Part shown: in pieces, positions 1 to 64,000 of the stretch
Position numbering within the stretch: position 1 is the stretch's first letter
Layout of the letters: every line of letters begins with the position of its first letter
NCBI RefSeq assembly: GCF_000165425.1
Contig: NW_001799089.1
Coordinates: 377,496 to 441,495, forward strand
Direction: 5' to 3'
DNA length: 64,000 bases
Source: Paramecium tetraurelia
Lineage: Eukaryota > Ciliophora > Oligohymenophorea > Peniculida > Parameciidae
The notes under the pieces: generated by a model
Database searches by the model: none
Seen by the model: the letters and a program-made list of their open reading frames with translations, nothing else
Told to the model about the DNA's origin: nothing
Made by a program: the position numbers and the translations under genes

Positions 1-1901
1 TTTGGTCTTTGTTAAAAGACATGTTAAACATCCAAATCAATATTTTATGTTCCATATTAATAGTCAATTGCAAGATATGAATCTTCTAGTGAATTCAATT
101 AAAGTGAGAATTTGCTTTATGAATTCTATTCTAAATACATTAGAAGTTCATGAAACATATGAATTTGTTTAACTGGTAATACACTTTTAAGAGATGTAGG
201 AGCACATTAAATTACTGGTGTATAACTATCGATTTTTTGGAGTTGAGTTTAGATTTTAGGTTTTTCTTACAACAATTAATTCTGATCCTAAAAGTCCATT
301 TGTAAATGATAACCTACTCCAAAATTGAGTTTAATAAAGTCAGGAGTGCCTTGAGTTACAAGCTACCCGTTCATTAGAATTCCAACTCTAGTTGCTAACT
401 CATCAGCTTCTTCCATGTGATGAGTTGTCATGATAATAGCTCGATGCAATCTTATTTTTTTGATGACTTCCCAAATTTATTACCTTGTCAATGCATCCAT
501 ACCTGATGATGGTTCATCCAAAAACACAATTTTGGAATTTCCAATTAGAGATATAGCCAAACTTAATTTTCGCTTATTTCCACCACTCAGTTATTAAGAC
601 TTTAAGTTAGATTCATTTTTTAATTGGCAAACATCTAAGATATAATTTATTTATTATTATAATTCTTCATCAAGAATGCCTTTTAATTATCCATAAAATT
701 TTAAATGCTCGTAAACATTAAGTTCTTAGTATATGATATCTTTTTATAAACAAATTCCAATCTGATTCTTAAACTGCTTATTATCTATACTCTATCCTAA
801 GATATTGATTTTCCCCTTAGATCTTTCGGACAGACCAGATAAAATATTCATTAAAGTAGATTTGCCTGCTCCATTTGGACCTAATAAACAATAAATCTCA
901 TTCTAATAAATCTCCATATTGAGAGATTTGATAATATTTTGATTATCAATCTTCTTCCACATATTCTCTACTTATATAAATGGTTCTCCTTGATTATCTA
1001 CTTCTTAATATTAAATATTTAACATTGGTCTGTAAAATTACTGTGGTTCCTATTCTCTATTATTAGGATTCTGATTTTATTCATCAACAAAATTAGTGTA
1101 TGTTTTTGTGTTTTATTTGCAAAAATTACATAAGAAAAAAAACTTTTTGGAACCACTTAAAACTTAATCAAAATACAAAAATCCTAAAGTATAACCAATT
1201 ATCTAAATTATTAAACAAGTGATATATATTCCAGGATGTAAAAAATATTCTTTACTATTCACTAGCCAATTTGAACTTAATAGTAGCATTTGGTATGCTG
1301 TTTATGGTAAAAATAAAGTAGGTAATTGACCAATAAAAGTTAATTTGGGCTCTGGAACAAAATTAGAAATCACAACAAAAGATAACACTACGTTCAAAAG
1401 ACCAATTAGTTCACTAACCTTATTTGAATTTTTGGAGAATGAACTCAAAAATAATGCCAAGGATGCAATTGCACAACAATATAAATTTTATCCCAAAATT
1501 AATATTACAATTTTTAACTATCCATATCCTACTTTATGTAATCCAAATACTATAAAAGGTATCAGATAAATTAGAGAAACACCTATGGTCATAACATAAA
1601 ATGTTATTATCCATGATGCATAATAAGCATTCGAACTTAATCCCATTTAATATTATAACAATTTAAATTGATCACTTTTCTCTCTCACAAGTAATACTAA
1701 TGATTGTCTCAAAATTCCATTATTGCTTAAGCAAACAAAAATTATTAAGAAGAATAATCCTAAATTTGTTTTGTAAGCAACGAATATTGATAAAATAACA
1801 CTTAATATAGGAATATAAAGATTTATCCAAAATTGTTTTGATCTGAAATGTAAAGTGAAATTTTTTCCTAATAATGTTTTAAGTTAATTCATCTAATTCA
1901 T
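1..1901 (-). CDS. ABC transporter, ABCA-type half, 3' end outside window
   Basis: This gene would couple ATP hydrolysis to movement of lipids or other substrates across a membrane. It reads from an ATG at 1901 ([15 protein letters not shown]) through a polytopic transmembrane region at about 1850-1100 and then a nucleotide-binding domain. The Walker A reads [12 protein letters not shown] near 858-890, the signature [12 protein letters not shown] lies near 555-595, and the Walker [10 protein letters not shown] sits near 495-525. The signature and the order TM domain before NBD match the ABCA/ABCG-like group; the long TM segment with few loops favours an ABCA half. The reading frame is still open at base 1, so the C-terminus is missing. 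Substrate cannot be inferred. Introns were not worked out in full. Confidence 0.85.
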
Positions 1902-2601
1902 ATAATTATTATTATATTATATTTTTATATTATAACTAATAGCACCATATAGAACCGATTTGCATATGGATGTGAATTAATAATCTCAATACTACTTAAT
2001 GATTTTCCTAATTATCGATTCATTAACACTTTAGTTGTAACAAAATTTATTTAAAAAAATTATACTATTGATAACACAATATTAAAATAATAAAATAATT
2101 CTTAGACCAACATCTGATAACACTATTTCGATAATGATTAATATAAATTTTTGGAAAAATGTCATAAAGGTATTTTCCTGTTCTGTGAAAAATATAAAAT
2201 TATAATTAAATATTTAAAATATTAAGACATCAAATTCAATTTCTCTTTGAATATATAGAATGAAATTACAAAAACAAACTTAGATGTCAATTAAAATAAA
2301 GATCAAATAAAAGTTAAACAATAAATGTATTATATCAATATTTTAAGTTGTAACTAACTATAAACTAACTTTTGAGAAATTGATTTGAACATCTTTTTAG
2401 TTCTTGATATTCCAGAATTGAATTCAATCTAATGTAAATAATTATCACATATATAGTGAATAGGTTTGATTATGAAAAATATGATAAACTAAAAGGAGAA
2501 TAATAAAAAGATTGACATATGGAACTAGATCTTTTTATAAAAAAGTAATTGGTGATTTAGATAAATCAATGATATATGTGAATAATAATTGTAGATTGAT
2601 A
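1902..2601. other. intergenic spacer, no gene seen
   Basis: About 700 bases of AT-rich sequence upstream of the ABC transporter start and downstream of the AIFM3-like stop. TGA triplets are frequent in all frames on both strands and no start with a long open frame was found. It must contain the promoter and 5' leader of the transporter. Confidence 0.5.
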
Positions 2602-4566
2602 TCATTCATCTCCTTTCATTTTGGGTGCGGCTGAAATTTCAGCATTATCATATGGGAAATAGAATGTTGACATGTTATCTCTGAAGGTCCATAAATTGTA
2701 TTCTGGAACGACATCATATCTAAATTTGTATAAGGTACTCTTATAACATCCAGATTTTTTAATTTTCTATGATAAATGAGATAAGTACCCTGACGGCTGC
2801 TTCAATGTCTTTTGTTGAATATTTACCATTTTTGAGATCTGACAGAAATGGAATATTTTTACATCTGATTCCTTCATTAACAATGGCAACTCTGTTCTAT
2901 TTAGATGGTGTACCAACAGCGCCAACAACAAAGTCATTCATACCATAATAGATGATAAAGTCCCATTTCTTCAAATCTCCTTCAATATGGACTTCATCAA
3001 ATTGTGGCCATGAACTAGCCTATTATAAAACTTTTCCAAATTGTTCAGTATAAGTGAAGGGGATTTAATGCCAAGGAACATTAAGTGCCAACATATTATA
3101 GGCTGCTGTCATTCCTTAATTATAGCATGCTTACCATTGATCACCAATATGACCTGTACCATTAGTGTAATAATAGGTATGGGCACAACTTCCAGCTGCA
3201 AAGATTCTCTTAATATCAGTTCTCTGGAAGTAATCAACTTTGACTCTTCCTGCATTATCAAATTCAAATTAATGATCACTAACTTCTGCGAATTCAGTTT
3301 TTGGTGACACTGTACTTGGGAATAAGATCACTGCATCAGATTTGAGTTTCTTCTTTCCCTTGAAGACAATGGAATCCTTTTCGAACTTCTTAATCTTGAT
3401 GTTCTCATAGATATTGATTCCTTTTTCAACATGTAGATCCAAAACAAGATTTGTGAGTTCAGGACCATATTGAACTTGGAATTGACTTTCGTCGTTGGGA
3501 TCAATGATGTTAATTTTAATGTTTGGATATTCTTAACGAATTGTTTATGCTACTTCTAATGACATTGTATTAATACCTATGATAGACTATAATAAAAAGA
3601 CCAAAATACCAGATCATTTATAGTTTTCAGTTTCTCCTTCAACTATTAATGAGAATCAAGGGAACTGAAATAAAAGACTTCTTGATTCTCAATTCCTTTA
3701 ATGGGAGGATGTACAGGATCTGTACCTGTTGCAATCAATATTGTGTCATAAGCAATCTTGTTACTGTCATCCAACTCCACATATGTGTTACTATATTTAT
3801 TGTTCACATAAGAAATCTTCCTGCCTAAATGAGCATCGATTGCAATAGCTGAGTACCAGTTATCTTTTCTAAAAAAGAAATCTTCAGGTTTAGTTGCTTT
3901 GATTCTTTTGCTCATCTTAGTCTTATCATATGGCATATAATTGTCATTTGATATATATGATAACTCTCCTGTATATCCAAATTCTCTCAAAGTTGTTAGA
4001 CAGGCAAATGCAGCTGCTCCTCCTCCATAAATAATGACCTTTCTTTGATCATTGTAATCTCTAAAATGGTATTGCGGAATTATCTTTTTAGGCACTATTA
4101 GAGGGGCGTAAACTTCTATTGAATCTTCATTTTCTTTTAGTCCAAACTTTGGTAAATTATCAATGGAGGGAGGTCCTTCAACCATGCCATTTGTAATATC
4201 AAATTAGCAGCCATGTTTTGGACAATACAATTTATCCCCAAAACAAATTCCTTCTGATAAATCAGTTTCCAGATCATAAGGACACAAACTACCAAATGCA
4301 TATATTTTGCCTTAATATCTAGTTAAAATTATCTAATAATCTTCATCTCCATTCTATATTACAAATGGCATTAATTCTCCCTCTTTTGGTTTCTTGAAAC
4401 TTGTATATGTGATTAATTGAGTATTGTTATAATCTAGCATTTAAGCTGTCTAAATAATTCCCTTCTTCTATTCTTCAGTTAGATCACTCTGCAACTTGCA
4501 GGTGCTCCGAATACCTTTACAAGCAAAGAGAAATATGGGAATTAATTTCAATATTCTCCTCCTCAT
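2602..4566 (-). CDS. AIFM3: AIFM3-like Rieske / FAD-NAD oxidoreductase
   Basis: Two 22-23 nt introns (2767-2788 and 3587-3609) give a 639-residue protein. It starts with a short hydrophobic N-terminus (MRRRILKLIPIFLFA). A Rieske-like domain follows, with the pair CPY near residue 93 and CPKHGC near residue 114. A pyridine-nucleotide disulfide oxidoreductase fold comes next, with an FAD-type glycine motif (YGGGAAAFA), the ATG motif (ILIATGTDP) and a C-terminal FAD-contact stretch (FAAGSCA). The domain order matches AIFM3/AIFL, a mitochondrion-associated flavoprotein family. Two oddities stand out: the first Rieske CxH is CxY, and the second nucleotide motif reads IIGINTMS rather than a GxGxxG. 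The Fe-S cluster and NAD(P)H binding may therefore be altered. The start fits the signal-like N-terminus. Confidence 0.8.
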
Positions 4567-5174
4567 TTAAAATTTAATAAAATTGTTTCTTGATATTGAA
4601 TATATTTTATTTCGTGTATAAAAATAAGTTTTCTATTTTTTTATACACTCCATTTTATTTTATTATCTCTTTCTTTTAACTTATGACTATTTTCACCTTA
4701 CTCCTCGATAAAAAATAACTTAAATGACAAATCTCGTTCCTCTGAGAGTAAACAAGAAATCCAACATATTAGCTATCATTAATTAAATTCACTTTAGACC
4801 TTAAAATTAAGTAATTAAAGTTAATTTATGTATAAGCGTATTTAATCTATAATTTTTTAATAAAGAATATTCAAATATAATACCTAATAAGGCCTTGTTT
4901 GTTAGATGTGTTTTAAGATGTCTATTAAATAAAGTTTTACTAATATGAATAGTGATTATGATTTTATTGAGTTCTAAATGAAATTTGAATTTTTCAAAAT
5001 AATTATTTGACTAGTACACAAAATAATTTATTCAAAGGAAAAAGATTTCGGTTATTTACAATAATGAATATTTAATTTACGTAAAAACCAATTTCATGAT
5101 GATGATAGAATCAGAATGGGTATTTATTTTGATCTGAATTTGTATGTTAATTAATAAATAATATATTAAAATCA
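4567..5174. other. divergent intergenic region, no gene seen
   Basis: About 600 AT-rich bases between two divergently oriented starts (4566 on -, 5175 on +). It presumably carries both promoters. No conserved element was recognised and every frame is interrupted often by TGA. Confidence 0.5.
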
Positions 5175-6732
5175 ATGATAGAAGATTCATTATTTGCTGA
5201 ATCCTTTTGGAATCCAATACCACTTAATTCATTTTCAAACGATGACGATTATAATGTATAAATTTAGATTTCCTTTAATATAGGTGTTTTAACTATACTC
5301 AGGAAACACCCCAGTACAAATAAGAGTCATCCCAGGGTAATTATTAGCCAGTAGTCAATAATTGGATTTATTGCAAACATTCATCACATTAGACGAGAAA
5401 GGAGTGACACTTTAAAATAAATTTGGATAAATAACTTTCTTAGGACCATAATTATAGTAGTTTTATGAACACATCAATAAATATTGTATGCATCTAGATA
5501 TTCAAAATCATTATACAATTGAGAAATAAACTCACTAGTTAGATAATTTTGAGGTATGAGTAAGGGTCTATAATTAGATTTTTCAATCCAGAGATAAAAT
5601 GACTGGTATTTAAAAGTCAATAAAAAAGTATTCAAAAAAATTAGGAAAATCCTATTTGTAGACTATTGTTGACTATAGGAATTATGAATATTTATATGAG
5701 GATGACTAATATCTGTATTTGGTCATGTCATATTTAAATGGACAAAAAATCAACAATTTAACTTTGGAAGAGTCATGTTTTGGACTACTCAAACTATTAT
5801 ACAAATATCACAATCAAGGCTTTGCATTAAACTGTTTCTCTGTAAGAATATTACATTTATATAAGGAATCGAATACTATTTTATTGGATGAAAATTATAA
5901 TATGGAAATACTGGATAATTCTTAACTTAAAAGAATTACATCCGATTAGCAAAAAGAAATATAGTAAGATGTTCAAACTATTCATAATTATCTTTTATAA
6001 AAGTAACAAAACTAATATTTTTCAGATTTCCCCACAAATAAGATACTTTGTAAAACATTTTAGACACAAAAATTCAATCAGTCCAAGAATTGCTCTTCCA
6101 TTAATTATTTATCAATTACTTTGGTGATAGCCACTTTTTTGTGTTCTTAAACGCAAAACCCTATCAAAAGTACAACAACCTCACTTCAAATCCTTAACTA
6201 AATTTGCTTGAAACTTTCAATACTATAAGATCAAGTATTATGGATTCATCAGATGAATCAGATGATGTGTAAGAAATTAATCAGTTTAATTTTTCCCATT
6301 CACAATTCGAGGACTCTCCAATGCTCTCTCCTAAGCTGAAGCCAAAACATCAGTCAAGATTGTCAAGTAGATAAGTTGTCCTTGAAACCTTATTAAATGA
6401 ACACATAATCACACCTGAATAATTCCAATAGTTTTATAAAGAAGAAGACTTTTAAAACGAGCAGGAAATAAATGAGTTTAGTGAAATGCTCTCTAAAGAA
6501 ATTGAAAATTCTTAATTAACAACTCCCATTTAAAGTGATGTAAGCATTTTATTCATTTTAGTCCACTGCTACCTGTCCTAATACAGTTATTATTCACTCT
6601 AGAAAAAATGTCGTCAATCGAATTAGTGATATCATACTTGAAGCTTAATAGGAATTTATTTAAGCTACAAAAAAACCTTATAATGTTAGTAAAGTCTAGA
6701 ATGTAAGGAAGAATCTATTCAATTTACATTGA
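5175..6732 (+). CDS. divergent protein-kinase-like protein
   Basis: Four introns (5256-5283, 5554-5577, 6003-6025, 6540-6561) give a 486-residue product; all exon phases agree. The middle third aligns by eye with a kinase C-lobe: a hinge-like stretch YLYLVMSYLNGQKI, an alpha-E-like segment LLKLLYKYHNQGFAL, and the kinase-end signature QELLFHQLF. Where HRDxKPxN should be, the sequence reads ALNCFSVRI, and no DFG or glycine loop is visible. It therefore looks like a pseudokinase or a very divergent kinase. The N-terminal ~130 residues may be a PH-like module, which is only a guess. The C-terminal ~200 residues are rich in Asp, Ser, Glu and Gln. Substrate and role are unknown. Confidence 0.65.
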
Positions 6733-8384
6733 TATTCTTTATATACCTTATACATAATTTTGTTAATTAATTTATCTTTCGTTGGATAACTAAAATTTTA
6801 TAATAAAAAATTAGCCGTTTTGAATAACTCTAAATATAATATAATCCTTTAAGGTTTATAATACTCTAAAAGGTTTCTCCACATTCTTTGATTAAGCGAC
6901 AAACAATATAATTTAATTCAATTCAAAACCATGTCCATAAAATAGTCACAAGTTATAAAAAATTATAAAGCTATTACTTACTGTCAATCTCAATAATTTT
7001 ATATTATAATTGATTATTTATGTAATATTTATTTTCATATTAAATTGATTAACATATTAAAGAAAGATAATTATATCATTCTTCAAAGCTTAGAAATTAA
7101 ATATTATTGAAGCACTATTATCAAACATCAAATTCTTTGTACTTTTACCAAATCAATCCTTATCAATAAATTGTAAAGTGTATCAATTACAATTTAAAGT
7201 CTATTGAATATTTCATAAAACAAAAACAGAATTTAATATTATGTTAATAATGAACTGGTCATTAGAAAAAGAGTTTCTGTTTTAATATGATCCTGAATAG
7301 TAAAAATTAAATAAATAATAATTAATTAGTTTTAGAAATTTAGTCATCTTTATTATTGTATTTTGTTTTTTTCTTGTGTTAAATAATATTCATAGAAAAT
7401 GTGTTGAAATGAGTACAAGAATGCTTGAAAACGTTAAAACTTCATTGAGCTATTATTTTTTGAGGTATTTAGAATGACTTTGAATTTTTTGGAGTTACGA
7501 TTAAATAATACATGTTAATTTATAATAAAAGAATGATTTTCTATTTTCTTAAATTAGTTTTTGGGTCTTTTCTCCATGTCAACTTTCAAAAAACATAATA
7601 ATTTATTTACATTACTAGAATCTATTGTCATAAGCATTAATTTTATTTTACATCAATATAAATTATACTTACTTAGGGTTTCATTTTCATAATCATAATA
7701 ATTTAATAAATACTCCTACTGTAAGTTACTTTTCTATAAAATTATTTTGATTTTGGTATGAAAACCTAATTATTCATTTAAATACAAGGCTGAGTCGTTA
7801 TATAAAAAATACATATAACTTAATATCTATAAAAGCATATTTTTTTGAATTTAAGTTTCTTTCTAGTAATATGCTTAAATAAGATGAAATATATTTGATA
7901 TTTATATTTCTCACAATTTTATAGTAAAAATGTAAAAATTATTAGCTACTAATTTTAGAATTTATTGTTATCCATTATCTATAATAATAAATATTCCTTA
8001 TATACTTAATATTTATAATCTAAGCAATTGTATAATCTTTTACTAAGACTTCGGAAATTCAACTCATTTAGAATGATAGATTGAGAAATAAACGTAATTT
8101 TATCATAAAGGACACAATTATGTTTAATAATTCAATATACACTATAATTGATGGATTAATGTTATATAGAATTAAAATGTGTGTTAATCATATAATAATA
8201 AAAATTGAAGAATTTTGATTTTTCATTTGAACATCAATTAGAAAACCTTGATTACAGATTTTGGTCTATTATGTGTTATATGATTAAATCATGACTTTAT
8301 TTCTTTGAGGGAGTGTTAATTAATCAATCATTAATTAAAAATTCAGATAATTTAATTTGCTATAAATATAATGTATTAATGATC
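6733..8384. other. 1.65 kb gene-free AT-rich stretch
   Basis: No open frame of useful length on either strand under the ciliate code: TGA recurs in all six frames and no paired GTA...TAG introns join coding-looking segments. Several A- and T-runs are present. It is far longer than the usual spacer in this window. It could be an unrecognised decayed gene, a non-coding transcript locus, or retained germline sequence. Confidence 0.5.
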
Positions 8385-8996
8385 TCAATATTCCTTCTCA
8401 CAAAATGAAAAATATTCTGAAATCACAACATAGGACCAAATACAATTGAATGTTTATTGTTTAAGTAAATAGGCCAATTAGAACTTCTTGCTCATGAGTA
8501 TTTATTTTGGATCTTCCTTAAAGTTCTTACCCAAATGTTCTATTTGAGGTAACCAAACATCAAATGTTATACTAATCAAACTTATGTAAAATCTGAATTT
8601 CATTAATTTAGTCAATGAATTCTAGTAATTCTCTTTTGATTCACTTTTTGGCCTCTAAGTGTAATGATATTAACATAAGGAGAATAAACTTAAACCAATA
8701 AATCCATAATATAAAAGATGAATGAAGAATGCATCAAATAAAATAGTTGGTTTGCTTACAAAATACATTAATGAAAAATATCTAATTTGATGTTGATTAA
8801 ATTCAGGAAATAACTTTTCTCTAAAGGATTTCAATAATTTATTATAAAAATATGCACTCGGCAATGAGACAAATCCAATGAATCCAAAATTAAGTCCAAT
8901 ATCTTTAATCTATAATTTTTCCTTTTAAGTTAGATACAAGGGTATATTTAATAAAGATCCTTAATAAATAGTATTCACTAAAATATTCAATACCAT
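8385..8996 (-). CDS. small multipass membrane protein, family uncertain
   Basis: An uninterrupted frame of 203 residues under the ciliate code runs from the ATG at 8996 to a TGA at 8385. Hydrophobic stretches are seen around residues 35-50 (NFGFIGFVSLP) and 85-110 (FDAFFIHLLYYGFIGLSLF), with a weaker one near the C-terminus (CIWSYVVISEYFSF). The size and spacing vaguely recall the Mpv17/PMP22 family, but the hallmark residues of that family were not found, so I leave it unnamed. It stands alone between gene-free DNA and the CAF1 gene. Confidence 0.6.
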
Positions 8997-9287
8997 ATTT
9001 TTATTAATATATTTATGAATTTAAATTAAACAATTAAAATATTTTAGGAGGCCTTTGAGAATAGCTAGAAAGTACCACCTTTAGTAAATAGAATCCAAAT
9101 TATACCTTTGAGATAATTAGAGGGTGATTAGAAATCATTATTGGAATTATACAAAATATAATCATAAGAAATGAGAAGAAAATATAACAATAACAGTGAA
9201 TTATAATAGACGTTAGACAGTAAATTTATAAGTAGAAATTCATCAAAATAAACTTTGTTCTGATATTATTAATATTAATTTTAATAT

Positions 9288-10474
9288 TCAATAACCACTC
9301 TTTCTCTTCTATTAATCAGTGTCTAGCATTTGGTATTAATTATAATAAGTGTAATTCATGTATTACTAATTATATTAATAATATTGTTGTTCGTCGTTGT
9401 AAAAGTTTTGAGCATAATAATATGCCTAATCTATTTGTGACACTTACAAGGTGGGATCAGGAGTTTGAGTTGTAGATGCAAAAGTTTTACGACGACTAAG
9501 AATTAGAAATTGAATACTTATTAGGAATATAACCTTTGCCGATTCCATAAATGACATTCATGTTCTTTTCGAAATCGCTTTGCAAATCTGGAAAGCAAAA
9601 CTTCATTTGATAATAACATTGCAATGTTAAAAGAGCATCAGATCCGGCTTAATGTTCAGGTCCAATACGTGTAACTTCAACTTTAGTTGCTAATCTGCTT
9701 AGACCTGCATCCTTATATTTAGGGTTATCTTTGAGTATGTATTTTAAATCATAGATTGATGGGAAATAGAGTTTCATCATCTTATAGAATTCATCTTAAG
9801 TGTCTGGAATACCAGAGTGATGGAATAGATGCAATAGATATCCAAAATCAAATTCACCATGGAATACTACATATTTAATTTCATCATTTAAAATTAATCC
9901 TATTTAATATGCAATAATTAATACCACTGCCTGTAACAACTTCACAAAATTCGGAATAATCGATTCCTTTTGATGCTAGATCATCAAATTTGATTCCCGC
10001 CTATTCTAACATATTTTTGACAGAACTCATAAGTTAATCATATCTAAAAGTATTTAAATAAATGGTACTGAGCATTAAATTTGAAATGGAATTGCCATGT
10101 ATTTTTTGCTAAAGGTACTTCTCCTGCTTCATTTGCTAAGCTAATTCCTAATTGAATAAGTTTATATTTTTGGACATTTCTGACTAATTACAAATATTCA
10201 TAATCCTAATATAATGCAATATCACAGTAACCTTGTCATCACTTTCTGGTTAATCATATTCTGTTCCTGGAAATTCTGTGTCCTAACATCACTAAAATCA
10301 TTACTAAAGATATGACATTAAATTCTTCTATTAAATCTGCGATTTCTGCAATTTCCGCTTAAAAATTGTGTGCCCAAACGTCGACAATGTTTGTCTTATT
10401 GAGATGTGTTAATTTCACTCTGGGATTGGATTCTTTTAACTTCTTTAAATACTAGCAATTACTTTTCTATGCAT
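9288..10474 (-). CDS. CAF1: CAF1/POP2 deadenylase with Tyr/Gln-rich tail
   Basis: This is the catalytic DEDD-type 3'-5' exoribonuclease of the CCR4-NOT complex, which shortens mRNA poly(A) tails. Six introns (20-26 nt) give 348 residues and all phases close. The N-terminal block reads IVDVWAHNFQAEI, as in CAF1. The catalytic residues are present: D and E in DTEFPGTEYD, D in EFDFGYLLHLF, H in RIGPEHQAGSD and D in GSDALLT. The substrate-side motif TWQFHFKFN is also intact. After GKGYIPNN the protein continues for about 70 residues not typical of CAF1, very rich in Tyr, Gln and Asn (for example YYYAQNFYNDEQQYYQYNQQ). The start at 10474 needs a 20-nt first intron. Its ATG is 46 bases downstream of the ProRS stop, on the same strand. 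Confidence 0.9.
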
Positions 10475-10520
10475 TTTGATAATTAATTTAATATATGTAT
10501 ATTATTGGACATTTAATATC

Positions 10521-12744
<2,224 letters not shown>

Positions 12745-12921
12745 AAAAATATTAAAAATAATTTTGAGAATTTTCAAATGATTATATAGATATTCAATCA
12801 CTTTTATATATATAATCATTTTCTATTTTGTAAATTCCTATTGTACTTTTCAATTTAATATATGAGGAGCATAATTCATCTAATTTGGTTCAAACATTGA
12901 AGTTGTTATTATTGGTTATCA

Positions 12922-13333
12922 TCAGTAATATCTTGAGGTATTAAGATTTATAATTTATTCAAACATCTATAAAGCTTATGATACTTACTAATTGTTAAGA
13001 TTCAGTTTAGAGAATAGTATATTTTTGATTATTATTATAAATTCTTTAAGTATCTAATCCATTAATATATCCACCAATAGAAGTACTAATTCCATTCCAA
13101 GGAATGTAATATTCAATTAAAGGTTTCGGATAGAGCAACTATGTCTAAAGAACACCTTCTATTTGTAGTTTTAATTTAAACTAAATTATTCTCCCTCCAA
13201 TTTAGTATTAAGGATTTGTTAGTTTCTATATTTTTTTAATATCTTCGCATATTAATGAAGAATTAGAAATAAATTTATTATAATGAATTTAATTTAATTT
13301 AAATGAACCACACCTTAGATGAATATTTATCAT
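12922..13333 (-). CDS. possible small gene downstream of the sorting nexin
   Basis: A frame from the ATG at 13333, with one consensus-looking 22-nt intron (12967-12988), encodes 129 residues ending NLNTSRYY. The most protein-like segment contains YIPWNGISTSIGGYINGLD. The ATG overlaps the TGA of the sorting nexin by four bases (ATGA). The first ~40 codons lie in AT-rich sequence that looks intergenic, so the true start may differ. A rival reading from an ATG near 13232 is also open. No family recognised; it could be a short gene, a relic, or an artefact of low TGA density. Confidence 0.4.
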
Positions 13334-14907
13334 TGATTTTCATCTTCTATTTCTTATTAAGATATATTGACTTCTACTTCATCTTCTTATTATTATTAAT
13401 TATCCTCATTTTCACCTTCATTTTCATTTTCATTAACTTATTAATTGATTTCCTCGTTATTATTTTCTTCTTAATTTATTTCATTAGGATTCTCGTTTTC
13501 ATATGGTTGATTCTACTCTACCTCTTCTTTTTCCTCTTATTATTATTCAATAGGTTGATTGAATTATTGTTTATTAAACCCTTCTTGAGAACCAAATTGC
13601 AATTAATTAATCAAATTTGATGATTATGATTCAATATATTACCAATATTAAATTTATTCATCAATTAATTTTTATTCTAATTCTGATACTTGTTTGATTA
13701 TAACAGAATAGAATTTTATTTTTAAGTCTTAAAATCTTTCTATTTCAATGAATCCTATGATTGCTTACATTATATCAATTAGGTTTTATAAATTATCTAA
13801 TTCATTTTAATTTGTTTAGATCTATATATTTAAATGACTTTTTAGTTATTCTGGTGTTTATTTATTAAAAATATTTTTAAAAAAGTTAGGATTCTTACCT
13901 TCATTTAGATTATTTAATTCTTATTGAGTTTCTAACTATTTAGCTTCTAATTTTTTTTTCTATTCTTCGTATTCCTTCTTAGTCTTCAGACTCTAATAAA
14001 ATGCCTAATTTTAATAAATTATAATACAAGACCTTAATATCTTTCAATTCTTATCGAATATATTCATAGAGTTTATCTATATTTCTCCTTTTGAAAATGC
14101 CATTTTAATTATACTAAGTATCCAATTGCTTTTTGATATTTTGATTAGTGAGTAATAAGTTATCACATCGATTATTTTAATACGTCTAAATAAACTATTT
14201 CTCATAGTTTGGTAGATGCATAGTCATTATTTTCTCTAAACTTTAATTGTATTATTCTTATGATTGGTACAAATCTCTTATATACTTTTTTGCCAACTTT
14301 AATTAAATTTAGTTATTTTTCAATTTTTCCACAAAACCTTCAATTTTCTTATCTAGAGTTTAATCAATATCTCGCTAAATAGAAATATATAATACTCCTT
14401 ATAATTCAATGAAATTGAGCTGATATTTTTAAATTAACTCTGAGGTCTTTGGTTTTGGCATTTATTCGCTATTGATATATATTTGATTATATACAAAGTC
14501 TTATGAATCTCCTTGTCTTTCGATCTTAAGAATAATTGGCTAAACTCTTAACTGTAATAAAGATTCGGCAATAATTTCATTTTATTACAGAATTGTTTCA
14601 AGAATCTTAATCTTTCTGATGCAGTTTTGGTATCATTTCCTTGAAACATCTTTTTGCCTGGAATGCCTGGAATGAAACAGCCAGGCCATCTTATTAATAA
14701 TATATCCCTTAAAGATATGAAATCCTTATATCGTCTATAGACCTCAAAGAATCCAATTTTATCTTTTCCCTTGATAATATAATATGTATATGTATCTAAT
14801 AAAGACTCGTGTTGATCAAAGGTGATGATATCAATTTGTATGTCTTGTGATTCTTTTAAATCTTAATGCTGATTTTATTCAGTCTCATCTAGATTGACAA
14901 TTGACAT
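13330..14907 (-). CDS. sorting nexin (PX plus BAR-like coiled coil)
   Basis: A likely endosomal coat protein. The N-terminal PX domain contains the phosphoinositide-binding arginine motif YRRYKDF and the loop PGCFIPGIPGKK (roughly residues 55-100). The remainder is a long coiled-coil BAR-like region (KKEYEEQKKKLEAKQ; RFQDLKIKFYSVIIKQ), as in SNX1/SNX2 of the retromer/ESCPE complex. The C-terminus is an acidic, Gln-rich tail with repeats of NENENEGENE and runs of Q. At least one 28-nt intron is needed near 14000. The start at 14907 (MSIVNLDETE) gives a plausible short acidic leader before PX. PI3P binding and endosomal location are family inferences. Confidence 0.85.
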
Positions 14908-15372
14908 TTTAATAATATTTATTAAATGAAGGGATCACACAAAAATCCTAATATTAATTTAACTGTCCTACTGACATTGATAATTAATCTCTGTCGAGGA
15001 AATTAGTTAATCTTGATCATTGTCTGATATAAACTTTGATAACATAATTAACAAAATACACAAAGCATATTTTTAATAGGGAAGATTATTTTGGATATTA
15101 GAAAATAGTAAATCTATTAGAATTTTATACATAATAGTACTTTTCATTTGAATATAAGAATTATGAAAAGTTAAGAAATGGGTTGAAGATCATAGTACAT
15201 AATTTAATATTAGAATCTGAATCCATTAGACAAAAAAATTATTTAGAGAATTGAGATAATAAATTCATTATTTTCACAGATTGAATTATAACATTTCTTA
15301 ATGAATAATTCTTACTATTATCTAATATTATTATAAATTATATTGATAAATTGCCATAAATAATTATAATTA
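14908..15372. other. divergent spacer between sorting nexin and VPS13-like gene
   Basis: About 465 bases of AT-rich sequence that must hold two divergent promoters. Open frames exist only for short stretches and none looks like protein. No regulatory motif could be named. Confidence 0.45.
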
Positions 15373-18300
15373 ATGATATAAAACTGGATAGGGAAATTAT
15401 TATTTAATATTTGCGGAGATCTGGTGGAGGTATTTTATATAAATCTATATATATTAAGGATTTCCCTAATAATGAAATTGAAATAAATAAATGGTAAGGG
15501 GTTGGAGAAAAAAGAAACATTAAGTTTAAATAAAACAAAGTAAGAGAATGGATGATGGAATATTTTGGATTAAATGTCGATGTGAAAAGGGCTGAGATTG
15601 AATTGTTATAATTTAAAATCCCTTGGAATAGAATTTGGAAAGAACCTACTAAAATTCTTGTCAAAGATGCATTTATTTGTGTGTAAACCAGAGAAGAATT
15701 CTCACTTGAATTGATGCGTCTACAGTATTAGAGTGACTTAAAAGATTTCATTGAGCATTGCTATAAGAAACTTTTCAATAATTTTACAAATACTAAAAAG
15801 CAAAGCAAACTAAAAAGAGCCCTTAAAAATTTCTTTTCCGAAATGATTATCCTAGAAGTGTAAAACTTCCATCTCAGATTAGAAGATGAAGATAATGCTG
15901 TTAAACACAATCGCGTAGCATTAGGAGTCTTATTTAAAACATTGACTTTACAACCCTCTTATAATAATAAAAATGAATAAGAAATTAAAAGAAAATTAGA
16001 TTTCTCAGTTGAAGCCCTAAGTATGTATCTAAAAATTGAACCAACTTCTAAGCAATCTAATTGTCTTTCACCTGATTATGTAGAATAGCAAGTAAAAAGT
16101 TATTATCATTATAGAATGTTATCATAGACCCATTATCATTTCGAATACTCATACATACTAATTTAACTTAGTAAGAGGAAATACCTTTAAAATATATAGA
16201 AATTTAATTTGGCGATGATGTAATATTATTATCATTTGTGCTAGATTAAAATAAACATCGATAATTAATAATTTTAAACCATTCTCAAATTATTGAAACT
16301 AAGAGATTGGTATTGCCAATAAGGAGATCATTTACAATATCGACCTTAATATAAATCTAGTCCCAAAGATAGTCCTTTTGAATGGCTTCTCTATTGGAAA
16401 TAAATTGTCACCTTAATTAGAAGTAGAATTAATAAATAAAAAATTAATCTTAAATCTAAAATGAGAAATGATTTGGTTAAATATATTGTTGTTGATTTTC
16501 TTCACCAACAATATTAACAAAATGATGATAATCGATATTGTATTGATGATTAAATGATATTATATACAGATATACTATAAAATAAACAGTAAATAGAAGA
16601 CAAGTTACTCCAAGAAGAAATAGAATTAGTATTCTATAAGGTAAATAAAATATTAAACTCACCTGAATAATTAAAAGATATTCTAGTAAAAATGAATTTA
16701 GAATAACCTTAATAATAAGAGAAAAAATAAACCATTTGGTCCTATTTTTGGAAATAAAAGCAATAACCTGAAGAAGGTACAGAATTTCAATCTAAATACG
16801 AGAAATTATACACTTCAATAAGCTAAAATGAAAATAGATGTTTGAAAAGATTAGAAATATAAATTTCAAATATATTGGTATTATTGTATTTATCTTTAGA
16901 TTAACTTAAAAATTGCTTAAGAAAGATCCACTGTTTTTATGAAAATCGAATTAAAAGAATCCCTATTACAGTATGAGTCATTCTTAAAAATCCGAAAATT
17001 TATATTGAAGCTAAAAAGAATTACTGCATATGATTGTTTAAACCCTAATAAAGATTTTTAAACAATCTTTTGTTATCATTCATATATTGAGAGATCTTAG
17101 AGGCATTAATATTTAAGTTAAGACCAATCACAAATAGAAATTTCATTTGAATATAATAAAGAAGCTAATAAATCGCTTTTTAAAGTGAAATCATTACCTC
17201 ATTTAATGTCCTTGAATGATACAGTCTTAGCGCGTCTACAGCCGTTTCTCAAATAACTAAGAAAAAATGATTATTTCTATGACATTGTCTTCATAAGTTA
17301 AGGTAATTTCAAGAAAAGCGAATTCATAAATGTGATATCAAATTTATGCAAAGCAAATCGTTTAATACTAGATATTAATATATCTCATGTTACAATTCGA
17401 ATCCCGGAAAGTGCGATCAAAACAAATTGTCCAGTCCTTGAGATTACCCTTGAAAACTACCTATTACAATTTCTAAATACAGTTACACAACAAATAAATA
17501 AATTTGCTATTAACTTTTAATATGTTGAAAAAAATTGTAAATAATCCATTCACATCTTGCAGCCAGTTTCAATCACCACTAAAGTTGTTTAATTATAAAA
17601 TTAAGATGAGCAGAATAAATTGAATGAGCTTACTGATCTAGTGTTAGAAAATAAAATTAGCGATATCTTCATTACAATTCCAATATTAAAAACTGACTTT
17701 TTTAAGAATTTTGTTTACAATGTTTTAGGAACTTTAGATAATTTAAAGAAGATTTCTATTTTTTTATAAAAAGAAGATTCTGTTAATTAATCATCATCAG
17801 TTAACTCTATAAATAGAAGGAAGAGGTCCAGATCTTGGTCTTAGTAAAGAGATTAATCGTCAAGAAGAGAAGATTGCTCATCTCAAACCAGCGAAATTTA
17901 TTATGATGCTGAAGAATTCATAAATATTCCCTTCATTTAATCTATCACATAAAGTAGATAGCAAGTATCACCTTAAGAAAAGAGAGAAGAAATGCTAAAA
18001 AAATGGAATAAAATAAGAATTAATCTAAATTATTTGGTGAACAAAATATTTAAAGAAGCTGATCCAAAAATTAGTTAATTTCTCGAGTCCTTGAGATTAA
18101 AAGCAGTGTTCGAATTACAGAAATTCTAAATTAAAGTTGCTATATAAAAAAATAATGAAAGAAACTCATATTTTTATATTGATAATATTAATGTGACTAT
18201 TGAAAAGGCTTTTAAAGTTAAGCATTTCGGTTTCCAGCTAGAGATAAATACAATAACATTATCAATTTATAAATTACATTAATTGAAATAACTAAAAAAA

Positions 18301-21300
18301 TATTCAGGCCCATAATCAGATGACATAATGGCCTATATAAATGAAGATATGCTCAATTTACTTCCTTTTTTATTAAGAATAAAAGAGTTACAAATTTATT
18401 ATTTAATTTCTGTTAAAGAAATTAAATTAGAATTACAAAATATTAAAGAAGCTAATTAAAATTATCTAACGACATGTTTAAGCAATTTCAACCTTTAAAG
18501 CTAATTGCCTTTTAAAATTATGTATAAAGAAAAACTCTCTGATAAACCTTTCTTTTTAGAAATTAATAATTCTGTATCTTCATGGGACACTACATGTGAT
18601 TGCAAATTTATTATGAATATATTATATTACAATGGAAAACTCAAATTATATGAACCCATTTTAGATACTTGTGAGGCAATAATTACTTTTTAAAAAAGCT
18701 CTGAGGAGCTATGTTTTGAAACAAAATTTACCTAATTACTTTTTAATATTACTCCATAACTCATATTCACACTTTATTCATTGAACTAGCATTCATTATA
18801 AATTAAATAGTTTTTATTGTAAGATTTAAATAATTCATAAGATTAAATAGTTGTAAAGTAAAACTTAACGTAGAAATTTGAAATTGAAATTGAACATGAT
18901 AATGCTAAATTGCTAGTAGATTAAATTGAAATTTAGCATTCTTATCACTATAAAACTAAATATCGAATTCAATTGTAAACTGCTAATTCTGACGATGAAG
19001 TTTCTAATGAAAAAATAACCTAACATTCAAGACACGTCACATTTCATGATCAAGATCCATCACCATCAATTAAATAATAGCAAACACCAAATTTTAAAAA
19101 ACAAACCTCATTATTAGAAGACGAAATCCTAAAAGATTAATCAAATGAGAAAGATACTATTAAAAGAATTGCTAGTGAAATTGATTTTTCTGAGAAGTAG
19201 CGTTTTGTGACTGAGATTTTAGGAGATTACTTACCTATTGAACAGAGCACAAAATACATTTTTGTTAATCTAACAGTTCAAAAGTTATTATTCAATTTAA
19301 ATGGAATTGAATAATATATAAATGAAAAAGAAAGCAAGTTTGTTAGATGTACTGAAGTTATGGCATTTAAGTTTACTTCTTAAAGGAATTTTTTTCGATA
19401 TAGTTCTTTAATTAGAACAAAAGAAGAACGAACATACTTTTTGAAAACAGATAATAGGGATCATAAATTAAAGACAATTTATTATTTATTATCAATAATA
19501 AATAGAAACTAAAATCAAATTATAATTTATCAAATTGAGTAACTACCTAAAGCGCCATATTTGATCAAAAACAAGTGTTCATAACTTATAATATTCTATT
19601 AACAAAATTTTGAAAAACAATAATGTATTTTAGAACCTGGAAAGTCTTCTGGTTTTTGTTGGGAGGATCCATTTTAAGCTCCATCATTACAGTTAGAAAT
19701 TCACTATGAGGGCCAAACAAAACGATTTTTAATTGATATCGATAGATTCAATAATTAAGAATTGTAAATTGATAAGTAATTGGATTCAACTATTGATAAA
19801 GAGTACAGTTTAGAAATCTTTAACGATGGATTATAAAAAGTCATTGTTTTAGCCGAAGCCCAGTCATTGAAAAAGAAAAAGAAATCTTATAAGATATCAT
19901 GTGAATTGATAGGATTTTCATTCATTGATGAATGGGAAATTTTATACGCAGAAATTAATAATACTAAATATTTTTAATAATAGTAATAGACTGATATAGT
20001 AACTTATTAGATTTCTGCTGAAAATATCTAGCTTGATGCATGTGGATTACCAATACCAAAAAGATAATTATATATTGTAAATAATTAGATAAGCAATCTA
20101 AACAAGTCTAATGGTTAAAAAAAGTCTATAACATAATCTTAATTAATATAGGACACATAATCTGCTCTTCAGGAATAATTAAAATTAAAAATTAAATAAA
20201 AAACAATATCTGAAATTTTGGTTCATTTAAAGTATGTGAAAGTTAGAATCCCAAATTATAAAATCATAATTGATAGCAATCTATTATTACAAGTCTTTTC
20301 ATTTATAAAACACACAAAATTACTCTTAGATGCTTTCGATACTCCAAAATAAAAGTCAAAATCAATTCTACTATAACAATCCTTTGAAAAACTTAACAAT
20401 TCAAATATTAGTGACAAATAAATTTAAATCTAACCTAAAAAAATTCATATTGATAAAGTTATAATAAGACCATTTTCTGTAAAGATGAGGTTTAAGAATT
20501 TATTGAATATGGAATAAGAACTCAAAACCTTACATCATCAAGCAGGGTAATGAAATTTTCATTATGATTAGTTTGATCACCTTCGTGCTAAATCAATTTC
20601 AGCAATTGAACCTTGAATTTTAGCAATATGTTAAAACAGACTATTAATAATTTATGGATGCAAATTATGAACTTCACATTAAAGCTTTATTTAATGTCTT
20701 CGGCGAGTCCATAAATTAATAAGTATGAAATTATAATATCTTTAGATAAGATGTCAAGTAAACCCGACAAATTTTTTAAAAAATTAAGGAAATTTAGCAA
20801 AATAATTCATCACAGAATTAAACAATTTACAAAATGAAATGGATAAAAATGATATATTTTAAGGCGGTTTACCAGTTAAATTTTAACTACTTTAAACATT
20901 TTGTGTTATTAGTAAATCTCTATATGATGCTGCTCAAGAGACTTTTGTTTCTGTGTTATTGGGAATTGGAAAGTATTGTGAAACATCCTAGCCTGACCAA
21001 GCAATATAAAGAACATCCTTCTCAAATAAATTATCAAAATTATTTAGAAGGGTGTCTGATTTCTAATTTAAAAGTTAAACTACCTTAGAAATTTCTTTCC
21101 AACTATTAATTTCTAAATTAAAAACTAGGAGATATCCTAAATATATTCATAAAAATAGATAAATAACTTCATATAATGAAGATCTATCAAAGTTTTAATT
21201 ATATAGATTATGGAAATTAGGATTGGATCAATAATTTGACCATTTTCATTTGTCTTTGAATTGCTACTTATTTTTATCAAACTAATTGTTCATATTATTA

Positions 21301-21582
21301 GATTCTTAATACAACTAGATATTATTAGAGATGAATTAAAGAATGTTTTAATCAATAACAAATACAAATTCTAGTTGTGTCATTAAATATTAGAAATCTA
21401 ATGTAAATAAGCAGGAAGGAGATGATGATATTGGCATGAAGCAATTAAAGGTAGAAAAACTCACGTTAAATTTTACAATAGACGAAAAAATATTATCATC
21501 AATAACTAATATAATCAAATCAAATGTTGAAATTCTTAACGTAAAAGAAAATAAAATATTTAGTATTATGATGCTAATTTGA
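15373..21582 (+). CDS. VPS13: VPS13-family bridge-like lipid transfer protein
   Basis: VPS13 proteins form long hydrophobic grooves that carry lipids at membrane contact sites. The chorein N-terminus is recognisable after removing a 29-nt intron (15430-15458): MIQNWIGKLLFNICGDLVED, then NEIEINKWQG, FGLNVDVKRAEIELLQFKIP, and the second chorein block EVQNFHLRLEDED. Further Paramecium-style introns occur at about 20548-20572 and 20728-20750. Roughly 2,000 residues follow with alternating amphipathic strands, ending in a C-terminal block of the VPS13_C type (LYRLWKLGLDQQFDHFHLSL). This is shorter than the 3,000 or more residues of most VPS13 proteins. The stop at 21582 converges on the formin gene with a 64-base spacer. 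Which VPS13 paralogue it is cannot be said. Confidence 0.85.
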
Positions 21583-21646
21583 AAATTTTATTGTTGTTTA
21601 TTATTTTTAATCATTAATAAAGCAACTATTTATTTTATTAATAAAT

Positions 21647-24600
21647 TCATTATTATTATTATTCTCGCTGCTGCTTTATATTCTTTTTTATTTTTGCCAA
21701 AGACTTTAAACTTCTAAATCGCATTTCTTAAACTTACTATTTATAAGACTTTCTTTCTTCAATTTATTTTAATACGTTATTCTCTACTTCAACATTATTT
21801 TCCCCTATGTCTTGATTTTTCAAATTCTTATTAGGATCAATTTGTTGTATATAAGAATTTAATTGTTCTATGGCCTTCTTCCTTTAGCATTCTTCATCTA
21901 ATATTCTATTGAGTTTCTTTTATTCAATTAAATATTCAATCATTTAGGATAATTCAGTAAAAAAAGAATCTGTATCTAATTTTTTTGGATCTTCAAAAAA
22001 TGCTTGACATATATCATTAAATTATGCGTTAACCTTGAGGTAAAGTTCACTCAAATTTAATTTAAGATTCAATTCAGAATTATCAACTTAGATTTTATCA
22101 GAATATTTTAAGATTAATTTTTCATCCTGTTCTTTTTTTTCTATCTATTTTTTAATGTTTTAAAGAGAAATCTTAGACAATTTCTTTAATTATTATAAAT
22201 TAAAATCTTCTTCTCCTATTAGGTCTCCTTCATTTTTTTCTGCCATTCTAAGTATCAAACAAAGAAAATTGATTTTAGAAGAACTGCTTGACTTTAAAGG
22301 AGCAATTTTACTAAATTCAGAAAGTTTAAACCCGTAGGAATCTTTATTTTAAGAACTATTCAAATAATTTATTCCTGCTAGAATGTAACATAGTAGCTTT
22401 TTTAATTTAACATTTGATTAAACAGATTAAATTTATTACTCTATTAATTCTAATTCTTTCTAAATTTCTTTTTGATTTTAATTTAACAAAACTTAAAACA
22501 CATGAATTCTTTCAGAATAATTGTCTATCTTGATTAAGTTATATAAAAAGATTTCAGGCCTGTTCAACACACTGATATTTTCAATTTTCTAAAATTCTTA
22601 GACTTCTTGAAAAGTGGGAAGTATTTGAATTAAACTTTCGATGTCATCTGAAGTAAACTTTTGATAGTTCATTTCTTATATATAATTGATCATATCATCC
22701 ATTTTAATCTTTATTTTAACTAAAATTAATTCAATATTTCTAGATCTATCTAATGTCAATACTTATTATGGTTTAGGTTTGATAAAAGAAGAACTAGGTA
22801 ATGAACTTGCAATCTTAGTTTAATTCTTTTAGAAATGCTTGTCCAATTCTTCAAATTGTAGTTCAATTTTTGAATCATCAAGAGTTTAGAAAATGTTACT
22901 TTTAATTTGCTTGATCTCCGTTATTCCAACTGAAATTAGTTACTAATTGGGTTTTCTTCTTTACCTAATATTAGTTTTATTTTAAGTTTAAACTGTCTTT
23001 TATGGTGGAGGAGGCGGAGGTGGTGGTGGTGGTGGTGGTGGTGGTGATAGGGGTGGTGGTAAAGACACAGGGAATAAGGAAACACTATTTTGTTCAGGTA
23101 GAGAAGAGCTCATTAAGACTGGGGTTTCCTTGTTTTATTCGCTTGGATAAACCTACAAAGAGCCTTCAATCTTAAATTAAATTCTCGTTTCATCCAATCT
23201 TTATGACTGCTGGACTGAAATCGATTATTTTTAATTATCTTAGGTGTTCTAATACACAAGCAATGCTTATTTCAGCTAATATAAGACATTTTGGGTCTGT
23301 TTCACTGATAATTATAATTATTTTTACATTATGTTTGGTAGAGGGCTTTTTATGTTTAAAATTCAATTATTTATCTTTTTAAGTCACCTTTTTCTATTTC
23401 TTAGTTATTGTATCCATCTAAGCAGTTTTAAGCTACATTTTATAAAATTTTTGTGATTATATTTTTACCATACACTTCTGCTTATGATAGGAATTTTTAA
23501 AGTTTTTGGATGCACTCATGAATGCTGCATTATTGATTAAAATCAGAGGCGAAATGCTATAAACTTATCAAAAATTATTCAGGAAATACAACTTATGCTA
23601 ATTAAACATTACCAATTGAAACCCTATTCATAGGTTAAGTTTTTGGATTGTAGGATATTCTAAATTAATTTATAGATTCCCTAATATTTTATTCCCCTTA
23701 TTCCAATAATGTTTCAAAGGCTGAGATATTTTTTATAATGATATTCTCAAAGTCCTTTGAGTTTTCCTTAATTCCTACTAGTATTGAATAATCTTCTTAA
23801 AACACTAGTAAATTATCTTCTTACTTTTTCTTGATATCCTAAAATATTAATTCTAAACCATGAACTAATAGCAACTATTTTAATTAAATTTTTTCATTAG
23901 ATAATTCAACAAAATTATTGATAAAGGATAAAATGTTTGCAATCTAATAAAATCTATATATATATCTCTTACAAGTTTTTTGTCTATAGAAGTCTCCAAT
24001 AACTACAATGTTTAAAGTAAACAAAACTCTTAGTTCTGCAATTTCAACAGTGATTCCACTAATTAATAGCCATTTATTTATCTCCAAGATATTTTTTCAT
24101 ATTATAGGTATATTTGAGCTTAAATCTAGCTATTAGATATTTTTTATATCTAAGATAAATTATTGGATAAAGCAATCAATTGCTATTCATCTAATGTAAA
24201 TCCTAAAAACAGCAAATTGCCTTAAAGCATCACATAAAGCTTATCATAAATATTCAGGGTACTTCTATTTAAATTTAAATATTCGATCTATTTTTATATA
24301 ATTGGAAATGCATAAGCTATTAATTAAGTGGTTAATAGTTCATCATTTAAGCCTATGAGTGTTTTAATTTCTTGGTAGAAAGAAATATAGATTAGTAAAT
24401 CTGAATCCTAATTTAGATGACATAGTTGTGGGTTTTCGTTAATTAAGGCTTAGTAATGTAACACCAATAACACTTGTTTCTATTTGAGATTTAGGTTTGA
24501 AAATTTTTTTTTTTCTAAATTTGTATCAGAAAGAATTTAATCAAATATAGCTTCAAAATTATCTGCATTTATTGAATACTTTGGAGGCTAACATATGTTT

Positions 24601-24677
24601 TTGATCTTCAATTATTTCCCTCTAAACATATATGAATACTACGTCTAATTTGTAGATGACTTTAATTCATTTCCCAT
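21647..24677 (-). CDS. diaphanous-related formin (GBD/FH3-FH1-FH2)
   Basis: Formins nucleate and elongate actin filaments. Starting at 24677 (MGNELKSSTNQTQ), the first ~500 residues fit a GBD/FH3 regulatory region, beginning PPKYSINADNFEAIFDQIL. A proline run encoded by the GGT-rich tract at 23003-23060 follows and forms a short FH1 domain, the profilin-binding segment. The remainder is an FH2 domain: near its end ILAGINYLNSS, KDSYGFKLSEFSKIAPLKSS and KINFLCLILRMAEKN match the conserved post-knob helices. The C-terminus is basic (FRSLKSLAKIKKNIK, then Gln run), resembling a DAD-like or basic tail. Several short introns are present and were not all resolved. Activation by a Rho-type GTPase is a family inference. 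Confidence 0.88.
23003..23060. repeat. GGT-rich tract encoding the FH1 polyproline
   Basis: A run of GGT/GGA triplets on the + strand, read on the - strand as about 17 consecutive prolines with few interruptions. It is the FH1 segment of the formin and one of the few G-rich patches in this AT-rich window. Triplet slippage could make its length vary. Confidence 0.85.
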
Positions 24678-25984
24678 TGTAATAATTTAATATTTAAACT
24701 TAAAATATTTAATTTTCCATTTTCATTATAAACATGGTTTATATTGAAAGTTTTAATCAAGTTTTATTTCATCAAAACCCATCAATTTTTATAATTAGAT
24801 TTTTCCCTATTAGCAAATAATACATATATAAAAAAATAGTGTTTGTAATAGATCTTAAAAGTGTTTAATTATGCTACAATTCGATTTCTAAATACATATA
24901 TGATTTCATTCAGTTTTGTATTAATTTAATATTTAAAACAATACTAGAATTTTTTAATCTTATGTTTATTAAATCTCATTAAACCTAATTTTTTTATTTA
25001 AGAATTCGTTAATAAATAAATTTTGTTGTTAAATTTACAAAATCATATAAATTGTAACATGTAAATATATTTTTGAAAGTAAAAATTAGTATTATACTAT
25101 TTATTTTAGTTGACGTCCAATTTCTATACTATATGAATGCTTTAGAATTTAAATTATTATTAAATAATTTTTATAACTATAAATGATTTCCTTCTTTAGA
25201 AGAAGCAAATATTATTATTTTTCAATTTATTAATCTACACCAGGAGATCCAAATATTAGTTAATAAAATATTACATTATAAATTTTTTATCTGATATTTA
25301 CAAATAAAGTTTAATAAATATTTTCATTTTTACTCAACTTTTAATAATCAAATCTTTTAATTTATATTTTATAGAACAAAATAATAGGGTCGATATTTAG
25401 AGTAAATAGATGATTACACTAAAACATTTTTTATTTGAACAATAAATCATGAATATCAAAGTCATTCTTTAAATATCTTATATTGTTTTAACATATTCTT
25501 TGGAATTTCCAAAAATTTTGAGATGGTAATCCTCTTAAAGAAACTTACTTAAATGAATTAAGATCAAAAATATATCTATGGAATCTATATATTTTCAAAT
25601 CATTAATTTCGAAATAAATAGTTTAAGTCATTATTCATTGAAAATCTGATTTGAGGATTTAAGTAAATACTAATTTACTCTTAAATTTCTTTTTATCAAT
25701 TATTTATATTTTATTAATCAATTTTATATTAGTAAGTGCATATTTTTTCACAGCATAGATAGTTTCTTTTATCAAAACTATTTATTATTATTATAACTCA
25801 AATAAAAGACAGTTGAAAATCTTAGTCATTTGGAAATATTAAATGATCAAATACCTAATATAAGTTTCAATAACATTTATTAAAAGGTTGATTAAGAGTT
25901 TAAAGAATATGGAGAATGTAAAACTCACTTTAGCAAATATATTTGTATGAAATTAATGATTAATAATGATTGATATGGAATACG
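24678..25984. other. 1.3 kb spacer without a recognisable gene
   Basis: AT-rich, TGA-dense sequence upstream of the formin start and upstream of the ARF-like pseudogene. I found no pair of frames that a short intron would join into protein-like sequence. It forms the left edge of a patch that also holds two decayed genes. Confidence 0.45.
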
Positions 25985-26520
25985 ATGGGATGCGTTAAAA
26001 CTCAAAGTGTTGAGATTTATCAAGAAAATTCAAATTAATTATTAAATGATTAGAAGGTAGTGGAAAATCAACAGTATTTGAGTGCATCAGATAAGGAAAA
26101 TTTATCCTGACCAAGGCAACTTTTGGTAAGGATTATAATTCTACATAGGTGTGAATGTGGATTTTAGCTACCCAGAATTCATGATTTTTGATGTTGGAGG
26201 GAAGTACCAAGTTTGTAAAGTAATTATTATGAAAATGCAGATGGACTCATTTTTGTAATTGATTCATCAAATAAAGAGTAGTTATTTTTATGTCAAAGAA
26301 TAATTATTAAATTTGAATAAGATTTAGAGTACATGAATGTATTTCTAATTAAATAAAATAGGTAGTAATTCTCAACATGTTTACAAAGCAAGATAAATTA
26401 CATCTAGATAATTAAGTCTTGATTTAAGAATGCGGAATTTTTGGATATTAGGCATAGACAGCATCTTTTAAATATGTAGTGCCAAAACCGGTTAGAGAGT
26501 TCAAGAAGGGATCTTAAAGT
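25985..26520 (+). pseudogene. ARF-like small GTPase pseudogene
   Basis: The outline of an ARF family GTPase is clear: a myristoylation-like start MGCVKTQ, a P-loop LEGSGKST, a switch region ending FDVGGKYQV, then YYENADGLIFVIDSSNKEQL and a guanine-recognition motif TKQD in place of NKQD. Two consensus introns are still recognisable (about 26132-26154, and one near 26340). It looks broken. The P-loop frame is out of register with the start, and a TGA sits just before LEGSGKST where a Gly codon is expected. A one-base loss in an A-run shifts the frame after KYQVC. These lesions are host-gene decay, or in part sequence error; expression as a full GTPase is not possible as written. Confidence 0.65.
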
Positions 26521-26629
26521 TAATAAACTTAATAAAAAAATATAAATACCAAAAATTCCATTACACTCAATTAAATAAAAACAACGAAAAATAGCAGTAT
26601 GATAGTTAATTCAAAGATATAAATCTAAA

Positions 26630-28837
26630 TCTATATCCCTATTTCTAGGTAATAGCATTCTAAATCTTCTCTATATTTTTATTGGAGCTTATCTCATTCT
26701 CTAAAATAAGTAACTTAAACTCTTCATTCTAAATATCCATAAATCAAACAGTCTGCTTTACGCATTTAAGTTAATCTCTATATAACTATTTAACCACTTT
26801 ATCCATCTCGGATTAGTCTTTATTCTTTTTCATTCGTGTTTATCTTCCAACCTCCTTTATTTATTTCATTTTCTTATCATTAATTTTTCTAATATAATAA
26901 TAACTTCGATAATATTCATTAATCACAATGAAAGCTTTAATTCTTATTTTTTCTAAAGAACTGTCAATAAAAACATTCAAAATTCTTCTAATGGTCAAGT
27001 ATTCCATTCTTCATTTCTTAATCTACTAACACCAACATTCTTCTGCATTTTCTTAATACATTCTATTTTATTTTTAAATTGGTTTAGCCTACTTTACTAA
27101 AAATTACATAACCTTTATTTCTTTCTTATTTAATATAGTCTGTATGATTCTGTTTTTATATCTTATTGAAATCAATTTAATTCATTTCATTATTGCAATT
27201 AGCATTGGTATTAATATTAAGTAGTATGCGAATTGAAAATATTTATTTTGATTATAAATAAAGTAAAATTTTTGTATTACAGCTGCTGCTTTCAATTTTT
27301 CTCTAAACTATATTTTCCATAATTTTCTTTTGATTCTTATTTATTTAGTTGCATATTTTTTATCTAACTGATATGGTACCAAAAATTCATCATTAAGTTT
27401 GATACAAACGAATGAAATGAACACCACATGATTACAATTTGATTATTAGACTTTTCATCTCATTCTTTATTTTAATAACAATGGATTTTGGTTTTGGCTA
27501 TAATTAAACCACAAACAATTTCATTTTGCCTCTACTAACAGTAATAGAATTTCATCTAGATTTTTCAACAAAATTTTAGCATGATTATTCAACATCTTTG
27601 GCAGCATGTTTAATAAACAATTTGGGTTTTGTAGAATTTTGATACGTGAGTTCTTTTCAAAAAGGTTATAATAATTATTAATCAGTTTAGTTTGATCTAC
27701 ATGCTTAATCAATAACGTTAAATAAACAAACAGGAGGTTTATCAACAAATCGATTAATTGGGTGTGCACTTCAAAATTAATACTACATTCAGTTTTTAGA
27801 ATTTATAAATAATGTTTATGATTTAGGTATTAATTTACAAAGTTTAAAATAATTCTATCTTAACTTATCAACATATTTTCCTAAACATTCTTTTACAAAT
27901 ATTTTTTTTTTCTTTGAAAACATATTCTATAGAATTAATAAAGTCTTTCATTTGAATAATTGATTATCATTTAATCAAATCCATTAAAATTATCGAAAAA
28001 TTCGAAGCCATAAATATCCAATAATCATTAACGCTTTAACGATATCGTTCAAATCATAATCCAATAATTAGCAGATTTATTTCAAAAGATCTTCATTTTT
28101 TTGCTTCAAGTGTTTCCATAATTAGTATCATTCAATTATAGTTCTGCTATTAATATAACAGTATAAACAGCTTAAAAAATTGCCTCAGCATCAATAATAT
28201 TCACTGCAGAGAAAGCTTATATTAATTCATCATAAATTTTCAGAACCGAAATGATTAAAGTTTTATCTTTAATATTTTGATTACCAAATAATAAATAAAA
28301 TATATGAAAATTTCTAACCTTTTCAAAAAAGTGAGACATATCTACTTTTTTCTAAAGGATAATTTACAATATCTGCACCAATAATTTATTTATTTTTATT
28401 AACAAAGAGCCAAGAGTAATTTCTAAATCTGCTAGAATTCGATTACATCGCCTAATCTTATCTAATAATTCACTATCTTAAGAATTAAAGCTTTTTAATA
28501 GGTTAAGACAATATCTAGCATTTTCAGCTTTGCCTTATCCACTCTCTCCAGATATGAGAATAGCTTCTCACTTAATTCGGTAAATGCATAAGCTCCAATT
28601 GAATATTTTTCAGCAGCAATAGATTTATAGGTATGATATTCTCACTTAAATTATTTTAGAGTTATGGATCATTAATAATTGCTAGATAGAACATGTCTGC
28701 TTAAACATCCTCACGCCTTTCCCACATTTGTCGATTCAATTTTCAGCCATTTTCTTCAATTATATAATTATTTCCATCTACAATTATACCTTTTTTAAAT
28801 TATCACTCTCTAATACCCAAACTTTATTACTAAACAT
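26630..28837 (-). pseudogene. decayed myosin heavy chain
   Basis: Scattered in several frames are pieces of a myosin in the right order: an N-terminal FSNKVWVLESDN, GIIVDGNNYIIEENG, a P-loop ILISGESGQGKAEN near 28530, a relay-like DKPPVCLFNVIDQACR near 27740, an IQ motif AAVIQKFYFIYNQNK near 27280, and a basic coiled-coil tail near 26850. The pieces are separated by frame changes and a TGA within the first 40 codons, and roughly 30 residues before the P-loop are missing. The P-loop itself reads GQGKAE where myosins have GAGKTE, losing the Thr that ligands magnesium. Not every frame change can be explained by 20-30 nt introns, so I call it a pseudogene. Confidence 0.65.
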
Positions 28838-28869
28838 TCTAGAATAATAGTGATGTGTTAATTATTTTA

Positions 28870-30218
28870 ATGAACAAAGTTATCTGTCTTCTATCACTAT
28901 TGTTGGCTACTTCTTATGCACTCTATGATTCACGATCCAAAGTGTAGCTCCTTACACCTTAAACATTCAGGGAGAAAGTCTTAAACTCTAAATCACTTTG
29001 GATAGTTGAATTCTTTGCTCCATGGTGTGGCCATTGCAAAGCACTAGCCCCCGAATATGAAAAGGCAGCAAAGGCTCTAGAAGGAATAGTGAATATTGCT
29101 GCGGTTGATGCAGATGCTCACAAGGACCTTGGAGGACAGTATGGTATTTAAGGATTCCCTACAATCAAATTTTTTGGAGAAAACAAAAGTTCTCCTTCTG
29201 ATTACCAAGGAGAAAGATCAGCCTAAGGAATAATCAACTTTGCATTAGAATAAGTGAAATCGGTATTATTCTATTTTATTTTTAAAGACTGTGAATAGTA
29301 GATAAAAAGGATCATCGTCAAATAGAAATTAATAAAAACAATCGTCTGGATCTGGATCTGGATCAGGATCTGGATCAGCTGATGATGTTATTGTTCTTAC
29401 CGATTCAACATTTGATGAAAATGTTCTTAAATCTAAGGATTCTTGGTTCGTTGAATTCTATGCACCTTGGTGTGGGCACTGTAAGAAACTAGAACCTGAA
29501 TGGAATAAAGTAGGATCAGATCTTAAGGGAAAAGTCAAAGTGGCTAAGGTAGATGCCACTGCAAATACTTAATTAGCAACTCGTTTTGGAGTCTCAGGAT
29601 ATCCAACTTTGAAATTCTTCCCTGCAGGTTTCTCCAATGACTCAGAAGTTATCTCTTATGATGGTGCTAGAGATTCCTCTGCAATGATAGAGTTTGCTTT
29701 AGAATAATCTAATAAGTCAAAGAAGGTTGAAGTATTGGAACTATTATCAAAAGATATCTTAAAAGAAAATTGCCTTGATTACAATGGTATTTCTCAATAT
29801 TATCTAGGTGTCTGTATAATTGCATTTCTACCTCATATCTACGATAGTAATAAATAAGAAAGAAATTAATATATCAATTAATTGTTAGAAGTTGCTAAAT
29901 CACTGAAAAATAAGCCAGTGAATTTCTTATGGACTTAAGGAGGAGATAACTATGAATTTGAAGAAGCATTCTAAAGTGCTGCTGCACATCCTTCAGTAAT
30001 GGCGTTAAGTGGCAGAAAATCTGTTTATGCTAAACTTAAAGGAGCATTCAGTAAATAAAATATTGAATAGTAATTAAAAAATATATTAATTTAGATTTGT
30101 GAATAATGTATTAAACGGAAGAGAGCACTTTAATTAGTATTCTTAACTTCCTCATTTTAAAAAAGTTGACAAATGGGATGGATAGGACCATAAACCAGTT
30201 TATAATGATGAATTCTGA
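28870..30218 (+). CDS. PDIA6: protein disulfide isomerase, two thioredoxin domains (PDIA6/P5-like)
   Basis: It forms and rearranges disulfides in the ER lumen. Two introns (29263-29287 and 30070-30094) give 432 residues with consistent phases. A signal peptide ([17 protein letters not shown]) is followed by two thioredoxin domains, each with an APWCGHCK active site (near residues 50 and 195). They are separated by a Ser/Gly-repeat linker. The C-terminal domain lacks an active-site CxxC, as in P5. The protein ends YNDEF rather than KDEL/HDEL, so ER retention must rest on a variant signal or on partners. Its start lies only 32 bases from the ATG of the myosin pseudogene on the opposite strand. 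Confidence 0.93.
29345..29379. repeat. TCTGGA hexamer repeat encoding a Ser-Gly linker
   Basis: About five or six copies of a GGATCT/GGATCA hexamer in phase with the PDI gene, giving alternating Ser and Gly between its two thioredoxin domains. Such repeats make a flexible linker and can change length by slippage. Confidence 0.85.
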
Positions 30219-30376
30219 ATATTGTGTAATTGTATAAGTTATGGTTATCGTTATTTGGCTTTATTTCTTATATTATTTATATTTAATACTCTAATTTGTT
30301 CCTCAAAAAAAAGAGAATTATTAATGACAGATATAATCTCATTTTAAAAATTAAAAATAATAATATATTATTTCTG

Positions 30377-30982
30377 ATGTAGCAAGAAGAAGAACAATAT
30401 TCGTGTCTTGAAGAATTCTTTATTGACAGTTGTAGATTTGGGTAAGTATTATATTCATTTTTAGAGATTATGAAGATGCGATTGGATGCTTTGAAGACAA
30501 TGTTGATTTGTTTTGGATTGACATAAATTAAAATAACTGCATTCGTATTGTTGTTGAATTTACATTATAGATATGGTATCAGCAAATGGTCATTTATTGA
30601 TACTTGAATAAATTATCTCTTATTCTCACAAAAAAAACATTGATTTGCAAAAATTAATTAACCATCAAAATTAATATGGTTGTACTCCTCTACGTAATAT
30701 ATGTAATTATATTAAATCAGATTGGGCAGTGTTAAATAATTAATTAGCTATTATAACAATATTATTATAAAATGGAGCAGATGTTACCATAAAAAACTTA
30801 AATGGATTAACATGTATAGATGAAGCTTTTTAGCTTGATAAAGCAGAAGTTATAGTAATATATTATTTGTTATTCTAAAGGAATTATTATCAAAAAACAT
30901 CTCTTTAACAGAAGATCAATAATAGAGTTTCTAAGAAGCACCAGATGTTACAGAGAAGGATGAAGAAGATTAAGTTGAATGA
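30377..30982 (+). CDS. small ankyrin-repeat protein
   Basis: Three introns (30442-30464, 30545-30570, 30855-30880) give 176 residues, phases consistent. Ankyrin-type units are visible: an opening unit around DLFWIDINQNNC, then IHMVSANGHLLILEQII (matching the consensus xLHxAAxxGHxxIVxxLL), a second unit around NQYGCTPLRNICNYI, and a third with LLQNGADVTIKNLNGLTC. The C-terminus is acidic (EAPDVTEKDEEDQVE). Ankyrin proteins mediate protein contacts; the partner cannot be inferred. It follows PDI by about 160 bases on the same strand. Confidence 0.8.
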
Positions 30983-31238
30983 TTTGTTTATATTTTATGT
31001 AAAAAAGTAATCAAATTACCTTTTTACATTTGAAAATATCAATTTCCTAGTATATGATGACATTTAAATATTCATAATTCTGAATAAATAAATGAGTCCA
31101 CTGCTTCATTCAACATTAGAATATTCCATTTATATTTCCAGGGATAGAATTGATATTTATGAAGATTTCGCGTGACATTTATAAATTAATGAATAAATAA
31201 CTATAATTTTAATAATTAAATAATCGAAATTATTAACA

Positions 31239-33371
31239 ATGAGCGTTAAAAAACAATCATATGCAGGAAGCACAACAGATTACTCAGAAGCAATGTTTTA
31301 ACCAAATTTCACATAGAGAAACCAAGGTCTAAACTAAAATTATCAATTGCCAACATAAAATCAATAATTTCTACCATAATAACCATTTCAAAACTAAAGA
31401 ATTTCATTTGGCTAAGGAGAGTTTTGCCAACCATAACAAACAATACCAAAGCAAAGATCTGATTACAACTTTCAACCTTAATATCCAGTAACTGATTTAA
31501 ATAGTACATTTACAATGCTTCCAAAAGTATTTGAAATGGATTAAGACTTTTTACCTCAGGAAATACTCTTCTTGCTATCAGAAGAAAATAATCATATAGA
31601 CAGATTTAAAAAGAGAGTGGATAGAGAAAAGGAAAAGATCAAAAGAGATATAAGTTCTATTAAGAGTGAAATTTCAAATATGATTGAAGATCTAGGAGTT
31701 TAGATGTAACAATTTGTGGATGAACATTATAAAAGATACTTAAATGTTTATGCTGCTTTTAAGGATGAAGTTATTCAGTTTAAGAAAACCAAGTTAGAAG
31801 CACCTTTGAATTTAGTACCTCCTCCACCCTCAAATAATTTTGGAGACTGTTCTAACGCTAATTTAATTAGAGAGTTAGAAGAAATGAAATATTAAAATTA
31901 TGTTAGTAAAGTTAATGCTTACATAAGCAATTTGGCTAAACAAAGGGTTGAATAAATACAAATAATATCAAAGGAATTATTATAATTGACCAGTCAAAAT
32001 AGCGAATTCTATCACTCAGAAGCAACTTTAAGACAATTGAATAATATCAAATAAGAAGTAGAAGAAAGACTAATAACAAAGTTTGGTGACATGACTGATT
32101 ATATTTTGCCTTTAGATTTTATGGAACAGAGTTAATAGAAATAAATGAATCAAGAAATAAAAAGTAAATTAAATCTAGAGACTTAATCACTTCCATAATC
32201 AGCAATTAAAACAAATCCTTATTTAAATATTTAAGAACCAAAATTAACTCTAAATTTTGAGAATCAAATGAATCAATTCAACTAATCTTCATAAACAATT
32301 TAGTAGTCTCCCATCCTGTAATTACAAAACCATTTTTTAAACACTCATACAATTTAGGGGAAGGTCAATGAATTACAAGAAATCTAATCTCAAGACATCA
32401 GACATAATGGAATGATATTGTGTTTTACAAATATCAAAGAAAATTTAATTGCTACTGGATCTAAAGATACATGCATTAATATTTGGGATAATTATTCTTT
32501 GATATCCTAGTTGAAAGGTCACACTGATGGAGTTTGTACATTAACAGTAATTAAAGCAAATAATGTGCCTTTCTTCTTAGCATCTGGAAGTGACAATGGA
32601 GACAAATCAATTAAAATATGGAATTTATCAACTTTGAAAGAACATAATACTTTAGTAGAACATCAAGCAGCTGTAGTTGCATTATTATCATTAGATGATG
32701 GGCAAACTCTTGTTAGTGGATCTTATGATAAATCATTGCTGATTTGGAATATCGATAATTAGAAACCAATTTAAAGATTGGATGTTCATACAAATGCTGT
32801 AACTTGTCTCACTTTAGCAAAAGGAAGATTCATTTCAGGAGGATTGGATCAAACCATCAATGTATGGAAAATCATTAAAAATGCTTAAGGACAGTTTTAA
32901 TCAGCATAGTTAGAAAGGACTATTAGAAATCAAACCCTAGTTTGCGCCTTGAATATTGTTTAAATCTAAAATAATGTAATATTATAATATTATCATTTGT
33001 AGACCAAAATCATTAGTGGAGGCAAAGATGGAAAAATTAGAGAATTTGATATCAATACTGGCGAACTCTTATCATAATAATAAGTAACTAATGGGCCTAT
33101 TGTGGAAATGATTGTTGCATAAGATTATGTGAATTATTCTGTCATCTCTATGTCAAATAAAGTAACATACCATATTATCATATAGGATCGAAATTTAGTA
33201 ATGACAAGTCAAGGAGTAAACAAAGTCTTGGATACAAATGACCAAGTATTTGTAGAATTTGGCTGTGGAGTTTATCCAAAAATTGAAGTTGTTGAGAAAG
33301 CTGGGCAATTGTAGTTAAATATCATCTCATAGAAACAAGATGTTTAGAAAATTTTTAAGTATGCTATCTGA
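31239..33371 (+). CDS. coiled-coil / WD40-repeat protein
   Basis: One 27-nt intron (32976-33002) is seen. The first ~110 residues are Gln/Asn-rich, about 250 residues of coiled coil follow (for example RFKKRVDREKEKIKRD), and the C-terminal ~310 residues are WD40 repeats. At least five blades are seen, with typical endings such as TGSKDTCINIWDN, SGSDNGDKSIKIWN, SGSYDKSLLIWN and SGGLDQTINVWK, and a last one SGGKDGKIREFD. This is a scaffold architecture found in many ciliate proteins. No specific orthologue was recognised. The start is the first ATG of the open frame, preceded by AT-rich leader. Confidence 0.85.
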
Positions 33372-33517
33372 TTGAATATATATATATTATATTTATTTAT
33401 AATTTATAAATTAATTTATTGAAATTTATATCTATTATTTTTTTACATTAAATCATATTTCATATTTACATTTAAATCATATTTCATATTTACAGAAGAA
33501 TATTATGAAAGTGATTT

Positions 33518-33760
33518 AAGTATAATGAAGCATTAGAAATTAAATTAAAGTAGAGAGCATTTCAAGATTGGGTTCTGATATTTGATTATGTTATTCTAGA
33601 AATGTATGTACACCTTACAGAACTATATAAAAAATATTTAGATTAGAAGGAAATAGAAGGGTTTCGTGAAGATTATAAATTAGATAAGGTTCATTAATTG
33701 AATTTTGAAATTGTGAATTAATATGGAATAAAATTATATTAAACTTGTTCTAGTTGGTGA
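33518..33760 (+). pseudogene. orphan coding-like fragment overlapping the Rab start
   Basis: Eighty codons without TGA read as convincing helical protein (FQDWVLIFDYVILEMYVHLT; GFREDYKLDKVHQ), but there is no in-frame start upstream and no intron joins it to one. The frame runs 38 bases into the Rab-like gene, in a different frame. It may be the remains of a truncated neighbour or a chance open frame; no family recognised. Confidence 0.35.
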
Positions 33761-34355
33761 AAGCGGAGTTGGAAAAACACAAATTCTGAATTCTTATTGC
33801 TTTGGGTTGGCACCATAAGCAGTCGCTGATTTCACAATAGGTTGTGATTACGTACTAAAAAGGGTTCTTTTGAATGGAAAATTCTTAAAATTGTAAATCT
33901 GGGATGTTTCTGGAGCTGAAAGAGAATCACCTTTGATGAAAATATATTTGAAAGGAGCTTTGGGAATCATCTTTGTGTTTGATGCAACTGATGAAATAAG
34001 CAGATAATAATTGGTAAAATGGTAGAATATAGTGTATTAATACGTTGATGAATATAATGGAAGACACATTCCATTCTTGATAGTTTAGAATAAAATGGAT
34101 TTGGTATAATAATATGATGAATAAAATTCTCAGTAATTTCTTTAGTAATTTTGTTAAACTTTTGGCTTCTTTGATGGAGTATAATGTTCAGCATATGATA
34201 ATTAAGGTTTAAAGAATGTGTTCGAAACAATCGTCGATGAAATAATTAGAAGAGATCTAGTAGAATTGTAATTGAAAAAAAATGAAAGTAAAATAAGCAA
34301 ACTGCAAATAGAAGATAAAGGAATGAAACTGAAATAGAAATCAAGATGTTCATGA
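33723..34355 (+). CDS. divergent Rab-like GTPase
   Basis: An intronless frame of 210 residues. G1 is GESGVGKT, G3 is WDVSGAE, G4 is NKMD and G5 is CSAYD; between G1 and G3 the switch I region reads DFTIGCDYV, similar to Rab FTIGVDF. It belongs with Rab GTPases of vesicle traffic. Two key features are off: the catalytic Gln of the GQE motif is Ala-Glu (GAE), which should lower GTP hydrolysis, and the C-terminus ends RCS without the double-Cys prenylation motif of typical Rabs. A long basic, helical tail separates the fold from that Cys. Confidence 0.85.
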
Positions 34356-34397
34356 ATAATATATGGATTTGTATTCAAATTAATAATTGTTATTAAA

Positions 34398-36028
34398 TCA
34401 TTTACTTTCAAAAACACAGAATGCATTTGATCTAACAGTTTCTACTTTAACTTCTGGTCCCACCATTGTTCTAATATCACGGATATCATAATAAATCATA
34501 GTTGGTCTTTCCAATCCCAAACCCCATGCAATCACATTCACATCTTCTGGAATGCCAAGAGGTGCTAACATTTCAGGTCTGAAAACACCAGAATTACCAA
34601 TTTCAACCTTCTTCTTTAAAACAGGATGATATCCTAGAATAGTGATAAACAATTACCATAAATCTCCATACTTGGTTCGGTATATGGATTATAAGTGGGT
34701 TTAAACCACAATTTGTTTATTCCAATTTACCTAAAGAATTCTCTGATGATCCCCATCAATTATCCTAATGAGGCATTCTTATCAATCACAACTCCTTCAA
34801 TCTAATGAAATTCTGCCAAATGAGTTGCATCTAAAGTTTCATTTCTGAAAACTTTATCTATACTAAAATATTTCTTTGGGAAATAACCCTTCTCTTTATA
34901 TTATTAAGCAATTCTATAAAGCATTTTAGATGAGACAGCTGTTGTATGTGTTCTTAATATATTTTTTCTGGCTTCTTCGTGTGACCATTCGTATTGATAT
35001 CCAATACTACCAACACCTCCTGTCTAATGCATAGCTTTTACTTTATCTCTCAACGTATTATCTACTTCTTCGCTGAGTTCTGGATCACTACAAAAGAATG
35101 TATCATGTGCGTCTCTTGCTGGATGTTTCTAAGGTTAAAATAAAGCATCGAAATTCCAAAAAGATGACTCAACAAATTAATTTGTTGGCATTTCTTCAAA
35201 TCCCATTCCAATTAAAATTTATGAGAACTATTTCCTTACTTTTAAGAGAGGATGCAAATTACCCATTGAAACTAATAATATAAAATTTGATTATTACTCT
35301 TTTCCCCTTCTGCATTAAGATTAATACTTTTATAATCACAATCCTTCCATTCTCCACTGAGTAATTATTCTGTGGTTAATGCTGCAAACTATTCTCTAAA
35401 TTTTGAATTGTATTTAACACCTTTCTTCACCTCAAAGTATTTAATAGTTGATATGCTAGCCAATTTTCTTTCAATCAATAGTTTTGCTTATGGTGATCCT
35501 AATTTGATTTCATTAAATGATTATAATTCTTGTTTTATTTTATCAGGCATGTCATTTGCTACTTTACTTATCATACCCTTATCCAATTTAATATATCCCA
35601 TTTTCTTTGCATTTCCAAAACCTTAATCAAACAATTTCTTTTTAGGATCCTCTACTTGTTTTTCTTTCTTTTCTCCTTATTCTTATTTTTACTTGGGTGG
35701 CTGATCAATTCCAAATTATTTTTGTAAATCTGTCATAGATATTCCACCTTCAGGCACTTTTTAATAAATCTCATATTCTCCAGATTATGAATTTAATATA
35801 GTATTCCCCTCTTCATTCAGAAATAATTAATCTTTTTTTAAACCCTATTTATTATTGTTATCATCCTACCTCGGTAATGATATAATTTGCTGCTTCTAAT
35901 TATAATAGATATCCAACTAATTCTTGATGATTGATGCCTATTGTCTATGCAACTTATAAGGAATTAATAGATTCTTAATTCTCTAATAAACTAAGAATTT
36001 GATTTGCGTGATCGTGTTTTTAATCCAT
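34398..36028 (-). CDS. FARSA: phenylalanyl-tRNA synthetase alpha subunit, cytosolic type
   Basis: It charges tRNA-Phe as part of an alpha2-beta2 enzyme. Starting at 36028 ([15 protein letters not shown]), the N-terminus resembles the winged-helix tRNA-binding region of eukaryotic PheRS alpha. The catalytic class II core includes [27 protein letters not shown] (motif 2 region) and, near the end, [13 protein letters not shown] plus [10 protein letters not shown] (motif 3). The protein stops shortly after that at the TGA at 34398. Several short introns interrupt the frame and were not all placed. Its stop converges on the Rab gene with 42 bases between. Confidence 0.93.
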
Positions 36029-36265
36029 AATTATTTAATAATAAATATATTTAAAATTTTAATCAATCTTCCTTTCTTGTTCTATTCATTCATCTTTCAA
36101 ACAAAATAATAAATAGCATTATATATTCCTTATCTTAAATAATAAATGAGATATAAATTCAATTATTTTATGAATTAAGCATATGTTTCGATTACATTCA
36201 TCTATTAATAATAATTTAATATTGGCAATTAAATAATAATTTAATTTAATAAAGTTAGCATATTA

Positions 36266-38245
36266 ATGGAAGAATAATTGTCGCAGTAATTCGATTGTAT
36301 CAAATTTATTGAATCCCATCTACAAGGTACTTAAGACATAGATATGCAATTAACTGATTTATCTTTTCAACTACAATTGTTGAAATCTGACTCAGAGGAA
36401 TAAATCATTCAAGAAACAAAAGCAATTTATTAAAACCAAGACTAAATCATTCAAGATACTTAATAATTATTTAAAGAGCTGATCGATTACAAAGATCTAC
36501 AAGATTAGTATATTAGTCAAACTTTGCCATTTTTAGCATAAGATAACAAACTATATTAAAAAATGGATGAATGCCTAAGATACAAAAAAAATATTAGAGA
36601 CAGTTTAGACATGTTTGAAATTGTGATGCAATTAGATTAGATATATGATTAGTATTAAAAGATAATTGAGGATAACGATATTTAGTAATTGTTGGACAAT
36701 ATCAAGAATAATATTAGAATTTTTAAAATCCTATTACAACTACCGAAAATGAGTCCTAGATATGGACAAATAGAGAAGATTGTCAATTTGGTTGAATCAT
36801 ATTGCCATTAAGAATTATTTACATCTAAGCAATCATAACAAAAATTAGAAATTCTAGATTTGCTTGATATTTCATCTAGGGCAGCTAGCATTTATTTGTA
36901 ATAGAGACTAAAAGTCATTGACCTTTCTTAATTAACTTTAAATGATTTATTGAGTACTTAAGATGCATAAGAATTGGTTCATCTTATGATTTCAATCACA
37001 GATAATGAATTACAATATTTGAGAAATATGAATAATTTTTAATCGTTTTTCTTTGAATTTTTGAAGTACTTGATTTCATATTTTAATAAAAACTTATTTA
37101 AGCAGTATTTCAACTTTGAAAACCAATACAATAGAAATTTAGAAGTATTCCACTAATTATTATTTAATAGTTTCTATATGGTTATTTAACATACTACAAC
37201 ATTTTGTAATCGTATTCTGATAAAGGATATTTGCAACCCAAACATTTTGATTAGATATTAAAACTTGCATTTGAGCCTTACAGTGCTATAATAAAGATAA
37301 TAGTGAAAAATGAATGTTAATTTCTTTAAGGAAATATAAATTTCTAAATAGATTCCACAAAGTCAATTAATGAGAAATTGGCAAGCTTTGATTTCAATAA
37401 ATAAGATATACTGGAATAATCATTTAAAAGGTGTTATGATTTGAGTTTCTAAATAGCTTTTGAAGATTGGGTATTTGAATGTATAAAAATTTTGGATAAT
37501 TTATTAATCATTTTGAATCAAATTATTGATGAAATACCTTTGGATTAATTTGGATCATACATTTAATCAATTATCAATTAATCTGAGAATTAGCAATTCA
37601 TCAAAGGAACCAATTCAAAATTTTAGATGAAACATAACATTTCTTTGTTTGAGTTACTCATAACTAAGCATTATGAATTACATAATTTTAGAATGAATCA
37701 GCTGGTTGAATTAGATACTTTTATTAGAAAAACGATTGAAAAAAATATGGAAGAAGAATTATTGAGATAGATTTCTTAAATTATAAGGGAAAGTATACTT
37801 TATTGATATATAAATAGAATTGTAAATGAATAGAAATAAAGCCATTTTAAATCAATATATGGAAACATTATCTTTGACATCTGCACTTAGATAATTAATT
37901 GAGGAATGTGAAAATAAACTCTCTATTCATATACTTAGATTGTTATTGCAAGATAGTTTAAATTAAGATCAGGATTATATTCATTCATTTACCACAAATT
38001 TAGAGTTAATTGAAAACATTTTTAAATCTATAAAAGCAAATAAAATCAATTTTAAGGCTTGTGTGAATTTGAATTAGAATGTTTCATATGAAGAATTAGA
38101 GGAAAAATCGAAAAATAATTATTTTAGTCAACCAACTTGTTTTTGGGCAACAATGCACATTTTAGTAGAAACTAAGTTCATTTAAATCAAAGAATTAAAA
38201 CCTTTTTATGAAAAATTTGTTATATATGATAATTTATATAAATGA
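36266..38245 (+). CDS. COG7-like tethering complex subunit
   Basis: Two introns (37145-37170 and 37793-37817) give 642 residues, mostly helical. The N-terminal coiled coil, then a stretch around LLQLPKMSPRYGQIEKIVNL and the following helix EILDLLDISSRAASIYLQQR, resemble the N-terminal half of COG subunit 7 (pattern mDxpDYxeKxxxlexlknRLE). COG is a Golgi vesicle-tethering complex. The match is by pattern only and other CATCHR tethers (exocyst, GARP) are possible. The stop codon overlaps the ATG of the next gene by four bases. Confidence 0.55.
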
Positions 38246-39853
38246 TTCTTAAACAATGCAGTTCCAAAGAAGGTTTCGATTCATCCAGTGAAGATGAATA
38301 CCTTGATTAATTCAAAACTAAATTCAGAACCTTAGATTATTATGAAGGACTTAATAAAGAGGAGGAAAAAAAACAATACAATTCCTAAGCTGTCTAATAA
38401 TAATATCGAAACCTCACTCTAAATGTTCCTGAGTTGAAATATAACAATTCAACTATATTCTTAGGATAACCATTTTATAATACACAATAAATACACAGAT
38501 TAATTGAAAACAAAGAATATTCAAATGATTTTGAATTTTAGCCTTAAATATTGAGACCTTTTCTTGGTATGTTGAAATAAGGCATATAATTCAATTCCAG
38601 CTTTGAATCTGGTAATTTAGATCGAGTTGACTAGGTAATATTTCCTATTTTTAAAATAGATTTCAAATGAAGAATATAATTTATTCATGAGAATTGACAC
38701 AAATTCTATCGGTCATAGTAACTGGTTTTATTTCAAAACTACAAATAACCAATTGAACAAAATTAAATTCAATATCTGCAATTTTACTAAACCATAAAGT
38801 CTATATACAAAAGGAATGAAACCCTATATATTATCAAAAAAAGGGTCTTAAAAGTATTTTACACAATAAGGAGAATTTATTAGATATCAATAAGTTGGAG
38901 AACTTTATGTTTTATCCTTCATTTATTAATATGAGTATGTGGATGATGAAGTTGAATTTGCCACTCTTCCGCCATATACATACACAGAATTAAGAAGAAA
39001 GATTAAAAAATGGCATAAGAAATCTAAATAATATCTAACTAAACATAAATTAACAACTACATTAACTGGCCTTGTTTTGCCTCTTCTTGTTATAACTGAA
39101 AAAAACTCAAATAAAAATAAAAAAATCATCATCATAACTGCAAGAATTCATCCTTCAGAAACTTGTAGTTCTTTTATGATGCAAGGAGTGATATAATTCT
39201 TGTTAAGTGAATCCTTCATGGCATCATATTTAAGAAAAAAGTAAACTTTTTTAATTATACTAAAGTATCGTTTTAAAATTATTCCTATGTTAAATCCAGA
39301 TGGGGTGATTGTAGGTAATTTTAGAAATGGATTAAGTGGAGTTGATCTCAATAGGTAATTCTTGGAAACTGATTTAACTTTATTACCAGAAGTTAAAGCT
39401 TTAAAGAATTTAATTGAAGACAATTCTCCCTAATTAATAGCCTATTTAGACTTTCATGGACATTTAGTAAGAAAAAATATATTTCTGTATGGACCATCAT
39501 CAAATAGTATAAATTATGATTCTAAAATATTTCCACTGATTCTTCAACAAAGGTTAGAATCTTTTCGATATAAATCTTGTGAATTTGGAATCCCAAAATT
39601 TAAGATGGGAACAGCAAGAGCATTTGCAAATTGCTTTATAGATACTTTATGTTATACTATAGAAGCATCATTTTGTGGATATTAAAAGGGAAAATCCTTA
39701 AAATTTATTTCAAAAGATTGGATTTAAGCTGGATAATGTATTGGAGAAACCTTATTTTTATATTTTAATTTTAAATAAATCAATTCAAAATAATTAAGTA
39801 AAACATAATTGATGATTATTAGAATAAAACTAACTGATGAAAACAATAAATGA
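38242..39853 (+). CDS. AGBL: cytosolic M14 metallocarboxypeptidase (CCP/AGBL family)
   Basis: CCPs remove glutamate residues from tubulin tails. One intron (38635-38659) gives 528 residues. The N-terminal domain contains the CCP signature [14 protein letters not shown]. The catalytic domain has the zinc motif RIHPSET (HxxE), [19 protein letters not shown], the substrate-binding GVDLNRQF, the third zinc ligand in DFHGH, and the general-base Glu in [10 protein letters not shown]. Canonical CCPs have HPGE where this has HPSE. The start is the first in-frame ATG; it overlaps the upstream stop as ATGA, so a later Met (near 38568) is possible. In a ciliate the likely substrate is axonemal tubulin. 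Confidence 0.88.
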
Positions 39854-39854
39854 A

Positions 39855-40498
39855 ATGTCTAGCAAAGTTGAGTAAACTGAAGCAAAACATGAATCAGACG
39901 ATGAGAATGACAGTCAATCGGATGCAGAAATATTTGAGGATTATGATAACGATAAGCTAGCATGCTTATAAAGTTAAATGAAGGCCGAATTAAGCCAATA
40001 AAATTTGGTTGTAATTAATAAAGGAGATTCTCAAAGAAAACGTATGAAAGCTTAAACAGTATCCAGAAAAATCAAGATATAACCTATTTTTATAATGAAT
40101 AAAAGTAATTAAATTAATTAATTAGAGATCAAAGAAAACCTATAGCATATCCAGAGTTGAATATTTAAAATTGGGAGTTCTCTAATAAAACAAATCAATC
40201 TATAGATACTAAAACTAGCTTCTAACAAAAGGGAATTAAAAACAAAATACCTTCGACTTTTAGATTTGTATCAAGCAAAAGGGCCACATCTCTTCATGGA
40301 ACATCACCCATCAATTAATTTCCACAGGAAATAAATACAACTCAATAAATATAGCCAACTCCCCCAGTGTAAATTCCATCAAAACTGAATTCCAATAACT
40401 TTCCTATCTTAGAAAATACTAGTTAAATGTCAACACCTTAATATTTGCCTTTCATTACAAAACTTTTGAAGAGCAAAAGAATAGTCACATAGAGTTGA
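39855..40498 (+). CDS. hypothetical protein, acidic N-terminus, disordered
   Basis: One intron (40105-40127) gives 206 residues with matching phases. The N-terminus is acidic (ESDDENDSQSDAEIFEDY), the middle basic and the C-terminus rich in Ser, Thr, Pro, Asn and Gln, so it is probably disordered. Its ATG lies one base after the TGA of the carboxypeptidase gene. No family recognised. Confidence 0.65.
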
Positions 40499-41137
40499 AC
40501 AAAGCTAAATGACTTTTATAAATCTTAAATTATATAATTAACGAAGATTAGATTTTGGAATTAATTAGTAAATATAAAAAATTCTTATTAAAATTTATTT
40601 TTATGGTATACAAAATTCAAAAACAGAAATTATTTAAATAAAACTTGATGCCATTTTGAATTTAAATCAATTCCAATAATCTGAGTATGTTCTCATAAAA
40701 CTTTTAACATTAATAAGGAGAAATGTAAATTAAGAATTATATAACTGTATGTGTTCTAAAATTCTAATTGATTTCTGATAAGTGCCCTTCTAGTTCTTCA
40801 AAATATTAATGGAATATCATAATATATTAATATTTCATCGTTGTTCACATTATATATAATTATTTTGTTTTAGATAAAATATATCATTAAATCTGAAAAT
40901 ATAGGGAATTAATATAATTTATATTTTGTTGATTATGAGAATTTTAGAATGTTAATTAAAATAATTTGACAAGCGTTGATTAAAACACTTTTTGGTTATA
41001 GAGAACAAAACTAAATTACTGTCGATAAGGTAATTGATAATATATAATAAATTTAGGATTAACTATGATAGGTAAAGAATCGTTGAATATATTCATTAAG
41101 TAATTAAATATATATATATTTATTAATATCATATAAT
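40499..41137. other. AT-rich spacer, no gene seen
   Basis: About 640 bases, with dense TGA in all frames. Nothing gene-like or RNA-like was recognised. Confidence 0.45.
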
Positions 41138-41457
41138 ATGATTAATGATTTGGATATCAACTTTTGCCCACTTTCTCCTTTAGAATTTCATACAAATTAA
41201 CAGCAGATAATTTCTGAATAATTCTTAGAATATGAGAATCGTTCTAAAAAATGTAGAGTTAGTTCCTAATGTTTACTAATAAAAAAGTACTATTTTTAGA
41301 TCATTATAGAAAAATTAGACAAAAGAAATCTAGACCATCTGTCCTTCGAATAGAAGAAGTAGTTAGAAATGTGAAGTTGTACAATACTTGTTCGAGCCAA
41401 CAGAATCTAGAGAATCTGGAAATTATTTAAAATAAACCTCTTGTGAAATCTAGTTGA
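41138..41457 (+). CDS. small hypothetical protein
   Basis: One 23-nt intron (41287-41309) joins two exons in phase to give 98 residues, beginning MINDLDINFCPLSPLEFHTN and ending NKPLVKSS. The second half is basic (KKKIRQKKSRPSVLRIEE). No domain was recognised. The intron fit and composition support a real gene, but the size keeps confidence moderate. Confidence 0.55.
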
Positions 41458-42081
41458 AAAGATTTAGCTGACTTGATTTATATTAATACATACTTGTAAA
41501 AGTTTGAACTATATAAAGTTTTCATTTTCTCAAATTTCCATATCAAGAAATATAAAAATGGTGGATCAGATTTTTTAACATACCTTAATTATAGTATGTT
41601 TAACCTCCAACTACTTTATGATGGTTTCCCTTCTCGGTAAACATTCAATCCAATGAGTATAAACAAATTAATATTAAATTCATACTCGATAAAACTATTA
41701 TGTGACTCTTGTCAATACATTAAAGATGATCAGGACCTTCAATTTAATGAAGTTTTTTCTTCATTTTTAAGGAGACTTTGAGAATATTTACATAATCAAC
41801 CCAATTAATTTAACGATTCCACAATTGAGATGCATCAAATACTAACCAAATGAAGAAATGATAATTTTGTTTCTGTAATTAATTATATCTTAGACTTAAA
41901 TTATATTATGTGAATTATATGAGATGAATATGTTTTTTAGTTGTGAAACAAATAGGAAGAATAAATTGATAAAGAAATGGCTAAATTATCTAGATTGTGT
42001 CTATGTAAAAGGAGAATTACTGAATTTAGTGAAAGTTTTACTTTTAAAAGCAATTTTTATTATATAACATATTTATATATT
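41458..42081. other. spacer with an unresolved + strand open reading
   Basis: Two overlapping + strand frames between about 41560 and 42119 are open for 40-130 codons and contain protein-like stretches (NLTIPQLRCIKYQPNEE), but I could not join them with consensus introns. The longer one runs into the antisense of the PP2A 3' end. It may be a decayed gene or chance. Confidence 0.35.
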
Positions 42082-43187
<1,106 letters not shown>

Positions 43188-43262
43188 TTTAATATAATTA
43201 TTTGAACAGATTATTAAAATAAGATATATATATATCCATAAATAATAATAAAAATCATAACA

Positions 43263-44250
43263 ATGGGTGGAGCTAAAGTTGATTCCAAAGATCCAGTAAG
43301 AGGGATCATCTCAGGTAACCCCCAATGTCATTCATTTTTATTTTAGGTGGTATAACCGGTGGAATCGAAATTTGTATCACATATCCCACTGAGTATATTA
43401 AAACTATGATGCAACTCTATAAGGAATACTCATAGAAAGGAGTCAAATATTGCATTGGTGAAACCTATAGGAATTTTGGAATTACAGGATTTTATAGAGG
43501 CTTAACACCTTTGGTCACATTTTCTATTCCCAAAGTGGCTTGCAGATTTGGTGCCAATGAATGGTTAAAGAACAATGTATTCACAGACAGAAAAAGCAGA
43601 TTCTAAACTTTCTGTGCAGGATTAGGAGCTGGTGTGTTTGAAGCACTTGTTGTAGTGACACCCACTGAAACTTTGAAGGTCAGAAAAGTCATTTAGAAAT
43701 TAGGTTAAATTGATACATGATAAATTATCAACCACTCCCAAATATAGAGGAATGATTCACGGTATTGGATCAATTGTAAATGAAATGGGATTATCTGGTA
43801 TTTATAAGGGATTGGTTCCAACTATTGTAAAACAAGGTAGTAATTAAGGTATCAGATTCGTTGTGTTTGAGGATACTAAGAAATTCATCTAAGTATTTTG
43901 CAAATATAAGTGTTATAGAAAACTTTTACATTTTTACCTGAACCAGTTGTCTTATTATTTTCAGGAGGTATTGCTGGTGCTGCATCTGTGATGTGTAATA
44001 CTCCAGTTGATGTCATTAAAACATAAATGCAAGGTCTTAAGGCTCATTAATATAATGGTGTTTTGGATTGCTGTAAATAAACTTATTAACAAGAAGGAGT
44101 CAGAGGATTCTACAAAGGTAAATCATATATTTCTAGGTTTTAGGAACTGTACCTAGATTGGGTAGAGTTGTTTTGGATGTAGCTATTACATTTACACTAT
44201 ATGATTATATCGGAAGAGTTCTTAATTTGGTTTGGCCACCAAAACATTGA
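43263..44250 (+). CDS. SLC25A1: mitochondrial citrate/tricarboxylate carrier
   Basis: Four introns (43315-43346 is the first) give 292 residues, phases closed. Three mitochondrial-carrier repeats are seen: repeat 1 with [13 protein letters not shown], repeat 2 with [12 protein letters not shown], repeat 3 with [13 protein letters not shown] (PxD/ExxK/R signatures). The opening [11 protein letters not shown] and the C-terminal [17 protein letters not shown] are diagnostic of the citrate carrier subfamily. It would exchange citrate for malate or another tricarboxylate at the inner membrane. Confidence 0.9.
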
Positions 44251-44325
44251 TAGTTCATATAATTTTATTCAAGATAGTAATATAAATCTATAATAAATAA
44301 ATAAAAATACTAATACAATACAAAA

Positions 44326-45962
44326 ATGACATAAAAAACAATTGATCAATATGTGTTTAATACAAAGGATGTGTTAGGATAAGGGTCATTTGGAGTAGTT
44401 TTCAAAGCGACCAACAAAATAACGGGCAGAGAAGTGGCATTGAAAATGATATCAAAGGATAAAATGTTGAAAGATCAAAATGCTATTAATGGAGTAAAGA
44501 GTGAAATTTGGATTATGCAAAAACTGAACAATAAAAATATTGTATAATTAATTGATGTCTTAGAAACATCAAATAATATTTACATTATTTAAGAGATTTG
44601 CGAATCTGGAGATTTAGCTAAGTCTTTATTATTATAAATTCCCTTAGATACTTAAAATAACATTAATTTGTGAATGAATAACAGGCATTGAAAATAATGA
44701 CTGAAATTTTACAAGGTTTCATAGAGTTGATAAAATTTGGAATAATCCATAGAGATTTAAAACCAGCCAACATATTAATTCATTAAAACACTTATAAAAT
44801 TGCTGGTCTGATATTTAATATATTTTCGTAGATTTTGGATTTGCTAAAATTGTAGATAATTTTGCATAACAATTATTTTATTCATAAGTAGGTACGCCAT
44901 TGTACATGAGTCCTCAAATCTTAAAGAACGAAAAATATTCCACAAAATGTGATGTTTGGTCATTTGGATTCCTATTCTATGAAATCATTTATGGAAGAAG
45001 TACTTATCCCATAAAATGATTTATAGCCCCATGGGTTGCATCATCCATACCCTAATTAGTAAAGAATATAAATACACAACCCTTACAATTTTATGATTCT
45101 ATTAATTAAGTCTCTGATAATGTTAAGGATTTAATTTCTAAATGTTTAGCCATCTAAGAGAGTAAATAAGTATGTTTACTATAATAGAAGATCGATATAG
45201 TTGGTATGATATATTTGCTCATCCTCTCTTTAGTGCTTAATTTTCATAAACCCCAAATCTATAATAAATATGCGAAGTACTATCTCATTTCTATTAAATA
45301 ATAGCAAAAGGAACTTTACATTGCTAACCGTTTACGAGAGATATTGGGTGCAAAATAAATTAACAACAATTAGATAATTGAAGAATTATAATAGAATTCA
45401 GATGACATTATTCTACAAGACAAATTGAAGGAATTATTAATTGACATTGATGCTGATTTGGAAGACTATGCAATTTAATACATATTTAATAGTATTGATG
45501 AGGATTAAAATGGTTAGATTACATGTTAAGAATTTTGTAATTGGATGATAAAACATGAAGTTATGCATAAATTGAATTATTTTAGATTATTAATGATTTT
45601 TAAGTCAGAAGTACATCAAATACTATCAGCGGTCCATATCAGATCCAATAATAAGAAGTTCAAGATAAGAAAGACACTAAAACTATTATTTATAATTTGA
45701 TTTCTGCGATACAATAATAAAATGAAAATCTGGTAGAATTGTTTTACAAATTTGTAAAAGGGTAAGAAAATATGAGCTCAGATGATTTTGCAGATCTTTT
45801 ACTGTACTTATTTATTATTATAATATACTTAGGTACTATGATGATAGTTTATCTGATGATGAAATATTCTCGACCTTTTAAGTGTTTGATCTGGATGAAA
45901 AAAATGAAATCACACTATAGTAATTCAAATACATTCTTGAATAAGATATAGATGATTATTGA
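44326..45962 (+). CDS. EF-hand protein kinase
   Basis: Seven introns of 26-29 nt give 482 residues with consistent phases. The N-terminal kinase domain is complete: LGQGSFGVVF, the ATP Lys in VALKMIS, IIHRDLKPANIL, DFGFAK, and an APE-loop equivalent GTPLYMSPQIL. Downstream lie at least two EF-hands: SIDEDQNGQITCQEF with a full set of calcium ligands, and FDLDEKNEITLQQF. The layout resembles calcium-dependent kinases of ciliates and apicomplexans, though the kinase domain also has ULK/Fused-like features. Calcium regulation is inferred from the EF-hands. Confidence 0.9.
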
Positions 45963-46391
45963 TTCATATTAATAATCTAAACTTATTATTATTTAAAAAT
46001 TTAACATGTAATCAATAAAAATATTCTTATTAAACTAAAATAAGGACTTAAATCATATTTTAAAATACAAATAATCATACTATTTTAACAATAGTTCTAT
46101 CCTTTATTGATAATTAGGATTTGTATTATTTTAATATTAATTTTTATAAAATTTTGAACAGATTTATTAATTATACAAAGTTACAATATTTGTATCTATT
46201 TACTTTTAAAACTCAACAAATTTATTAATAAACTGATATATTTCAACCAAATAATTCATTCATTAATTAATCATTTAACATAGGTAGAATTTTAAATGAG
46301 TAAAATAAGAATCCTAAACAATGTGCTATTTATTAAATATTGGAATATTAAAATTTAATAAAATATTATATAAAAGATTAATTTTGTTTAA
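45963..46391. other. convergent spacer, no gene seen
   Basis: About 430 AT-rich bases between two convergent stops. No open frame and no RNA structure recognised. Confidence 0.5.
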
Positions 46392-48152
46392 TCATTTATT
46401 ATTACTTGAAAGTGGTGATAGTAAATTGATACCCTTTTATGGCACTTTTTAAGGTGTTTTACCAAATGGATTAGCAGATTGAGGTTATTGATTTTATGCA
46501 ATCACCTATTATTATTATTCTTATTATTGTTTTGGTATGGAATGTTATTGTTAAAAGGAGGCCTCTTATGGTTTTGAATAATATGCAGAGTCAGATTTTG
46601 GTAAGGTATTACCTAAGTTTTCTTAGTTATTGAAACAAGGTTGAACAAAGTGTTGAAGTGTCTATGAAAATTATTGTTAAGGGTTGACCTACTTTTAATT
46701 GGCTTTGTCTTAATAGAAAGCTTATTAATATGGGGGTAAAAAACCAGTATGGTGTAGGGGAGTTACTAGTTTTAAGGCTGGTTTATGCATAGAAGTCATT
46801 TGAAATGATGTTTTTCTAGATTAGTTTTATATCGGACTTCTGCTTATGACCATAATGTTTCTTGAATTTTCAGTAACAGTATTAAGCTTTCTTCCTCTTT
46901 CATCCTTGATTGGTGTTTTTTAACTCTAAATCAATATTGTTTGTTTGGTTGGAGTTTTATTAAACCCACTTAAGGCTGCAGTTGTATTTCTACTTTAAGC
47001 TGGACTTAGATATTTTCCAGATCTATCCAATACTGGAGATACACTTCTTTATAATGGAGTTCTAAAATATGATTGTATAGATAAGTCTCTTAGAACTGGG
47101 GATTTACTACTCAATCCCATATCAGGTGGAGGTGAATTAGTTCTTTCAGGCTATCTAGGAGGAGATGTATATCTCCTTATTTTTGATTATGGCAGAAAAG
47201 TGCTGCCTTGTTATTACAAATTAGTATCAAAAAGAATATCAGAAAGGGTTGGTCTTGATTATTCATCAAAGGTAATCAATCTTTAAACAAAATTGATCAA
47301 TTGTTAAGAGTATCTCTTTCTTGCTGATGACAATAAATCCATGATAGATTTAAAATATATAGTTTTTCTTTGATAATCTATACACTCCTCCAAGACTCAT
47401 TATAAATGATAATTGAATACTTGATGTCATAGTCATTAATTCCAATAAGGTGAGTCCGAGTTAAAAAGAATCAGTTTTGAAAGGATCATCTTTTGGAGTC
47501 ACTGATTAATTTACTAAGGCATCTAATTATTATGGTGATATGTAAACACTAGCATCTGAATAGGCTAATAATTTAGCATAAGATGTAATTATTTCTGGAT
47601 ATGCATTATGGTACTATTTGATTAATAATTTTAAGTACCAATATTTTAACTTATTTGGAATTATCTATAAAAATTGTTTAGGGATTCAAATCTCCATGAA
47701 ATAAATCTAACTTCTGTAAAAATGAACAAGCAGAAACTATTTATAAAATTATCTAAATGATTTCGATATAAATTACTTTCCAAATTTCAGCTTCTTCCAG
47801 ATAACTACAATTCTTCTTATGAAAACTGATCACATTATCTAAAGTATTCGGAATATATTCAAAAAAGAATTTTGTCTATAGAATATTCCCTTTAAATGTT
47901 AAATAATTGGATTAACATCCGTAATATTACAATATATTTGGATGATTTGCCTTTTTTCTATCGTTGTGCTCATTCACATTTAAGTCATGTCTTTAACCAC
48001 TATGAGATTACTTATTGATCTAAAAATACAGATACTTTCGAAAAGATTGACGGTTTACTTTTAGAATCTCTTCTCCATAATTAAATCAATCCTAAATATT
48101 TGTGCTGCTTTGATCCAATGCATTCTAAATGATCTTCTAATTTGCCATCCAT
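46392..48152 (-). CDS. pseudokinase with long Gln/Pro-rich tail
   Basis: Three 25-nt introns give 561 residues, phases closed. The first ~270 residues are a kinase fold: KANHPNILQYYG (alpha-C to beta-4), a hinge FFFEYIPNTLDNVI, the catalytic loop FHGDLNPQTIFIDN, an F-helix equivalent TDSFQLGLTLLELM, and a C-lobe end FVQRLITFDEQSRPTLSDIL. No glycine loop or VAxK lysine is visible, the catalytic loop is HGD and no DFG follows it, so activity is doubtful. The remaining ~290 residues are Ser/Pro/Gln-rich with several SP motifs and Gln runs, ending LLSPLSSNNK. Function unknown. Confidence 0.75.
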
Positions 48153-48425
48153 TGAAATAACTTATTCATTGACATAAGAGGTTTAATTACCCATTTTTTT
48201 ATTAACAAATTTTGCTGTTATATATAAATATTAAAAAAATAATATAGAACCAGTGATATCAATTATATAATTGCTTAAAATATATCATTTTAGGTCTACC
48301 AAATATTATAAATCTTGAAAAGAAATTGCTTAATAATATATATCTTATTCTAGAAATATAGAGTTAATCTCAAATATAGGAGTCAATTTTTATTTTATAA
48401 TAATAATTGAATTTCTTAATATCAA

Positions 48426-48900
48426 ATGTTGTCCCTTAAAAACGGAAAAACTAATGAAATTTATTAGAAAGGTCTAAAAGTGGAGGTATTAAATAAATTA
48501 CATAGTTGATTCGAACTCAGTAAATGTATGAGGCATTCACAATAAATTGTTAAATTGTCTAGAAATCAATAATTTTGAATATCAATTTAACAATTCTGCC
48601 CACTAAGTCAATTACATTTCAAACAAGACACTACAACTTCAATGTTTGTCAATTGTTTAAGAATTTATAAAATTCTAAAATATAAATAATATTTATATAG
48701 CGTTTTCCTTCAGTAAGTATAGATTAGTTACTTTGAGTGATCTGATACAAGAGTAATCCAATGAAGTTGAAGATGATAATTCAAGAGACTTGAACTTGTG
48801 AATTTCATCTACACTTGTGTTGAAATTGATTTCTGATTACTAAATATACTATATTGATAAGATTTCTCAGATTCAATTAAATGAATTACCTATAAAATGA
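48426..48900 (+). pseudogene. possible decayed gene, family unknown
   Basis: A frame of about 90 codons (48530-48800; for example LLNCLEINNFEYQFNNSA, IYIAFSFSKYRLVTLSDL) looks like protein, and the same frame continues after a TGA for another 30 codons of protein-like sequence. It has no in-frame start; an ATG at 48426 opens a different frame that no consensus intron joins. I read this as a relic, at low confidence. Confidence 0.35.
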
Positions 48901-49233
48901 AATAAGAAGTGATGAAAATATTATGATAGAGAAGTTAAAATATCAAGTGTAAAAAAAGATTAAGAATCACAAGATTAGAATTATTTATAATTTAATCATT
49001 TCATTTTTATAAATATGTAATTACTAATAATATTTCATATATTATTTTAAGGATGAAATCTGATGTTGTTATTACTAAAATAATGGTTACTTAAATCGTT
49101 TAATAATAATGAGTTAGGTCAGAACATCAATAATTTAAAATCTGACACATTAAATTAGTTTAAAAGCAAAATTATTATTAATTCCGTAAACAATAATTTT
49201 AAATTATATTTTAAAAAATTTGTTCTTATTAGA

Positions 49234-49479
49234 ATGTAAAAACAAAGATAAATACCACTAACCTACTTGTAGAGTGATGGGGATACATATCCAGTTCCAG
49301 AATCTATCGAAGCAGATATTGGAAGTTTATTAACATCACCCTAAACAACTATTTAATCGGAGAGAAAGAAATCGTTTTAAAGTCCTTTTAGATTAAAAAG
49401 ATCTCATTAAATTTTAGAATATACAGAATAACTTTATGTCTGGAATTCGTATCTTTCCAGAAAATTCGTTTCATCCTGA
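49234..49479 (+). CDS. possible small protein
   Basis: An 81-codon frame starting MQKQRQIPLTYLQSDGDTYP and ending SRKFVSS. The composition (Ser, Gln, acidic then basic segments) is like genuine ciliate proteins, but there is no intron or domain to confirm it, and a second frame across the same bases is also open. More exons may follow. Confidence 0.4.
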
Positions 49480-50323
49480 TTGAATAGTTGTAATGATTTG
49501 TGTTCACTTTATTATAGTATGACTTTTATTTTCATTATATCATATTTCTAGCAATAAAACACCTTAAATGTTTTGACACTCTCTACATCATCCAATCCAA
49601 TATAAGACACTAGTTATGATATCTTATGTCAATAAAACTTGTTAAATTCGTCAAGTTAATTATACTTCGTCTTAATTTTAGATGCTATGTTATATATATA
49701 TATAAATATAATACTATCCAATAAAGTACTAAGTTATTCATCATCTCGATTACAATAATTTCTATACATTATACTTAGAAGCATTTCACAATTTATTTTT
49801 GATATTGTATAACAAAAAGATTTAAGAGTACGGAAATGCTGATATGATGTTCTCAATTTTAAAGTATGTTATCAGATTTCATTAAGAATAATTGTTCTTT
49901 TTAGATAAAAAACTTCACTATAACTTATAAATTATTAGATTTAGATATGAACTTTGCTTTAAGCACGAATGTTAGAACTAAACTGTGTTAAAGAGTGAAT
50001 ACTAATAAATTAAATTAATTTAGAATATAATATCCACACATTATAAATATTTCTTTAATTTTATTCCTGTTCCAAATTTTGATTTTCAGAACTCTAAAAA
50101 CATTACTGGACCTAGGATTCTCAAAGAAATAAAGTATGTTAGTTATATTAATTTATATAGACTATCTTACGTGAGAATGATTTATATGTTAAATTAATAA
50201 AAGTGATTCATTAATAATTTATAGTAAATCAAGAATAAATTAAAATATTAATATCTGTTTGTAATTACATATTAAATTATTGTTTTTATAATTAGATTAT
50301 AAGGTCAAATAAAATATAAAGCT
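49480..50323. other. AT-rich stretch, no gene seen
   Basis: About 840 bases with short T- and A-runs, a TA microsatellite near 49690 and dense TGA. Nothing recognisable on either strand. Confidence 0.45.
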
Positions 50324-50923
50324 TCAGGTTTAGTAATAATAAATCGGTTAAATTCTAATAGTTTTCACATCTAATTTTAAGGGTTAAGTCTTTTATGGTG
50401 ATTCTTTAGAGACAATGGTTTCAGCAGGAATAGTATCTGTTTGAGTCTGTTAATTTTAATATAGAATTTCAACTTATTGGGATTAATTTATTAAGATGAG
50501 TTCATTTTGTTGTTGTTCAGTCTACATAACAGCCTCTTAATACTCAGGCAATTTAATTGGTTAATCATTTATTTATTATTCTCTAAGAATGGCTTTTAAT
50601 TTATTAATTTCATCAATCAACTGGGCATTTTAGGTTTCTTTCTATTTATCTGATTATTGTAATTTATTCAAAAGGGATTAAATTTATAGTTCTTATTTCC
50701 CTATTGTTTAATTATAAGATGAATTTTGTAGTTCAAGTTGATTAATTATTTATTATTGTTTGGCAATAGTCTGTTACAAAATATCAATTTGAGAGTTTTC
50801 TTCTTGAGTTTTTTATATTAACTTTTATTATTCCTGCTTGATTTAGCCTTCATGATAAAAGTAATTGTGATCTCCCTAACATTAATTCTTGGTTATGTAT
50901 GCTTTATGTATATAAACAGACAT
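50324..50923 (-). CDS. Gln-rich coiled-coil protein
   Basis: A single uninterrupted frame of 199 residues (MSVYIHKAYITKNQCQGD...). From about residue 30 to 140 it is a coiled coil with heptad-like spacing (QQTIAKQQQIINQLELQ; AQLIDEINKLKAILREQQ); the C-terminus is Gln/Thr-rich. No family recognised. Its start codon is only seven bases from the divergent start at 50931. Confidence 0.7.
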
Positions 50924-50930
50924 TTAATTA

Positions 50931-51671
50931 ATGTTTTATTTATTATTGATATTACCCATATTTGGAATTGATGATGTATAAGTGAGAAGAAGTATAATAT
51001 GTGGATGTAAATACTTGAGTCCATCAGAGTGTATTGAAGTGGAATGGTGTGAATTGGCTTCTCAATTTGACAAATGTCCTATTAATTCTGATTGCATAAC
51101 TTACCAAACTGAATAAGAATGTGATGAAGCAGATGCTAGTTTATGTGTTTGGAAAGACAGTTAGTGTTTAAATAAATGTTAAATTTTGGAATATAATACT
51201 TGTTAAAATAAAGAAATAGATTCAAATTGTTCATAATTTAATACTACTTCAAGTTGTGAAGCCTTGTCATGGTGCTAATTTAACATTACTACATCAATTT
51301 GTGAACAAAAACTGTAAGTTTCTTGCAGTGATATTTTGAATTCCATTTAATGTGAAGAATATGGTTGTCAATGGGATGATGATGATATGATAGGTTGTTA
51401 AAATAATGATGGAAATTGTAGTATAATTTTGAATAAAGATGATTGCGTGGCATCATATTAAGATAATAGGTAATGCATTTGGATAGAAGATTTATCATCT
51501 TGCTATTAATCAAAAGATTGTGGTGAATACAAATATGATTAGGATGAACTTGGTCTTTGTGAATCAATATCTAATTGTCATTCAGACGAAAATCAATGTC
51601 AGAGTTGCGTTTAAGATATGTTTACATTTGAATCAATTTTACAATTAATAAGTATATTTTATTTTTTTTGA
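50931..51671 (+). CDS. Cys-rich secreted or GPI-anchored protein
   Basis: Intronless, 246 residues. It starts with a signal peptide (MFYLLLILPIFG). About 30 cysteines then appear at irregular spacing (CEEYGCQWDDDD, CVWKDSQC), resembling the Cys-box repeats of Paramecium surface antigens in style, and the protein ends in a short hydrophobic segment (FESILQLISIFYFF) that could direct GPI attachment. It is much shorter than immobilisation antigens and has no clear periodic repeat. Likely on the cell surface or in a secretory organelle. Confidence 0.8.
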
Positions 51672-51674
51672 TTT

Positions 51675-52930
51675 TCATTGTTATTCCTCACCATCAAAAT
51701 TTTGATCAAATGAGATTATACTATTTCTATGCAAATTAGGAGCATTTTTATCCAAATAATCTGATTGTTCTGTCACAAGAATCTGAATACCATCATATTC
51801 CTTTTATAATCTATCAATATCCTCTTTTAGAACATTCTTTCTCTAATCCCCATCCTGTCGTCTATATTATTAACATATTTACCTTTAAGGATACCATTTA
51901 TTCCTTTTTCTATTTGATTTCCCTTATTAGATGATCAGCCTTTTAATTCAATTCTGGCACTGTAATGATATCCTCACTTTATTTTTTCATTCTCATAAAG
52001 TCTGTGTCTTTGAGCATCTCAAAGTCCAATTTTTGATGCTAATTGAATAGTAATGAATTAATTATATCTCTGAATTAATTAAAGATATTCTAAATTAAAG
52101 GATCTTGTGTAAAATGCAACAATTTATCAGATGTTCCTTATAGAAATTGATTTATTATTTCTTTGATATTAGCATGTTGGCTGATCAATTGAAATTCTTA
52201 TTCTGAATTCTTTTTACTGATAATTGATCTCGAAACAGAGGAATAATTATCAACTCTAATTTATTATTATAATTATTACTATAATAAGAGTAATTTAAGC
52301 TGATTATTTTCTTCCCTTAAATCATCGTTTTATTATGTTAATTGCTCGTATATCTTCTAGAATTTCTTCATTTGTTAATCTTAGATCTCTTATAATTTTG
52401 ATTACGGAATATGCGATTACTATAGGGTTTTCACTTCTTGACTTTTTTCACTTAATTGAGTTTTTAATTGTTTATTTTATTTTTCTAGTTCTAATATTTT
52501 TGAGTCTTGCTTGTTTATCCTTATCTTAAACTCATCTACTTGCATAATTAATTTCATTTAATCTTATTTTACTTTTTCGAATTCACTCTTATTACCAGAA
52601 GCCTTTTCTTCGAACTTAATAGATATAAATAAAAACTTTAATGAGTCTTAGATTTCTATCAGTAACCTAATGGTTATTATCATAGAAAGGTTATGATGAA
52701 TCTCGTTTATTTTTTTCTCTTTCTCTTTCTATTCTCTGTAATTGTATATTCGGACTGATATTATTTTTCTATTAAAACCAACTAGAATCTTGAGTGATGG
52801 AATTGTCAAATCTTTTAATGTAATCAACCTATTTGCTAGTATTATTGAAATCCTATTGAATAGATATTTAACTAGATTAATATGTAGGAGGATATTGAAT
52901 TTATTATTATCGACGAAATACTTCAGACAT
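51675..52930 (-). CDS. coiled-coil protein
   Basis: Starts MSEVFRRQQQIQYPPTYQ with a Gln/Asn-rich N-terminus, then a long coiled coil from about residue 100 (FEEKASGNKSEFEKVKQD) to near the end, which reads NSIISFDQNFDGEEQQ. One 22-nt intron is seen near 52640 and at least one more is needed. No known family. Its stop lies three bases from the convergent stop of the Cys-rich gene. Confidence 0.72.
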
Positions 52931-53178
52931 CTCATTTAACTAAATTAGATGATGGAAATTACACTTTAATTGGGATTTCGAAAAGGCTGCTTCATAGCTC
53001 TATCTGGAGTGTGACATATTGGACTTTAATTGAAATATTGTTGAGTGTATGATTGATTTTGATTCACAAACATTCTCTTGGGGGTAGTTTCTTGATTTTT
53101 GATTATTCCGGGTCTCAAATAATGTTCTGACATTGAATAGAAATAATTATATTGTCAGTTAATATTTAATATAAAATA

Positions 53179-53990
53179 ATGGAGATAGGTTAATATAATG
53201 ATGTAATGCAATATGCCTCTTAATTGGCAGATTTGGCTTTGAATGTTGGTATTGATCTTATTTTGATAAATAAATAGGATTTGTGGTGGGTCCTCTAATT
53301 GGATACGTGGCTCAATATTAATTGATAAAGCAATAAAAGAGTGTAGGATCATTCTCAACTGATGTCTGTGCGATATTATTGTTTGCAAACTTATTAAGAA
53401 TTGTATTTTGGTATGAAAAACGGTTTGAAAGCGCATTATTGTATCAATCAGTCCTGATGATCATGATGTAAGTAATAAATCATGCTAAATTCTTAAGGTG
53501 GAATTATTAAGGTTATGTTTGACAATAAAGAACAACTCAGTTTATAAGAATAAACCAGTTTCATTCTTTGATAGTCCATTGAATAAGTTTTGGAGATGGA
53601 GCTAATTAAATTCTTACATTACTTGTTTGATTGCCTTTTTAACATTTGTATTGATCACTAGTTATTTCAATCTTGGCAACCCTCAATATTGGGAAATTAT
53701 AGGATTCCTAAGTTGTGCAATAGAGGTAGAACTAAATTGATAATGATTAGGCAACTTTGGGTTTGCCTTAAGCCATAAAGAATCACACATCAAAAAGCGT
53801 GAAAGGATTATCATACACTATGATTGGATCATGGTTTGTGGGGGATGCGTTTAAGACATTCTACTTTATAGTGAAAAACTAACCTGCTTAATTTGTGATG
53901 TGCGGAGTAATTCAATTAAGTGTGGATATTTGGATCATGTTATAAATAGCAGTATTTAGTTCTAAGAAGAGTGATTTAGCAGAATTATGA
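53179..53990 (+). CDS. SLC66A2: PQ-loop membrane transporter, SLC66A2 (PQLC1)-like
   Basis: Three introns (29, 26 and 25 nt) give 243 residues, phases closed. Seven or so hydrophobic segments are seen. The diagnostic block is VGSFSTDVCAILLFANLLRI followed by WYEKRFESALLYQSVLMIMM, very close to human PQLC1 (GFSTxVCxVLLxANILRI, FxPLLxQSxxMI). The PQ dipeptide of loop 1 reads AQ (GYVAQYQLIKQQ). The second PQ is present in the second half (LGLPQAIKN). The family includes lysosomal amino-acid exporters and endosomal proteins; the substrate is unknown. Confidence 0.88.
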
Positions 53991-54027
53991 TTTATTATGG
54001 AATTGATATTTGTGATAATGTTATATA

Positions 54028-55017
54028 TCATTTTGGAACAACTGAGTTATCCCAAACACTGCAAGTGTTTTTTCCTCCTTAAAGGTAGATGTATCCATCG
54101 ACTCCCCAAACGGTATTCCATGAGTTCTTGACGATGAGAGCTTCAGAAGTGAAACCAACAGCCAAAACAGCGTGGTTGACATCTCCTGTGCATGCAGAAT
54201 CTGGGAAGATGAAATCGTCACCTTTGGGTTTATAGTTCTTCCAATCTGAAGCCTTGACAGCGACTGAAATTGGTCCGTTTTAGAGGGCAGCTTAGTGAGC
54301 AGCTTCGTTAGCGGCAATAGCAGTTGATCCAGCGACTTTGTAGGCACCTCCCTTGATTTTGCAGGATTTGTTTTAGATATGTTCCTATAAAGAATTAATT
54401 AAAAATAATACATATGGATAAGCATCTTAAGTGGTAAGACCGTTTCTCTTGACATAGTTCAAGGCTCTTGATGGCATACCTCCGTCACATCCTTAGTTGA
54501 AATCAATCAAAGTTGAGCAATCAACCAATTATTATTCTGAGAGATCTGGTAATTCACCAGTTTAGACCTTGTAGAATCCTTCCAAGACACCAGTTGTACT
54601 GAAAGCCCAGCATGATCCGCATTATCCTTGGTCTTTGACCTTATTGACTGCACCTCTTGTTCTCCAATCGATTGGTGTAGCATTGACATTTTCGAATTAA
54701 GCCTTTGGTACTTCCAAATCATCAGGGTTGACTTTGAGGGTCAAGTAGGTGGCAGCGAATTCTTCATCGGTAAGATCTGTGAATTAGGTTTCACCGAAGA
54801 TTTCTCTTCCGAGCTTTTGGTTTCTGGCCTTGATGTCAGCAAGGTTGGCCTCATAAACTTATAATCTGTAAAGGAGTTCAGATCCAGAGTATTATTTGTT
54901 GAATGTGGCTTAGTAATTGGTGAATTAAGCAGCCAATTAAAGCTCTGGAGTGCTTTGAACGTTGTAAAGTGTTCCCACTAACATCAATAAACCTATGGCA
55001 AGGATTGTCTTTTCCAT
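54028..55017 (-). CDS. papain-family cysteine protease, cathepsin L-like
   Basis: One intron (54385-54411) gives a 320-residue preproenzyme. Signal peptide MEKTILAIGLLMLVGT; an I29-type propeptide at about residues 25-95; then the mature domain with the oxyanion Gln and nucleophile in DQGQCGSCWAFST, the catalytic His in NHAVLAVGF and the Asn in VKNSWNTVWG. The usual NSWGxxWG has Asn for the first Gly. The coding sequence is visibly richer in C and G and in preferred codons than its neighbours, suggesting strong expression. Expected location: lysosome, phagosome or secreted. Confidence 0.94.
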
Positions 55018-57046
55018 TATGTAATAATATTATTTTTCGATGTCATAATCATCGATTTTTATAATACTAATGATGATGTCATCATACACTTTTATTGACC
55101 TAGTCATTAAATTTGTAAATTCCCCTCCAGAACGGTTTATATTATACAGAATTCCTAGCCCATAACCCTCCTTGATATACTCAACAACAAACCAACAAAT
55201 TTTATGTTATCCAAAGATACACATATAAATTTAGTCTACATCATTTAGATTGAAAAATAAGTTAAGCTCAGATAAACTTGATGGGCTACTATTAAGCGAT
55301 CCCACAATATTCTGGACTCATTTGATATGTCACACCCAATATATGTACCAAAAAAATACAGAAATGAAAAAAAATTAGACACTTGAAGTTATCCCAATTA
55401 AAATTTATTGCCCCTCTCATTATCTATAATTACCAATCTTGGTTCTTTAAAACCAATATACTCCTTCAAAGTAGATAAATATTTTAGATTACAATATGAT
55501 TATAATAAATTGTTATTAAAATTAGTAGAATCTTACATAAAAATTGTTATATTACTACAAGACAAAAATGAAATTATTATACAATTAAACAAATATTATA
55601 TATGAGTTTCTAAACTTCAAGACCTGGTAAGGATGTTTCATGACAATCCAACTAATGTGGTACCTTGGTTTATTAACAATCAATGGTATTTGTGTGAATC
55701 TCCATATTCAAAATGCCCAAGTAAGAGTGATCACTCAAATTATGCCATTATTGTCAATACTAAAATGCATGGATCAGAAATGCTATGATAAATCACTCAA
55801 TTAAATGCATCCTATATTATCGTTCTTATATTTGACTCCTTATTTACTAAGAGTTGTCTATGATTAATGTAAGAGATCTAATATCAATTTCATTATTAGT
55901 TTTATGAAATTTAAAATCAATTATTATTGATTTTTCTACAATATTATTACGATATTTTTACTCTAGAAATAAACTTGTAGGTTCTTAAGTGTGTTATTCT
56001 TAAAAGGATGAACAATGACTTCTTATTATATTAAACTTTCACACATTCCAATTCTTCCTATATTATATTTAAATAGTCATAGAGCATTTTATTTAATTTA
56101 TTAAGGATATATGATATTTAGAATTAAAGATTCGTAATCAGAAATCAATCTCTTTTTTTAGAATCCCTTTCAAGTCAATTTGGTATTATTATTTATTAAT
56201 TTCCTAAAAATTTATTAAGTTGTAACGAGAAAATATCAATAAATCCTATCCAATCACAGTAAGCGACTATTATTGACCTGAAAGATGATTTCTTTTAATA
56301 TATGGATATTTTACAAAAATTGATTAAAAATTTATTAAAAAATTGCTTAATTAGAGTAAAATAATCGAATTGAAAAATATATTTAGTAAGTATTTAAAAT
56401 TATTATAAATAGTTTTTATAGTTAAAATCCAAAAGTTCCAAAAATGTAAATTTTTATCAGATGGATATATAGAAAATATCACCAAAATGTGGTTTTCACC
56501 ATTAATCTTAGATTATATCAAAAAATATTAAAACTTTGATGGAAATTTGCAAGAAAATCTACTATATATACATTTCTCTACTTTTTTAACTATTAATTTC
56601 CTATAACTATAAATTTAACTATAGAGAAAACCTTATACGAGAAGGGCATAATGATATAATTCTCTTGAGCAAATTACTATAAAATTTACCAATCTAACAG
56701 CGATGACAAAAGTATCTCAAGGATGAATAATAATTCATATTGAGATTCTCAAATTGTAAATACCTCCCATAATTACTAATCCCAAAATGATATTAATTAA
56801 TTAAATCTTAGCATTATTTTCAACTCTGCCACATGATCAAGATTACGATAAATTCCTGAATTATTAGAAGATGTATTAATTACCATTCATTCTCTTTGGA
56901 CAATTGTGTTTACAATTAGAGTCTTAATTTAATCCTTAGTATCAAGTCAAACTAAATGAATGTAATTTCTTTGATCTTCTTTGGCTCATCTTAATATTCA
57001 CTCCTTAGTTATTCAAAATTTTATTAATAAATTAATTTAATATACA
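55018..57046. other. 2 kb mostly non-coding stretch
   Basis: Upstream of both the protease (-) and the MORN gene (+). One + frame (55364-55930, 188 codons, no TGA) is open, and another inside it (55610-55790) has protein-like sequence (NNQWYLCESPYSKCPSKSD). Neither can be confirmed and they exclude one another. The rest is AT-rich and TGA-dense. Confidence 0.4.
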
Positions 57047-57807
57047 ATGGCTGATGAAAATCCAGATGACAATAATTTTGAATTTATCAAATTCCTTCCT
57101 GAAGGTGATCAGAAGACCAAGTCTTCTAGAGATTATACTGGTAGAGGATAAGCCAAATATGCCAATAATGAAATCTATGAAGGTGAATATGTTGATGGAG
57201 TAACTGTTTCAAATCTAATCCTTAGAAAAGAAATGGTAAAGGCAAATATAATTATGCTAATGGTGACCTCTACTTTGGAGATTTCATAAACAATGTCAAA
57301 CATGGAATTGGTAAATTAACATACAAAGAAAAGGGAGAATATTTCGGTTTCACTCCCCTTTATTATTTTAGGCTAATGGGAAAATGGTAAGAGACATGGA
57401 GAAGGCATTTTTACATTTCCAAACAAGGACTAATATAGTGGATGGTGGGCATTTGGTAAAAAAGAGGGCAATGGCACATATATTTATAATGATACTGGGA
57501 TGAGAGTATTTTCTAATTGTCTATTTTACATTAGTTAGTAGGGTAATGGAAAGACAACAAGTTTGTATCTGGAAGATGGGTTCTACCAAATGGTACATAC
57601 TATGAAGGGGAATTCGATAATAATAAGCCAAATAAGGTTGGAATCTGGTACTTCAAGAATGGCAATAAAGTAGAAGGAACATATAATCAAAAAATAATTC
57701 CAAATGAAGATTCTGAGGATAAGAAACTTAATATAGAAATGAAATGGGCATCTAATGGATATTTATATTAAAATGCAGATTTAGTAAATGCACATGAAAA
57801 ATTCTGA
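57047..57807 (+). CDS. MORN-repeat protein
   Basis: Three introns (26, 25 and 29 nt) give 226 residues. About six MORN units are visible: YTGRGQAKYANNEIYEGEY, NGKGKYNYANGDLYFGDF, HGIGKLTY, GYWENGKRHGEGIFTFPN, YSGWWAFGKKEGNGTYIY and WVLPNGTYYEGEFDNNKP. The arrangement resembles radial-spoke-head or junctional MORN proteins and would suit a cilium or membrane-cortex scaffold, but that is an inference. The N-terminus is acidic (MADENPDDNNFEF). Confidence 0.88.
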
Positions 57808-57838
57808 ATTATCATATTAATATAGGAGATTCTTATAA

Positions 57839-59376
57839 TCATTCATTATATAATTTTAATTATTCCTAAATTATATGAAAGGAATTACATTTTTTCTATT
57901 AATTCTAATATTATCAGTATCTAGAACATGCTTTTCTATGTTTTCATCTTTTTCAAATCCAAAGTTCAATACAAAATTGTTTGATTTTGACGGACTCTCC
58001 CTACCTTTTAGTGTAGGTGATGCTATGGTTTCAGGCAATCTTCTATCAAATAAACATAATTGTAATATCTCTAATAACATGGCAGCAAATGTCAACACTA
58101 ATTCAGGTATGCAGAGGGGCATTAATTATTCATCAATGATATCCCTCATATAAACAAGATTCAGTATATTTGACCAATCAGTGCATTTCTAAAGAATAAC
58201 CATAAGACATTATTACATTTTCAATATAAGAATGCATGGTATTTCTAAAATGAGCCAGAAATCCCAATTTAGTACCAACGATAGATAAATGTGCCATATG
58301 AAGGAGAATGAGGAATGTTGTAGGACAATAGAATTTCCAAGTAACCTTATAAATTTTGTGTTTAAATATGCCCTTTCTAGTTAAATTTTGTATGATTGCA
58401 GAATGAAATATTGCTCCAAAACCCATTAAAAAGCCTAGATCAATTTAATTAAGAATTACCTGCCATAATGAGAGCAATCAAAAATACAAGTTGAATGTAA
58501 TTGTCTCTGAAATTGGAGACATCAATCTATTTAATGGTACAATTATATTCTGTAAACTTTTAACCAAAAAGACCAAACTTAGGTGTTTCAGGGAAATACT
58601 CTAATCCAGGCAAATTCTCATATGGGTATTCATTTTCTTCAAATAATAAATACTAATCAAATTCATCTATGAACGCATATTCTGATGATTAAATCACACA
58701 TTTATAGGCTGATTCTAATAATGGATATTGATTAATTGAGTCTCCATCCTCGTAGCAAACATCGATTCCATAGCTTAATGTGAAATTGAAATATGATTGG
58801 GTAAGATTTTCTTTGGAGATTAAGTCTGCATAGTTTCCACAAGCATTTTATTCATTTTTAGTTTAGCAAACTCCTTTACAAATAGACGTGCAGTTTTTTT
58901 CATAAAATAATTCTCTGTATGTATATTCAGATCTTCTTCCACAAATAGAATATCCCTTCCAGATTCCAAAATCTTATGAGTTGATAGATGCTATTTCATC
59001 ACATCCCTCATCAATATCGGAAGACTAACAATGTTCACTTTTCAATTTATCATAATCAATTTCACCATTCTCATCTTCTTCTCCAAAGCCACAGTCACAT
59101 CCTTATTATTTGCTTAGTATAAATACCACTTGAGGTTTCAGGATAACTGTATTCAAAGAATGTTTCAAGATTGGATGGACATTTTGAATCGTTTATTTTT
59201 TGAATTTCAACAATTGGTTTAAATTCCCAGTTATCATATAGATTTCTATCCATTTAGTAGTGATTTATGTATAGAATCAAGGCCAATGGGAAGATCACAC
59301 ACTCTATAAGGAAATTGAGATATTGAACAGATGCAGCAAAGTGAGTGGATTTCCAATAACTAGGTTTTTGCTTCAT
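57839..59376 (-). CDS. four-TM membrane protein with Cys-rich luminal domain, family unknown
   Basis: Four introns (25, 25, 28 and 23 nt) give 478 residues, phases closed. TM1 near residue 20 (YLNFLIECVIFPLALILYI) is followed by about 220 residues with paired cysteines (CDCGFGEEDENGE, CTSICKGVC) on the luminal/extracellular side. Then come TM2 (YIQLVFLIALIMAGFLMGFG), TM3 (TTFLILLHMAHLSIVG) and TM4 (ELVLTFAAMLLEILQLCLF), with a short cytosolic tail. An upstream ATG at 59430 with a strong-looking 5' splice site would need a 42-nt intron, so I start at 59376. No known family recognised. Confidence 0.78.
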
Positions 59377-59473
59377 TAAATAAAATATTATAATTATATA
59401 TCATGTACTTACATTTACTAATTTTTCCATTGCGAATAATATTTTCTTGGAGGACTTGTAATGTTTTTAGGGA

Positions 59474-59926
59474 TCAATTAACAATTCGCATATTCGTTGC
59501 AATGTAAAAGGTGGCCTGGTATATTAAATGGAGAATAATATACTTTTATTCAAAAACACAGAGGAATTGGAGCACTATATCTAATTCATCCTCGAAGCCT
59601 TCATTCTGAGCAGTCTTTTCATAAGGGAACAGCTTTTGCATATTTAATAACATATCTCTGGTTGTGATGACAATAAGTGATCTCAAATAGAGCCAGTTAT
59701 ATTTTTGAATTTCGCCGTTCTGAGAGATAGATTCTAATATTGGTTTCAGCTGGCTCATTAAATTATTGATTTGAATGGGTATATCCTTGAAGTATTAAAT
59801 GAGGTCTTTTACTTTCTTGATCCGAATTCCTTATTGGATTTAACTGACAATCTCTTGGGTTTGCTCATAGAAATCTTTGAGTTGGTTCTAATAGTCATGT
59901 TGAATCATTTCTTTATTTTCATTCAT
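59474..59926 (-). CDS. hypothetical helical protein
   Basis: One uninterrupted frame of 150 residues starting MNENKEMIQHDYQNQL. It looks all-helical, with a central segment YNWLYLRSLIVITTRDMLLN and a C-terminal hydrophobic patch. No family recognised. It may share a promoter region with the divergent gene starting at 60073. Confidence 0.7.
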
Positions 59927-60072
59927 TTTATTTAATTAATTAATATATAAGGCATAGTTGAAGTATAAACTAGGGGTGTTGATTCTAGGGAGAATGAATG
60001 CAATTCTTATAGACTCAATCCCCTAAAATCAATATGCTCAGAAAAATCTAACAATATTAATTAAAAATAAAG

Positions 60073-60776
60073 ATGAATCCAATTTAATAAGCATGGTTAA
60101 AAATCCTGAACCCAGTATCTGTAGTGATCAACGAGAAGCTGGCCAAAAGATCAGGATTATTGGGTAAGATTGGAAGATTCTTCCTCATTGGCCCAAGAGA
60201 ATTTGGATTTCATCCTACAAACTAAATGTTCATTTATTTCAACAGAAGAGTGCTCTTTGCAACAGCCTTCATGGGTCACAAATACTCAGTCTTAAAGTAA
60301 CTAACACCAATATGTTTACAATAGAGGACTCACTCATTAAGGATATCATATGTTGAGACCAATGAGAGCAGCTGTATTCTTGGGACCAATTGCAGTTTTG
60401 GCAGGTCTATTTAGATTGGTCTACTATTCCTCTGAAAACAGATCCTACTAGTATGCAATATTATTTGGATAGTTAGTCCTGATAATTTGGATTACGTGAT
60501 GAAGAAAGCCACTAATGCATTACATTTTCCATTGAACACTTTGAATCAAAGATTATCAGCACATTACACAGAGATAAGTTCTATTTATACAGCTGAAATG
60601 ATGAAGAGAGTAATAATCTATTATTATTCAAATCTTAGTATCATAAATAACATGCCAAAATAATCAAGGAGAGATCAATACAATCAGAACATGTTAAGAA
60701 AACTAAATATGCGGATCCATCATATAAATATGTCCCAATGACTCCAGTCCACATTGAAGATTTAAAACTCGCTTGA
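60073..60776 (+). CDS. small membrane protein, possibly mitochondrial
   Basis: Three introns (28, 26 and 29 nt) give 206 residues, phases closed. It starts MNPIQQAWLKILNPVSVVIN, has a basic segment (NEKLAKRSGLLGKIGRFFLI), one clear TM helix (MRAAVFLGPIAVLAGLFRLV) and a hydrophilic C-terminus ending TPVHIEDLKLA. The basic amphipathic N-terminus would fit a mitochondrial protein, but this is a guess. No family recognised. Confidence 0.75.
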
Positions 60777-60795
60777 GATAAATAATAAAAATATA

Positions 60796-62145
60796 ATGTT
60801 AACAATCTTTGATGAGTTTTATAATAATAAAAATATCCCTGACTTCCTTGATGATGATGGCATACTCATGAATAAGGAGAATAACATCCAATTGAAAGAA
60901 TTGTAAGCACATTTATAAATTACTTCCAAATTAGTTTAGTCAATAATGAAGACTTAGTAACACAGATGCTCTCCTTTTTCGAGTATGATGAATTAGAAAC
61001 TGATCACAAACGTGTAATCAAATATCCTTTTGTCGTAAGCGAATTGTTAGGATCACTTTATGCTCTAAATGCAAATCATCTGAATTTCCTGATCCAATTG
61101 TTGAATTCACATAATAGTCTGCCTTCCATCACAATTGGATACATAAGTAAAGTCATTATGAATGTTCTTAAACACAATCCATGTTTTGTAATCATATATC
61201 TTAACAATTTAGTTTTGGTAAAATGTCTAATTGCCATAATTGGGTATTTTACTGCAAGATATCAATAATTATGCTATAGCTGAATTAATCTATTCTATGA
61301 TTATATATTAAACATAGGACAATCAATTGGACTATTTGAAATAAAGAATGGAATTGGTCAATTGCTTATTGAATGATATCAATACTGACAGAAGTGAGGG
61401 CATTTCCAATGTCATCTGCATGTTATTACAACAAATTACTGAAACCCTCCAAGAATAGAAATCCCTCATTATTAAACATCTATTTACTAAATTAGACATC
61501 TTTTTATCTGCTTTGCCTTATAGACCATAACCAATTTTAAGTATCCTCATTAATCTTATTAAACATCAATAATATTATGAATCTGAAGTCAATTAAATTT
61601 ACAATCATTTTCTTGAAAGATCCAAAGAATTATTTGATGATTTGCTTAAAAACAGTGGTTCTTTTGGTCAAAATAATCTCTCATACATTCAATTTTATGA
61701 TGTCTTGACCAATTAAACTTATATTTTACAGAATATCAATGCCTAACATTTAGAGATTGCATTGTTTGTATAATATTATTATATATATAGCAACTAATTC
61801 AAAAGTATCAATTTCATAATCAATTACACAAATACGCAACAAGTATCATCCTTAAATTAATTCCATAAACTGACTCTCAATAATTACTTTAAATTGCCCT
61901 TTCTGAGTTTAAGTATTTAAAATTTATAATATAGGATTAAACCAATAAAGGAAAATAGAGGATATGTGGTTTAGATAATTAACAAAATAATTGAAGTGAA
62001 TTTTAATCTACAAATTTAAGAAGAAGAGTTACAAAATATAAATTCAATTCAAAATAATTATTTTTTTGGATAGATTCCTGATTAGAAACCTACATTCAAT
62101 TTACAAGAAGAGTTTGAAGCAGCAATGAATAAATTATAAATATGA
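60796..62145 (+). CDS. PPP6R: SAPS-domain protein phosphatase 6 regulatory subunit
   Basis: Two introns (32 and 25 nt) give 430 residues. The SAPS pattern is recognisable: YPFVVSELLGSLYALNANHL (consensus RYPxxxxEILxSDVxxI), a middle block QRMELVNCLLNDINTDR (consensus ERMELVxRLL) and the helical repeats between. SAPS proteins bind and direct the PP6/Sit4 phosphatase. The C-terminal ~120 residues are less conserved and Gln/Asn-rich. Its stop is two bases from the convergent stop of TSR3. Confidence 0.8.
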
Positions 62146-62147
62146 AA

Positions 62148-62915
62148 TCATTAAATTTGGTCTTCATCTTCATCAGAACTACTTGGCATATCATAATTCT
62201 TTTATCCAGTATTCTCCTTCTTTTAAGCCATTTCCAAATACTTTAATTCAGCTACTTTCAATTCCTTATCATTCTGACATTCAGCATAGAGATCAAAAGC
62301 CTCTTTGTTTATCTTGAAGAAGTTCTCTCCCCAAGTGAATTTACTAAGAATGTAATCTGCTTATTCTCTGCGACCACATAGGGCTAATGTAGCTGCAATA
62401 GCTTCAACACAAGACAATTTGAATTGTTTCCCAAAATTAACTGGATTCACTGCTACCATATGAGGTAATAATCTTTCATTGGGAGACACATAAGTAATTT
62501 CTTCTACCTTTGCCCATGAGCAATCAATCACACAAATCCCTTTTTATAATAATTCCTCATCTTCTTTTGATACGTACTTCTTCCCATTTGCACTTACTAT
62601 GATTCCTTAGAATTTCACTTTTGGCTTAATTGCTGTCAATAATTTAAATCTTTCCATTTTTCTACCTGTGCATTTCTTGACATCGCATTAACCATAATCA
62701 ATCATAAACAATTTAATATCATTCAATCTTTCTTCTTTCTTAGTTATTTATTATTAATCTTCATCTTCACTTTCATCTTGACTGTTACTCTATTAATTAT
62801 CTATTTATTGCAATTGATGCAATGTTATTTGCTATTGATGACCCTATTATTGTTTCTAGTCTCTTTTGTCTGATCTTGCTTTTTTCCAATTTTAGTACCT
62901 CTATTTATTGTTCAT
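62148..62915 (-). CDS. TSR3: TSR3, 18S rRNA aminocarboxypropyltransferase
   Basis: TSR3 adds the acp group to a hypermodified pseudouridine in 18S rRNA late in 40S maturation. An intronless 255-residue frame starts MNNKQRYQNWKKARSDKRD. The family motifs follow in order: YGQCDVKKCTGRKMERF, VIDCSWAKVEE, RLLPHMVAVNPVNFGK and KLSCVEAIAATLALCG, then KFTWGENFF. The first ~70 residues are an added basic then Gln-rich and acidic extension, and the protein ends in an acidic tail (SSSDEDEDQI). A shorter start at the Met of MIDYGQC is less likely because the extension is in frame and charged. Confidence 0.92.
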
Positions 62916-62950
62916 TAATTATTTTTAATAAAAAAAAGTCTAAAATATAC

Positions 62951-63486
62951 ATGAAGGCAAATCGATTTATTATCCATAATCCTACCATTGAATCTTACCA
63001 ATTGGAAGAGTATTACAATCATTTCAAAAGGATGGAGGAGATCGATAAAGAAAAAATGAATATTTATAAAAGTATAGAGTCCAATAAGTCGGCATCTAAT
63101 TACAGATTTCTTATGTTACAACAAACATCCAAATTTAATAAACAACAATAATAGAATGCTCAAGATCGTCTTCAAAAAGTACTGTTCACAATATTTTACA
63201 TAAGTTACTTGATAATAAAATCGAAAGGATAAAAGTGAGAGATAATCCATATGTCAATTAAACTAGATTAAGAGGTATATCTTAAGTTGATCTAAAAAGT
63301 CCAAACATTAGTTTCAATAGTTCTTTAGAGAATCTCAACTTAATTAAAAAGCTCTAAACTCTTAAACCCAACATCTCTAAAAAAGATCTGGATTGCCATT
63401 ATGAGAAATAAAAGGAATATGGGAGTAGACTAAGAAAACTACCCAAACTTCCAGATTTAGACAAAAAGAATCACTATTTTTTTTGA
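62951..63486 (+). CDS. hypothetical basic protein
   Basis: One intron (63179-63204) gives 169 residues, phases closed. Starts MKANRFIIHNPTIESYQLEE; the first half is helical and charged (HFKRMEEIDKEKMNIYKS), the second half basic (RLRKLPKLPDLDKKN). The style is that of ciliate axonemal or cortical small proteins, but no family was recognised. Its ATG is 35 bases from the divergent TSR3 start. Confidence 0.7.
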
Positions 63487-63501
63487 TTTGTATAATTTAA
63501 A

Positions 63502-64000
63502 TCAGTCAAACTAATTCTAAAACTCTTCCAAGGAATCCTACTCTGAGTTATTGTCATCCTATTATAATGATTTAATCTGGATATTGAATTTTTCATTCAA
63601 TCCCAAAATCCTGTTGTATAATTCCCCATTTTCTTATTACACATTAGTTTAAAACTATTAACTTAATGTTGGATTTTCCTTATTAAAAGCAATCCAAAAT
63701 TTCTCCAAGTTTTAATCACTCACATAATTCTGAGTTACAGCAATACTATCTTCAACATTCAATACAGCATGCCACCATCCATTTGGAACATAAACAGTTT
63801 CATGTTCACTCTAAATGAAATCATAATATTTAATATTTTATTAATCGCAGTGCTTCTTCACCAAAGGAACTATGATACTAAAATAATCAATTGGATTATT
63901 AATATTCTCTAAGATATCCTTGCTAATTAATGATTTTCCTATGATTTTAATTTCAATCAAACATACCTTTAATAATATTCTTATCAATAGAAGGTGGAAA
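63502..64000 (-). CDS. JmjC/cupin-8 domain protein, N-terminus outside window
   Basis: The part inside the window is the C-terminal end of a JMJD6/cupin-8 type 2-oxoglutarate dioxygenase: the stretch [20 protein letters not shown] contains the third metal-binding His, followed by [20 protein letters not shown] as in JMJD4/JMJD6-like proteins. The C-terminal tail is acidic and Gln-rich, ending at the TGA at 63502. The first two metal ligands (HxD/E) lie beyond base 64000, so the substrate class cannot be decided. Confidence 0.82.

Follow-up and report, generated by a model that had tools for sequence, protein, structure and literature searches.

A four-base overlap of coding regions in Paramecium tetraurelia and a predicted 25-nt intron behind an adjacent bacterial-style junction

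Introduction

The closest described systems to the locus reported here are the compact, overlapping transcription units of Paramecium and the four-base overlapping gene pairs of bacteria and archaea. Untranslated regions (UTRs) in P. tetraurelia have medians of 19 nt at the 5' end and 44 nt at the 3' end, and its genes sometimes overlap, according to the available part of one source (PMC5485702). Our locus resembles such units, with their tiny UTRs, short gaps, overlaps and introns of about 25 nt, but differs in that the 4 shared bases are coding in both genes, and no predicted coding overlap occurs in the 50 other same-strand pairs that we sampled. In bacteria and archaea, as described in the available part of a second source (PMC10666635), overlaps of -4 nt are common and translation across them is coupled. 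The same-strand ATGA overlap is shared with those pairs, whereas the genes here are eukaryotic nuclear genes with introns, and the second of them persists alone in a duplicate. That second gene invites comparison with the CCP5/AGBL5-like cytosolic carboxypeptidases, which it resembles in its Pepdidase_M14_N and Peptidase_M14 domains and in its best match among solved structures, and from which it differs by a long C-terminal tail in which no known domain is recognised.

A preliminary description of this DNA had listed three genes on one strand, with spacings of -4 and +1 bases. We reanalysed both junctions by gene prediction, by protein and nucleotide searches and by comparison with a duplicated copy of the locus.

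Materials and Methods

The window is the whole stretch of 64,000 nucleotides that was analysed (C121:377496-441495), and the genome searched comprises 69,072,372 bases in 231 contigs. Long open frames appear in the window only when TAA and TAG encode glutamine and TGA serves as the stop (code 6), and GC content runs from 20 to 33% in 2-kb steps. Genes were predicted with a custom finder that applies code 6, allows small introns, permits overlaps of up to 30 nt and uses no homology; its training set was the window plus 200 kb of a second contig, C2, and hence includes the window itself, and its model of intron length was retrained with introns that it had itself predicted. Among the 217 introns that it predicts, 54 have the modal length of 25 nt and 9 have a length divisible by 3. 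Spacings between neighbours were taken from 264 kb (the window and C2:50001-250000) holding 111 predicted genes and 51 neighbouring same-strand pairs. Codon counts for the duplicate on C2 cover 598 codons, with the last exon left out and one intron taken as 24 nt, for which the mapping of the duplicate's protein uses 22 nt. Gene structures derive from sequence and comparison, and transcript ends from the published P. tetraurelia UTR lengths.

Results

We hold it probable that the locus comprises two genes, gene 1 and one carboxypeptidase gene, which form independent units with coding ends overlapping by 4 bases (Table 1). Three genes had been proposed; two are favoured by the predicted splice at 39798-39822, by the gene finder and by the duplicate on C2. 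In its default setting the finder gives gene 1 two introns and the limits 36266-38245, and predicts after it a single gene at 38242-40498. The same gene 1 is found in three of the five further settings and ends at 37806 in the other two, with the C2-trained model and with overlaps forbidden; the carboxypeptidase gene starts at 38242 in the default and in four of the five further settings, and at 39287 with the C2-trained model.

Table 1. Features of the locus, in window coordinates
Feature	Position	Strand	Evidence
Gene 1 (predicted, 642 aa)	36266..38245	+	Code 6 translation; gene finder
Carboxypeptidase gene, predicted as single (earlier genes 2 and 3)	38242..40498	+	Pfam; solved relative; gene finder; duplicate copy
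ATGA, carboxypeptidase start over gene 1 stop	38242..38245	+	Direct reading
Leader-like block, 16 nt, 5' of the carboxypeptidase ATG	38226..38241	+	Kept in the duplicate (one extra T), though gene 1 is not detected there
Carboxypeptidase intron 1, 25 nt (predicted)	38635..38659	+	Candidate list; finder; mapping of the duplicate's protein; intron at the same place in the duplicate
Predicted intron missed earlier, 25 nt, GTA...TAG	39798..39822	+	Candidate list; finder; 25-nt intron of the duplicate, C2:127659-127635
TGA-A-ATG, earlier stop, spacer and start	39851..39857	+	Part of N-E-M when the frame is spliced
Last carboxypeptidase intron, 23 nt, least certain	40105..40127	+	Favoured by the duplicate's protein; finder preferred 40011-40036

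Removal of two predicted introns, at 37145-37170 (26 nt) and 37793-37817 (25 nt), leaves gene 1 open to the TGA at 38243-38245. Its protein has no match in Pfam at E up to 1; searched against the genome it gives three matches, all at its own locus, and against solved structures six rows, all of them designed constructs (best E 0.0032). The earlier label of this gene as COG7-like thus finds no support from Pfam or solved structures, and a genome search with the COG7 model (PF10191) was silent here and in all 14 control genomes and is hence uninformative.

The joined product of the two downstream frames carries both the catalytic domain and the N-terminal M14_N domain by which cytosolic carboxypeptidases of the M14 family are recognised (Peptidase_M14, PF00246, 4.3e-16, 59.8 bits against a cut-off of 21.6; Pepdidase_M14_N, PF18027, 8.5e-11, 42.4 bits against 23.2), and among solved structures its best match is to cytosolic carboxypeptidase-like protein 5 (7.4e-31). 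The predicted gene at 38242-40498 most likely encodes a cytosolic carboxypeptidase with a C-terminal tail. Pfam recognises no known domain in this tail, which was located in the genome (E up to 0.1) only behind this carboxypeptidase and its duplicate; the carboxypeptidase query itself gives 64 exon-level matches genome-wide. Two places within the gene deserve mention on their own. Window positions 39241-39265 resemble a 25-nt intron, and the duplicate has an intron at the same place (C2:128208-128184); splicing here would break the window frame, which is open unspliced, so that the segment may be an exonised intron or reflect a homopolymer difference. The last intron ends in GAG and not TAG, next to a run of A that has one base less than in the duplicate, and if a cheap frameshift is allowed the mapping of the duplicate's protein prefers 40105-40125 plus a frameshift over 40105-40127.

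The duplicate occupies C2:129213-126990 (minus strand), where protein searches of the genome find the carboxypeptidase and then the tail in the same order. We read this segment as the whole-genome-duplication copy of the locus (its ohnolog) because the flanking genes match as well: 34398-36028 with C2 130040-131674 (90.5%), 42082-43187 with C2 120981-122500 (91.5%) and 44326-45962 with C2 118581-120216 (50.4%). Neither blastn nor tblastn detects a copy of gene 1 upstream of the ohnolog. Over the 5 kb that precede the ohnolog start, blastn ranks first a 39-nt start block (94.9%, E 1.07e-8), which includes the 16-nt leader-like block, and the second row covers 586 bases at 57.5% (E 1.5e-6); within the whole 200 kb of C2 the start block is beaten by an unrelated place with 59% identity along 776 bases (E 5.8e-11), and such E-values mean little alone, since rows from the AT-rich background are common. 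The tblastn search of C2 with gene 1 returns a single row, at E 9.5. From the neighbour's ATG to the carboxypeptidase ATG on C2 is 826 bases, and where gene 1 would have stood there is a small predicted gene, C2:129459-130014, which is probably spurious. Among species of the P. aurelia group, one copy has been lost for 40-60% of whole-genome-duplication pairs (PMC10195154, in the part available).

At the -4 junction the bases are as first described, with the gene 1 stop (TGA, 38243-38245) lying over the carboxypeptidase start (ATG, 38242-38244). The first eight residues, MILKQCSS, are identical in the ohnolog, which starts at the same ATG, and residues 8-15 show four silent changes and one replacement. 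The suggestion that a later start codon is used appears unlikely in view of this identity, the next in-frame ATG being codon 110. Introns bridging the two frames were also sought: no GTA...AG candidate of 18-40 nt connects them, and an intron starting at the GT at 38219, examined by hand, would take 43 nt or more and give the wrong frame.

Conservation extends a short way upstream of this start. The 16 bases before the ATG match the ohnolog with at most one indel, a match reached by 2 of 6105 unrelated upstream pairs, which share members and so are not independent. This leader looks constrained, because four-fold sites of the two copies agree in just 27 of 79 cases, and the conserved segment is short, because over 60 upstream bases the two copies resemble each other only as much as shuffled sequences do. 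Over 20 upstream bases, three of six ohnolog pairs have 17, 18 and 18 identical positions (one of the three being the carboxypeptidase pair) and the others 14, 14 and 11; shuffles averaged about 13-15, and only the carboxypeptidase pair beat all 200 of its own.

Since the ohnolog keeps both the ATG and the leader with gene 1 undetected upstream, the carboxypeptidase appears able to start alone, and its own start signal seems to lie inside the end of gene 1. Of the options listed in the preliminary description for the -4 spacing, a leader within the upstream gene is for the same reason the best fit. Two overlapping single-gene units are to be expected with P. tetraurelia UTRs of such lengths, and most likely the overlap reflects transcripts of single genes that run into one another in a very compact genome. 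On the simplest reading, the carboxypeptidase mRNA would most likely begin about 15-20 nt before its ATG, within the final codons of gene 1; the mRNA of gene 1 would most likely end about 40-50 nt into the carboxypeptidase coding region, and the two genes would be independent transcription units whose coding ends share 4 bases.

A dicistronic mRNA carrying gene 1 and the carboxypeptidase, with reinitiation at the ATGA, would account for the same-strand 4-base overlap and would have its precedent in the coupled bacterial and archaeal pairs, but we consider it unlikely: the ohnolog retains ATG and leader where no gene 1 is detected upstream, TGA is preceded by A at 51 of the 111 predicted stops, and a literature search showed, at the level of titles and abstract openings, no nuclear case from a ciliate among the 20 papers listed. 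Polycistronic transcription, one of the options raised earlier, gains no positive support. Its more specific form, in which the mRNA is dicistronic here with reinitiation at the ATGA while the C2 copy has turned into a single-gene unit, seems to us very unlikely.

The two leaders also differ in a run of T, which is T4 in C2 and T3 in the window, and an assembly error could therefore matter. If gene 1 and the carboxypeptidase were one fused gene split by a one-base error near 38233, the T4 of C2 in place of T3 would, by our reading by hand, make the frames continuous, and another sampled pair spaced by less than 50 nt is probably a split single gene. Against such a fusion, gene 1 is found nowhere else, set beside the 64 carboxypeptidase matches across the genome, the ohnolog, beginning at that same ATG, stands by itself, and in a control on four other ohnolog pairs six of eight protein-on-genome runs needed no frameshift; the other two had one and two frameshifts with 367 and 121 gap steps, the predicted proteins differing in extent. 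We regard the fusion as improbable and retain two overlapping single-gene units.

At the +1 junction the bases again read as described, with a TGA at 39851-39853 and an ATG at 39855, but they do not appear to mark a gene boundary. The segment 39798-39822, GTAAAACATAATTGATGATTATTAG, is a GTA...TAG candidate whose 25 nt equal the modal local intron length; it has the marks of spliceosomal introns in Paramecium (GT...AG ends, about 25 nt, a length rarely a multiple of 3), and once it is removed the carboxypeptidase continues in the frame of the former third gene, open past the TGA. The motif by itself is weak, since within the last 80 bases of 11 of the 111 predicted genes there is a GTA...TAG of 22-29 nt whose length is not divisible by 3. 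The ohnolog has at the same place GTAAGGCTAAAGATATGAATTATAG, also 25 nt and GTA...TAG, with 15 of 25 bases identical. After the join, KSNQLLKKINE in the window aligns with KQNQLMKTINE in the ohnolog (BLOSUM62 score 41 over 11 residues), compared with scores of 28 over the whole 18-residue stretch of the unspliced frame and 16 over its 9 residues past the intron, so that conservation of the protein is higher with splicing than without it. Differences in the 11 codons past the join number 3, 2 and 3 by codon position, with no third-position excess. The finder uses this intron in all six settings that permit it (the default and five of five others); if it is forbidden, the finder returns separate genes, one ending at 39853 and the next starting at 39855. 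Mapping of the ohnolog protein onto the window is partly circular here, the intron having already been removed in making that protein.

Genes 2 and 3 are thus very probably joined by splicing at 39798-39822, as predicted from sequence and from the duplicate. An extra intron, which the preliminary description had named as the finding that would undo the close packing, is what sequence and comparison point to at this junction. Spliced out, it would yield one cytosolic carboxypeptidase gene; retained, it would let translation run to the TGA at 39851-39853. That all three genes are real and the +1 spacing is a conserved one is highly improbable: TGA-A-ATG is retained in the ohnolog too, as a conserved two-gene arrangement predicts, and this counts as evidence against the join, but the two copies have a 25-nt GTA...TAG at corresponding positions, the spliced frame is the better conserved, and the tail lacks a known domain and was located, at E up to 0.1, only behind the carboxypeptidase and its ohnolog.

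Discussion

Our findings suggest that one tiny intron can mimic a bacterial-style gene junction, and that the preliminary description's view of the packing as odd for a nuclear genome holds for one of its two elements. The -4 spacing is unusual in our sample, as the sole predicted coding overlap among the 51 same-strand pairs, whereas the ATGA tetranucleotide is no clue, because A precedes TGA so frequently and TGA is the only stop in this code. The smallest same-strand spacings are -4, 1, 25, 51, 67 and 75; the median over the 51 pairs is 427, which exceeds the few dozen base pairs given for intergenic regions in the available part of PMC11334263. The pair spaced by 25 nt includes the doubtful small predicted gene at C2 129459-130014. 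The pair spaced by 1 (C2:181077-183124) has DEAD and Helicase_C domains followed by GUCT and RRM domains, which are parts of one protein in the DDX21 family; for that reason the pair is probably a single gene, divided by an unusual intron or by a difference in frame. With the -4, 1 and 25 pairs set aside, no gap is below 51, a value close to the 63 nt to which the published UTR medians add up. An exceptional spacing of this kind makes the overlap more interesting and also more likely to be an artefact.

Together, the -4 overlap and an ohnolog without gene 1 offer a natural test of the minimum size of a Paramecium promoter, and the overlap also tests whether a promoter can lie wholly within the coding end of a neighbour. 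Elsewhere in the window, at 61162-62915, two convergent predicted genes have stops 2 bases apart.
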